From Liolophura sinensis (taxonomy: Eukaryota; Mollusca; Polyplacophora; Chitonida; Chitonidae): a DNA stretch of 64,000 bases. Each line of letters opens with the position of its first letter. Position 1 is the stretch's first letter. Under the pieces are notes generated by a model. It worked only from the letters and a program-made list of their open reading frames with translations. It was not told the origin of the DNA and did not search any database. A program made the position numbers and the translations under genes. Positions 1 through 64,000 of the stretch are shown here, one piece after another. The DNA is taken from positions 51,013,187 through 51,077,186 of the forward strand of contig NC_088301.1 in assembly GCF_032854445.1 (NCBI RefSeq), given 5' to 3'.

Positions 1-909
1 TTAACAAGTGGTTGAATGGAGGCCGTACACAAGGATGTATATTGTTTGATTTTTTTTTTAAATTTCAGTAGTAAATTGAAGAAATGTACAAAGGTCTTAC
101 AGCTTCATCTGAAAAACACACTATGTTTACTATACTTGACATATTCATGTTAATTATATTCCGTGTTATAACAGGACATGTCTCCTCGTGTCCTTCTAAA
201 GTGACTTGGCAAATATTAATTTCGCAGCGCTGTCACGTGTTGCATGTATACGTTTTTCACACTATCTAATCGAATTTTCACGCCAAATGGATGAAATTAT
301 ATGCAACGGTCATTTTAAACTATAGCCTACATATTGAAATAGCACAATGATTAACATTTGTTGTCAGTATGTATATTCTATATTGTCAGGTTTCCCCATT
401 ACATTATATCATAAAAATTTATGTATTCATCAAATGGCACATGCGTATAAGGCTAGTGAAGTCTACCGTTCAGATTGCACGGGACCTTCTTGACAATTAA
501 GAGCAACGAAACTCACTGCGACCCTTCCACTGTCAATAAACATGTTACCGTCCCTCTTTTTGAAAACACATTCATAAAATCTTTAATATGGGTGATCAAC
601 CAAAATTTGAAACTATTTTTGTTAGCTACGAAGACCAGTACACAGAGCCAACAATAGGGCGCTGTTTTGAATCAATGCAGTATCTGACAATATACACGTA
701 GGCCTACCCTTTCGCTCAAGACTTCTTAAGTAAACTTATATAATACACAAAGCCTAGAAAAGATCCAATACCCCCAAGCGCCACATGCCTGTAATCAAAA
801 AACGACCAGCTAAGTGCAGGTACAAATAGATCCTTAGCCCAGCAACACAATCCTGGTTTATGTACGAATCACAATACAGAGTTAAATGTAGATCAACTGA
901 ACTGGCTAT
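1..909. other. No gene recognised at the left edge
   Basis: AT-rich sequence with only short chance reading frames. One TAGGCCTA palindrome at 699-706. Bases 902-909 are the left target-site duplication of the SINE that follows. Confidence 0.6.
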
Positions 910-1180
910 TGGATTTATTTATTTATTTGATTGGTGTTTTACGCCGTACTCAAGAATATTTCACTCATACGACGGCAGCCAGGCATAATGGTGGGAGAAA
1001 AGCGGGCAGAGTCCGGTGGAAACACATGACCATCAGCAGGTTGCTGACAGACCATCCTGCGTACGGCCGGAGAGGAATCCAGCATGAGTTGGACTTGAAC
1101 TCACAACGACCGCTTTGGTGAGAGACTCCTGGGTCATTGCGCTTCGCCTTTGTGGTAAGCAACTGCGCCACGGAGGCCCC
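910..1180 (-). repeat. Full-length tRNA-derived SINE with 8 bp target-site duplication
   Basis: Reading the minus strand, it begins with the tRNA-like head (GGGGGCCTCCGTGGCGCAGT), then a B-box-like GAGTTCAAGTCCA, a CTGATGGTCATGTG core, and the 3' core ending in GGCGTAAAACACCAATCAAA and AAAT repeats. Direct repeats CTGGCTAT flank it at 902-909 and 1181-1188, proving insertion by target-primed reverse transcription. Confidence 0.92.
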
Positions 1181-1503
1181 CTGGCTATGAGAATAGACAT
1201 TTCAAGGTATGGTTCCAAGAACTGAAGTGTAAATACACCCATAACAATTTTACCCAGGAAAACAAAGCATCCACAGTTACAACGAACAAAAAACAAATAA
1301 TGTGAAATATCAGCAACTGCTGAATCAAATATCCATACTTATATATATATGGATATATATTCATGACTATTTTGACTTTTTAAACTCTGTAGATAGAAAT
1401 AGTATATTTTAAATCACTTGTTAGCAATCTTCCTTCCGAAAATATACATAACTCATGCTTACGGCTGAACACCATATGCCCATGAGTGTAACATATGACG
1501 AAT

Positions 1504-1612
1504 TTTCCCCCGAGCTCTGTCGGTTTCCTCCCACCATAATGCTGGCCACCGTCGTATAAGTGAAATATTCTTAAGTACGGCGTAAAACACCAATCAGATA
1601 AATAAATAAATA
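1504..1612 (+). repeat. SINE 3' half, 5'-truncated
   Basis: Carries the family's 3' core (TCCTCCCACCATAATGCTGG, then GTCGTATAAGTGAAATATTC) and an AAAT tail. The tRNA-related head is missing. Confidence 0.88.
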
Positions 1613-2191
1613 TAAGCGAATTGCAATCAACACAATGGAGGCATTGAACAGATATTATTTCCTACACTGATGAACGAGTCACTCATGTCCGCACAACTGA
1701 GCTATCCTGCCAGACAAAATCGATTAGCTTGTTACAGTTCAGATAAATGAAGTGAATGATTCTTCACAAATACATTTAACATTTACAGTGCACTGTATAC
1801 TTGGACAATCGATGTTTCGACAACGAAAACACCGAATATATACGAAGATCTGCACTAATAAATCGATCTAGCAGTGAACGAAATCATATTTATTAACTAT
1901 CTCCATATAACTGGACATTAACATGCTAGCCGTTTTCATCTGGGTCAGCAGATCAAAACAGAAACTGTGAGCCTAGACGCCGAGTAGAGAGTTCGAGTTT
2001 CACTCGGCCCAGTATGTTTGCTCCCCCGATTTATCAGTGTAGTCATTTGTCATGCGTGCACATTCGGCATGCAGAACCGATCAACTGAATAGGATATCAA
2101 ACTCTTCAGGCGAATCAGGGTAAAAATACTGAACCTTGACGAACAGCATTCTTGGAACGCAAAAAAGTTTTACCCTAACTTGGACATTAAA

Positions 2192-2193
<2 letters not shown>
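1613..2193. other. No gene recognised
   Basis: Intergenic AT-rich sequence between a truncated SINE and the AT microsatellite; no domain, exon or repeat could be supported. Confidence 0.5.

Positions 2194-2194
<1 letters not shown>

Positions 2195-2276
<82 letters not shown>
2195..2276. repeat. (AT)n microsatellite, about 80 bp
   Basis: An uninterrupted alternating AT run of about 40 repeats. It creates false Tyr-Ile reading frames on both strands. Confidence 0.97.
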
Positions 2277-2281
<5 letters not shown>

Positions 2282-2499
2282 GTCAAGAAAAGATGTAAGT
2301 TATGAAGAATTAAAATGGGGAGGTTTTCCTGTGTCCATTCTACTCCAGACTGATATATCATTTCAGCAGACAATCAAACATCATCTACAGACAACAACTG
2401 AATCCAGGAAAGGGGCCTTGGTCTGCATTTTTTGACTAATGTATTGATAGCGGATTGGATGAATAAAAAAATGGGCTGATTACTTTTAAATCGGTAGGA

Positions 2500-2525
2500 T
2501 TTATTGGAACATAAAGCTGTTTATT
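2500..2525 (-). promoter_or_regulatory. Probable poly(A) signals of THNSL1
   Basis: Two AATAAA hexamers read on the minus strand, at 2525-2520 and 2505-2500, about 100-125 bases after the THNSL1 stop codon (2626-2624). Position and strand fit cleavage signals; no transcript evidence is available. Confidence 0.5.
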
Positions 2526-2623
2526 TTTTTCTGGTACAACATCCATAATGATACTATTACATTGGTATGTTTGGCTTCACCAATAACGCTAAGAACATGT
2601 ACGCCGGTTGATGCACACACAGA

Positions 2624-5600
2624 CTAAAATGATGCAACAAATGCTTTCACACAAGTCACAATATCTTCCAATGACGCCTCGCAAACAGGCTGTGTTGAAG
2701 TGTTAGATTCTACTGCTTGTGACAAGTTCTTGTGCATTTGTGGTCTGGTATTAAGTTCCTCTAAAATTTTAAACAATCCCGCTGGTGCGTGCTGCCGTCC
2801 GTTATCCATGCTCAGTGCCCGCAACACCTCGTTTGCAAACTTTCCATAGTGTGCTGTGGCTGCGATAAGCATTGGCCGATCAATTTCGAGATACCTGTCT
2901 GCAACTACCTTGGCCACAGCGGTATGAGGGTCCAGCAGGTAATCTGTGAAGATAAAGCACTAGCAGAATATATGTCCAGAAACACTCGGAATGAGGCAAG
3001 CCACCGAATCGAAAGAGCCAAGCAAACGCATATAATATTTATAACTGCGGATAAAATTTGCGTATGAATAAATTGATTTGTGCGAAGAAAGCCGAGGTAA
3101 ACGACTAAACGACCTATGTTTGGTATGTTACTCAGAACCTTTTCGCCCATAGACTTGGACGTAATATTGTTGGATGAGAAATGATCTTCAATGCACTAAA
3201 ACAATGCATTAAATCTGCGCAAGAGGTTATAAAATACAAAATAAAACATCCCAAATTCTGCTTAAACTCACTGTGTTCAGTAAATGTTTCTTTAATCATG
3301 TCCATGCATTCTTCTTCTGAGCACCAATCTGATAAAAAGTCCCGCTGAACTGTGCTCCGCATCTGTATAACAAAATGTATTTCGTGCACATCCGGCCTTT
3401 ACATATATATACATTACTATTAAGTTATAGACCGTGATATCATAAAAAAAAACTTTCACCATACGTCCAGTTGTTTTCTAAAGAGGAGAATTTAACGATG
3501 AACTTTAGCTCGACAGAATGCATGCTTGGTGCCCATTGCCCATAGAACAAAAACTCGTTTAATAAACATCTGTTTTATTAGATTATTTCATTGCAGTTTA
3601 CAATATTACTTTTTCACGTTTTGCAATGACTATGGGTACAGGAGAACCGGGAGTTAACAACTGCCTTTCCCCAGGTGGATACAAAAGCCTTCTGACAAAG
3701 CAACGGAAAACCCGGGATTTGATCGTGCGACTTCATTCGTCAACAATATTTATTTATTTCATTGATGTTTTACGCAGTACTAAAGAATATTTCATTTATA
3801 CTACGGCGGCCAGCATTATAGTGGTTGGAAAACGGGCAGAGCCCTGGGGAAACCTATGACCAGGTTGCTGACAGACCTTCCCACGTATTTCCGGAAAGGT
3901 AGTCAGTATGAGCTCATAGCGACCACTTTGGTTAATTCATTGCGCTGCCCTGACACGATACCAACTCAGTCCTAGAGGCCCCTCAACAGGCGATAGGCTG
4001 CAGCGAGAGCAACCCCTTTGATAAAATGAACCGGCGAGGACCCCATCAGGCTGAACATGCATATGAGCACGTACAAATCCCAAGTCTGATAAACACATCA
4101 TAAAGATATGACTGTGGATTCAATAAAAACTGCAATGAGAAGCCTGAATACCTGGTCGTTAATTTCAAAGAAGTCTTTGGATTCCAGAGATGTGTACAGT
4201 TCCCGGATGATATCGCCACGTCTGTCCGAGATGTGCCACAGGTATCTTTCTAGGTTAGATGATTTGAGGATATCGATGGCAGGGGAGACGCTCAGGTGGA
4301 GTTTCCGTGAGAATAGGTCATATTTTCCTGTCTTGATGAACTGACTTAGGACATTATTCACGTTGGAAGCACAGATAAGTCTTCCGAACGGCATGCCCAA
4401 ACGCTTAAGAATACAATACACAAACACATTTTCTTATTGATTTGTCATGTACATCGATTCTGGAGTCTCCTTACCAATATCAAGTCCCAAATTATATGCA
4501 TCAATTTATCTTAACAAATATGATGTTTTTTAATACTGGAACACATAAAACATTTTCATTTGTCACTAATCTTTGTTTTGATTATACGGATACCCAATAT
4601 ATACTGTGGTAAATAACACCAAAGCTGCAACAGCTGAAGAGATGTTTTACATTTGAAATGTGATCAAAAAGTTAATAGAAATGTTTAAATGATTGCCAAC
4701 CTTTGCATAATAGGCTGCTAATATATTCCCGAAGTTTCCCGTTGGTACGCAGCAATCTACGTGTTCGCCAAGCTGCACAACACCTTGTTTCACGAGATCA
4801 AGGTAAGCCGAGCAGTGATGGATAATTTGTGGAAGGAGCCGTCCCCAGTTGATAGAATTTGCAGCGCTGAAAACAGCAGACATGTGATTTTGTGATCAGA
4901 TACAACGTCCTAAAACGGAATCATCTCATAGATAACCGTGAAATCAAAAATCCGTCAACAGAAAGATCATAGAATTTAAAGAGAATTTCTCTGATACGTC
5001 TTGTCAAAATAAGATAAGTTAACGTTTTAAATTTATGGAACGATATAAATATATATGTACATCAAACAACACGGAATGCAATATCACAGACTGATAAAGA
5101 TAAAGAATATATGCTTTGTGGGACATAATTTTACGAAGTCAGAGACAAACATTCTATCCATACCTTAAATAACAGTTATGTTTCTCTTTTAACTCCTTAC
5201 AAAGATCGACATCCCGAAAAATCTTTTTGATTGTAGACTGGCAAAAGTCAAAGTCTGCGTTCACTCCTGTGAGAAGATATCAAAGATATAGATCCAGGGC
5301 AGGCTGGGGTTTGTCATTTTTCGTTCTACTTGATCGCGCTTTAGGAAATTGACCGAAGTGTTAAAGATCATGCCAGCTGTGCAATGTTATAATGTAGTTT
5401 TGATATCATCTTGCCAACATTAATTTTTAAAAGCAGAAGCGGTCCGTTAAAGGCTCAGGCCTTTCTATTGCTACCCAAAACCACACTGAGAGAAAAGGTT
5501 AGGCCAGCAGATTAAAAAATCTGAGTTATACGAGTGAGCTAATGCAACTCAGAAAACTGAGTCATAGGACAGCTGATCTAGTCATATGACTCAGTTTTCT

Positions 5601-8600
5601 GAACTCAGTTATCTTAATCGTATAACTGAACCATAGTTTTCTCCCAGCGCGGTGTTGGACGCCAGTTGAGCCTTTGTGGGACAGTTAACGATCGATGACG
5701 CTTGTGTGGCCTTTATCACAGTTTAACGTTCGTTTTAAGATCACTTGATTTCCACCAATATTGAGAGCACATCTGTACGTCACATGTGAAAATGTTCGTT
5801 AGTAATTTGCCATAATCTGACGGTTACCTTCTACCACGACACTGACCGCCATGAAAAGGTGTGAAATAAGCACTGTGTTAACAACAATCAAATAAATAAA
5901 TAAATTAATTTTCAGAAGTGACTGGAGATATACCTGTGCTCGCCAGTGGTGCTTATATACAGGATGCATGTATGCCTTCCACATGTAAACCTCGATGTCC
6001 TCACGCTTATCTTGGACTCATGCTCAAGCTGAGAAGTAATTGATAAAATTAGTTTACATGAAATACCTACCGATTGAAATTGTTCTGTGGCCGTTCATTG
6101 AAGTCATCTGCGCCTTCTGTATACCACTGACTCCGTTTTCTGGGTAGAGCACCATAACAGCAATATCTGTCTCTTCTGCAATATAAACACTATTACATTA
6201 GTTAAAATTTAGCATTTTCATCGCAAGTTGTTTCAAGATATAGAACTGTAGGTGTCCGTTATTTACTCACATACAAACAGGTTCAGATGACTTACATATA
6301 TGGTTGTTCTAGGATGCTCTCTATGCACAGTGTTTCTTGCTTATTACATAGAATGTATCATTACCTGTAATAGTAAAGCTTTTGTTGTATTGAATTAATC
6401 ACATATATGTATATATTTTTACATATGTATGATGTTAAACGTTTTCACCAGACAGCCTTGAAAATCCATCGAGTACTGCTCCCCCCGTGTCCCCAGACGT
6501 GGCTACAAGTATTAGGTGCCTGTCAAGGAAAACAATCAGGAATATAAAAATTTTACTCCGGAATTAACTAAATCCTTTATACTGTACTTTACCTAAAGAT
6601 TAGCACGTAAAAATGCATTTTATAAGCATGTTAAGACGCTAGAGTGATACTTTTGATTTTGTTGCCAGCACTCACATTTTTCAAAGCAGAAGTTGATCAA
6701 AGTTAACAAACAGTGACCCCATAAAGTGTGAAAATCAATCAGAATCAAGCAAAATTGATCATCTGATAAATCCTAATTTTTAGGTGAAATACAGTATATT
6801 AGTATGCAGGAATGATGAATTTATATATACCCTTACCTATATCATCAAAGTGTACATAAAAAGTTAAAATTACCGTGTATTTCTATGTTCTGGTGACTTT
6901 TCAACCGCATGCTTGAAGAGTTGTGGCATAAGCTGTAGTGACAAATCTTTGAACGATGCGGTAGGACCATGATAGAGTTCAGATAGATACTGATTCCCGT
7001 GAATATGGCGCACGGGACATACGTTTGAATCCTCAAAATTCCCACTACCATAAGCATGACTGAGGAACTTTCTTATGGATTCAGAGTCTATTTGCGAAGA
7101 TGGAATCCACCTTTGCAGAACCCTTAGAGCTCTTTCTTCGTATGACAAATCTACAATTCTCTCTATTTCTTGCAGGCTAAATTTAGGAATGTCGTAAGCT
7201 GGTACGAACAAACCACCATCTTGTGCAAAACCCTGAATAATGGTATCTGAAAAGCTCTTAAACACTCCTTCTTGGTTTGCTGACGAGGTCACACGTGTGG
7301 ACAAATAGCATCTTTCTTCTCTAAATGTCTTCAGGTGATCTATAACTCTCTCAGCTATACTCTCACAAGTTTCATTTTTCCCAACAATAACACGAATATC
7401 ATAAAACTTTTCGTAGAACTGAAGCCGGTATTGAAGCACGTCTTTCATTGTAGAACCATTTCCCTGCCCAACTATACGGTCTGTTTTCATCTTATGTAGA
7501 CGGCACAAGATATCACTGATTGGCACATCGAGGTATACCACGGTACCGCTTTCCCGTAGCTGTGTCATTGAAGCCGTGTGAAGAGGATTCGACCCGCTAA
7601 GTGAAATAACCCGGTTGGATACGTTTAGCTGCTCTACAGCCTTCCCTTCCTCTTGTATAAAACTTTCTTCTCCCACAATACTGAGCTGACGAAGAAGAAG
7701 AAACATGAAAATAATGTAATATTTGTATATTCAGTCCCGTTTGAAGTTAATTGAGAATTCAGCAAAAAAGAAAAGGACTTGTCATATTTGTTTTGGCATG
7801 TCTATTACAAGTTAATCTTAAACTAGAGGCTTTTGTGCCGCAAAAGACCTTTTCATGTGATTTAATCTGTATATTTGAATATTATCATTTGCGCACTTTT
7901 TGGGCCACCGTTGTGCCCCACAGAGGCTCAAGGTGATCATTGTCTATATCCAGTTGCCACATTCCTAGTTGTTTGCTGAGCAGAGAGCCAATCGTCGTCT
8001 TCCCGCTACCTGGACACCCCATCAGGATGATATTCCCACGACCGGTGCTCTACAACAGATTATCCAAGTATGAATGGATGACGTAAACATTTATAGGCAT
8101 GTATGCAAATGTTTATTTCGTAGTTAAACTTTAAGCGGCTAATTTGTAGGAAGCAGTAGGCCTACAGCTATATATTGCATGCAGATAGATTCGTCACATG
8201 CAGGGGTACAATTCTATGTCATTGACTGTTTGGGCATTTACATGAACATTTAGAATAAAACCCTAACTGACAAGAGGCCACATTTCTGTGTGACCATTTG
8301 TCAGCTGTCACACTGTCGTCGCCGCTCTGGGTTTACTATCCATTTTGTACGTTTTTCATTATATTCATGCGCCTTTTTGCAGCTGTTCTCTTTCACTTCC
8401 TCCACAGAAGTCGTGCATTTTAGACCAATCAGCGGCAAGCTTAGGCCATTGCGGTTAACCTAGATACTTCACAGCTGCGTATGTATGACGTCGTGAGTCG
8501 CTGTTGTTTCATGTAGGAATGTAAAGGTTTACTGTACATGTATTATGACGTCATACCGTTGAGCTCAGATCAAAACGTCTTGAAACAAATGTTTCATTTT

Positions 8601-9657
8601 CCAAGTCATGACTGGGTGTAAGCTGACAAAAATTTATGTAAAAACTGAAGCAATATCTATAAACAGAGCTGAGTAACACTTTTATCACTGAAGGAAATTC
8701 CGATAGTTCCGTCTCTATATAAGTCATAAAAGCAAATATAACAAGAGAACAGGCTCAAATTCTTTTATTTGTAGACATAAAGAGTATGAACACATATTAC
8801 TCGGGGAGGCAAACGTACCGGCCGGTGTGTTGCGTGATACACTCGATGTTGTTTGAAAGGTCATCTCTATTTAATGCGTATATTTGCACACGGCCCGCAA
8901 CTAACAGCAGGGTAAAATAGAGGTTATCCGATATGCAGCCTGTGAATAGGGAGGCGGCAAACTTTTTACTCCCGTGAGGTGGCGCTGGTGTGAAACAGGA
9001 CCTTCGGCCCTTGTTTCGTCAAAAGGGACTGTGACGCAACGTCTACAGTGTTACAATCTATCAGTCTCTATTGTAACGTCGTTCTGTCTTTTATGTAACG
9101 TCATCATGATGAGCTGGGAAAGGAACATTTGACGTAAACAAAAGGACGTCAAGGTCCGCCTGTCGGGTGTTTGACAGGTCCCCAATGTTTTCATGACATA
9201 ATCATATAAAGTTACATGACTAAAATAAATACCTTGCTGGTCCCTTAATGAAGATTTATAGTATGCACCCATGCAGCCTTTACTTAGTTACTAATTCAAT
9301 TACAGCTAACGTCCTGAAAGACCGATTGTGATAAACTCATATCTTGGCTATAGGTTTTTTTTTCAAGCTGTTCTTTATTCATTTGAATACAGCAAAAAGT
9401 ACTCATACTTCCATTTCCGAAAACATATTTAAATACAACGAGCAGCATGACATACACGTACCAATGTGGGCATTCTCTGATTCTTTTATTACCTGCTGTT
9501 CTGGGACGAAGCCGCTGATTGTTGCATCATTCACTATGGCGGCAAATCCACGCTGTGGTTTGTGTATGAAGACATGCGTTTTTGAAATCCCGAAGAAACA
9601 ATGACGTAACAAGGGCGAGTTATTCCACAGCGCTGTAACATAGCGACAAACTGTCAT
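2624..9657 (-). CDS. THNSL1: Threonine synthase-like 1 (THNSL1), complete, ten exons
   Basis: Coding exons on the minus strand are 9657-9493, 8049-7897, 7685-6874, 6519-6449, 6175-6071, 5266-5164, 4866-4701, 4403-4152, 3362-3272 and 2943-2624. All junctions are GT-AG and the phases close exactly, giving 745 aa, close to the vertebrate protein length (about 743). Exon 1 is rich in Arg, Lys and hydrophobic residues and has no acidic residue before about residue 44, so it may be a mitochondrial presequence (inference). Exon 2 has a shikimate-kinase-like P-loop, GCPGSGKTT at about 66-74. Exon 3 carries the kinase-like part and the start of the PLP fold; the Lys of TASFKD at about 352 should be the PLP lysine. 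Exon 4 has the phosphate-loop motif VATSGDTGG, and later exons have VLYPENGVSGIQ, PTGNFGN and LLDPHTAVA. Animals make no threonine; characterised relatives are phospho-lyases on phosphohydroxy amino acids, so the substrate here is open. SINEs and a fold-back element lie in its introns. Confidence 0.95.
3746..3982 (-). repeat. SINE in THNSL1 intron 8
   Basis: Minus-strand copy with AAAT tail at 3746-3760, the core (TTCCAACCACTATAATGCTG on the minus strand) and a diverged head ending in GGCC near 3980. TCAACA at 3740-3745 and 3983-3988 is a likely short target-site duplication. Confidence 0.85.
5482..5654. mobile_element. Fold-back (MITE-like) palindrome in THNSL1 intron 5
   Basis: A 173 bp imperfect palindrome. 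The inner arms CAGAAAACTGAGTCATA (5550-5566) and TATGACTCAGTTTTCTG (5584-5600) pair perfectly. The outer arms share GAGAAAA and CAGTTATACGA/TGAGTTATACGA with opposite polarity. It has no coding capacity. The superfamily is unknown and I could not fix a target-site duplication. Confidence 0.7.
5820..5908 (+). repeat. Diverged SINE 3' end in THNSL1 intron 5
   Basis: Contains ACTGACCGCCATG, GTGTGAAATAAG and CAATCAAATAAATAAATAAA, a decayed version of the same 3' core and AAAT tail. The head is not recognisable. Confidence 0.55.
8484..9152. promoter_or_regulatory. Cluster of CRE/ATF-like TGACG sites in THNSL1 intron 1
   Basis: A perfect CRE palindrome TGACGTCA at 8546-8553, with related TGACGT/ACGTCA sites near 8487, 9075, 9097, 9130 and 9146. 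They lie in the first intron behind the likely promoter. Function is inferred only from motif identity. Confidence 0.3.
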
Positions 9658-10474
9658 CTTTGCTTAACCGGTGGTCTTCTGGTGAATATATTTTGTATAA
9701 AGCACACAGACGGCCTATTCTAGCTAACTATTCATAAATCCACCATCCACAAGCAGCTAGTACGTGGCCACATGTTTACATCTCGACACATATTTGACCT
9801 TTCCCTGACTGGCCTAAATGGAGCACGACTGTGATAGCGAACCAGAGAGTGTGGACACCAGATCGTTATATAATGTGACTAGATAAAGACCTAGCCTGAC
9901 AGCTGTCATATACATGTCGAAAGACGTTTGCTCTAAGACAACATTAGTACACAACTTTTACGTTACCATTCACCTTTATACCCTAATTCTTCTAATTTTG
10001 ATACTCTTTTGATACTCTCAAAAGTCATTATGATTCTAATAAACTCCTAAATCTTGTAAAAATGTTTATAGGACAACAACGGAGACAGTTGAATACATAT
10101 TACTTATGTCAAAGTGTTTATTTGTACAAGACAAAGTTTGGGGACAATACTATTCAGTAATAGTATTTTGTGTTTTCCAATTGGTTAGGCAATCAATTCA
10201 AGTTCTTAAATTTCTTAAATTTTGAAAAATAAGTTTATTTTTTTAAAGCGAGCCCAAATCTTTTTCCTTTCTGTCGTTTCTTTGAACACATCTCGAGCTG
10301 ATCCTTGTGATTAAAGCAGAGTGAACAGCCCTTTATAATTCACTGCCATGTAAGCTACTAATCAATGTTCATCGCCAGTAACAGAAGCAGGTTAGGGCCC
10401 AGCGCTAAGTTGCGTGCCTTTCAATCGTTATAGGCGTATATGAATAAGAGACATAGCTTAAAATGTAGGTGTCA
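9658..10474. other. THNSL1 upstream flank, no clear element
   Basis: Should contain the THNSL1 promoter, because the ATG is at 9657. I see no TATA box or other decisive motif and no repeat. Confidence 0.4.
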
Positions 10475-10765
10475 GAACAGACTTTTGTATACCAAGCGTC
10501 AACCATAATGCTCCAAGTTAATATCCGCAAGACGAATTTCCAACACAACCTTCGACATAAATCACAAAAGAACTAAGTATACAAAAAATATGTAACTATT
10601 GATATAGGCCATTAATGCAAACACAAGCAACCAACAGTTTTGGATATGAAGACTCCACGAATTTCTTAGGCGAATGAATTAAATCTTCCAGTATTCGAAT
10701 CAAATACCATGCTAGCTGTAAGTTGCGCTATGATTGCAACTGTTCAGATATCCAGTGTGTCGGTC
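10475..10765 (-). repeat. Dispersed repeat family A, copy 1
   Basis: Matches the reverse complement of 24781-25105 through landmarks such as ACAGACTTTTGTATACCA, AAGACGAATTTCCAACACAA, ACCATGCTAGCTGTAAGTTG and GATTGCAACTGTTCAGATAT. Homology to the other copies is plain; the class of element is unknown. Confidence 0.6.
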
Positions 10766-11093
10766 TAAGTCAGCAAACTGAATCTACCATTCTCGGACTG
10801 GGAATTTTGTCACATGCTTGTATTTTTCTTAGGGCCAGCTGTGCGGCCACAATCTGCAGACGGTGATCTGTTGCGAATAGTCTTGTATTAAATCCGCAAT
10901 AGAAAATATTCTCAAATATAACTTATCAAAAATCAGTGGTCTACTCGTGGCCTTCCGGGTTCGTGCACCCATTTAAAATCCAGTATCGATTTAAAAACAA
11001 AAAATTATCGATGTTCTGTTTGTAAGTGAAATGAATCTGAGGGCCGATTTCAGAAAGGAATTTTTGACTGAAGTAAAAAAAGACTCTAGGTCA

Positions 11094-11096
<3 letters not shown>

Positions 11097-11152
<56 letters not shown>
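11097..11152. repeat. (AT)n microsatellite
   Basis: Alternating AT run of about 28 repeats, ending at ATATCGATAAAG. Confidence 0.97.
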
Positions 11153-11156
<4 letters not shown>

Positions 11157-11324
11157 AAAGTATATCCCACGTATAGTTTAAAAACATACCGTTGTGTTTT
11201 TATGATGACGCATGCTTGGTCTATCGAAGTTCAAAATAAGCAAATGGTTAACGTTGAGAGAATCGACAGCGCCCTCAGTTTTAACCATTATAAGCGGCGA
11301 GTTATTTATATAACCTGAAAGTAA

Positions 11325-11440
11325 GTGAGTGCTTAGGGTTTAACGTCGCACTTATCAATTTTTCAGTCATATGACGACGAGTGCATGTAATATGGCTCCT
11401 TGTTGCAAGTTCGACATTGGATCCAGCAGGCTCTAAAACC
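11325..11440 (+). repeat. Dispersed repeat fragment with GGTTTAACGTCGCAC core
   Basis: The segment AGTGCTTAGGGTTTAACGTC followed by TTTTTCAGTCATATGACGAC resembles an interspersed motif I associate with molluscan genomes. The right end is ill-defined. No coding content. Confidence 0.45.
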
Positions 11441-11479
11441 TGAGAACACAATTGTTTCCGCTGAATCTATGCCTAGAAA

Positions 11480-11800
11480 CAGACATTCGTATATTAGCCG
11501 TCAACTAATGAGGGCGTTCTAGATCAATAACTGCAAGGCCAATTCCCAAAACGACGAATAACACAAATCACCAAAAAAACTAAGAAAGTACATAAAGAAC
11601 GAAAACACGACAGTACCATGCAAAGAGAAGCAGTTCACGGTTTTCATTGATGTTGGAAAGACCCAAGGTATGAGTGAAATCAATATTCAAATCATGTATC
11701 ATGCTAGAATATAAGTTGTCGATAACAAAATATGTATCTCAGTTGGGCTTTGATTACAGATTGCATCTCGCGATCTAATTCAACACGATGAAAATACAGC
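11480..11800 (-). repeat. Dispersed repeat family A, copy 2
   Basis: On the opposite strand it matches 48205-48510 and 24781-25105: ATGCTAGAATATAAGTTGTC, AACAAAATATGTATCTCAGT and GGCCAATTCCCAAAACGACG. It ends with TCTAATTCAACACGATGAA, a piece also seen at about 49712. Confidence 0.7.
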
Positions 11801-12424
11801 CCCTAGACGCTTTGCACATATTTAGTTACGAGAGAAAATTACTCATTGTAAAAGTTAAAAAAACTTGGAGTGAAGCTGTTTAATTGAATAACCTGTCAAG
11901 GCTTGAAGTCAAGCGAACATCTGTTATGTATTAGTTAGCGACATCGTTTTTGCAGTTTCTCTAACGTTCTCAGTTTAAAAGTTGATCCATAGAATGATAG
12001 GCCTACCGCGCTTGTCAGAACAAAATGGCTGTGGTCGTTTAGGTAGGTTTAAACCCCTCTTCCGAGTTATGTGTGCGTATATTATTCGTCTTAGGATAAC
12101 ATTTCTGAGGTTGTCAAGCTTATAGAACTCAGAGATGAGTCTCGTAAAGTTCAATTTCAAATTTTGAACAATATCAGAAATAGATTTGTGGATTCGGCTC
12201 CTGCTTCTTCTCTCATTTGTAATATCACAAAGAAAGAAAAAGTGTTTTCGCGTCAGTATCTATAGGCTTAGTGACCATACCAATTTCTCTGGACATTTTC
12301 TTTTCAATCTCCTTCTTTCATATTAAACACATTATATATTCGCATAAATAGTCAGTGAATTGGATGTCGTCTCCTTTGTGAGGAAAAGGTAGGCCTGTTG
12401 GGTATGCCTTTCCCAACAAAATAT

Positions 12425-12627
12425 GTATTATTGATTTAATTGATCAGTGTTTTACGTCGTAGGCCTACTCAAAAATATTTCACTCATACGATACATTATA
12501 GTGAGAGGAAGCCCTGCAGAGCCCTGTGGGAACCCACGACCATCCGCAGTTTCGTGGTAGACATCCAGTGTACGGCAGCAGAGGAAGCCAGCATAAGCTG
12601 GACTTCAACTCACAGCGACCGCATTTA
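12425..12627 (-). repeat. SINE, minus orientation
   Basis: AAAT-like tail, core (ACTATAATG and the GTAAAACAC-type motif on the minus strand) and the GAGTTGAAGTCCAGCTTATG segment are present; the tRNA head is lost or diverged. Confidence 0.85.
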
Positions 12628-12639
12628 ATGTGATTTTGT

Positions 12640-14335
12640 GTTAAATGGATTCTACTGGTGGACTAAGCATCCGCCAGGCCTGGTCTCTTTGCATTGTTTT
12701 AATGTGATTGTGTGCTAAATGTGATGACAACACTGCATTTGGAGTATTTCTGGACCAGTGACGTCAATAAATTACAATTAACATCCCTGTGACCAGGGTT
12801 AAGTGTGACCACTTGAAAGCTACCATACTGTCGTCGCTGTAGGTCTTTATATTATATTGCTCTGCGCTAGCACGATAGCAGCCTCGGCCACGTAGCCGAT
12901 CCCCCCTAATAAAATAGCAATATATCATAATGCAATTCTAATCATCATTCTAATAAGTTAAAAAAAAACAAAACAAAAACAAAACAAAAAAAAAAACAAA
13001 ACAAAAAAAAAACGTCAAGACATTTTATACACTTTGTATATATAGGACAACATTTTGTTTAAAGAGAGTTAATGGGATAATTTAATAATTTATTAACAAA
13101 AATGATGAAAGATGAATTTCTGGTATGTTTTCGTGTTCTTCAAACACGTAGGCCTGCATATATTTTGATGTAGGACAGTTTTTGTGTTTAACATCCGACT
13201 GGTAGGCACACTTCTTACAGTGAAGATCATGACGTCAAGGCCTACAGGCCCATGATTATTTTGACCACCTATTTTGTTTGGTTTATAAATGTTTCCAGTC
13301 AATGCGAACTCAACGGGCCAGCGTAGTCGGAGAGAAAACTGTTCATGTTATTGTTTGTTAAATGTGATTACATGAGAGTATTTTGACCAGAGACGTCCAA
13401 TAAAAACATTTGTTGGTATTATCATCATTATGTATGACATCACATCAAAAATAAAAGCTATCTAAGCCATGTTTAATTGCTTGTGAACGTTGAGTCACCG
13501 TGTGTGTAGCGGTTTCTCTCGGATATCGTGGTTTGCAATCGTGGGTTGTCTCCCTTCTGCTGAGTGTTTTCCGTCGTCTTATTCACGTTTTTTTATGCTG
13601 TTTTTAACCGTGCGCTGATCAACTCAAGATCTTACCGTGGTGATGGAGTGATATGCTGGACAGATACAGAGGTATGTCTTTTGGTAGAATGTAATAACCA
13701 CGCACGGTAGTCATGAAACTAAAGAAATAACAGAAAGTCCTGTGAGCAAATACTTCCAGTGACACCTTTACAACAACAACAACAACAACAACATTCAATA
13801 ACATATCTCGATTTATTATTTATACAAAACATAGTAGAGGAATGAAAGTGCGAACGAAAGGCTCAAAATAATGCGTTAAAACTGCGAATGTACTGAACAA
13901 AGATTGGCCTATTTATGTGCCAGGACAAATCTGTGACATGTCCTTCTGCGTCACACCATCGCATTTTTCAATTTTTTAAAATCAGTATAGTTTATGGCAG
14001 CGTAGGCCTACAGCTAAAGAAATTACGTAAAGATTTCCCTCAACAAATATGATCAAGGTGCCTTAGAGAGCTGGTTTTGTGGAATTTCAAAAACATTGTT
14101 TTATTTTGTGGCGATTTCTAAAATTTTGGATGTTCCATATACTATTATATAGCTCAGTCCAGTATTCTGAGAATACTCAGGATTAGAAAGGATCCATCTA
14201 GATGGTTTATTGTGTTGAGTGAAGTACACAAACGTCACTTAATGTTCAACTTGTCCTGTATAGATATTTTTTTGAAAAATTTTCAGATCATCTGGGGCTT
14301 AGCATGATTATGCAGCACAATGACTCTTACCAATG
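12640..14335. other. Upstream flank of KIN, no gene recognised
   Basis: Two loosely similar segments (about 12690-12790 and 13330-13430) share TTAAATGTGAT and ACCAG(T/A)GACGTC...AATAAA, suggesting an old duplication. Also present: an A-rich AAAAC tract (about 12960-13012), an (AAC)n run (13771-13793) and a TAGGCCTA palindrome at 14003-14010. No exon could be supported. Confidence 0.45.
13771..13793. repeat. (AAC)n microsatellite
   Basis: About seven to eight AAC units. Confidence 0.9.
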
Positions 14336-14555
14336 TCTTACCAATGCAGTCACTGTGACTTCAAAGCCAGCCAATGCTGGCTGCCTTTCTAGCTGTACAT
14401 GAGAAGGATGCCTAGCAGTCTACGGATGGTCGTGGATTCCCCAGACTCCCCGTTTCCACCCACCATATTAATTGCCATCGTCACATGAGTGATATATTCT
14501 TGAGTGTGACGTAAAACAGCAATCAAATAAAACAAATAAAGAAATAAATATTTTT
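14336..14555 (+). repeat. SINE immediately upstream of the KIN start codon
   Basis: Shows CTTACCAATGCAGTCACTGT, then GGATGGTCGTGGATTCCC, TTTCCACCCACCAT, GATATATTCTTGAGTGTGACG and CAATCAAATAAAACAAATAAA. The tail ends 35 bases before the ATG at 14590, so the copy lies in the promoter, the 5' UTR or a 5' UTR intron of KIN. Confidence 0.88.
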
Positions 14556-14589
14556 TTTCCAGTAAGCAACAAGCAAGAAAAATCAAAAG

Positions 14590-17500
14590 ATGGGCAAAGA
14601 AAAGGCAGGATTCCTGACCCCTAAGGCCATAGCTAACAGAATCAAAGCCAAAGGCCTCCAGAAGTTACGGTGGTATTGTCAGATGTGTCAGAAACAGTGT
14701 AGAGATGAGGTAAGGTATTTATTTTCTAAATAATTATTTTTCCAACATACTGTATTTCACATGCAGTATGTATAGTTTTGTGTAAAGATGCACTTTCAGA
14801 AGCATGTAATGGCCTTAAAATTATACTTGTGATGCCAACACTAACCTTTTTGTGATTAGAAATTAATCAAATAGCATAAAAAAAACTCTTAAGCGGCCCT
14901 ATAAAGTGGATTAATCAATCAGAATCAGGCAAAATATGTCAGTTAAAAATGCTAAATTTGAGATACAGTTATGTCCTACTGCTGGAGCAGAATCATTTGC
15001 TTTTTGTGTATTAATGTGTATTATTAAAAATCTTCGAGTAAACACTTTCATCCGCGATTACACAACATGATAAAGTCATCCTGCATCTGCATATGGAAAA
15101 CTGTGGTCTTGTGCAACCAATCCTTCCCAAAGGTCTGAGGGGCTAGGCTCAAATTCAGATCTGACTACATGTACTTCTGCATGTTTACGTCAGGAAGTTG
15201 GTCAGGTGTCTGATGAAGGGCAGTGGTTTACCCCAGGCAGCCAAGCTTCCTCCACATATAAGTGTCACTGCTGTTGTACAAGTGAAAAATTCTTGAATTC
15301 CACAATTGACAAAGAAACGTACCGGGTATGGAGAATCTAACAGAGCCCTGAACCTTTTCAGAACACAACAAAATTGTGTGAAGTTTTTTGGTGTGAGCAG
15401 CTGAGAAATTATATGTTGTGGTTTGGACTATTTTCCAAGTGCTTTTAAAATAGTATATTTCTGATAAAAAATTATTTTATGACATTAAATCTACTTGTGG
15501 TGGGGAGCCAAATGTCACCAAATAAATAGTGTATCAAAAGTAATTTTCCCGCAAAACAGTGTTTGACATTTACCATGATATTTGTGCAGTCGTTGTGGTA
15601 TTTTGCATGTGCAGCATCTCAGTAATCAGGTCAACACACTGTAGCAAGGATTATCCTGTAGATACAGATGTGATCCAATGAGCATGCGCAAACGCATTAT
15701 CCGTCAGATTTTGAAAATTTTACAAACATTTCAAAGATAATTTTGACTCCCTGTATGAGCAGATAATGTTAAAATCTGGTATAACCAGTATGCTTTTGTA
15801 TCACACTGAGGCATTGAGCTCACAATGTGGTAATGGGACGTGTGATCCAATTTTGAGGAACGACTAACCACTCCTGCTGAAGCAGATGTCTAACATCATC
15901 AAGATCAGACACCACCGTGACACGACCATACATCGCTTGCTTTAACTGGTCCCACATATGTTCAATGGGATTGAGATCCTGGGAATTAACGGGCTATTGC
16001 ATGTGCTCAATGCCTTCATGTTCAAAGAGGACATTTATCACTCTGGCATGAGCATTGTCATCTGTAAGAAGAAATCCATTGCCATTCTTGAATCTGTTTG
16101 CAAGAATTTTTAAATCCAACAGATAATGTGCTTGCTCATGGAGCACATATGTATCTACAAGGTAATCCTTGCTACAGTGTGTTGACTCACTGATTAGTGC
16201 ATAATTTCACAACAGTTGAGCAAATTTCTTGGTAAATGTCAAACACAGTTTGGGGTGGGGAACTTGCTTTTGATGCACTGTTTAGTTAAAGGTGTTTATG
16301 GAGATCACTGCAATGCACTGCAATCTGTGTTAGTCAGGCATTTATAGTGACAAAAAGCAGTTGATGACATACACATATATGTCTGTTTGAAGTGTGAAAT
16401 TTGCTAAAGATCACTTCCAATGTTTGGGAAAGTTTGCTAGTATCTTGCTGCAGACTGGTCGCATACCCTGGCACACTGGTTTCTTCCACCCATAAAACTA
16501 TCTGCCATGGTATATAAAGTGAAGAATTCTTGAGTTTGGCATTGAACAACAATCAAGTACATATAAATCAAATACTAAGTAAGATTTCCTTGCTTTCTTT
16601 CCAGAATGGATTTAAGTGTCACATGACTTCAGAGTCTCATCAGAGACAACTCCTGTTGTTTGCTGAAAACCCAGACCAATACATAGAAGACTTTTCAAAG
16701 TAAGTGGACATAGAGTGAATTTATATGTATTTTGATATTAATAATGTTATCATATGCTTCCACAAAAGCAAATGTTACTCAATTGGTTCCTTGTCTCTGT
16801 CAGTCTGTCATGTTCTCATTTATGGGCAAAATAAACTGTACCAAATATTGTCTGATTTTGATAAAAAGTTTTGTGCATCAAATTATTAGTTTTGCATATA
16901 TAATGATTTTATTGATGGTGTCCATGCAATAATTTCTTCAAATGTTGTCTGATATTTGATGATTGCTCCTTCCAATTCATTTTTGGCCACTCAGATCAAG
17001 TTGGAAAATCAGTTGGATCCATGCATAAGTTTTGCATGTTTAGTTGTCTGAATTAGTTTGTTAGCCTGATATATGATATATCTGTTTCACACTTTGTGTC
17101 ACACTTACACTTGTCACTCAGTATAAGTTTAACATACAAGAATCAGAAGCCAAGGTTCATGGTTGGTTCTGATTGGCAGCTTTAAGTCAGTAGGTTTATC
17201 CTTGGATTCTGGATTTCTCCAGCAATTCATATGAGTGAAATATTCTTGGGCTGGGAATGAAATATATTAAATAGCAATTAAATAAGTAAAAATGTTCTAT
17301 TTTCATGTCCTGTATGGACAGATTTATAGAAACTTAATATTTTTCAATATTTTAGGGAATTTGAAGATGATTATTTGGAAGTCTTGAGGAGAAGATGTGG
17401 CACTAAACGAATCCATGCAAACATTGTCTATCAAGATTATATCAGCCACAAGGACCATGTTCACATGAACTCTACAAAATGGGAAACTTTGACAGATTTT

Positions 17501-20500
17501 GTCAAGTGCCTAGGACGAGAAGGTAACAATAGCACTGCATCATGTCACAAACAACTCATGGTTTTCAGTTTGTATTATTGTTGTAAGCATGTATACTTAA
17601 TACATTGTACAGTAATTGGGAAGGTCTTCCAGCAACCTGCGGATGGTCATGGGTTTCCCACGGGCTCTGCCCGGTTTCATCCCACCATAATGCTGGCTGT
17701 CATTGTATAAGTGAAATATTCTTGAGTACAGCGTAAAACACCAATCAAATAAACAAAATAAATAATACACTGTACATAGGAAGACAGATTTCTATGGTGC
17801 TAGCCCTATTGTAATGGAAACTGAATAATTTTGACTCTAATTCATCAGAATTCATGGCTTAGTGTATTATGTATCAGAAGCAATGTTACGATAAATGTTA
17901 GGGATTGTATCTCAAAATGTATTGCATGTATTGAGCAAAGGTTTTGCAAAGATGTAATGCACCGTGACACAAGGAAGATGATCCATTGTCAATGCTCTGC
18001 TTCAAAATCTAAGTTTTCAAATGTCAATCAGTTATCTGCCAATAACTATAGCATTTGTTGACATGTGTTAATTTTAACTTCAAATGTGTAAAAAATTTGG
18101 AAAGTTCTTCAGTTTTTCAAGAGCAGGCCATGGGAGAGTGGTTAAGATACTTGCCTTTTCATCACTCATAGGGGCCTCCATGGCCTAGTGGTGAGCGTAC
18201 TAGGACAGCATAATGACCCAGCAGCCTCTCACCAGTCATGCCAGTGCAGTTGTGCGAGTTGAAATCCAGCTCATAGCGGCATCCTCTCTGGTCGTTCGTG
18301 GGAAGGCCTTCCAGCAACCTGCGGATGGCCATGGGTTTTCACGGAGCTCTGCCCAGTTTCCTCCCGTCATAATGCTGACTGTCATCACTTAAATGAAATG
18401 TTCTTTAATACAGCATAAAAAACACCAATCATATAAACAGATCAGTAATAACCCCCCACCCCCCACCCCTACTTTTCATTATTTGAGGGGCCTGGTACTC
18501 GTTCGGCAATTTACCCAATTTAACCTTCATTAATAACTAATTGTCTATTACTGTAAATATGGCATGCCGTACATCAAAGGTATCAGAGTTTGTCAATGAT
18601 ATACCCAAGGTGTATTGCCCAAGCACTAGTTTCCTCCACCCATAAAATCGACACAAATTGTATAAGTGAAAAATTCTTCAGAGAGGCATTAAGCAGCGAT
18701 TAATTAAATAACTTTTTTGGTTTTTGAGTATGACATGTACATACATTTAAGTCACTGCCTTTCTGTTTGATTTCAGGAAAGTGTATTGTGGATGAAACAG
18801 AAAAGGGTTGGTTCGTGCAGTACATAGATCGTGATCCGGAGACAATTAGGAAAATGGAAGCATCTGCAGCAAAGGAGAAAATGGAAATGGATGATGAGGA
18901 GAGAACATCCAGATTTATTCAGAAACAGATAGAGAAGGCAGCTGCTCAAGAGAGAGAAAAACCAGTTACCGAATTTACAGAGCTTCAGAGAGAGAATGAT
19001 GAGGATAAAGTCACTTTTAGCCTTGCGCTTAGTAAGAAAGAAATTCCAGCAGTAAAGTGAGTTGAACTTTCACTCTCATCAGTCTGATGACAATTTAGTT
19101 CATGTTTAAAGCAGACATTTGTAACGTGTAATCACACAAATCCAGGTGCTGATGATTGCTCTTTCCTCTAAGTGGACTTACATGTACCATACAAGTACAG
19201 AAATGCATAAGCTGAAACATCATTCTGAACTGTGGTCAGTATTTTTATTATTTATATTTTTGTGGACTGTTTTTACAGAGAAAAAATACTTTTCTTAGGC
19301 CTCTGTCCACTAGACTAAACAACTGAAGTGAAATGTTATTGAATTTGACATTAAAAGCAAAGCATATAAAAAGTTATATCAAAAGACATAATCTACATCT
19401 GTATAACAATAAAGCAGTACCTTAGAGATGAATATACTTGCACATAAATGTATATTTATTTTATTTAGCCTTACTGCATCACTTTGTATCATTGTAACTC
19501 CATGATTTACACTGCCAGCTCAGTTCAGCCCTGTTGCATGTAATGTACTAAACTGTGATATTCACTCTTCAATGAATCTGTAATCTCCAAATGACTTGAG
19601 CTGGCAGCCCTGTGCATCTCTGTGTTAACCTTTCCAACTGACAAACGACAGTTGATGCAGGGACAGTATCAGTTTTCCAGGTGGTGTCTTGTACATGTAT
19701 ATAGTGATTTAGAGACTCTCTTCGTATTACATGTGTTGTTCTGTCTGTCTCCAGGACTGACGTTTCCAGTACATCCACTCTGACTGTGAAGAAAGAGAAG
19801 CCAAGCTCTTCAGATGACATGAAGGCTGAAAGTACCAAAGATGTTTCCAAGGCACGAGTTAGTAGGTGGGCAGACATGGAGGAGGCACCACCTGCTAAGC
19901 CAAAACCAGGACCTGGGATGGCTGGGCAAAAACGAAAGTCAGCGCTGGATGAAATTAGAGAAGTATGTTATTTAATTTCAGGAAAATTTTTGATAATGAT
20001 GACTTAATTGAAGGTGTCAAAATACATTTCCTCTGAGTATAAACTTTGTTTCAAATATGTGTCTATACCAAGAGCTCTTTCACATGCAAGGGAATATTAA
20101 CTCTACACTGTCAAGGGTAGATCACAGCCTTACCACAAAAATAATCCAGTATTGTTGTTGTAATATATTCAAGGTTTGGTGTATTTATTTCTAATTATGT
20201 TCATGTATTTTTGATAAATATTTCAGATGGAAGAAAAAAAGAAAGAAAAAATGAACAGAAAAGATTACTGGCTTCATAAAGGGATAGTGGTAAAATTGAT
20301 TACCAAGAAATTAGGTGAACGCTACCACAAGAAAAAAGCTGTTGTGTTAGTAAGTATTCTTCCTGGAAAAGTTTAAAAATTGTTGGTGTAAGCACGTGCA
20401 TAAATACATGTACACAAGGTTCTGGTTCAACCTCGTTGTTGGACAGGGGTTTGGTTTATTCCTCCGCTGTCACTATTTATACAGTTTATATTAACAAATC

Positions 20501-21973
20501 GATTAATCTGTCTGTGAGGTAGGGGGATTTTAACTGATTGATTAACACTAAAATGGATGTCACTTTCAGGAGGTAAAGGATCTGTTTACAGCCACAGTGA
20601 AGATGCTGGACAGTGAAAAAGTCTTAAAAGTCGATCAAACACATGTGGAAACAGTCATTCCAGCTTTGGGTATGATATCGGTTTCAATTGCTATTGAGAT
20701 ATAAAGATGTGGGTTAGGTTTAAAATTATAAAAACAAACTGCTGAGCGAGATCATTCGCCAAGTAAACTTATTGTTACTGAGCATTAAGTCATAATGCAA
20801 GGTCCTTTCTCAAATGAATACAAATATGATATTGAATAAATATATATAGTGCAGATGGAAAATGATCACTGAGAATATGTTGTGGTGTGAAGATGTGTTT
20901 ATTTTGTTTGTTATAACATTTGTCACATCATCATGTCATCATGGCATATTATCATTGATTTCCTCTGTGTGCTAAGGTCTGCCAGGTTCCTGCAGAAGGT
21001 CATGGGTTCCCCATGGCTATGCCCAGTTTTCACCCACCATATTACTGGCCGTCTCCTCGTTTCCATTAAAACTAGAAACTAACATACATGTAGACACGAG
21101 TGTTACATATATAACTGTGAGTTCCTGTACAAATGTCAAAGCATGTTAAACTACATATTATACATGTTTTTTGTCATTATTATTTTCTTTAAAACTCCTC
21201 GCTCACTCACTCACTCTTTTCTGTAAACAGGAAAAGGTGTAATGATTGTGAATGGAGCTTACAGGGGACAGGAAGCCAAGCTAACTGAAATTAATGAGCA
21301 GAAGTTCAGCTGTACAGTCACGCTCAGTTCAGTGAGTATTAAATAATTTATATTTCATAATGTCTTGAGTACGACATTCAGCAACAATGAAATGTGACTC
21401 CATTGCACTGGCACAAGAGGTGCAGGTTCAATCCCGGCCTTGGGCAGAGAAATTCTAGATTCCTCCACTGTCACTACTCATGGGACTATGTAACAAGCTG
21501 TAACAATATTATAGCATTCAGCAGAGGTGATATACATGTAATATATTAGAGAGGTGAAACTTATGTTGTGAATAACACCACTGTTGTTGTTTAATTATAT
21601 CAACATTGGCTAATTCACACCTGAAACTAGATGCCCGGCATTTTTTAAAACACCCTTTTGGAGAAAGTGGTAAGACCCATTTTGTTGGTGTTACATTATA
21701 TTGAACATGACCCAAGTAATCTTCGTACAGTATTATGTAAAATTGAAAATATGTATGGCTCCCACCATTATCTCCAGAGTGTTGTTTAAAACAATGTCCA
21801 GCAACTGTTCTCAGGCTTGTAATGCATGTGTGTATATACACAATCAATAGTATCCTGCTCATGATCCTGTAATTTGTAAAACCGGATTTTTTTGACTGTT
21901 TCAGGGGCCACTGAAAGGCAGGGTACTTGAAAATATCCAGTATGAAGATATCAGCAAACTTCATGTAACGTGA
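14590..21973 (+). CDS. KIN: KIN17 DNA/RNA-binding protein, complete, nine exons
   Basis: Exons are 14590-14709, 16605-16699, 17356-17522, 18777-19056, 19755-19962, 20227-20349, 20570-20669, 21231-21331 and 21905-21973. Phases are consistent and the product is 420 aa (human about 393). The N-terminus MGKEKAGFLTPKAIANRIKA and the zinc finger WYCQMCQKQC...CHMTSESH (about 28-50) are hallmarks of KIN17. Exon 3 begins the winged-helix region (DYLEVLRRRCGTKRIHANIV). Exons 4-5 include a charged, low-complexity stretch (about 165-285) with the conserved ENDEDKVTF and SALDEI patches. Exons 6-9 make the C-terminal SH3/KOW-like pair, with DYWLHKGIVVKLITKKLG, VNGAYRGQEAKL and the end GPLKGR...YEDISKLHV. 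KIN17 is a nuclear protein linked to DNA replication, repair and mRNA processing, known from work in mammals. The start is fixed by the family's conserved first residues. A SINE ends 35 bases before the ATG. Confidence 0.96.
15125..15318 (+). repeat. Second SINE family (diverged), KIN intron 1
   Basis: Has a B-box-like GGCTCAAATTC, then CAGTGGTTTACCCCAGGCAG, CTTCCTCCACATATAAGTG and ACAAGTGAAAAATTCTTGAA. These elements recur at 16432-16578, 18608-18712 and 22095-22180, which defines a family distinct from the main SINE. Confidence 0.6.
15525..16282 (-). mobile_element. Deleted Tc1/mariner-like element with long inverted repeats, KIN intron 1
   Basis: The ends form inverted repeats of roughly 190 bp: 15525-15720 matches the reverse complement of 16282-16105. 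Shared blocks include GTGTTTGACATTTACCA and GTCAACACACTGTAGCAAGG. TA dinucleotides flank both ends (15523-15524, 16283-16284), as expected for Tc1/mariner target duplication. Between and within the arms, on the minus strand about 16060-15830, lies the C-terminal part of a DDE transposase (DDNAHARV, then DLNPIEHMWDQLKQA). It has an in-frame stop, and the N-terminal part is missing. The copy is non-autonomous. Confidence 0.82.
16432..16578 (+). repeat. Second SINE family copy, KIN intron 1
   Basis: TTCTTCCACCCATAAAACTA, TGCCATGGTATATAAAGTGA and GAATTCTTGAGTTTGGCATT match the family's 3' half. It ends just before the exon 2 acceptor (16603-16604). Confidence 0.6.
17618..17767 (+). repeat. SINE, 5'-truncated, KIN intron 3
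   Basis: Starts at GGGAAGGTCTTCCAGCAACC and runs through GGATGGTCATGGGTTTCCC, CATCCCACCATAATGCTGG and AGCGTAAAACACCAATCAAA to an AAAT-like tail. Confidence 0.9.
18125..18712 (+). repeat. Second-family SINE split by the insertion at 18170-18440, KIN intron 3
   Basis: The head (GGAGAGTGGTTAAGATACTTG at about 18133, an A-box-like tRNA segment) stands left of the inserted SINE. The 3' end (TTTCCTCCACCCATAAAATC, TATAAGTGAAAAATTCTTCA) stands right of it at 18608-18712. The middle is diverged, so the joining of the two halves is an inference. Confidence 0.45.
18170..18440 (+). repeat. Full-length SINE nested in an older SINE, KIN intron 3
   Basis: Complete from GGGGCCTCCATGGCCTAGTG through CAGCATAATGACCCAGCAGC, GAGTTGAAATCCAGCTCATA and CTTCCAGCAACCTGCGGATG to AACACCAATCATATAAAC. 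It carries more substitutions than the copies at 24029 and 59226. Confidence 0.88.
20976..21062 (+). repeat. SINE core fragment, KIN intron 7
   Basis: Only the GTCTGCCAGGTTCCTGCAGA, GGTCATGGGTTCCCCATGG and CACCCACCATATTACTGGCC part remains. Confidence 0.7.
21400..21500 (+). repeat. tRNA-related repeat fragment, KIN intron 8
   Basis: GGTTCAATCCCGGCCTTGGG is a good pol III B box, followed by TTCCTCCACTGTCACTAC. A similar stretch is at 20420-20480 (GGTTCAACCTCGTTGTTGGA, then TTCCTCCGCTGTCACTA). Together they suggest another small SINE family. Confidence 0.45.
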
Positions 21974-22002
21974 CATTAGCCTCATCTTGGAATGCATTGT
22001 AC

Positions 22003-22008
22003 AATAAA
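22003..22008 (+). promoter_or_regulatory. Probable poly(A) signal of KIN
   Basis: AATAAA lies 30 bases after the KIN stop codon (21971-21973), which would give a very short 3' UTR. Other AATAAA-like hexamers occur further on (for example near 22167 and 22458), so the site actually used is uncertain. Confidence 0.5.
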
Positions 22009-24020
22009 TAATTTCTCAATGAAACATCATCTGGCTCTAAATTGTATACACATGTAGATACTGTGGTAAACTTTGTCAGTAACTTGCCAGTGGTCAGTGG
22101 TTTACCAAGGGTTCTCTTGTTAAGTGAAAAATTGTCACTATTTCGTTAAACGACAATTAATTAAAGAAATAAATACTGCAGTTATCAGGTCTCTATGTAA
22201 CATAGTTGAAATGACATGGTTCTTGACTCAGGTTAAATGGTAAATGAACATTTAAAAAAACTGTTTTGAAAATATGCTCTTCCTGGTATTCAAGAGCCAC
22301 AGAATTTCATGCTGGTCAATTGTTGAAGTGGGAGCTGTAGGACATGTGCATATGACATACTTTGAATGCCCATCCCTTTAAATTTGTTCATACAAAATCA
22401 ATCATTATGTTTTAGAAGCTCTTGTCCATAGTATGTATATGCCATCATTTATTATAATAAAATTTTTAATACCAATTGTGATGTAACCATTTTGAAAATA
22501 TACAATGGCCTGCACGTCTGTTTATGTGCCCTTGTGTTTTGTAAACCAGGATTTCAGTACAAGACTTTCTGCTTTACTGGGCAGAAACACACTATAAGAA
22601 CTTTTTGATCTGTCCTCGAACTTATTACATGTAGTATGAAAACATTACATAGTACCTGCGCGTTAAATGTTTAAAGCATTGGAACCTTCAGTTCTCCCAC
22701 ATAATTCAACGAATTTTTGTACAATTTATGAGTCTTACCTGTACACGAGAATTACTTTTACCCGAGACTTTACATTGACACTGGCACAGTTTCAATAAGT
22801 GGATGACAAGTCTCTAATATTGTACATGTATTTTGAAGAGTTCATAGTGTTCTTGGCCTTGCTGACAGACGGTCAGCAGCGCTTGCATTACTTCTTATAA
22901 GTGGTTTTACATGACATTTGTTGAACAACGCTAACCTTTCGCCGAGACATATTCGTCGTCTGAAACTTTTTAAGTACGACGTAAAACCACAAATGCATAA
23001 ATGCGTATGTGAGGACAGCCAAAGGCGAGTTGTCTCCTCCTCCACTCTGATTCCCTTTCACCAAGACACTGACTGCTGGCGTATAAGCCAAGGATTCTTG
23101 CATATGGCGTTCATGGCCAATAAGAAGATCAATCACTGGTAAAAGGGGATACAGTTTGTGAGAAATGATGGGAAATATCGTTTCCCTAGGGGGAATTTTT
23201 CAAAATGATACGACCGACTCGGAGTCGAGCTGATAAGCGCACATCTCGCTGTGAAGCTCGATTTTGCCTGCAGGCCTACATGGATTTGACGCCTGTGAAA
23301 TGGATGCCGATGGGAAGATATTGTACTATGCCTAAATTAATATTCTTAACTATATGCGGTAATGAGACAGGTGAAAAACACGGCACCGTTGTGCAGTAGC
23401 TTTCAGTATTATGTCGCAGTCTCATGCATGTCAATGTAAAGATATGCATTGTAGTCCTGGTAGATCTGAGATCTGTTCCATTCTTCACAGCTGAGCTGTC
23501 AGAAACTTGATGTGGAAGTTAAGCTGAGAACACGGCCAACCCATCTGAGAGCTATAGTCCTGGTAAACACTAGCAGTATCAGTAAATTGTGATGGTTATT
23601 TCCTAGCTTCTAGTATGTCTGTCAATACGGGATGATCGTCAGAGCAACAATGTTCAGAGATAACTAGAATTTCCGCAACAAATGTGTTGCCGACGGCTGT
23701 ATTCCACAGCAACGTGAATCGGTTTTATATTTATATATGTAGATCATTCAGCCACAGCAGATGTTTTCATCTGTGTCGTACAGCCATCTGTCACTGCACC
23801 ACACACCAGGCTTCTTCGAGCAAACACGTGGATGGATCGTAGGACTTCCCATCACAACCTGTTATGGGATAAAATACGTGTATTTATTCATCACATTAAG
23901 TAATAATGTCTTTTCCCGCTTGTGCGAGCAAATGTTTTCTGTGACTATCAGCCACTGCCCATTGTGCACGTTCGGGTCAAGTAAATTATAGCCATAAGCA
24001 TCCTACGTAGATGTGACATA
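22009..24020. other. Downstream of KIN, no gene recognised
   Basis: Contains a second-family SINE fragment at about 22095-22180 (CAGTGGTTTACCAAGGGTTC, GTTAAGTGAAAAATTGTCAC) and a weak SINE-like patch at 22970-23110. Nothing else has coding or repeat support. Confidence 0.45.
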
Positions 24021-24028
24021 CAAACACC

Positions 24029-24301
24029 AGGACCCCCGTGGCCGTGGGGATTAGCGCGCCACCACGACGCAATGGCCGAGGAACCTCTCACCAGTGCGGT
24101 CGCTGTGAGTTCAAGTTCAGCTCATGCCGGCTCCCTCTCTGGTCGTATACGTGGGAAGGTCTTCCAGCAACCTGCGGAATGTCGTGGGTTTCCCCCAGGC
24201 TCACCTTTATTTCCACCCACCATAACGTTGGTCCCCGTCGTATAAGACAGATACATGTATGCTTAAGTACGTCAAACGTCAATCAAATAAATAAATAAAT
24301 G
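24029..24301 (+). repeat. Full-length SINE with 8 bp target-site duplication
   Basis: Runs from GACCCCCGTGGCCGTGGGGA through GTCGCTGTGAGTTCAAGTTC and the 3' core to AAATAAATAAATAAAT. CAAACACC flanks it at 24021-24028 and 24302-24309. Confidence 0.92.
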
Positions 24302-24780
24302 CAAACACCCCTTGAAAACCATACACAAAAAGTTGCGATTGGAATGACACTTACTAGACAGTTCAATTTCTACGCTACGCAATGATGTGTTCAGCAAAAA
24401 TTTACTATTGTTCGAATTAAATTTGGTTTGCACTAGACCTCACTGTTAATGATGGTCACGTTTAGTGTAATTTGGGCTGGATATATATTTCAACCACATA
24501 CTTATTCGATCAGTAGTTCTGCTCCAAGAGGCATGTATTGCCAAAATGAGCTCTAATTGACCATACTAATTAGATATGTATTCTTATGAAATATAACAGT
24601 CTTATTTTTTATGTTACAATTAATCACAAGGAAACACTTATTCGCAAGGTTTGGCCAATTTATTTGTGACAGATTCGCCGGGTTTGATATAGAAAATTCC
24701 TTTGTTAAACGTTTACTAACCATTCTGCTTTGGAATTCATGACTGATCGGTGTGATAATGTATCTAAAGTAACTGTACAG

Positions 24781-25105
24781 AGAATTAGATCGACACGGAT
24801 ATATGAACAGTTGCAATCAAAGCGCAAATGAGATTCATATTTATTATCGACAACTTATATTCTAGCATGGTACACGGTTGCATACTGATTTCATTCAGTC
24901 GCCTATAACATACCTTGCGTCATTGAAAACTTCTGACAGCTTCTCTTTGCAAGATTCCAGTCTATTTGCATACTTTATGTACCGGTGCTTTCTTAGTTCT
25001 TTGGTGGTTTGTCTTATATGTCGTTTTGGGAATTGGCCGTGCGATTATTGACCTGGAACGCCCTTATTGGGTGGCTTCTAGTATACGAATGTCTGTTTCG
25101 ACGCC
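24781..25105 (+). repeat. Dispersed repeat family A, copy 3
   Basis: Landmarks ATATATGAACAGTTGCAATC, TTATCGACAACTTATATTCT, TCAGTCGCCTATAACATACC and TTGGCCGTGCGATTATTGAC recur at 48205-48510 and, inverted, at 10475 and 11480. A SINE is inserted at its right end. Confidence 0.7.
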
Positions 25106-25106
25106 A

Positions 25107-25290
25107 TTGTTTATTTATTTATTTATTTATTTGATTGGTATTTTAAGCAGTATACTCATGCAATAAAGTTCACTTACACAACGGCACCTCGCAACATGGA
25201 CGGGGAAGACCGAGCAGAGCCCGGACGAAATCCACGACCATTCGTTGCTGGCAGACCTTCCCACGTACGGCCCTACAGGAAGCCAACTGG
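25107..25290 (-). repeat. SINE, minus orientation
   Basis: Five to six AAAT units at the left, then the inverted core (CAAATAAA, AATACC, GGGCTCTGCTCGGTCTTCCC on the minus strand) to the CTTCCTGTAGGGCCGTACG segment; the head is missing. Confidence 0.88.
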
Positions 25291-25499
25291 TCAAAGGTCA
25301 ATATCAAATGTTGAACCGATCGTTTGGTTAAAGTGCTGTAAGGAGCCATTTATACAGTTTTTTTTATAGAAACTACACTAATGATGATTAGAACTTTAAC
25401 TACTGCATTGCGATCGTGGATATATGAAACCAAAACAACCATTCAGTCATGTACAGTTCTGCAAGGAGTGTAGGTATTACTAATAATATATCTAATCTT

Positions 25500-25720
25500 C
25501 GTAACATGTAACATTTTGCAAGGTATTCTAAGCATGAAATCTGCATCCCTTGTATTGTTAAAATGGACAATTCAGGTCAATACTCGCGACGCTAATTTCC
25601 AAAACAACTACCAATTCCAGTTTAAAAGTTGTCGTTTTGGTTGTAAGTGTTCACATATCCAATGTGGTGATCTAACTGAACTTCAACATGCATGGTAGAT
25701 ACCCATGTCAAACTGAAATA
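25500..25720 (-). repeat. Dispersed repeat family A, copy 4 (internally deleted)
   Basis: GGTCAATACTCGCGACGCTA and ATTTCCAAAACAACTACCAA, followed by AAGTGTTCACATATCCAATG, match the two ends of the family with the middle absent. Confidence 0.45.
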
Positions 25721-26552
25721 AAGTTCCTCCGCGCCTTGTACATGCATCTGTTTATAAAAACATTGAACCTAACACGTCTAATTAATCGGAGGATAGATGA
25801 ATGTTTAAAACTTCCCCAAATAATCTGATCCAAACTGTCTATAGTTACCGTCCAGATTGCAAGGAATAATCAATCATTGCATGATCAAGGAAACTTAAAA
25901 TGAGCACAAGAACAAGTTGCAGAAAAAACTCAAACTTTTAGAGAACACAGCACAATTATGAGCCGAGTATGTAGGTGTACTAACGAGTGTTAGCTTGAGA
26001 TTTTGTTTTGATAGTAAACAGAATAAACAAGCCAGGGCATATCAGCACGGACGAATGCAAATTCTTGAAAGCAGTTTGGTCAAATGGCCTTTGCTGTGAG
26101 ACATCTAAAAAAAAAACATCCTTTAAGCTTATTTATACTGTCTAGGATCGTAACATGTCACATGCACATTACGTGATTAAACTAGGTTTCTGCGGTAAAA
26201 AATTCAGCATCGGTGATTTTCAACCGGCGATACTTGGGCTCCATGCATGCACGGTGAAGACTCATCATTTCATACACGTATTACGCACCCGAGTACAACT
26301 TAAAAATATTAAATGACTTTAAAGACCCCTTATCCATTGTCACTGGGTATTGTATTCGTGCGTGCAGTGAATACGTGTCTGTAATGTTTATGTATTTGGC
26401 ATGTGACGCATTTTTTAAAGCACAAAATATGCACACGTGTAACAAATTTGCTCAGGCACCTTAATGTGTACCTTGCATACACATCTTTGTAGGTCTACAC
26501 CTTTGCTGTGTACCAGATTGGCTGCCTGATATATACATCTTATTTACATCGA

Positions 26553-26820
26553 GGGGCCTCAGTGGCTTAGTCCGTTAGCTTGCTAGCGCAGCGTACTGAC
26601 CCAGAGTCTCTCACCAGTGTACTGACCCAGAGTCTCTGCGGTCGCAGTGAGTCCAAATCATGCTGGCTTCCTCTCCAGCCGTAAGTGGGAATGTCTATCG
26701 GCAACCTGCGGATGGTCGTGGGTTTCCTCCGGGATCTGCCCGGTTTCCTCCCACCATAATGCCGGCCGTAGTATAAGTAAAATATTCTTGAGTACTGCGT
26801 AAAACACCAATCAAATAAAT
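26553..26820 (+). repeat. Full-length SINE with 11 bp target-site duplication and internal duplication
   Basis: Begins GGGGCCTCAGTGGCTTAGTC and ends with the CACCAATCAAATAAAT tail. ATTTACATCGA is repeated at 26542-26552 and 26821-26831. The segment GTACTGACCCAGAGTCTCT occurs twice inside it (about 26590 and 26619). Confidence 0.93.
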
Positions 26821-26989
26821 ATTTACATCGATGCTTGTTTATGCACCTGTTGTAAAACAAATTACTCTCCACACCCATTTTCCAGTATGCAACTTGTTCT
26901 TGAATAATTATAACGTCACCCGAGGCAATTAGTTTTTGGTGTTGAAACCAGGCTTATGAAGTTAGAAATGAATTAGAAAAAAGTATCCC

Positions 26990-27148
26990 CGTACGTGGGA
27001 AGGCCTGGCAGCAACTTGTGGATGGTTGTGGGTTTCGCTCGGCTCTGCCCGGTTTCCTTCCACCATAATGCTGCCCGCCGTCGTATATGTGAAATATTCT
27101 TGAGCATATACGGCGTGAAACACCAATCAAATGTACAAATAAATAGAA
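26990..27148 (+). repeat. SINE, 5'-truncated
   Basis: Starts CGTACGTGGGAAGGCCTGG and runs to CAAATGTACAAATAAATAGA; contains the intact 3' core with TTCCACCATAATGCTGCCC. Confidence 0.9.
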
Positions 27149-28599
27149 AAAGTATTCTAACGGCATCGCTTCGTGCCCTTGTGCCATAACTTCGTGCCAT
27201 CGCCCGGCGATGGAAAGTTGATACCATGGTACGATGATACGATGGTACAATGAGGGCCTTATCCTGTTTCCATACATATATGCGGTGAATAAATAGAATA
27301 TACATCTGTTTTCTAAGAGCAGTCCGTGATTCTTTCAAATACTGTACCAATCTTATTATCAAGATTGCTCTAAGTATAGACAATTTTGCGCAGGTTCAGT
27401 TTTGATATCAACCGTACATACACCCTCTCATTTGATTGATTTAACAACAAATTGTATGACAGGAACCCATCTGGTTTTAACGCTCGTGTATTTCATTTTC
27501 ATTTCATGGAAGCCACACAACAGGCAGCGTGTATGTGATAATATTATTTGCAGAAAACAACAAGAAAAATAGACGAAATATTAGATTATGAGATAACAAT
27601 AACACGGTCATATGTCTGGGTCACGTCAGTCGTCATGGCAGCCAAAGCAGCATTGTACATGCCATGTTTTACCGCTCCGGCAACCTTAGAAATAGAATTA
27701 TACATACACATTTCTATGACTAGTACCTTTGTAAAGTCCAGTCACCAGGTGCAGTTCGGTTATCAACGCAGATTTGTATTGTTTGTAGTTTAATAAGATT
27801 TCAATTGTCTCTCGTAGTCTCTTAGTTGTGGAGCATTAAAAAATCATATGAACTGAAATTATATCAAATGCAGAAGGGGAAACAGTGAAATTTTGAGGAC
27901 GTAATGCAGCATCTAAAAAATGAATCCATGCTATTTGCCTTGGAATCGTAAATATAATGGTATACGAACTGCAGTTAATCAAGGATCCATGTATAGTGAA
28001 CTCGTATCTGACGTACCTGGTGATAATAGTGGAAGTAGACGCTTCTTCCCACTCCATTTGTCCTATTTCTAAGGCTCTGTGATATTTACAGGATATATTC
28101 CTTCGTTTATATGAACTGAATTACCGGACTAGCCTATCATTCCACTTCCCTGCTTTAGAAAGAAATGGCAGGCAGTAGATGTTTGAAAAGCATATGCCGT
28201 GTCCTTCTTTGGCCTCTGTATAAGCTATACATATTACCTACTGTGTTTTTCTTTGACGACTCATGATAACTCAAATGTAGTTTAAGTTGTGCAAAGTCTG
28301 ATTCACTTACCATTTGTCCTTTCCTGTTTATACGAATAATATAACAATTTCACGAAACTATAAATAAATCTTAGTATATTAATCTCTATAATATATGCTT
28401 TCAGGCACATGTATTTTGGAGGATCTTTTTAACATTAGACTAATTGGAATGCGGTTCATGGTTACCTATAATCATGCTTTTACGGAACTTGTAAAGCTCC
28501 ATAAGATGGCGGGATTGTCTCGGGAATAACCTCTTTTTAACTAAAATCAGCCAAACTGTCATTGTGTCGATGTTATACCCTTACATCCTGATTGTTATT
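27149..28599. other. Intergenic, no gene recognised
   Basis: Only short chance frames on both strands. A local run near 27220-27250 repeats ATGGTACGATGATACGATGG. No domain, splice pattern or repeat family could be supported. Confidence 0.5.
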
Positions 28600-28779
28600 T
28601 GTTCTGTCAGTTAAGGAGCACATGACGTCGTAGGTTCGAATGTTGTTCCCGCGGGTTCGACAGCGGTTTTCAATCCGTTGGTACTTAGCGAGGACCGGTT
28701 TCCACTTCGCATAAACCCAGCCGCCGTCACATAGGTGTGAAACCACGACGTAAAGCGTCAAATAAATAAACAAATAAGA
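28600..28779 (+). repeat. Third SINE-like family copy
   Basis: A tRNA-like head with B box GGTTCGAATG at about 28632, then CCGGTTTCCACTTCGCATAA, CAGCCGCCGTCACATAGGTG, AAACCACGACGTAAAGCGTC and AAATAAATAAACAAAT. The tail resembles the main SINE but the body differs. Confidence 0.65.
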
Positions 28780-31700
28780 AAATGAACTTTATTTGATTTA
28801 AATAGATCATAAATCCAGATTTAAGGTAGTACTTTTGGTATCAGGGGACAGTGTTACAGTGTTAAATGGACACATATTTATTGTTTGTAAAATGGTTTAG
28901 AATGAGTTATAAATCCTATTGGACCTACTATATAACTTCTGTAAGCATGTTCAGACAAACACAGGACATTTGGATACTATTTTGAGACGGACCTAGTACG
29001 TAAAATAAGCCTAATTCAAAACCAAAAGCCACACACCCTATTTTTAGATTCCTGGCTTCCGGAAAGAATTTATATAATTGGTTTCATTATATATCGCTCT
29101 TAACGTTCCGGATGCGACCGAAATTGTCACATTGATACCTTTAAGACCACCAGATTGGCACTTTTCAATGGCTACTTGCTCCATGAATCGATGAAAACAT
29201 ATTGCTGGGTTTCATTACACGGAGAACATTTTTTCTTTCTGAAATCTATATTACGTTAATCACGCCCTATTTATGGGTGCACAGACATTATAACTGTAAA
29301 AGAGCCATTCATTCTTGTGTTTCCTGGAGTTATCCCCACCCCCGTCGCCCACGCAATGCGGTTTTAAGATAGCTTATGCGTGTAAATATGCAGTCGCCAA
29401 GGACGCCTTTCTCAAAATTCTCTGTCAATCTTCGCCTGTGTATATGGGGTAGTAAAATTCATTGACGCTGGTTTACATTAGATTCCTTGTCAATAAAATT
29501 AGAAATAAACCAACTATTAATGTAAAAATGAAGGAAATCGATTGATAAAAGGAACATAACATGCCGTACTGATTACACTCTTTCGCCTTCCATTTTCTTT
29601 AAAATAAGCATTATACACCGAATAACCCAAACTCTACATAAAGACGCCCACTTTTGAGCGCTTCAGGATTTGCCCTCCTTTTTTCCTTTCATGATAGTTT
29701 TCCAGCAAACTTAGATTAAATGTTAACACTGACCAAGTTACAGACAACGGCAATTGCTTTACTGAATAATCAGTTATCTAGTATAGTGAGTCTTCTATCA
29801 CTTGCTTGTGACTCACCTCTAGGTGATGATTATAGAAAGTGTCATGTGTCTGTAAGAAAATCATTTATTCTTGTGTGACCGGAGACTACTGACGGACTGG
29901 AATTCTCACTGGCTTATAACGTGCTATAAATACAAATCTAGACAAATCCTGATACCTTTGTCATTCCGAGGAAATGTACAAAGCTCTTCTTTGAATGTCC
30001 TCCTTCTCGATTACATTAGAAAATGATTTTATTGTGACTTATTGTCTCGGCCGGGTGACAAGACTTTCGGTAAGTTTAAATGGCACGTCAATCTCACCGA
30101 TCAAGCAAAGGACGTTCATACATCCATGTGCACCATGTTCACCCGTCTTTTTTAAATATGTTTTTCAGGTACCATGGTGCAAATTTTCCTCCACTTCCGA
30201 CGAGAATGGCTTTCTCATTTTCTGGGACACAGATTCCAGTTACCTGTTAATTAATTGATTTTGTATGGATCCTTTGCTTATGCCTCCAACACTAAATCAC
30301 GGTGATCATATGGTTTTGTTGACTTAGCATCGCTTCTACTGAGACACATGAACTTAATATGCAGCCAAGTCTCTGACCATAGGACAAACCGGCCGATTTG
30401 TCAAAGAAGACGGAGGGTTATGCTTCAAACCAAGTGTTTCCCGTGACTTAGTACCCTTCACTCAGTTAAGCAATAATATTTATCTACCCTTAAAGTTGTT
30501 TACGCCAATAATTCAGTGCGAACTGAAGATGAAGGGTGTATAGCAGATGATAACACTGTATATACACGCCGCTTCACCATAAGAAACAAGCTACGTTCCA
30601 TTGTCTGTTATACATTATCTCTTAGATTAGATTTGAAGCAAACAGTTCAGTGTCAGTCGAACTCGCCAATCGTGCTCAGTTATATCTTTTGCGGCGCGCT
30701 TCCTCTATCCACTAAAATAAACTGTGGTCATCAGTTTCCCGCGAGTTAAACCTTCTGTAGTACTAATTAACCAGGGCGTGATTGATATCAATAGTCCCTG
30801 TGATTTACACATTAAATCAACGAAAGTCAAGATAATTGAACATCAAAGCAATGCACACGTATCTCTACACCGCCTCCATCTAACAACTCTGAGAGAATCT
30901 AAAGAACACTACATTAAATCTGCATCCTCACCCTTTTGTAATCGTGAATCTGAAATTTAGCACATAGACTTTTATTGCCGTTGACCTCAGGCCCCAGGAT
31001 CATGACGTTGTCTTACATAATTCAGATATTAATGTAGCTCGGTAAAATCCCAGCCCATTTTCAAAACAATGTATCCGTAAGTAGAAATATTACATACTGA
31101 TTGTTCAAATGTTAACGAGCTCCTCTTTTATAATTGGTTTGGAGCTCGCGGCATTAAAGAAAACATGAAAGAATAGTGTGTTCCATATTTCAGGTTAAAA
31201 TGACCCAGCTTGGAGAGGTCAAAACCTGTTATGTTACCCTATGTGTAAGGTACATTGACAATTACATGTATTTAGCACGCCCCGAGCATAGCTGTCCCGA
31301 ATATTACACTAATGTGTACTGTGGTAGTTAACAACATTTTATCATGTATTTGGAAGCTGTGGGAAAATGAGTCGAAAATTCCAGCGTCGATATGCCTCGA
31401 AAACAAGCTTTCCTCAATGGTCAGTTGATAGAGGTCACCTGGATATGTCGAGTTTATGTATGGGTTTTATTCCAGTTCTAACACACAATAAATAGTCTGC
31501 GCTATGAACTATAAATGGCCTGATGTAGGAGGACGGTTTCATCCAATAAAGATGTAAGCCGCTGTACAATGCATCTGTCCTGCTTTTATCTTTTAAGCGT
31601 TGACTTTGTATCAGACGAATGGCAATACAGGTATTACTCTAGTGAATTACGGATGGCCACGTTGTCCTTAAGAAATGGTAATTAACACCACAACGAAATA

Positions 31701-32040
31701 CCGTGCGTCATACCTTTGATGGCGTAGCCACCTGGCTTTTATCAGAAGTGCAACGCTATGGTCACTGTCGATAGAAACAGATTGTTACAAAATCTAAGGT
31801 AAGTTTGCTTCTATGGCCATTATCTCATCTGTCAAAGCAAAGTAAGACATCAAATCCTTGTGCAACCTTTTCTCGTTAGGATTCCTCGTTGCCAAGTCTA
31901 ATTTCATTCGACGGGAGGCAGGTCGGTGCTAGCGGGGCGTGGATCTTTGTGGACACTTGTTTCCGTTGATACGTGTCGGTGAAGTAGAGCGGGAATCGTT
32001 CATTAACGACCCTGTCCGGCGAGCCGTGAACACACGTTGC
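28780..32040. other. Upstream flank of the protease gene, no gene recognised
   Basis: AT-rich sequence with unrelated short frames (for example at 29995-30258 and 30516-30960) that match no family I know. Should include the protease promoter; no decisive motif seen. Confidence 0.45.
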
Positions 32041-32044
32041 TACG

Positions 32045-35000
32045 ATGTTCTTCGGCCTCTACTTGCTACTGGCTTTCGGAGGTGAGTTATGGATTCTTTC
32101 TATCCTGATGATTTATGTGGATATCTTGGTTTGAATAAGCTTCTTTCTCTTGCATTTCTTTGCAAATGCAGATGGTGCAAATACAACAAGGCTTTTCCAT
32201 TATTAATGTTTCTTTGGGGTGTTTTTGCACTGTACGCCTTTGTATTGTTACAGCAATGCTTTCCGTTAAAATGCTAGACTACATTTTATAATTCCACGAA
32301 ACAGTATTTAATCCCATTTTGTTAACTTTCTTTCAACAGTAACTTTGTGCAAATCAAAATTTTACCTAAGGAATTATTACTAACACCTTGTATTTGAAAA
32401 TGCTCCGCAGGAGAGGAGAGGTTATTTGGCTATTAAAGAAGACACCATACAATATGCCAATACACCGCACTCATAAAATTGTCGGGGGAGTAAAATTTTA
32501 ACTCCTATAATCAGATACAACGCTCTCAAACTGTTGTTTTACAAAGTGATGCATATTTCTTACACATGGAATTACAGAGGAGTCATGAAATAGATTTACA
32601 GATTCCAAGCGTTGTAAATTTTTTTCTTGGCTTGTTACTGATCTAAAGTTACATGTTGCCTAATATTAGAGGCTTTCGAGATGACAGCGTTGTAATATTT
32701 GGAACTGAAACGTATTCTTTCATCCAAGGTTCTGGAACTGCATAAGGCTTCTTGTGACCATGGCCTTATCTAGCACTGTAGAGCTATGAAGGGCTTCTGT
32801 CCTCTCCTTTTCTCAGCATCAACACTCAGTGATAAGGAATGCGATGGTGTAATATTTTATTCCCGTGTATCATTTTCTAAGAATCAATTAAGGATGATTC
32901 CTTGGACTTTGATAAGGAGGGCTAGTTTTATGTGTTAGATAGCTGACTCGTTTCGCAGTAAATTACTGTATTATTTAATTTTAACACATATTTAAATCTT
33001 GATTTATGAGTTTAAGGCACAAACACACATCCTTTTTCCAGGAACGAGCATTTTTACGTCAGCAATTAACGAGGAAGAAAAATTATATTCTTTATAAAAT
33101 ATGATAGAAAATAGCCACGTAGCAAGGAATATTTGTGAATCGACCTTTTGTAATGTCCATACATGCAAGAAATTGGATGTCGACAATGCATCGTTCTTTT
33201 AGTTGTAACATTTCTTATATTTAAATCACACGTTTCAGCTTTTTAACAAATAGTTTTATTATTTTAACATATAGTTTTTGAATTTTGAGTAGACTGTGTT
33301 TTTCTATGTACATAATTTGTCCAATATATTTAACACAAGCTCTGTATGTAAAAAGTGAGCCATTTTATTCCATATTCCACGTCAAAATGCATTTTAAAAT
33401 CTGAAATGGTAGGTTGTAACTCATGAAGCTAGAGTGGAATGGTTCCACAGTTTCTTCACTGAGCGGCAAATAAAACCAGTCACCAAACTGAACAAAATCT
33501 GTACTGCCTCAACCTCACAAAAACAGACGACTGAGTCAACTATGAGAAATATAATGGATATGGAAACACTTCCACATTGATACATCCATGCAAAATTAAA
33601 GTGATAAAATTGCGATCCACCTATTCACAGATCGTCGGACCTGTACGTCCACCTGCTGGGTGTTTGCGCCTATAATGGCCGATAATCTAACCTAGCATTG
33701 TAATCTCGATAATTGCCAGAGTTACGAAACGTCACAGCTTAGCCCGGATAAATGCTAGACCACTGAGTAGTAAATTAACCCAGTCAATCTCATGCACTGT
33801 AAGGTTCATATTGCTGGCAAGTGATAAAGGTGAATAGTTCTCCACGTGTTTGCTATGGATACGCCCTGCAGGAGAAATAAATCCAGTCGTCTGTGTAGTG
33901 AATATTGACAAATGTATCACAAACAGTCTGCAAAATGGTCATGGACTACACATTACCCGTTGTCTTGATCTCAGCTAACGCAGCATCTGTGTGGTGTCAG
34001 CTGAGAGCTTATAAATAATTTACCATAATCCTTATATGGCCTCCAGTATGTTATATCGGCATGTGCATAACATCCAGTTTATATAATAGCTTCTAATGAA
34101 AAACTACAGAACATCAACCACCCATGACAGGCCTGATACACCCACAGTTTGAGAATCACACTATCAATGTCAATTACTTCTTTTATATATACTTTGATGA
34201 CGCTTGTTCGTTATCTTATTTATACACGTTTAAATAGGAAATAACGGTTATACTTCTAAAAATTGTTATATTTAATGCAAAAGCAAATAGTTTCATCTGG
34301 ATTTGAACCTCCAACGTCATTAGAGGGTTAGAACAAGGTGTTTTGGGCCTGCCCTCGATCTAGAGGATAATCTAAATGTGTGCATCTGTGTAACAATATA
34401 CACAGAGGTGTACGAGGCGCGTGGAGATGACGTAAATCTGTTGAGGCCAGTATAAAATATAGCCGACTATACACGACAGTCTGCAACACAAATTTCAATT
34501 CTCTTTTTAGTTTGAGCTAATGGGTTTTGGTTGATAGAAGCCGACATATCACAATTCCCATTATTACATAAATATTGTCAGACTAGAAATCTAATGCATC
34601 AAATATCGATTTTTACTAATTTACATCATCTATTGTCAGAACGGTTAATATGAATTGTGTAAAACTAGGTGACATTCCAAGTGTCCGAGTCCATGGATTG
34701 AGTTTCCAGTACAACTTGGAAAGTGTTAGTCGACGACCGGCAATAATGTAGCCTCGAGTGATCAATATATAATGTCAACAATCTTCGGAAAAGATAACAC
34801 TGTTACATCGCATTTGGTGTCCTTGGCACCAATAGAGAGCATGGTCGTTTACATAAATACAAAAGGCTATACGCTTGGAGATTGAAACCAGAGCAACAGT
34901 GTGATAGCTGTCACACACAACCGGTGAATTCCAGTCTCTTGTCAATTCACCTCAGTTAGAGTTTTATTCAAACTGTACACGAAAAAAGGCACAAAGGCCA

Positions 35001-38000
35001 TGACAGATAACAGATTTGCGCCATAACACTCGTATTTTCCCGTCACAATCATCAACATTAGATTACACAAGTAAAAGTAAAGGACATATTTCACGAGCCT
35101 TAGACTTCTCGTAAATTGTATGTTGGTACACTATTCTGTAGTGTGACAGTGTCACAATCAAAGGAGCACCACTTTTGTTCATTATCAAATTTATTTAGAA
35201 TTGTAATGAAATTATCCCAGAAATTTGTAAAGGGAATATACGCTAAATCTATCTGCTTGAAATACTTGTGCATTTGTTTAAATCCATTGGTGATAACTAA
35301 AAGATTTCACAAAATACCAGATATGTGCCTTTGTCCATTTAATCACAAACTATGTGTGCCCTGAATCTGACCATTGTGTTATTACAAATCTATTGTTACT
35401 GCCGTAAGATAAGATTATATACATTATACTTCACTTCTTACACTCGACTGGTTGTAAACGTACTCACTTATTGAAAACTAAAACAACAAATACACACACC
35501 CTGATATTGAAATATGCACCGTATTTAAATTAATAAGGTAAATGGTAATCCTGGTATTCTTGGAATCTTGCAGTATAAATGTAGAATTAGCTGCGAATTG
35601 TTAAGGTAACAAACATCCGCATTTGTGTGATATATGTGAATAAAGTTGCAAAGTTGTACTGAATCAGTCGACTCATGGTTATTTACGGTGGCTCCATTCC
35701 TTAATCTCCGGTAAAATATCGTATACAGCTCGCGAAACTGGCGAAGGTATCCCACTGGAATGCTTTGATCAGCTTACTTTGGTAATTGTGGCTCGATGTG
35801 GGTCTCATTTCCGTTCATCATCGTTAAAGGTGACGTATGCACGTCAGACGATTTCCATTTAGGGATACATCTATTTATCAGATCGTTAAACGTAGTGCCA
35901 GATTCACACAGTCCCTGTATAACAATTAAATGGCTGGAGTCTGGGTAGTGTTGCATTTCCCCATGGGTTGTCAAAGACGTTCAGAATGAGCAGTTCCGGA
36001 TATATGGCTGTCTAGCCACCCACACTATATGAATGATCGAAAGGCTATTTCACTTCGTCACTGCAACCATTATTATACGTGTATTTCATAAATACAGCGA
36101 GTGTTTCCATATAAATGGTTACACACCTGCTTTGATATGCCAGTGGCATTGTGTTCATTGGTAAGACAAGGAAAATTACATGGCTAACTTAATTTGTTTG
36201 TAGGTTAATGTAATTCTGGCAAGATACTGCCAGATAACTCCTATCAAAATTCCCCTAACCCTCTAAGGGTGAGCTGAGCTTTAATAATTACCTATTATGA
36301 ACTATTTACCAATATCCCGGACTGCATTAGTTACATATTTTTCTTTACAGCGTCGACGACGTCAGGGTTCGATCTTTGTAAATATTTCGGCGGGACATGC
36401 GGCCAGGGTTGTACCAATACTTTGACTCATAGGTGGAACATTTCTCTCTGTCCAGATGAAAGGTTACTGTGTTGTGCAAATCTCCCTGTTTTACCTCTGC
36501 AAAGTCAAGGTAATGTGGTTGGAAACTGAAATGAATTTAAGATGTTTCTTTAAGGTGATAGGCCTACACGTTCGTTGCTTCGATTTGTTTAGAGATGTTT
36601 TTTACAACACCAATGTGAGCAACCTGGTGGTTTAGTCCGTATAGTTTAGTGTTGACATATTTTATTGTCTCAAGAACGGATTAACGAACCTGTAAATCTA
36701 ACTTCCGTAGTCAGACGGGTCAAACTGATTTCCCCCAAACGGGCTATCATTCTGTTCATCGCTTACAGCTAGACAAATGGCCACTAACATTCTTGCTCCA
36801 CACAGTAGTCTTCGATATTCTTGCAATGTTCAAATCCACGAGAAGATTAAAATATTCATGTTTTGGCTTTACAGCGCAAAATCCGCTGAAAGATTACCTG
36901 TACGTTGCTTTGTTGGATAGTTCGTGTATTACAGCTGATATTCTGTTCTCTTTCGCTGTAGTCAACAACCTTTACACACACCTAAAAGGTTTTTTTTGTT
37001 TTTTAATTCGTTTTATTTATTTACTTAGAACATCTTTTCTACAGACGTAGGTCAGTACATGCATGGACACATGGAGGCCCAATCGAACCTTATAAATCTT
37101 ATATTTACAGTAGTGCAAGTGACCCATATTGGTGTCTCGAGTGCCCGAGGCTTGTTTGGGCACTGTATGGGACAGGAGCTAAAAGCTCTTCGCGCGACTT
37201 TTCATGGATGAAGTGCTGGGTACACACCTCTGATGGAAGCGGTTTAAAGCTTGGAACAAATCGGATATATCGGCCTTAATGTTTGCTCTTAACGGCTGAA
37301 GCATGACTGATGGAAGAATATAGGTATAAATGAAAGAAAAAAAACTCACTTGGAGTGAAACTTCATTTTCAACTGGCATCTACACCAGAGGGTCGGAGTG
37401 AATGTTTGGCAGCCACCATATTCCAGCATGTTTTGATAAACCAGGAAATTAATTTAATTTATTAATCCTGCATTTCATTTACTCCCTGCTACAACCCACT
37501 GCAGTATTTTCGGCGAGCATCAACGTCCACGATATCCTGTTCTTGGCTTACATATCTGTATGTCCACACATCCCGTCTCCCTCTTGAACAGCGCACCAAT
37601 TCAGTAAAAAGTGTAACATTGGCAATCCTTTTACAGGGTCGAATTCCACAGCCGCCCCGCAGTCCACAACGACCACACCGCCTACAACGTCCACATTGGC
37701 AACAACAACTCAGACTCGACAAACCCCAGTAGCATTTTCGCTCCATCCACGTCGTAAGTCTTGAAGAGATTGATGTCATAAAATGATCATTTGAGTGACT
37801 GACTGCATGTAACAAAGTTAGCTGTTTTCCCGTATAAAGTGCACGCAATGTTACCTGAACCGTTGAGCACTACATCAAATTTCCAATAACCTTAGGGATC
37901 GGGTAGGTCGTTGAATTTATCGCTCAGTGTCATGCACATATGTCCTCCCTTGTCTTTCACACACGATATATCTGCATCCGTTAGATGATTTTCTTGTCAA

Positions 38001-41000
38001 ATAAAATACAGATTTCATCTAATGCATGTGATAATAAAGAACAAATTTCCATGTTCTTCCATATCGATGTCTTCTTAAATGAACAAAACATGATATGGGA
38101 TCTCTTCCATTTGTAGATAAACGCTGCGGCACGGTTAGCAGTCAGAGTAGATTAAAGAGAATTGTGGCTGGTAACTATGCGCGCCAAGGGTCTTGGCCCT
38201 GGTTAGTTTCTCTGAGGACCGCTCTTGGGTACCATATGTGCGCTGGGGTGCTCATATCTCCAAAGTGGGTGGTAACCGCAGCTCACTGCTTCAGATTGTA
38301 AGTACCATTGGCTGATCGCATGGGACTGTCATTATGAATTACCAGTGCTGATTTTCTTCCACCGAATATTGTACTGAATGTCAGTAAAACGATTAAAAAT
38401 AAACCTTTGCACTGTCTTTCTCAGGTATAATCCGCTTTGTTACTATTTGAAATAGATACAGGAAATATAATATAATTAAAGACGTACATGACAGATTTGA
38501 CATAAGTTAACATAAATGAGCGCAAGCAGGATACATGAACAGGATTTTTGGTATGTCACGCTTTTGAATTCTTTTTTTGTTTTCTCGAGTAGCAAAACAA
38601 CCTGATGTGTCTGCCGTTATGTTCTGGACGTATGAATTCGTTAAAACTCAGTTAGAGGTGACTGAGTGCAAATCCCGTCAAGCGAAGTGCCTTAGCCAAA
38701 CAAATATTCTGAACTTAATTAACTCAGCTTCCTAACAGCATTTTGTGTTAAGTAAATCTTGGCTTAATATACATTTACTGTGTTTCCCCCCAGTTTTCTC
38801 TACCCCAGGTTCTGGAGGGTTCGCGTGGGTGAACACAACTTGGCCACCCGTGACGGCACCGAACAAGACCTTCGGGTGCTACAAATCATTAAGGTAAGCT
38901 TTGTGATAAAATGCTGTAACTCAGCATTGTATATCTGCAGGAAAGTGTATACTTATTGTAGTATACTTATTGAATATTCCAAATTAACATCGACTCGAAT
39001 CGTTAGACGCGCATCAGCTTACAGGCAAACGTAAAACAACGAATACAGTAGTAATATATTTTTGTGACAAAAAATAGGCTGATCTAACATCGACGTTCTA
39101 TCTGCCCAAGGTCTACCTTGAAAGGAAAACATATATGATCGTCCAAATGATATTGTCGTCTATTGCCAAGAACATTTTGGGTGACCAGTATGTTTTATTG
39201 TTTTTAACGGTAGGATCGGTGTTGTTTTAAGTTTCTCCTCAAGCTACAATTTCATGACATAACACAAGAGTTTGTTGGTGAGAGTTTGTGAACCGTATAC
39301 CCAGTGTTAAGAGACTCTCACGTCACAAGAAGTTTAGTCAATCTACAGAGCTTTTAATGTAGAATAGCTCTTAATGTCCATGTAAGTAAAAAACGTTAAA
39401 CAGTTTATTAAAAGATCTAGTGAAAGAAAATATAAAAACAAACTGAAATGACGTCAGAGTTCCTCATACCCCCCCCCCCCCCTTTCCGGCAGTAAGGCCC
39501 CACCTTACAATTAGTCCAAAATACGAACAACTATTTTTAATATTTTATTTGGCTGTGAGGTTTCTTAATGTTGAGCTGTGTTTTCAGCCATTTATATAAT
39601 ATAACATATATCAAAGATACGGCGAGTTGGCAAATTGTTACACTTAACCGGTGGAATCTTGTCTCCACAGTTAACATCAGTTAAAGCTTTATTCGAACTG
39701 TTTTTGTAAATTTGCTACGCCCTCACCATTTTTGATTGCTGCAAAACGTGTCCAACGTTCAGAAAATGGCTGTAAATTGGACAGTGTTTGTGGGGGCCTA
39801 GGATAACCTAGGCGGTCTAGCTATCTCATTCAAATGTATTCCAAAATTACTTCCATAAGAAAGTGTGAACCTGTGTCAAAAAAAATATTTTTCATATTAG
39901 CCTCTATGCCCGATGATTACAGGCCCATAGTATATTAAATGTTTATTACTGCAATCAAAAACTTGTATATTTTAGTCCTAGAATAATTCTAATTCATATA
40001 ACCTTGGTCGTGATACCTCATACGGGTAACCGGCACATCGATTCGAACAGTATACACACGCTTCATCTACCGCTATTTCACATAAGATGATTATATTGCT
40101 ATGCCACAGACTCGGCTCCTCTTCCCAAATTAAAAGCTTTTTTTCCAAAGTAGTTATTAGTTGCTTCTGTCCCACATCACATAGAATCCAGCAAATGCTA
40201 CATATTGTGACAAGATATATACGCGCCATGTGAATGATCCTTCAGGTATCCAAGGGAGGGTAATAAACAATGTCAAAATCCCCACGTCTTCGTATATAGA
40301 TATAAGATGCGATGGGCCATCTGGCCAGTATGTAGTTTTCTTTAATTCTAGCTAAGGTGGAATATATTATTTATAGCATTTGCTCTATACGATGTTTAAG
40401 GCTAGATATATCAGATGAAAATGAATGAAACGTCTGGAGCCTGATATTAGTAATGAATGTAGTCGTGTTAATATGTTCTCTTATTAACATAATTCTTCAT
40501 AACATATTAGGAAATATTGTGATATGAAAGCATCCTTCTGATATGACTAGGCATGTTAACAGGTGTTAAAGGACGGATTCAATCCCACCTTTTGTAATAA
40601 AAGACTTACAGCATTTAGAGCAAAACCAGAGCAGTGACTATGATATGATAATTGACAAATGCATGGTCACACGTAATCCGTGAAATACGGCAACTTGTCA
40701 GTTCACCTAGGGTTTATTCTAACTCTTCATGCAAATGCTTAAATAGTAGCATATTACACCCCTCTCCTTCACCCGAGGCCATGAGTGAATCAGAATTAGG
40801 TTTAAAAAAGGAGTGATGTTAACTGCGATTTATTAGACATCACTCGTCTAGAATTACTTAAAATGTTGTGTTATCACATTTAAGACACAATAACATTAAA
40901 ACAATACAAAGGACGGTCACTGGCTGACAGGTGTAATCATGCCTATGTGAACCTTCCGGTCATTAAATAAACAGTTCAGAAAAGGTAAAACAAAAACTTG

Positions 41001-43360
41001 GAAAATTCATTTTGTTTTGTTTTGTCCATTTACATTAAAAATATGTTAACAATGTCCCGGAGATTGAAGGCGTTCATACAACGGTGACCTAAGAAACGAT
41101 ATTTGTGACTTTCTGATTTTGATAACTGATATAACTCCAAACATCTCACAACATGTTTAAAAATTACTCATTTCCAATACGTGTTACAGTACCCAGGTTA
41201 CCAAGACAGGTGGCATGCGACATTGAATTCAAAGAGAAATGGTCAGCTGTCCGGGCGCTTCAGTCACGATTTGGCCCTGGTGAAGTTGAGAGAAGACGCA
41301 CCTGTCGACCAACCCTTTTGCAACTCCATCTGTTTAACATCGCAGATGATGCCGTCTCTGGTAGCCAACGTCAGTGATATTGACCGAGATACAGTGATTT
41401 TCACAAATAATAACCAGTGCTGGGTCGCTGGCTGGGGAGATACCAAAGGTAAAATTCGTCAACTTCAGGGAATTGTATTCGTCCACTAAATATGACTATA
41501 TATGATCAATTCAATTTCCTTGCTAAATGTTTTGCCAAAGGTGGAAAGGAACTGGTCTCTTTCGGTTCAGGTGTTAAAGTATCATTGAACTCTATATCCG
41601 CATATTAGACTTGTTCTTTGATACGTCCGTCAAACCGACAGGAATCTATTGGTGTGTATTTTCACAATTTCCAGGGCATTCTCCTAGAGAATCTGTTCAT
41701 AGACATAACACACACACACACAATTACTATTCGTCGAGAAAAATTGGAATATGGTGTGATTAAAAACAATTACTGGTTTCACAGATAGAGCAAGAATTTA
41801 TTCTATGGCTCTTTTACTGAAGCCGTAATAATCATATCCCATGTACTATAGCTTAAATATTCAGAGTAACTCCCCTGAAGGGATTCAGCGAATGGTATTA
41901 ATTTAGTTTTATCATCCAAATGTTATCAACTTATGTTTCCCGGGAGAATAAAAATTTAATTCATAATGTTTTCAGTATAATCCACATCAGGCAACTTGAC
42001 GCACTGCTCCAAATGATAAAAACAGTTTATTATCCACCTTGCGAATCTGTTTGACTCATTGATTAGACGGTTTATCGTTTATTGAATATTAAATGTCATA
42101 TTTCCTCTTTTAGAAAATTTCACCAATACCTCGTTAAAGGAAGTTCAGGGATATGTGATTGGTCATGAGCAGTGCGAGAGTATTTGGCAGAAAGGGATCG
42201 GCAGCGATATGGTTTGTTTTGGAAATGGAACTTCTGGGCCATGCAAAGTAAGATATCATAATTGAGGCTATGTAGTAGTTGAAAGACTTTATTAAAGATA
42301 AACCCCAGCCTGCAAGCACTGTGCGTTGCAAGCATATCCATCAAAGATTATATCATCTTGCCCATCTAGACAGGTCACGTCATTTAAAGGGTTAATGTTA
42401 TTTATAGATCAGTGATTAGACATGCATGCAACCGAATATACGGTCAATCAATACATCAAAAGCCTGATTTCATTTGCATTAGAGATAGTTGTGTCAGAGT
42501 AGAAGGTCTGAGCGAAGTCAATCTATCTTGGTTACAAATTGCATGCCAAGTGGAAGGGCCTGTGTATCGAATAATAAGTCTGTGGGTAATGGCAACTGGA
42601 GACTTCCAACTTCAATGATATTACATGTACCTGAAAATAATAAATTAATAGAGTAGATTATATGACAATCGCTGATGGAGAGATGTAAAGTATTACATTG
42701 AAGACAATGATAGAGCCTTGCCATATGGTCACTTGTACTAATCCAGGCCTAGATCACCTTGGTGTGCTTTTACCTTATACAGTTGTCAGGAAAAAGACCT
42801 TGGTTTCCTCAGACACTGCATGTCTTTCTCCACCCGTGCATTTATCACCGTCGTATCTTAATGAGATAGTCTTGAGGCGCTGGTAAATTACGAAATAAAA
42901 TCAACGAATGAACATGATAAACCCCTCCTTCTGCAGAGACTAATCTCTACATGGTGTCTTAATATATGCCAATATAAAAGATTACATTGTGTTCATGTTG
43001 TGTTCATATGTTGAGTTCAATTTATCTGACGTCACTAGTCTATAATTACTTAAACATGTGTCATCACATAGAATAAACGTTTAAATGAAAACAATACAAA
43101 GGGGCCAGGCTTTAAGATGTTCACGGAAATCTTAATTTTATCATTATCCCCAGGGCGATTCCGGTGGGCCGCTGATGTGTCGCAAAAATGGCCAGTTTTA
43201 TCTGATCGGGATTGTGTCGTGGGGAACAGAGCAATGCATTCGCACAGGCTATCCAAGTGTATTTACCAGGATCTCCAACTACATTCCATGGATCCGTCAA
43301 ACCATGTCCGGCGTGCCAAGCACACAGGACGACCAGCCGGAACAGGAGCCTTTTGAATAG
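32045..43360 (+). CDS. Secreted S1 serine protease with N-terminal six-cysteine (defensin-like) module, complete, eight exons
   Basis: Exons are 32045-32081, 36351-36509, 37637-37753, 38117-38297, 38794-38893, 41190-41448, 42114-42247 and 43154-43360. The product is 397 aa with exact phase closure. Exon 1 encodes a short hydrophobic signal peptide ([12 protein letters not shown]). Exon 2 is one compact module with six Cys at about 22, 29, 33, 46, 53 and 54, spaced C-x6-C-x3-C-x12-C-x6-CC. Exon 3 is a Thr/Ser/Pro linker (66-104), likely O-glycosylated. The protease domain follows the activation site LKR|IVAG (R119-I120). The triad is H161 (TAAHC), D225 (HDLAL) and S332 (GDSGGPL). The usual Cys before the activation site is present (C108). 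The S1 pocket looks non-tryptic: Gly at chymotrypsin position 189 and Ser at 226. It is probably an extracellular or haemolymph zymogen with a role in defence or digestion (inference). The module could instead be a short clip domain. Confidence 0.92.
34880..35090 (+). repeat. Dispersed repeat family B, copy 1 (protease intron 1)
   Basis: AACCGGTGAATTCCAGTCTC, TTGTCAATTCACCTCAGTTA and GTTTTATTCAAACTGTACAC match 39640-39740 and 40620-40960, and more weakly 44440-44560. Confidence 0.55.
36351..36509 (+). other. Exon encoding the six-cysteine defensin/clip-like module
   Basis: This single exon, bounded by phase-1 introns on both sides, encodes protein residues about 13-65 including all six cysteines. 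Symmetric phase-1 boundaries are the classic arrangement of a shuffled extracellular module. The spacing C-x6-C-x3-C-x12-C-x6-CC falls within the beta-defensin pattern and matches big defensins in its first two gaps. Arthropod clip domains share the final CC but normally have longer gaps. Assignment is by cysteine spacing only; no structure or search backs it. Confidence 0.6.
39469..39482. repeat. Poly(C) run
   Basis: Fourteen or so consecutive C bases, within protease intron 5. Confidence 0.9.
39640..39740 (+). repeat. Dispersed repeat family B, copy 2 (protease intron 5)
   Basis: TTACACTTAACCGGTGGAAT and AGTTAAAGCTTTATTCGAAC match the family core. Confidence 0.5.
40620..40960 (+). repeat. 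Dispersed repeat family B, copy 3 (protease intron 5)
   Basis: GTCACACGTAATCCGTGAAA and CAACTTGTCAGTTCACCTAG match copy 1. The right end (ATCACTCGTCTAGAATTACT to AAAACAATACAAAGGA) recurs at 43026-43105 in intron 7. Confidence 0.6.
42745..42900 (+). repeat. Diverged SINE fragment, protease intron 7
   Basis: CCTTGGTTTCCTCAGACACT, TTCTCCACCCGTGCATTTAT and CACCGTCGTATCTTAATGAG resemble the SINE 3' half; weak match. Confidence 0.4.
43020..43110 (+). repeat. Dispersed repeat family B, partial copy 4 (protease intron 7)
   Basis: GACGTCACTAGTCTATAATT through GAAAACAATACAAAGG matches 40838-40912. Confidence 0.55.
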
Positions 43361-43670
43361 GCCTCCGGCATTTCGGACGGCCTGGAACTATAACCAGGAA
43401 AGGTGTAGCTCCAATGCCGTATCTAATATAGTATGAAATTGGTTTTGCCCTTTCAAGGAGATGCTTGGTTGGAAACAGGGAGACTCTCTTGTGAAACGTA
43501 ACAACCCGAAGTCAGGGGAATGAGTGACACATCCTTGACAAGCACAAATTTTAACACCAATCATCGCTGAAGTGTGATTATTTGCATGCAGTTAACATGG
43601 AATGAAATAATGTGATTTGGTGGACTGACGGGAAAAACCATGATCTTATTACTGTTATGAGTTTGTGCAA

Positions 43671-43676
43671 AATAAA
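43671..43676 (+). promoter_or_regulatory. Probable poly(A) signal of the protease gene
   Basis: AATAAA stands 311 bases after the stop codon TAG (43358-43360) and is the only well-placed hexamer I noticed in the likely 3' UTR. Confidence 0.5.
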
Positions 43677-43680
43677 ACCT

Positions 43681-45669
43681 TCCCACAAAATTTCTTCTAC
43701 CTTTTTATTGCCATGATGCCTGTTTATTACCCTTGTGTTTGTTGATCAAAGGCGCATAGGATTATTACCGTCTCACCGATGACGTAATCTATTACTTTGT
43801 TCTCTCCAATATGTCTCCATGTGTGTAAATATTTAGCATAATTATTCTGATGGAAATAAGAAATAGAAGAACTTGACCATTACATGGTCTGTACGAAGTT
43901 GCTTGCGTATAGTAATTTATGATACCATGGTTAGTCGATGGAATACTAGAAAAGCTGTTTTATACTTAACAGTCTGCGCTATTTAATAATGTATTAAATT
44001 CCTCTCATCAGATTCCCGTCCTCGCACCTACTTTCATTGTTATGTATCTAAGCGCCATCTACTGGTGAAACCTTGTAATACTTCAACGGTGACCACGTAA
44101 CAAATGCTGCCCATATTTAGCCATCGATCAACACCACAGTCGAAACAAAACAAACGAAGAAAATCATGAAGTTTTAACTTGCAATTTTAATTATACAGTT
44201 CCATTATGAAATCCACACACAAGCATAACAGTACCTGCTTCGATTTTGTAGTCTGTTGTCTTTGTCAAAATTCACCAAACCATCAATTAGAGACGGTGAA
44301 AGACATACCTGAGGCAATACCATTTAGATACCATCTGCTGTAAAGCAAGCCTCTATCACATCTTCCAGTGACATTAAGCCATGGCCATTCATTCACCTTC
44401 AAGCGGAGAAGTCACAGGGCATGGAGTGTAAAACTGGTACAGCGATTAAGGTAAATGGTCACATGTAGCCGGTGAAAGGCTACAAGGGTTTATTGACTTC
44501 GACATTACTTTAGTTCGTGTATTATGTAATAATACATGAGTAATGTAACACCCACTGTGTAACGAAATAAAAACGTTCTTGTAATACTGTATAGCCGGAG
44601 GCAATTGTGTCAACCTTATAACCTTTTAACCAAGAGAGCGCCGAAGGTTTACAATTCCATTGGACACTTATCTCTTTCCAATTCGTAAACTCTTAGGTAA
44701 CACCCAGCGACACACATGTACATGTCATAATGCGTGTTATTACATAAGTACATTTTTCAATACAGTACCCGTTCAAATATGATTATATCTCACGACAAAC
44801 GTTATTTCGTGAAACAGTGATATTACATTATATGGGATTTTTTATCACATCATCACGGTGAGAGCCGTGCTTTAATGTTAATTTATTTCAGGGTAATGAT
44901 AGCAATAGTACTTCTGTCTAGATTAAGTTACAACAGCAACTTAAGAATTTCACTAAATCTGCCACTATTAATCTAGTATCTTCAATGCCGCCGTAATTTT
45001 TGCCCATTTTTGTTACTGATTCGCATGCAAACAGAAAGTTACAGAAAGTTTTCCTTTTAACCACTGATTACTCATTCAAAAGGTAACTTGTATTTTATCA
45101 CTGAAGGAATAGGGTACACAACTGGGCTAATGCGACAGGTGAACCTTAAACAACTTGAGGCTGATACACTCATGGATACATATCACTTCGGTGCACTTAT
45201 GACAGTACTGTACTGATAACGTTTTTGTTGGACTGGAATAGAACTCTCACTCCTTGTAACCATTTGTCTCTTCCATACGCAGTCACAGCGTACGGAAGAG
45301 TAATGGGTATTCCTTTTCAACAGAAGATACGAATGTTCGCTTTCATTTGTGATCTGAGAAAATGGATTTCAAATTGTTCTTGCTTCACCGATCTTGTTAA
45401 AATTACGTGGGTAGTAATTACGTGATAATTTTCCAAGGTTTCTTGGAGGTTTATTTATTAAATTTTGTCACCCGAGTTGATCGTTTTGTATCTTCGCGCT
45501 TTCTTGATGAGGCAGGGAGAAATAAAAGTCTGACTGACAGTTTGTGTCTGGTATAACATGAGATGCCTTTGGTCTAAACACAGCAGACACACTAGTCTCT
45601 AAAGTTTAGAACAATATTCAGTTTTTCCAGCTAATTTATTATTAAAGCACATTGGGAGGTTGTATACAT
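43681..45669. other. Intergenic after the protease gene
   Basis: Holds a weak family B copy at about 44440-44560 (GGTCACATGTAGCCGGTGAA). Otherwise nothing recognisable on either strand. Confidence 0.45.
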
Positions 45670-45673
45670 GTAT

Positions 45674-46213
45674 TGTTACGGAGCCAGGTAACACAATATT
45701 GTAAGGATCGTCCATAAAGCCTAATCCCCAGGGACAGACTTGTTTCAAGCAGGGGCTCCCGAGATTGTTAGACGAACCAGAACACACTGGATGAGTTTGC
45801 GACAGTTTATTGAAGATATATATATATACAGAGAGGTAATGCGCACGCACCGGCGTGAGCACTTCGTAATCAGGACAGAAGCTGGCGTGATAGGCTCCGA
45901 TAGCCTTCTGCAGGCTGTAAGCTTCGTTTAATACCCGCCAGGCCTTATTCAGGAGTTTTCCTCAATATCCATATTCAGGAAAAGACACAAGTTCTCCGAG
46001 CGAGCTCTGCAAGAACTGCCGTTGTACAACTCGACACCGCCTCATATAGGGCAAATCACGTGGTATATTAACACAGGTAATGACATCTAGTGGTTCATTT
46101 ACGGGGAGATAATCCATACAAAGGCATTATAAAACAGTGGAGTATTCATTCACAAAACATATTATTGTAAGCAACATAATACAAACATTTAATAATAATA
46201 CGGAAACCTAACA
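45674..46213 (-). mobile_element. Solo LTR of an LTR retrotransposon, 540 bp
   Basis: Begins TGTTACGG and ends CCTAACA, so the ends are the inverted pair TGTTA/TAACA. It is flanked by the 4 bp direct repeat GTAT at 45670-45673 and 46214-46217. Read on the minus strand it has LTR-like order: a TATA-like CCTATATGAGG near 46045, then an AATAAA near 45810 followed by a GT-rich stretch. No internal region adjoins it on the minus strand, so it looks like a recombined solo LTR. Family unknown, probably Ty3-like. Confidence 0.75.
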
Positions 46214-46429
46214 GTATATTACCTTACATCTATCCTGACAGTTAGCCCAGTTTTAAAACTGCTAAGACAATATTAGAATAAAAAAAACATAAAGAGTAAA
46301 ACCAGAGGAATGATGATGGTGTGATACTTCACAAATGATCATTGCGTGATAATATACTTTAAGGAAAGTGGGAATCTGATGATGGTTTACTATATCACTG
46401 ACAACTAATTCTCTGCGCTGCTTATCGTA

Positions 46430-47060
46430 CAAATGTTTTCAACAGTTACTTGCTTCTAAGATCCCTGGACATTTGGGTGTGGGTAAGACAATTCCTAAGA
46501 TAAACGCCAGGTACCACTGGTAGTCCATAAGGGAAGACATTCGTCAGTGGAGCAAACAATCTGACAAATGCAGTTCACTTCCTCGTGCACAGCTAAGCAG
46601 TATTTAGTGGCAGCAGATGTGGAAAGACTTTCAGTTGATGTACTTCGTCCATTTCCTAAAACAAAGAAAGGAAACCAGTATATATTAGTGGTTCAGGATT
46701 ATTTCACAAAATGGGTACAAGCATATGCAATAAGAAATCAAGAGGCAGAGACAGTGGCAGGGAAAATTGTGAAAGCGTTTCTCTGTAGATTTGAAGTTTC
46801 GAGACAACTTCAATCAGACCAGGGTACCAATGTCCAGTATAAATCACGGACTGAGGTGTGCTAACTCCTACAAAGCGATAAAACAGGAGCAACTCCATAT
46901 CATCCCCAGTCAAATGGAATGGCGGAGAGGTACAAAACAACACTAGAATATGGTAGATAAAATTCGTCCACCTTGGGACAAACAGCTTCCATCCTCACTT
47001 ATGGCTCATAGATCGTCGCAACATGATGTAACTCGGGTATCTCTAAATATACTTATATTA
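46430..47060 (+). pseudogene. Degenerate Ty3/gypsy-type integrase fragment
   Basis: An open piece at 46568-46863 contains DVLRPFPKTKKGNQYILVVQ, DYFTKWVQAYAIRNQEAETV and LQSDQGTN, the integrase core with two catalytic aspartates. Upstream, PGHLGVGKT and ARYHW (46470-46520) belong to the zinc-binding part but are followed by a stop and a frame change. Downstream, in another frame, are TPYHPQSNGMAERYKTTLE (the glutamate region, about 46893-46950) and then DKIRPPWDKQLPSSLMAHRS in a third frame. At least two frame changes and stops make it inactive. No reverse transcriptase or flanking LTR pair was found. Confidence 0.85.
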
Positions 47061-48204
47061 TTATATTATACTTCGATCGTTACATGATGAATTCACGTGG
47101 TTTTCCTGGATTTGTTTGCAATTGTGGAAGCAGATATCGCTCCAAGTCAAGCCTGTACAGGCGCAAGCAGGTGTGCTGTACCAGAAGGGGGAGAGGTACT
47201 GCTTTTGTTATGGCTGTTTTGAAAATCAATCCAAGCTGTAGTAGAATTTTGAATCTTGCGTCAAGGCCCTTCTGGTGAGATAATGCACTTGCCCTGTTCA
47301 GCAATCAAGGAAACCATCAAAGCCTTCATCAAGAACTTGAGGCCGTGGTGGATTCAGGAGTGAAGAGTATCGAAATCCCTTTTCTTGATGAGAGTCAGTC
47401 AAAAGCTACAAATATCACATGCACACCGATCGCGTAGGTCCTGTCCACATTATCCCTTGTTGTTGCACCACCACTAATTCAGTCTCATCTCCCTTCAGGA
47501 CTGTTCAGCCTGAGTATTTTTCTACTGATACTCAGACCAAACAAGGGCCTTTGTTTAACCATATCCATACTATAACAACTACAAGGTATCCAGGAGGACG
47601 GGTTGTGAAACATGAGATAGTGAAGAGTCACTGTACTTGTGGCCTATGTGCCAAATAAATTTTGATAGTACATAAACATTTCTTATAAAGGACAATCATT
47701 TGGACACTTGTGATATCATACCATTTAATGACTTATTAATATTTGTAACTTTTATGATAAAAACCTCAAGCATATTTTAGAATATTAAATTTTTCATATT
47801 TTCGAGATACGTCTGCTTGTATCCTACATCTATAAGGTAGTTATGTAGTGTGTAATGATTTCTACCTGAAGATTTCAATCCTTGAGTTACTCAACAACAA
47901 TGTCCTAGTTTCATGAAGGTTCCAATATTATGTTTACAGTTGCAGATGTATTTTACGTTATCCCATGGCGAATAATTAGAAAGGGGGCATGATGTAGCAG
48001 GATTTGAGAAATAAATGTAACATGGGAAGTTGATCATATCATATTCATGTTTTTATGAATTTTCATGGAAGTTTTGTGAAGGCTGCTGCCTAAGGCCATC
48101 CTATTTAATTGTAATCTCGTAGGAAGTTTTGAATTTATGTTTATCTGTTTCATGAACAGGCCACATTGTTGTTGTATCGACATAACCAGAGACTAGAAGA
48201 TGTA
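47061..48204. other. Intergenic; two short Cys-containing reading frames of unknown status
   Basis: A 64-codon plus frame at 47084-47278 contains CNCGSRYRSKSSLYRRKQVC, similar in layout to lola-type zinc fingers. An 79-codon frame at 47419-47658 ends in HCTCGLCAK. Neither has a splice context or family match I can defend. The rest is AT-rich and featureless. Confidence 0.35.
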
Positions 48205-48510
48205 TATTCATCGTGTTGAATTAGATATATGAAATATATGAACAGTTGCTATCAAAGCGCAACTGAGATACATATTTTGTTATCGACAACTGCTATTCTA
48301 GGCCCAGAATTCTAATTCTGATTGCACTCAGTCGCCTAGAACATATCTTGCGTCCTTCCAGCATCACTGAAAAATGTTGACTGCTTCTCTATGCATGGTT
48401 CCGTCCTATTTTCCTACTTCACATACTTTCTTTGGTTGTTTGTGTTATACGTCGTTTTGGGGATTGGCCTTGCGATTATTGGCCCTTACGCATAGATTCA
48501 AACATATTAA
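48205..48510 (+). repeat. Dispersed repeat family A, copy 5
   Basis: TTCATCGTGTTGAATTAGAT, CAACTGAGATACATATTTTG, TTATCGACAACTGCTATTCT and TTGGCCTTGCGATTATTGGC match copies at 11480 (inverted) and 24781. Confidence 0.7.
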
Positions 48511-49700
48511 AGATAATTAGAAATACTCTTTAGCAACGTAGTGATAATAATGTAAAAATTACGAAACTCTATGTCAATGTCTTATCTGGAAAACCTATAC
48601 TTTCTATTTCATTCTTGTTGTATACGGTAAAATGACATTAATGGTCCTCAGATCAACCTTGAAATCAGATGTTTGTGCTGCCGCCTTTTTTGTACTTTTT
48701 ATTTGTAATTATGGTGTCCATAGAACTCGTTTGAAAAGGAATTTATCATTCAATACCCTTTTATGAAAACTGGATATACTTTAGGAGAAATATGGATAAA
48801 ATATGGACTTCTTAGGCATTGGCATATAGATTTTGGATTCAAAGGAAGGCCATTATATTGCAGTTTTTGGTTACGATCGCGATGACGTCATCATGTCATC
48901 TGTGTTAACAAACTGTCCAAAACTACTCTCCTGACCAGTCAGCCTCCTATTTTGGTTAACTGCTCCGCCCACACCATGTGAAAATCTGTAAATAGGCTGA
49001 TTTTTCAGCGTCTGTGCATGGCATTGGAATCTGCCAGATGTGGAAATCAAACTCTTTTGGTAAGCATCCTAGTACGTATATATCTCATTAAGAGAGGGAA
49101 AATTCTTGTTCGGTGAAGTAGGAAACAGTCCCAGTGTCAAGAACGCTGAATTGTGATCCAGTTTAACATCTCTGAGACCGTTGACGCTTGGTGGCAACAA
49201 GTCTCATGAAACCTAGTATCCAGTGTCAGAAATCTGGAAATCTTTCCCAGTCCCAAAATTCTGGGACTCTTCAGTCTCACGAAGCTGAAAATCTTGTTCC
49301 ATGCAGTCTCATGCAAGTGAAAACTATTTGGGATTTCAAAAGCGGACAATATAGACTATATACCAGGATATATAAACTGAACTCATAATAAATAATCACC
49401 ATCTGATTTACTGGCAATCTGTTGCCGGAGAATTTTCATTCTGAATGAGAACTTCGAATCTGATATACAAGTTATAACCGGCTAATAACCTACATGCAGG
49501 AAATTTTGTAAGATAAGAAATAGAATCGACGTCTCTAAATTCAGGGGAGATAATCCTGATTGGTTCAGTTATTGACTTCACTCGGACCGTTAAATATCGA
49601 ACAGGATTGAAGTGAGTGAATGGTGGTGAGTGAATGGAAACGCAATCACCTAAGAGATTTTCCCTCTACAACATGCATCTTAGTTGCGCTTTCACTGCAT
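48511..49700. other. Intergenic, nothing recognised
   Basis: A local run at about 49200-49320 repeats CCAGT/TCTGGGA-like words (CAGTGTCAGAAATCTGG, CAGTCCCAAAATTCTGGGA), which looks like decayed short tandem sequence. No gene. Confidence 0.4.
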
Positions 49701-49821
49701 ATCCAACATGGCCATCTAATTCAACACGATGAATATAAAGTCCCTAGCTCTGGGCTGAGCGGAATTAGACACAATCGCGAAGCAGAGCATCAGGGATTCT
49801 GCACGCCCTGTCCATATTTAC

Positions 49822-50163
49822 TTACACGGAAAGTATACTCATTGGAAAACCTAACTTAAAGTGACGGCCTGTGATGGAATAACTTTGGCAAACCAGTTTT
49901 TGCAGCAACAACTTGTGACGTTGATTGAAATCGTCACACAAGACACGGGATCTAACAAATGCTACAAGGCGTGATATGTATAGGCCATATGCAGGACCCT
50001 TCGGTATATTGCTGACCAAGTAAGAATAATTTACGATGTGAAAATTAAAACTATTCCTCTTGTAAAGTTTGAGAGAGAGGAAACCGTTATGGTCTTTAAA
50101 CAAATATAGGTCCAGATAAGATGTACCATCTGGAGAGCCTGTGGTTTCCTTTAAATCCAGCAA
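49822..50163 (-). pseudogene. Reverse transcriptase C-terminal fragment of a retroelement
   Basis: The minus-strand frame reads TSYLDLYLFKDHNGFLSLKL, then FNFHIVNYSYLVSNIPKGPA and YGLYISRLVAFVRS. This is the layout (YLDL...KLY, FNFPIVN, NIP..PAYGVYISQL) of a reverse-transcriptase family common in invertebrate genomes, recalled rather than searched. The catalytic part is absent, so it is a 3' remnant. Family A sequence flanks it on both sides (about 49712-49760 and 50185-50362) in conflicting orientation. Confidence 0.55.
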
Positions 50164-50184
50164 AAACTATTCACTTTTCGCTGA

Positions 50185-50362
50185 CACAAATGTATATGTG
50201 CACTTTCTTTTCCATGATTCCGTCCTTTATATACTTCCTTAGTTCTTCGTTTTGTGTTGATTGTCCATTGGGCAATTGGCCTTGCGATTATTGACCTGGA
50301 ATGTCCATCTTGGTTGACGGCTGGTATACGAATGTCTGCTTTGACACATAGATTCTGCCTTA
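50185..50362 (+). repeat. Dispersed repeat family A, copy 6 (right part)
   Basis: GGGCAATTGGCCTTGCGATT, ATTGACCTGGAATGTCCATC and GGTATACGAATGTCTGCTTT match 25030-25100. Confidence 0.65.
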
Positions 50363-50417
50363 TTCACATTGGCTATGTCACAATCCCGTACATGATTACA
50401 CTTAATTATAGGCCTAG

Positions 50418-50600
50418 TTAATTTATTTATTATATTTGTTTTATATGAATCCGGGCCGAGCCCAGGGCCACCCACTACCATCCCAAGGTTGCTGGAAGAT
50501 CTTTCCACGTACGGCGGGAGAGGAAGCTAACCATAAGCTGGACGAACTCACAGCAACCGCATTGGTGGGAGGGTGCTATTTCATTGTGCCGTACTGGCCC
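50418..50600 (-). repeat. SINE, minus orientation, core partly deleted
   Basis: Inverted AAAT tail, then a jump to the GGGCTCGGCCCGGATT region, GCAACCTTGGGATGGTAGTG and GTGAGTTCGTCCAGCTTATG segments on the minus strand, ending at GGGGGCC. About 50 bp of the 3' core is missing. Confidence 0.8.
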
Positions 50601-51239
50601 CCTCTAGTTAATAGATATTCATCTCTGCATTCAGGCATAGACATATTGTACACTTATAAATAAACAGTATCTTCTTATTCCACAGAAACTCCACAGAAGA
50701 AAAAACACCATGCCCCTAAGAAAAAATATTTAGAATAGCTGTTGAGTGACCAGTGAGAACCATGGACTTTCCTGAATTCGCAAACTTTTCCATGGATCGG
50801 GCATATACTTAAATTGACAAGTTAGATGCATAAAAGTATAGGCCTATGCTCGATTGCTTTATAATAGGTCTGGCAGAAAAAAACACTTACCATTATCTTT
50901 TAAAAGGGGACATGGTAAATGTTTCACAGATCTGTCATATGATTTACAGGGCAAAATTCGACATGTCAACTCTTGTCTATGCAATGAAACACAAAACGTT
51001 GGATCAGTAACGAAAACAAACTTGACAGTAATAACAATGCTGGCAGTTGTCTTCCTGTGAATTAGCAATTTTATTAAAGATGCACGAAACACTTGGTATT
51101 CATGTGTTAGTAGGCCTATGGAGTATATGATGTGGAATACATATAAAATCAAGAAAAGTTTCTCAGCTTTCTTCTACGGTGGGCAAAAATGGATTTAAAC
51201 TACAGTTTCCCTAGGTCCCAGCAGTCAGATCGGGAATGA

Positions 51240-51375
51240 AGTATTTATTTATCTATTTGATTGGTGTTTTGCGCAGTAGGCTTACACAAGAATATTTCAC
51301 ATGTTCGACGGACGCCAGCATTATGGTGGAAGGAAACCGGGTAGAGCCCGGGAGAAACCAACGACCATATGCATC
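51240..51375 (-). repeat. SINE 3' half, minus orientation
   Basis: AAAT tail, GATTGGTGTTTTGCGCAGTA, GAATATTTCACATGTTCGAC and GGAAACCGGGTAGAGCCCGG are the inverted core. It lies about 300 bp before the DCLRE1C ATG. Confidence 0.88.
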
Positions 51376-51681
51376 CGAAATTAAGTACCGGTACCGGTAT
51401 CATGCTTTGGTGAAGTCAAAGTCGACAGCTGTCTGAACCACTTTGTTGGGGTGAGAAAAAAGCATGTTCTTCGATGAGGTCAGTTTCGATTATTGGCGGA
51501 AAGTTTGCATAAGCTAGGTTGTTAAAAGATATAAAATTCGTTGGATAAAATATGGATCACACTGAGTTCATATTCAGATGAGCTATGATTAACGTGGGTA
51601 CACGGGTCAAAAATACAACCCTTGTTACCTCCCCTGTCGTAACACAAATCAAGGTTTCTGATCGGCGAAGGAGGTGACACA

Positions 51682-54600
51682 ATGAGTTCCTTCCCAGGGA
51701 AAATGCGTGAATACGACAAAATCTCCCTTGATAGGTTTGACAATTACAAGGGAAGTTACAACTTGAAGTCGACAGTGTATTTTCTGTCACATTTTCACAA
51801 AGGTATGTTTATACAGTTTCTTCCGATAATAGACGGTAGATATTATTCATGACCCAGTTTTCGTGTTTTGATGCCCCAAGTGCTGAAGTTTGCATGAAAT
51901 GACAAGCTTTCTACGTCTTGGTAGGCTGTGACAGTAATTAATAGTGCGTGTTGTTATTCATCTTAAATGATAAGTGTCCAGGAGCACGCGTCTCCTCGGG
52001 TGAAATTATGTAACAGCAACAATATACACTGAACAAAAATATAAACGCACGAACAAATATTTTCTGTTATTTTTATGTCACAAAATGTAGTACATATCCC
52101 AAAACAATGGGACATATTTCTGAACAATTCAGCTTCAATTTGCGAGCATTGCAATCAATTCTCAAGCAATAGCCCTGCAGTAATGGCAGGAAGAGGACAA
52201 TGGGGGTCAATGGGCCAAGTTCACAGACGTCAGTAACGCGTGTGATCACCATTAGCCTCGCGTAGAGCTGTACACCGGCGACGCATGGACATCACCAAGT
52301 TGTCAATTGTGGGCTGGGGGATGTTGTCCCAGTCCTCCTGGAGTGCCACTCGCATTTGGCGAATGTTCTGGGGAACTGGAACCCGGTGGCGGACACGCCT
52401 ATCCAGAACATCCCAGAGGTGTTCAATGGGTGACATGTCTGGTGAATACGGCGGCCAGTTGAGGACAGGAATATCCTCCTCCTCAAGGAAGTCCCTGCAT
52501 ATCCTGGCAGTGTGTGGGCGGGCGTGGTCGTGTTGGAAAGTCAAATGATGGAGCACCACAAAGGGCGCAACAGTAGGTCTAAGGATTTCATCTCGGTAAC
52601 GTTGTGCATTAAGGTTGCCGTCGATGAAATGCAGACGTGTGCGCTGTCCATGACAAATGCCTGCCCACACCATGACACTTCCGCCACCATAAGCCACCCG
52701 TCACAGGACATTAGCGTCAGCATACCGCTCACCAGCACGGCGCCAAACCCGAACTCTGCCATCAGCATGGTGCAGCTGGAAGCGAGATTCGTCACTAAAG
52801 AGCACAGTCCTCCAACGAGCAAGTGTCCAGCGCACATGAATATTGGCCCAGTCCAGTCGTGTCCAACGTCGGGCTACTGTTAGGTCGATGCCCTGGTGTG
52901 GTCGACGTGACCGCAGCCGGTTCCTGACTGTCTGGGCTGAAATCCGCCTGTTGTGAAGACCGACAGTCTCATCAGCAGTCCTGGTTGCTGGGCGGGTCCG
53001 ATCACGCAGGTGTTGGAGCCGCATGTGCTGGTCTTGTGCGGGCGTGGTCACACGTGGCCGGCAGGCATGTGCGCGGTTGACTGTGGTACCAGTCTCTCTG
53101 AAGCGAGTCCTCAGGCGGCTGATAGTGGAATGATGCACATTCAGTTGGGCTGCCACAGCAGTAACAGATAACCCAGCATTAAGCATGCCAATGGCATGCT
53201 CCCTCATGATTTGTGACATCTGTGGCATGTCGGCATGTGGCACAAATCCACACTTTGGGGTGGCCTTTTACTGAGCAAGCTGTAAGGAATGTCTGCGTGT
53301 TGCTCACGCACACTGACCATCGCACTGTCACGCCCCATTGGTCACATGAGTTGACTTTCAGCATATGAGTATACCCACTCAGAATGGTCAGTTGCAATGG
53401 GACCACTTGTGTTGTGCAACACGAAGGACCCATTAAACAAATATATCACTGGTTTGACCATTTCCAAATAATGGTCAGTTTGACTCGGATATATAGGTTG
53501 GTGCGTTTATATTATTGTTCAGTTTACTTTGAAAATCCATTCTGTCTAAAAGTTTTGGTGGGTAGTGAATAGTGTGAGAGGCGATTTTATTTAACTTATA
53601 TCCAATCCAAACTTCATGAAAATAACACTTCTTTGATGTGGTGCAGAGCGTACATGATGGTGGTAAAAAGTGAATGAAGTCATGTTCACCTGTCGGAGGT
53701 CATACTAGTTATTTATTGTACAGTAGTTCATGTGTATCTGTTGGACCAAAAATTACCATAAAGTTTGACACAAGGGAATGTTTTAAGGGTGTGCATATGT
53801 GACATTTGCCAGTAAATGTGCAGATCTACATATGGCTCTTCCCTCTTCACCAATGTGGTCGCTGTGAGTTCAAGTCCAGCTCATGCTGGCTTCCTCTCCA
53901 GCCACATGTGGGAAGGCCTGCCAGCAACCTGCGGATGGTCCTGGGTTTCCACCCACCATAATGCTGTCCGCCGTCGTATAAGTGAAATATTCTTGAGTCT
54001 TGCGTAAAACACCAATCAAATAAATAAATAAATAAACATCGCAACAACCTACACATCAAAACCACTACCAGAATATATAGTGGTAGTGCATAACATGTTC
54101 AGAATATATGCTAATTAAATCCTTTCTTATTATGTCCGATAATCATGTAAGATAATTGCAAGTATCACAGCACTGAGAACTGTTTAAATTATTAACTTAA
54201 CCACCCAAATTAAGACACAAAAAATATGCTTTTATATTCCTCAAACTGAATCACGGCCTCAACCATGTTTACCTGTAGTCCAAGAAGTTGAACATTGATG
54301 CTTTTTTTTTTATTCCTGTCATTCATGGGTTCACCAACTGACCAGGTAAAATTTAGAAAGAGAAGACATTTTAAATAATTAATTTTACAAAAAAAGTTTC
54401 CCAGCATGCAAGTGCCTGGAAGCGTCCTTTCAAATAGTACAAGTTGAACAAAACAGAAAGAGTCAGAGCGGGGCTACAGTCACATAACAGTAATATTAAC
54501 ATTGATTTGTTTATCATCGAGAGACAGCTGATGTATTAAATATCTAGTTTTCCAAAAACAAGCAAAGTCTGCAGTTATTTGGATCCGTGCCTCAAGGTAA

Positions 54601-57600
54601 ATTTGCAGATGGAAGTTTTGTTTTCTAGGATTTGGCGTAGTTGCCTTTCTTACCCTTTCCAGTGCTTCCTCAGTATCGGTACTCCTTTGTGGATTCATTG
54701 AGTCTTTATTACTGGTATATGTCATTTATTTTTTTATTTATGAAATATTTACAGGGTTGTCTTCGACATTATGGCCACCTATAGATATAATATTTATATA
54801 TACATTATGCCACCCCTGAGCCATTATACTGATACGGGTTAACCAATCGTAGCACTATCTCCTTGATGCTGAATGCAAAGTTCCTCTTTTTTTTTCTTAA
54901 GGTCGTAGGTGTGACCCGATCTAGTATTAACCCTGGATCTACTGCCACAGTAGCGAAACCTCTACCAGCTGTGCTATTGGGGCAGGTTCTAATATTGTGT
55001 TCATGATTAAATAGAACAATTTGCATTTCTTTGCAGATCACACTGTTGGTCTTAGCTCTGACAGTTTTTTTGAGAGGATGAAGATGAGCAGGTAACGTAT
55101 GACATTTCCAGCAAAACTCATAGTGCGGTGTATTAGACTATAAAAGCCATCAAATTAACACATCAGTATTCTCTATTTGAGTGGTTTTCACTAAGTTTTG
55201 ATTTGATGTTTTTCAAGTATTAAAATCATTGCCACTAATTATATTTCTGAATTTCTTATATTGCTCATGATATATAAAATATATACATGGAAATATGGAT
55301 AATTCATTTGTATTAGCCAGACATTTGTGTTATGTTGTATTAGAAAAATTACCTGTGATTGATTATTTTTCACTTGGCCGGTTTTTGTAACATTGCATTG
55401 CGATGTACATAGTAACCTTTTTGTACTGCCATTGTACATAGTAAACTGTATAAGAACAATTCCAATTTCTATTTGCTATCCCAAGCATGAACAACAATGG
55501 TATTTCACTATAAGCCCCTTGAGAATTTCATTTATTTATTTATTTGATTGGTGTTATATTTATTTTATAAACTTTGTTATATTCTATTCATTAGATCTAC
55601 TGAATGTCAGTGTGGTTCAAGGAAAATTACTTTCTTCCTTGTAGAAAAGTGTTTATTTACTGTACAGAAGTAACAAAAATCCTGATGCTAGCAGATGACC
55701 ACTATAAGCACTTGGAGAAATATGTGGTAAGATCACTGTCACAGTGTACATACAGTACTTGGCTAAAAAATTTGCCCAAAAAGTGCATTTTTAGGAGCTG
55801 ATAGATGCTTAAAAAATTACTTTTGGTGCTGAAACTTATATTCCTATCATCCAATCTTCCAGACCAACCTCAAAACATTGTTCTAAGATCAACAGAACTT
55901 TCACAGTCCGGAAGAATGAGTAACATATGGATGCAATCTTAGGTCAAATATAGTAAAATTGGTATCTTTGTATATCTGACATTAAATGTGTGTTTGTAAC
56001 AAACTTCAGTTGATACAAACAAACATCTACCATGGTTGCGACTGACTTTATAGACAACAAAATGTGCTGATATTTGAGATAACCCACTTGCTAACTAGTG
56101 CATATAGATTGAATCTGTGTACATGTGTGCATTCGGAAATTTTGACATAAGTCTAAAGGAAACCTTGTGATTCTGGGCCCTGAAATCAAACCTAGGTCGG
56201 GTGATGCTATGGTACTAAGACTTTGGTGGCATGGACTCACTCTGCCACAAGAAGACACAGTATTTATGTGTATGTACACAAATATAATGACTCATCTTTG
56301 TGACTGAAAAATTGATAAGTACATAAAAATCCAAGCATCCACACATATACATACATGCAAGTGCATGTAAATTCTGTGAATTGTGTTGGCTTGTTCGAGT
56401 GTAGATTTACATTATGTAAAATGTTATGTTAAATACTTGTAGATTGTGTCAAATTTGCTCAAGTATCATGTACGCACTCTTGAAGACTTGTAAACTTTCT
56501 GGTATACATGTATGCTCACAGAGATTTGTCAGCTTGCTCATATATGCTCACACAGACTTGTCAGCTTGCTCATATATGCTCACAAAGACTTGTCAACTTG
56601 CTCATATATGCTCACAGAGACTTGTCAACTTGCTGGTGTATGCACACAGAGACTTGTCAGCTTGCCCATATATGCTCACAGAGACTTGTCAGCTTGCTCA
56701 TATATGCTCACAGAGACTTATCAGCTTGCTGGTGTATGCTCACACAGATTTATCAGCTTGCTCATATATGCTCACAGAGACTTGTCAGCTTGCTCATATA
56801 TGCTCACAGAGACTTGTCAATTTGCTGGTGTATGCTCACAGAGACTTGTCAGCTTGCTCATATATGCCCACAGAGACTTGCCAACTTGCTGGTGTATGCT
56901 CACACAGACTTGTCAACTTGCTCATATATGCTCACACAGACTTGTCAACTTGCTCATATATGCTCACACTGACTTGTCAACTTGCTGGTGTATGCTCACA
57001 CAGACTTGTCAGCTTGCCCATGTATGCTCACAGAGACTTGTCAATTTGCTCATATATGCTCACAGAGACTTGTCAACTTGCTCATATATGCCCACAGAGA
57101 CTTGCCAACTTGCTGGTGTATGCTCACACAGACTTGTCAGCTTGCCCATGTATGCTCACACAGACTTGTCAACTTGCTCATATATGCTCACACAGACTTG
57201 TCAACTTGCTCATATATGCTCACACTGACTTGTCAACTTGCTGGTGTATGCTCACACAGACTTGTCAGCTTGCCCATGTATGCTCACAGAGACTTGTCAA
57301 TTTGCTCATATATGCTCACAGAGACTTGTCAATTTGCTCATATATGCTCACACTGACTTGTCAACTTGCTGGTGTATGCTCACACAGACTTGTCAGCTTG
57401 CCCATGTATGCTCACAGAGACTTGTCAACTTGCTCATATATGCTCACAGAGACTTGTCAATTTGCTCATATATGCTCACACTGACTTGTCAACTTGCTGG
57501 TGTATGCTCACACAGACTTGTCAGCTTGCCCATGTATGCTCACAGAGACTTGTCAATTTGCTCATATATGCTCACAGAGACTTGTCAACTTGCTCATATA

Positions 57601-60600
57601 TGCTCACATTGACTTGTCAACTTGCTGGTGTATGCACACAGAGACTTGTCAGCTTGCCCATATATGCTCACAGAGACTTGTCAGCTTGCTCATATATGCT
57701 CACAGAGACTTATCAGCTTGCTGGTGTATGCTCACACAGATTTATCAGCTTGCTCATATATGCTCACAGAGACTTGTCAGCTTGCTCATATATGCTCACA
57801 GAGACTTGTCAATTTGCTGGTGTATGCTCACAGAGACTGGTCAATTTGCTCATGTATGCTCACAGAGACTTATCAGCTTGCTGGTGTATGCTCACAGAGA
57901 CTTGTCAGCTTGCTCATATATGCCCACAGAGACTTGCCAACTTGCTGGTGTATGCTCACACAGACTTGTCAGCTTGCCCATGTATGCTCACAGAGACTTG
58001 TCAACTTGCTCATATATGCTCACACAGACTTGTCAACTTGCTCATATATGCTCACACTGACTTGTCAACTTGCTGGTGTATGCTCACACAGACTTGTCAG
58101 CTTGCCCATGTATGCTCACAGAGACTTGTCAATTTGCTCATATATGCTCACACTGACTTGTCAACTTGCTGGTGTATGCTCACACAGACTTGTCAGCTTG
58201 CCCATGTATGCTCACAGAGACTTGTCAATTTGCTCATATATGCTCACAGAGACTTGTCAATTTGCTCATATATGCTTACAGGGACTTGTCAACTTGCTGG
58301 TGTATGCTCAGACAGACTTGTCAACTTGCTCATATATGCTCACACAGACTTGTCAGCTTGCCCATATATGCTCACAGAGACTGGTCAATTTGCTCATATA
58401 TGCTCACACAGACTTGTCAACTTGCTGGTGTATGCTCACAGAGACTTGTCAATTTTCTCATGTATGCTCACAGAGACTTATCAATTTGCTGATATACATA
58501 TATGCTCACAGAGACTTGTCAGCTTGCTCATTTACACATATGCTAACAGAGACTTGTCAACCTTTCATACATGCATGCTAACGGAGACTTGTCAACTTGC
58601 TTGTATATGCTCATGGAGACTTGTCAATTAGCTCAAATAGGATATGCTAAGGGAGACTTGTCTTCTTACTCATTTAAGTACATATATATGCTCAGAGCCT
58701 GTATCTTGGTTTACATAATATATATCAAGTGCATGTACATGGAGATTTTGTCAGCTTGCTCAGAAATGATTACATATACATGTACAGGTAGATATTGTTA
58801 ATTTACTCAACTTAATTGTCAAGTGCCTCATGCATTTGTAGATGTTTATGTCAGTTCATTGCTTAACATCTGGGTCTCTGGAGTACATCCATATGTCTCC
58901 AAAACTACAAAACATCATGCATGTACTGCGTGTGAAACATATAAAAAGGATTGTTGAAAATTGTTGTATATTTGCCAGATGTGAATACTGTTTCATCTTT
59001 AGAGATTTTACAAAATAATTTACAGTTTATACAAAGCTGTACTTGTGCATGTAGCTGAGTTGTCAAGGTATTGCAATTCCATTTTTAGAAGACGTTAGAA
59101 GTGGACGTTCCAACGCGCATAGTAATCCCAGATGAATATACAGATAAGGTATGAGTTTGTTGCATTTAATTTTTACACCTTAGTATTGGCACTAATAGCA
59201 GTTCATCATTTACTATCATCAGAGGGGGGCCTCCGTGGCTCAGTCGGTTAGCGCGCTAGCGCAGCGTAATGACCCAGGAGCCTCTCACCAATGCGTACCC
59301 TGTGAGTTCAAGTCCAGCTCATGCTGGCTTCCTCTCCGGCCGTAAGTGGGAAGGTCTGGCAGCAACCTGCGGATGGTCGTGGGTTTCCCCTGGGCTGTGC
59401 CCGGTTTCCACCCACCATAATGCTGGCCGCCGTCGTATAAGTGAAATATTCTTGAGTACGGCGTAAAACACCAATCAAAAAAAAAAAAAAAAAAAATCAT
59501 CAGAGGACTCCAGAATTTTTCCGTCAGATGCTTAAGTCTTTTTCAGGTGTGTCAGTGTAAGTAGTACAGAATGTCATAACATTTGTGCACCTATATTTAC
59601 CTTTGTTGTGAACGATCCTTGCCCTTCAATAGCCAGGACACATGAAGTGTGTGTTCAAACCTGGCCTGGAAATTGGACAGGGAATGTGTAGATTCCCATG
59701 CTGTCAGTGCTTGTGGGGTCATGGCGACATTAAGCCTTTGGCCAAAGATGAAGGCTGTCATTCTACAGATTTAAAAATTCGTGAATATTCTTTTAAACAA
59801 CAATCAAATAAAATATCTTTGTTGTGGATACTTTGGAGATTAACATACTTGTGGGTTAACCTAGAAAATGAGCAACCTTTGCCTGAACATATTAGATATC
59901 TATTTTAATCCATTCCCACTTCAGGAGAATTGTTGTGTTTTAACTTTTATCCTACCATTGATTGAATCATTTGCCATATGCTGTGCATTGTAAGCGTCAC
60001 AAGTTATAAACACAGTAGTATGAGTACATTGTACATTATTCTTTCCCTTCTTTTACAGTTGATTTTACATGTATTTTCCTGTAATCTGTAAATGTTTTAC
60101 ACAAACATTTCAAAGTAGACATCCCATCCTTCCCTTTTTGTTGGGTTTTTCCATGTTGTCTTTTACCCCTTTCACACAGGCAAAGTTAAGCTGTTTGAAC
60201 TTGCGAAAGTGGCTTTGAGCGAGTTTGATGTCGTTTGACTTAATCTGGTGTATTTGCCCCAGCTAGCAACATGGCTTTAAGCCAGTTTCAGGCCATATGG
60301 TTCAGATTTGATCGGGTTTAAATTTTGGCCATGTAAACGGGGTAATAGTGTCAGTACCGTATCTTACATGTGTACTTCTACATTGTAGGATGAATACATA
60401 ACTGTAACCTTGATACCAGCAGGACACTGCCCAGGCTCAGTGATGTAGGTATACATACATGCGTAAACGTACATCTATGGATACGGACTCCTAACAGCAC
60501 AGCACTCTCTATGCTCACTTAACATCACTGCCACCGCTACACTAATTCTTTTGATTTTTAGGACATAAAGTAGTAGTGCTGAAAGCAAAGAATTACATTT

Positions 60601-63294
60601 TTCTCCCAGTTTTTTTGGAAAAGTAAAGATATGAATATGTTCTTCATTAGATAGACCATAAACCATGTGGAAAAAAAGAATCCAAATATTATTTCCTGCT
60701 ACATTTACTTGTATATTGTCCAAAACGAGCAGACCAGTGTCTGACCTTATGCCACACAAGCAGACTTGTAAGCGTTGTGTGAGCACTAATGTCCTCATGT
60801 GGACATGCATCACCATGCATAATCAGAATTCATCAGTAAAAGTGCCCATAGCATGTGTGCATACTTTGGATATAAAGAATGACTATGTAGCAAGTACATG
60901 TAGCATTATGTCTTTACTGTGTCTTAGCTTATGAAATACCCGGTTGGCATTAAATAACACTGAAAGCAGTCTTAAGGTCATTGTTAAAGATTTATGGTTG
61001 TATTAATAACATGCTGTGGCAGTTCAGCTTATCACATAATAGGCGTAGCCTTTGGTAGTTACATGTACATACTCATCTGTGCTTCGTGCATGGTATTTCA
61101 ACCTCTTACCATCATCCTGTGAGTTTCTAATTGCTTTGCGCTGCATAACCTTTGCCCTCAAAGGAGTTTCCATGCAACTCTGACATACATTATCATACAT
61201 AATCAGCATGTGGTTTTATCTTCACCTGTATTATTAATTTCAAGTCTTTGGTTTAAGTGTCCATACATGGGTTGTTAATTAGGTCTATTACAACATTTAT
61301 GTTTAGAATTTTTTGGTATTCTGACGTTTTATAGCCTGACGATAAGTGGATATAGCCTGAAGCTGTAAAATCTGTGGCTTCTTGTGGAGAAAATCGCTTT
61401 CAGGATGCAAAACATTGAAATCCTTTGTATAATTCTATCTCAATTTTGTAAGACCACATACATTTTTTTAGAAAAAAATCTTTCAGAAGTCCTTGTATGG
61501 AACACTGCCTGTCAAAAATTAACTCATTTTATATTTTTCATGGATGAAGAATATACCACATGCTTAATGAGATGTACATGTGCATGTATTTTAGGTTTCT
61601 CATTGAGGGTACTGAGGGAACAGTTCTGTATACTGGGGATTTCAGGTGGGAAGGAAATGAAGTTACTCGAGTGCCTTGGTTTAGATCAGGTGACAGGTAA
61701 GTAGTTAGCTGGTACACATACATTAATGTGTCTATAAGTTTGACATCATAAAATATATATCAATTACCATCAACAAGTGAAAAATTCATGATTATAGCAT
61801 TCAACACCAGTCAAATAATAATAAAAGAATTTAATGTTCCATAGCCTTTTAGGGTTTGCCCTGAATTATTTATTTATTTATTTGATCAGAGTTATATGCC
61901 AGACCCAAGAATATTTCAGTTATATGATTAACGGTGGGAGGAAATCTAGCATAGCCCAGTAGAAACCCATGACCATCATCCAGTTTTGTCCTGAATTAAG
62001 TTTAATATATCTCCAAGTGTTGTTCATCTTCAAAAAATGTACATGTAGTGATTCGAATCACCACATACATGTAGTTATAGTTAAATGTACTGTTACAAAT
62101 TTGTTTCAGTATAAAAGACATCAGAAGTCTGTATGTAGACACCACTTTTTGCATTCCTGAAGCATTCTATATTCCGAGCCGTGCTGACTGTGTGGAAGCC
62201 TTATATGAATTAGTGAAGAACTGGATTGGAGAAAGCCCCAATAACTGTGTGAACATTTCATCAAAGACAAAATATGGCCATGAGCACTTACTGAAAGGTG
62301 TGGCTGATAAGCTGGACAAAAAGGTGGGCCGGTTGAATTTTGAGACTTCATTGCAAAGTAAAAAAATTATACACTGAATGTAAAAGTGTGTGTGGGTGCT
62401 TGATGGCTGATTTGGACAGGAAAAAGACATACAAATTGTTTACTCTAAGTTTTTAGATTTTCGAAGATTTTGTCTCCGTGTACCTCACAAACTCTTTACT
62501 TCCTTCACCTGGTATATTAGAAAAGTTGAATTTTGGTTGAAGCACATTTTTGACAGACACAGTCTTCAGCAAAGCAAAACAAAAACACTTCCTTTGGAGA
62601 ATCAAAGCAGCTTCACATATGTATCTTTTATATGAAGCCTGTTCAAATTGTTTTTAATTTTTTTTGTGAGAAAACCTAACTGTCGGATATCAAAGGTTTA
62701 AGTACTTTAAAGGTGGGTTTACCTAGTATCAGCATTTTTTTTCTTCCTTTTTTAATGTTTAGCTTTCAACATTTTCAGTTTTCTGACCCAGTTACTCTTT
62801 TCAGTTCCAGTGCTTTTGATCACCTTTCCTCAACTGCAGTTTTAGAACACACTAACTTAAATACACATTCCTCACATGACCTCTAGTGACCTCTACATTA
62901 TTTGGAAACGAAACATCTTAGTGGTGTCAACTATCAGTATCATATTCTCAGTGTCTTATGCTGCTCTTTCCTTAGTGCTTAGCTTGTAAGAACCACAATC
63001 AGATGCATGGAATCATGGGGTGCACAGCATATCCTTTTTCTTGCAATGATTCCTACATATTGACTTGAATCTTGAAACACAACTGTCATTTCAGAGCTTC
63101 TTTGTGAATGTCTTTCATTTGCTGTTTTGGTGGAATTTTGAGTATTTTGTGGCATATTGATGCCATTTTTTGTTTGTTTTTTTCAGATTCATGTGTTAGC
63201 TGACAAGCACCAGCTCTATGAGCAGATTCCAGAACTACAGAATGTGTTTACTTCAGATCCCAGTGCCACACCCATCCATGCCTGCTGTTGGGAG
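51682..63294 (+). CDS. DCLRE1C: DNA cross-link repair 1C (Artemis) nuclease, 5' part, eight exons; gene continues past the window
   Basis: Exons are 51682-51802, 55037-55091, 55645-55726, 59089-59148, 60389-60444, 61595-61696, 62110-62323 and 63187-63294 (ends GAG|gtatgt). They give 266 codons in one open frame. The N-terminus (MSSFPGKM...ISLDRFD) aligns with the Artemis start. Metallo-beta-lactamase motifs are all present: D17, HFHKDH (H37, H39, D41, H42), PAGHCPGS (H119) and YTGDFR (D140). The beta-CASP motif-A aspartate is in YVDTTFC (D169). Artemis is the DNA-PKcs-activated nuclease that opens hairpins and trims ends in non-homologous end joining. The human protein is about 690 aa, so the rest of the beta-CASP region and the C-terminal tail lie beyond base 64000. 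Apollo and SNM1A are the alternatives; the start and the KVFIYCTEVTK segment favour Artemis. Introns hold a Tc1-like element, a minisatellite, a young SINE and a MITE-like repeat. Confidence 0.94.
52027..53524 (-). mobile_element. Tc1-like DNA transposon, 1498 bp, in DCLRE1C intron 1
   Basis: Inverted ends share CTGAACAA(A/T)AATATAAACGCAC and are flanked by TA (52025-52026 and 53525-53526). The minus-strand transposase runs 53243-52230: an N-terminal helix-turn-helix (LSVTAVAAQLNVHHSTISRL), a second DNA-binding part (RISAQTVRNRLRSR), then catalytic blocks VLFSDESRFQL, HDHARPHTA and SPDMSPIEHLWD. Counting between the last Asp and the Glu gives 34 residues, so it is DD34E. One in-frame TGA at 52700-52698 interrupts an otherwise open frame of about 337 codons. 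Confidence 0.93.
52230..53243 (-). pseudogene. Tc1-like DD34E transposase with one nonsense codon
   Basis: Starts at 53243 (MPHADMPQMSQIMREHAIGM) and would end at 52230 (ANGDHTRY). The only break is a TGA at 52700-52698, between ADANVL and RVAYGGGSVMVWAG, with no frameshift. A CGA-to-TGA change is plausible but not shown. Length and motif order are those of a complete Tc1-family transposase. Confidence 0.92.
53835..54038 (+). repeat. SINE, 5'-truncated, DCLRE1C intron 1
   Basis: Begins at CTTCACCAATGTGGTCGCTG, includes GTGAGTTCAAGTCCAGCTCA and the complete 3' half, and ends in four AAAT units. A small deletion removes the CCCGGGCTCTGCC part. Confidence 0.92.
55527..55560 (-). repeat. SINE tail fragment, DCLRE1C intron 2
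   Basis: Inverted AAAT tail followed by TTTGATTGGTGTTATATTTA only. Confidence 0.6.
56436..58815 (+). repeat. 32 bp minisatellite, about 70 copies, DCLRE1C intron 3
   Basis: The unit is about 32 bp, with consensus words TATGCTCACAGAGACTTGTC and AGCTTGCTCATA. The clean array spans about 56508-58620. Degenerate units flank it on both sides (about 56436-56507 and 58620-58815). Variant units (GGTGTATGCTCACACAG, GCCCATGTATGC, CAATTTGCTCATA) recur in a four-unit, 128 bp order, for example with starts at 57238, 57366, 57494 and 57622. Because the unit is not a multiple of three and has no sense-strand stop, all three plus frames stay open, up to 421 codons; these are not genes. Confidence 0.97.
59226..59495 (+). 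repeat. Young full-length SINE with 11 bp target-site duplication and poly(A) tail, DCLRE1C intron 4
   Basis: Head GGGGCCTCCGTGGCTCAGTC (A box), GAGTTCAAGTCCAGCTCATG (B box), core CAACCTGCGGATGGTCGTGG and CACCCACCATAATGCTGG, end GGCGTAAAACACCAATC, then about 20 A. ATCATCAGAGG repeats at 59215-59225 and 59496-59506. It is the copy closest to the consensus I infer from the others. Confidence 0.96.
59640..59815 (+). repeat. Diverged SINE-like fragment, DCLRE1C intron 4
   Basis: TTCAAACCTGGCCTGGAAAT, AGGCTGTCATTCTACAGA, GTGAATATTC and CAACAATCAAATAAAA resemble the second SINE family; weak. Confidence 0.4.
60166..60342. mobile_element. MITE-like element with CCCC...GGGG inverted ends, DCLRE1C intron 4
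   Basis: Left end CCCCTTTCACACAGGCAAAG and right end, reversed, CCCCGTTTACATGGCCAAAA are imperfect inverted repeats about 177 bp apart. TTA/TAA adjoins the ends. No coding capacity. Superfamily unassigned. Confidence 0.5.
61771..61830 (+). repeat. Second SINE family 3' end, DCLRE1C intron 6
   Basis: AACAAGTGAAAAATTCATGA, GCATTCAACACCAGTCAAAT and an AATAATAAA tail. Confidence 0.5.
61867..61980 (-). repeat. SINE 3' half, minus orientation, DCLRE1C intron 6
   Basis: AAAT tail, TTTGATCAGAGTTATATGCC, CAAGAATATTTCAGTTATAT and GGTGGGAGGAAA are the inverted 3' core, fairly diverged. Confidence 0.8.
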
Positions 63295-64000
63295 GTATGT
63301 TTTGCCCACTGCCACTTGTAATATATCTGTGTTAAGTAGCTAGCACAATTAAGACTAATGTGATAAGCATATGCTTGTTTTTAGTGCTTAAAATAATGGA
63401 GGTTTGAGAAGCTTAAAAAGAGCCTTGGATGAAATGCTCTATTGACAGTTTCTTAAAATACGTTCAACTGTGGGCTGATTGGTTTACACATATTTGTACA
63501 CGTAAATGTCACACTTCCTACTTAAAGTTTTTCATAATCGTTTCCGTAACTATCAAGGTTTAGCTTAATAGAGTTGCACTGCCTACATCAAATTACCTAA
63601 AAGGAGCATTTATACAGGTGAATAAATGTCATAAAATATTAGTTGTAGTGCTGAAACTTAATTTTTCCATTAGTTTTTAAATACCTTTCAAACAAACCAC
63701 AAGAGAACTCCAAGAATCAGGCAGAGAGTGCAGTTGTGCGCAAATTTTCGAGTCAGTTACGTTATCAGGGGTCTACGCAGGCAGTCTTGCAGGACACCTG
63801 TTGTTTTTTTTGGATTGTTAGGTTTCCCAGCTTTGCTTGGAAAACTGTTGTTCTTGCTCAGATTATTTTTTTTTGTTCTCTGACAACTGTTTTTTTTTTC
63901 CGTTTTACGAGAAAACTGCGTGTCACAGCTGTTAACTTTCTACACATGTTCATTACCAAATCGCTTGGGCTGCCTGCTGGAGTATAAAACTTTTCCCACC
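63295..64000. other. Start of DCLRE1C intron 8, nothing recognised
   Basis: Follows the exon 8 donor GAG|gtatgt. T-rich tracts near 63800-63900 but no exon or repeat I can support before the window ends. Confidence 0.5.

Follow-up and report, generated by a model that had tools for sequence, protein, structure and literature searches.

The window analyzed here, a stretch of 64,000 nucleotides from the chiton Liolophura sinensis, carries a gene whose predicted product is probably a secreted S1 serine protease zymogen with an N-terminal clip-like, likely disulfide-knotted regulatory module or prodomain. With splicing read from the genomic DNA, the gene model comprises a signal peptide, a six-cysteine exon, a Thr-rich linker exon and a complete zymogen. 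At the level of this model, the observation first made in a sequence-only reading of the same DNA—a defensin-like cysteine module joined to an S1 protease—is confirmed as a whole. That reading had also placed the gene among the lophotrochozoans, rightly, Liolophura sinensis (the corrected name of the species in PMC12441733) being a mollusc. The assembly searched has 609,464,459 bases in 632 contigs, and the consulted part of the genome paper (PMC11068029) gives 632 scaffolds and 609,495,693 bases.

A predicted secreted zymogen with a six-cysteine exon

Eight exons (Table 1), separated by GT-AG introns of matching phase throughout, join in frame into a predicted protein of 397 residues. Exon 1 is the top of nine candidates in a scan of window positions 16001-36350 (about 20 kb) for an ATG, a hydrophobic run and a phase-1 donor; its donor reads GAG/GTGAGT (slashes mark junctions here and below), an in-frame TGA lies upstream, and the reading frame is continuous into exon 2. 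The latter, between the acceptor TTTCTTTACAG and the donor CAAG/GTAATG, is in phase 1 at both ends and encodes 52 residues, with an NIS N-glycosylation sequon in the loop between Cys3 and Cys4. The Pfam Trypsin profile matches residues 120-376 over all 220 of its positions (E 3.2e-54), the His/Asp/Ser triad is intact and the zymogen junction reads R/IVAG, as in a whole S1 protease.

Table 1. Exons of the predicted protease gene, in window positions
Feature	Position	Strand	Content
exon 1	32045..32081	+	predicted start codon, likely signal peptide (12 residues), phase 1 end
exon 2	36351..36509	+	six-cysteine module C-x6-C-x3-C-x12-C-x6-CC, symmetric phase 1-1
exon 3	37637..37753	+	Thr/Ser/Pro-rich linker, phase 1-1
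exon 4	38117..38297	+	RHKR/CG (linker Cys), RLKR/IVAG activation site, catalytic His (TAAHC); Pfam Trypsin
exon 5	38794..38893	+	S1 catalytic domain
exon 6	41190..41448	+	S1 domain, catalytic Asp (HDLALVKL); SICLT, likely partner of the linker Cys by the pairing rule of PMC1761132
exon 7	42114..42247	+	S1 domain; GPCK at end, placing Gly at position 189
exon 8	43154..43360	+	GDSGGP (catalytic Ser), SWG, Ser at position 226, acidic tail, stop at 43360

The cysteine exon, spaced 6/3/12/6/0, lies exactly where the sequence-only reading had put it, and the symmetric phase-1 introns reported there hold for exon 2 and extend to exon 3; the Thr-rich linker and the complete zymogen domain behind it reappear in the gene model and in the Pfam Trypsin match. 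The interval given for the feature, 36351-43360, does take in the protease exons up to the stop codon but leaves out the likely signal exon, although the numbering of the module as residues 13-65 implied one. Exon 2, in phase 1 on both sides, can be skipped with the frame kept, and it might belong to another transcript or be untranslated; such an artefact of the gene model is nevertheless extremely unlikely given GT-AG sites and matching phases over eight exons and an arrangement seen again at three further S1 loci, against 0/40 on the antisense strand (see below).

A chance origin of the six-cysteine module is unlikely. The pattern C-x4-10-C-x3-7-C-x8-18-C-x3-8-CC has a single instance when both strands of the window are scanned, and 6 out of 150 windows simulated with a first-order Markov model hold one. 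When the module served as protein query against the genome, the hits were its own locus and, at E 2.03, locus L002, which lacks the pattern. Six loci were taken for weak matches (L002-L007), and the strict pattern is found in L004, antisense to the match; single strict-pattern instances can thus arise elsewhere. The L004 instance, CYVSLTKGDFCSVYDCFYRQLNIGDCLKQADCC, lies antisense to a match of PF00711 (C1:24418193 of the assembly, G000) and may be due to chance or be a coding frame.

The window holds further features outside this gene. On the minus strand, within 4101-7730, the frame 6873-7730 matches shikimate kinase and the N-terminus of threonine synthase (Pfam), a domain pair as in threonine synthase-like 1, and the frame 4101-4433, for which Pfam gave no match, may be a further exon. 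A transposase remnant, also on the minus strand, occupies 52233-53267, with a helix-turn-helix frame (52704-53267) and a DDE_3 frame (52233-52700) and an interruption between them. Positions 56507-58639 are a minisatellite of about 66 copies of a 32-base unit, open in several plus-strand frames of up to 424 codons, which may give rise to false gene calls.

Recurrence of the module at other S1 loci

Recurrence was assessed in 40 stretches (220,505 bases in all) reaching 3.8 to 6.1 kb upstream of S1 N-terminal exons; these represent a subset of the S1 genes of the genome, and modules farther upstream were out of reach. The sense strand carries the strict six-cysteine CC pattern in 3 of the 40 (L010, L011 and L025) and the antisense strand in none, which makes 4 of 41 loci when the window gene is included; looser scan hits, none of which the strict scan returned, were left out before this count. 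In all four loci a phase-1 acceptor and a phase-1 donor flank the module, with cysteine spacings of 6/3/12/6 in the window, 6/5/10/5 in L010, 7/6/10/6 in L011 and 9/3/13/4 in L025. The downstream order is also similar, in exons that are predicted and were assessed by eye for the three paralogs: module, separate Thr-rich exon and ECG...DKR/IVGG in L025/L051; module and RCG...QTR/VVGG in L010; and module, Thr-containing tail, ECG...IFR/VVGG and S1 domain in L011.

Several other candidates were set aside. Stretches of L013, L015 and L023 were rejected as six-cysteine modules of this kind, being LDL-receptor class A modules upstream of S1 exons (Ldl_recept_a E 5.6e-11, 8e-12 and 8.7e-13, respectively); the Pfam check covered one such stretch for each of these loci, and L015 has one further. 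The hits in L047 (cysteine repeats), a stretch of L013 without phase-1 sites and an alternative-frame hit in L011 were dropped.

Apart from their cysteines, the four chiton modules appear hardly alike: for the six possible pairs, shuffle counts range from 66 to 1656 of 3000, the lowest being that of L010 and L025. The protease domains that carry them do not cluster in a tree made from 93 columns of two exons for the window gene and 19 of the 40 loci. Support in this tree of 20 short sequences is weak, and it therefore offers no evidence that the modules share an ancestor. Together with the absence of credible Pfam and NCBIfam matches for each of the four, these data are what would be expected of an unrelated, lineage-specific small cysteine module that arrived at the C...CC pattern by convergence and serves to attach the protease to shell, mucus or matrix. 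We consider this rather unlikely, as module, linker, linker Cys and R/IVxG zymogen, in the same phases, reproduce the plan of the clip proteases, and hypervariability is also a property of arthropod clips in the part of PMC1761132 consulted.

Profile, sequence and fold searches

NCBIfam models are built for prokaryotes. Scans of the four chiton modules with Pfam and NCBIfam gave no credible match; the two Pfam models that came up, at E 0.17 and 0.069, are unrelated. The profile search of the exon that the sequence-only reading had proposed as a check matched neither a CLIP nor a defensin model of Pfam. No CLIP-family match appeared in the Pfam scan of the module, and PF12032, PF18322 and PF18398 stayed below the cut-off everywhere in the genome search, in both cases with models that had no positive control. 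PF00711 gave 46 matches in the genome (E 0.48 to 9.6), none of them at the module, and around 92.6 Mb of C1 a tandem cluster exceeds the cut-off only when neighbours are summed; PF14862 gave one match (E 2.44, locus L007), again not at the module. The frame open near base 1582 of L007 (G000 C7:15044811) encodes a hydrophobic stretch and six cysteines arranged C-x3-C...C-x3-C...CC, and its product may be a secreted cysteine peptide of small size.

Sequence searches were similarly sparse. Each module found itself in the genome and, beyond the L002 match already mentioned, only one sequence at E 0.6 with two stops. Against solved structures, the three paralog modules returned 0, 2 and 10 matches, with a best E of 0.27 and no defensin or clip among them. 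An AlphaFold2 model of the exon alone has a mean pLDDT of 53.4, with one helix and two strands of at least three residues, and the best Foldseek match of this low-confidence model in the PDB has E 4.6, so that the fold route yields no inference. MAFFT alignments of the modules were not used as profiles because they misplaced the cysteines.

Predicted substrate pocket and candidate cleavage sites

In an alignment with plasma kallikrein, the Asp of DACKGDSGG faces a Gly, and the Gly of QPGVYT a Ser, in the window protease; we take these to be positions 189 and 226 of the usual S1 numbering. Paralog L010 reads G-A-C-R-G-D-S, i.e., also Gly189. With Gly189 and Ser226 the pocket is predicted to be non-tryptic, and self-activation after RLKR would therefore be unlikely.

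Two basic sites precede the catalytic domain: RHKR at residues 104-107, directly before the linker Cys (RHKR/C), and RLKR at residues 116-119, which, beside being the normal zymogen junction, also fits a furin-type motif. None of the three paralogs has RxKR directly before its linker Cys (a single Arg stands there in L010, KR lies one residue earlier in L011, and L025 has neither), so that release of the module, which is possible through the RHKR site, would be largely particular to the window gene.

The disulfides of clip modules connect C1-C5, C2-C4 and C3-C6. If the module of the chiton protease is a clip-like regulatory prodomain, cleavage after RLKR would fall to a furin-type convertase or a trypsin-like protease, since the pocket of the enzyme itself does not suit Arg or Lys, and the linker Cys would tie the prodomain chain to the active enzyme, so that a cut at RLKR alone would leave the module tethered, as in clip proteases. 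The role of the module may then be that of clip modules in arthropod cascades, namely to dock the enzyme to a surface, a substrate or a partner. A cut at RHKR, by contrast, would separate the module, with a linker that may be O-glycosylated, from the enzyme, and the protein would in this respect differ from ordinary clip proteases.

Comparison with defensins

Beta-defensins have known ranges of cysteine spacing, which served for the pattern test, and the 6/3/12/6/0 of the window module falls inside them, as the sequence-only reading had stated; the agreement it noted with big defensins over the first two gaps is borne out by oyster Cg-BigDef1 (6/3/13/4). On these grounds exon 2 could be a trans-defensin exon, of the beta-defensin type or from the C-terminal part of a big defensin, captured by phase-1 shuffling, whose product a convertase acting on RHKR, the site next to the linker Cys, would release as an antimicrobial peptide. 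This we judge quite unlikely, the likeness resting mainly on a spacing that is common to clip modules.

The best solved-structure sequence match of the module is avian beta-defensin 11 (AvBD11; PDB 6qet; phmmer E 0.063, best of 177,635 sequences), followed by a longer AvBD11 chain (E 0.61). Its score is reached by 11 of 20,000 cysteine-fixed shuffles, and by 5 of 5000 in a repeat, which is suggestive of a resemblance beyond the cysteines, but the sequence had been picked as the best of that database. Both have six cysteines in range, G-G-x-C before Cys2 and an LCP..R..CC end, but the middle gaps are 3/12 in the chiton module and 6/7 in AvBD11 (gaps 6/6/7/6).

The likeness to Cg-BigDef1 comprises the C-x6-C-x3-C spacing, a Cys3-Cys4 gap of 12 against 13 and a phase-1 intron. 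The two differ in the Cys4-Cys5 gap, 6 against 4, and their sequence similarity is at shuffle level, the score of the window module being equalled or exceeded by 1916 of 5000 shuffles with the cysteines fixed; the corresponding counts are 851 for L010, 166 for L011 and 4389 for L025, each of 5000. Moreover, the short signal exon alone precedes the module in the gene model, and the hydrophobic N-terminal domain of big defensins is absent. The net charge of the module core is 0, rising to +2 when the linker is included as far as residue 104, the first of the RHKR site; among the paralogs, L011, the one closest to Cg-BigDef1 in the shuffle test, has +4, while the other two have -2 and -3. The oyster big-defensin domain has a charge of +3 (PMC6805989, consulted in part).

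As to beta-defensins in general, the module shares with them a phase-1 intron 5' of the cysteine exon, but it is fused to a protease instead of standing alone, has a net charge of 0 and is not matched by the Pfam defensin model. In most defensin genes the cysteine exon also carries the stop codon, whereas exon 2 ends in a phase-1 donor. Overall, an antimicrobial defensin is weakly supported. The idea stays alive through PMC7203481, whose consulted part describes, for the genes of both big and beta-defensins, conservation of a phase-1 intron ahead of the Cys-rich region, offers exon shuffling as one hypothesis and records a transcript of a big defensin in a second chiton species, Chiton olivaceus.

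A bolder proposal would give the gene two secreted products: convertase cuts at RHKR/C and RLKR/I would yield a near-neutral, glycosylated trans-defensin-like peptide and an active non-tryptic protease, and phase-1 exon shuffling would have carried six-cysteine modules of the clip/trans-defensin class to several proteases of the chiton. We regard this as improbable; if true, it would support a common origin of clip and trans-defensin modules before the split of arthropods and molluscs.

A clip-like architecture in a mollusc

The clotting, melanization and Toll cascades of arthropods are run by clip proteases, and if the recurrent clip-like architecture in the chiton holds, molluscs have, or re-invented, the hardware of these cascades. 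The chiton modules would also be test cases between clip modules and trans-defensins. Among the matches listed in literature searches, covering titles and abstract openings with subscription papers mostly outside, no report of a molluscan clip protease was found; in the consulted portions of mussel papers that contain the clip-domain term, it occurs merely as a reference title about a crab.

In the part of PMC1761132 consulted, clip-domain proteases are those with six cysteines before the catalytic domain, Cys5 and Cys6 being adjacent. In honey-bee clips, 30-70 residues (average 45) extend from Cys1 to Cys6 and, with one exception, five separate Cys2 from Cys3; group 1 clips have fewer than 16 between Cys3 and Cys4. 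Many of the proteases are of 300-400 residues, clip sequence is hypervariable, a linker Cys is predicted to pair with a Cys in a PICLP context, and tryptic specificity is predicted for all honey-bee members. The window protein likewise has its six cysteines N-terminal of the catalytic domain, the last two adjacent. The module had been called shorter than a usual clip, which is not borne out because its 31 residues from Cys1 to Cys6, at the short end of the 30-70 range, and its 12 between Cys3 and Cys4, as in group 1, both fall inside the ranges of PMC1761132. The sequence-only reading had left three options, of which a regulatory prodomain and a convergent short clip are jointly supported by this anatomy, with the linker, the linker Cys before R/IVxG and its likely partner in the catalytic domain, and by the three other S1 loci that have phase 1-1 modules of this class upstream. 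Support for the remaining option, an antimicrobial module released on activation, is weak.

Some features set the chiton gene apart from the arthropod clip proteases. Its host is a mollusc; the gap between Cys2 and Cys3 is 3 instead of 5 (5 in L010, 6 in L011, 3 in L025); the module has no CLIP profile match; the pocket has Gly189 in place of the tryptic Asp189; RHKR stands directly before the linker Cys; and the Thr-rich linker occupies its own phase 1-1 exon. In view of the gap, the non-tryptic pocket and the profile result, we call the module clip-like and do not count it as a member of the clip family. With the group 1 arthropod clip proteases the predicted protein nevertheless shares a signal peptide, a single six-cysteine module with adjacent Cys5 and Cys6, a linker, an R/I activation site, a length of 300-400 residues, and a linker Cys (RCG, before RLKR/IVAG) with a candidate partner in SICLT (not PICLP) after the catalytic Asp, predicted to be joined by a bond.
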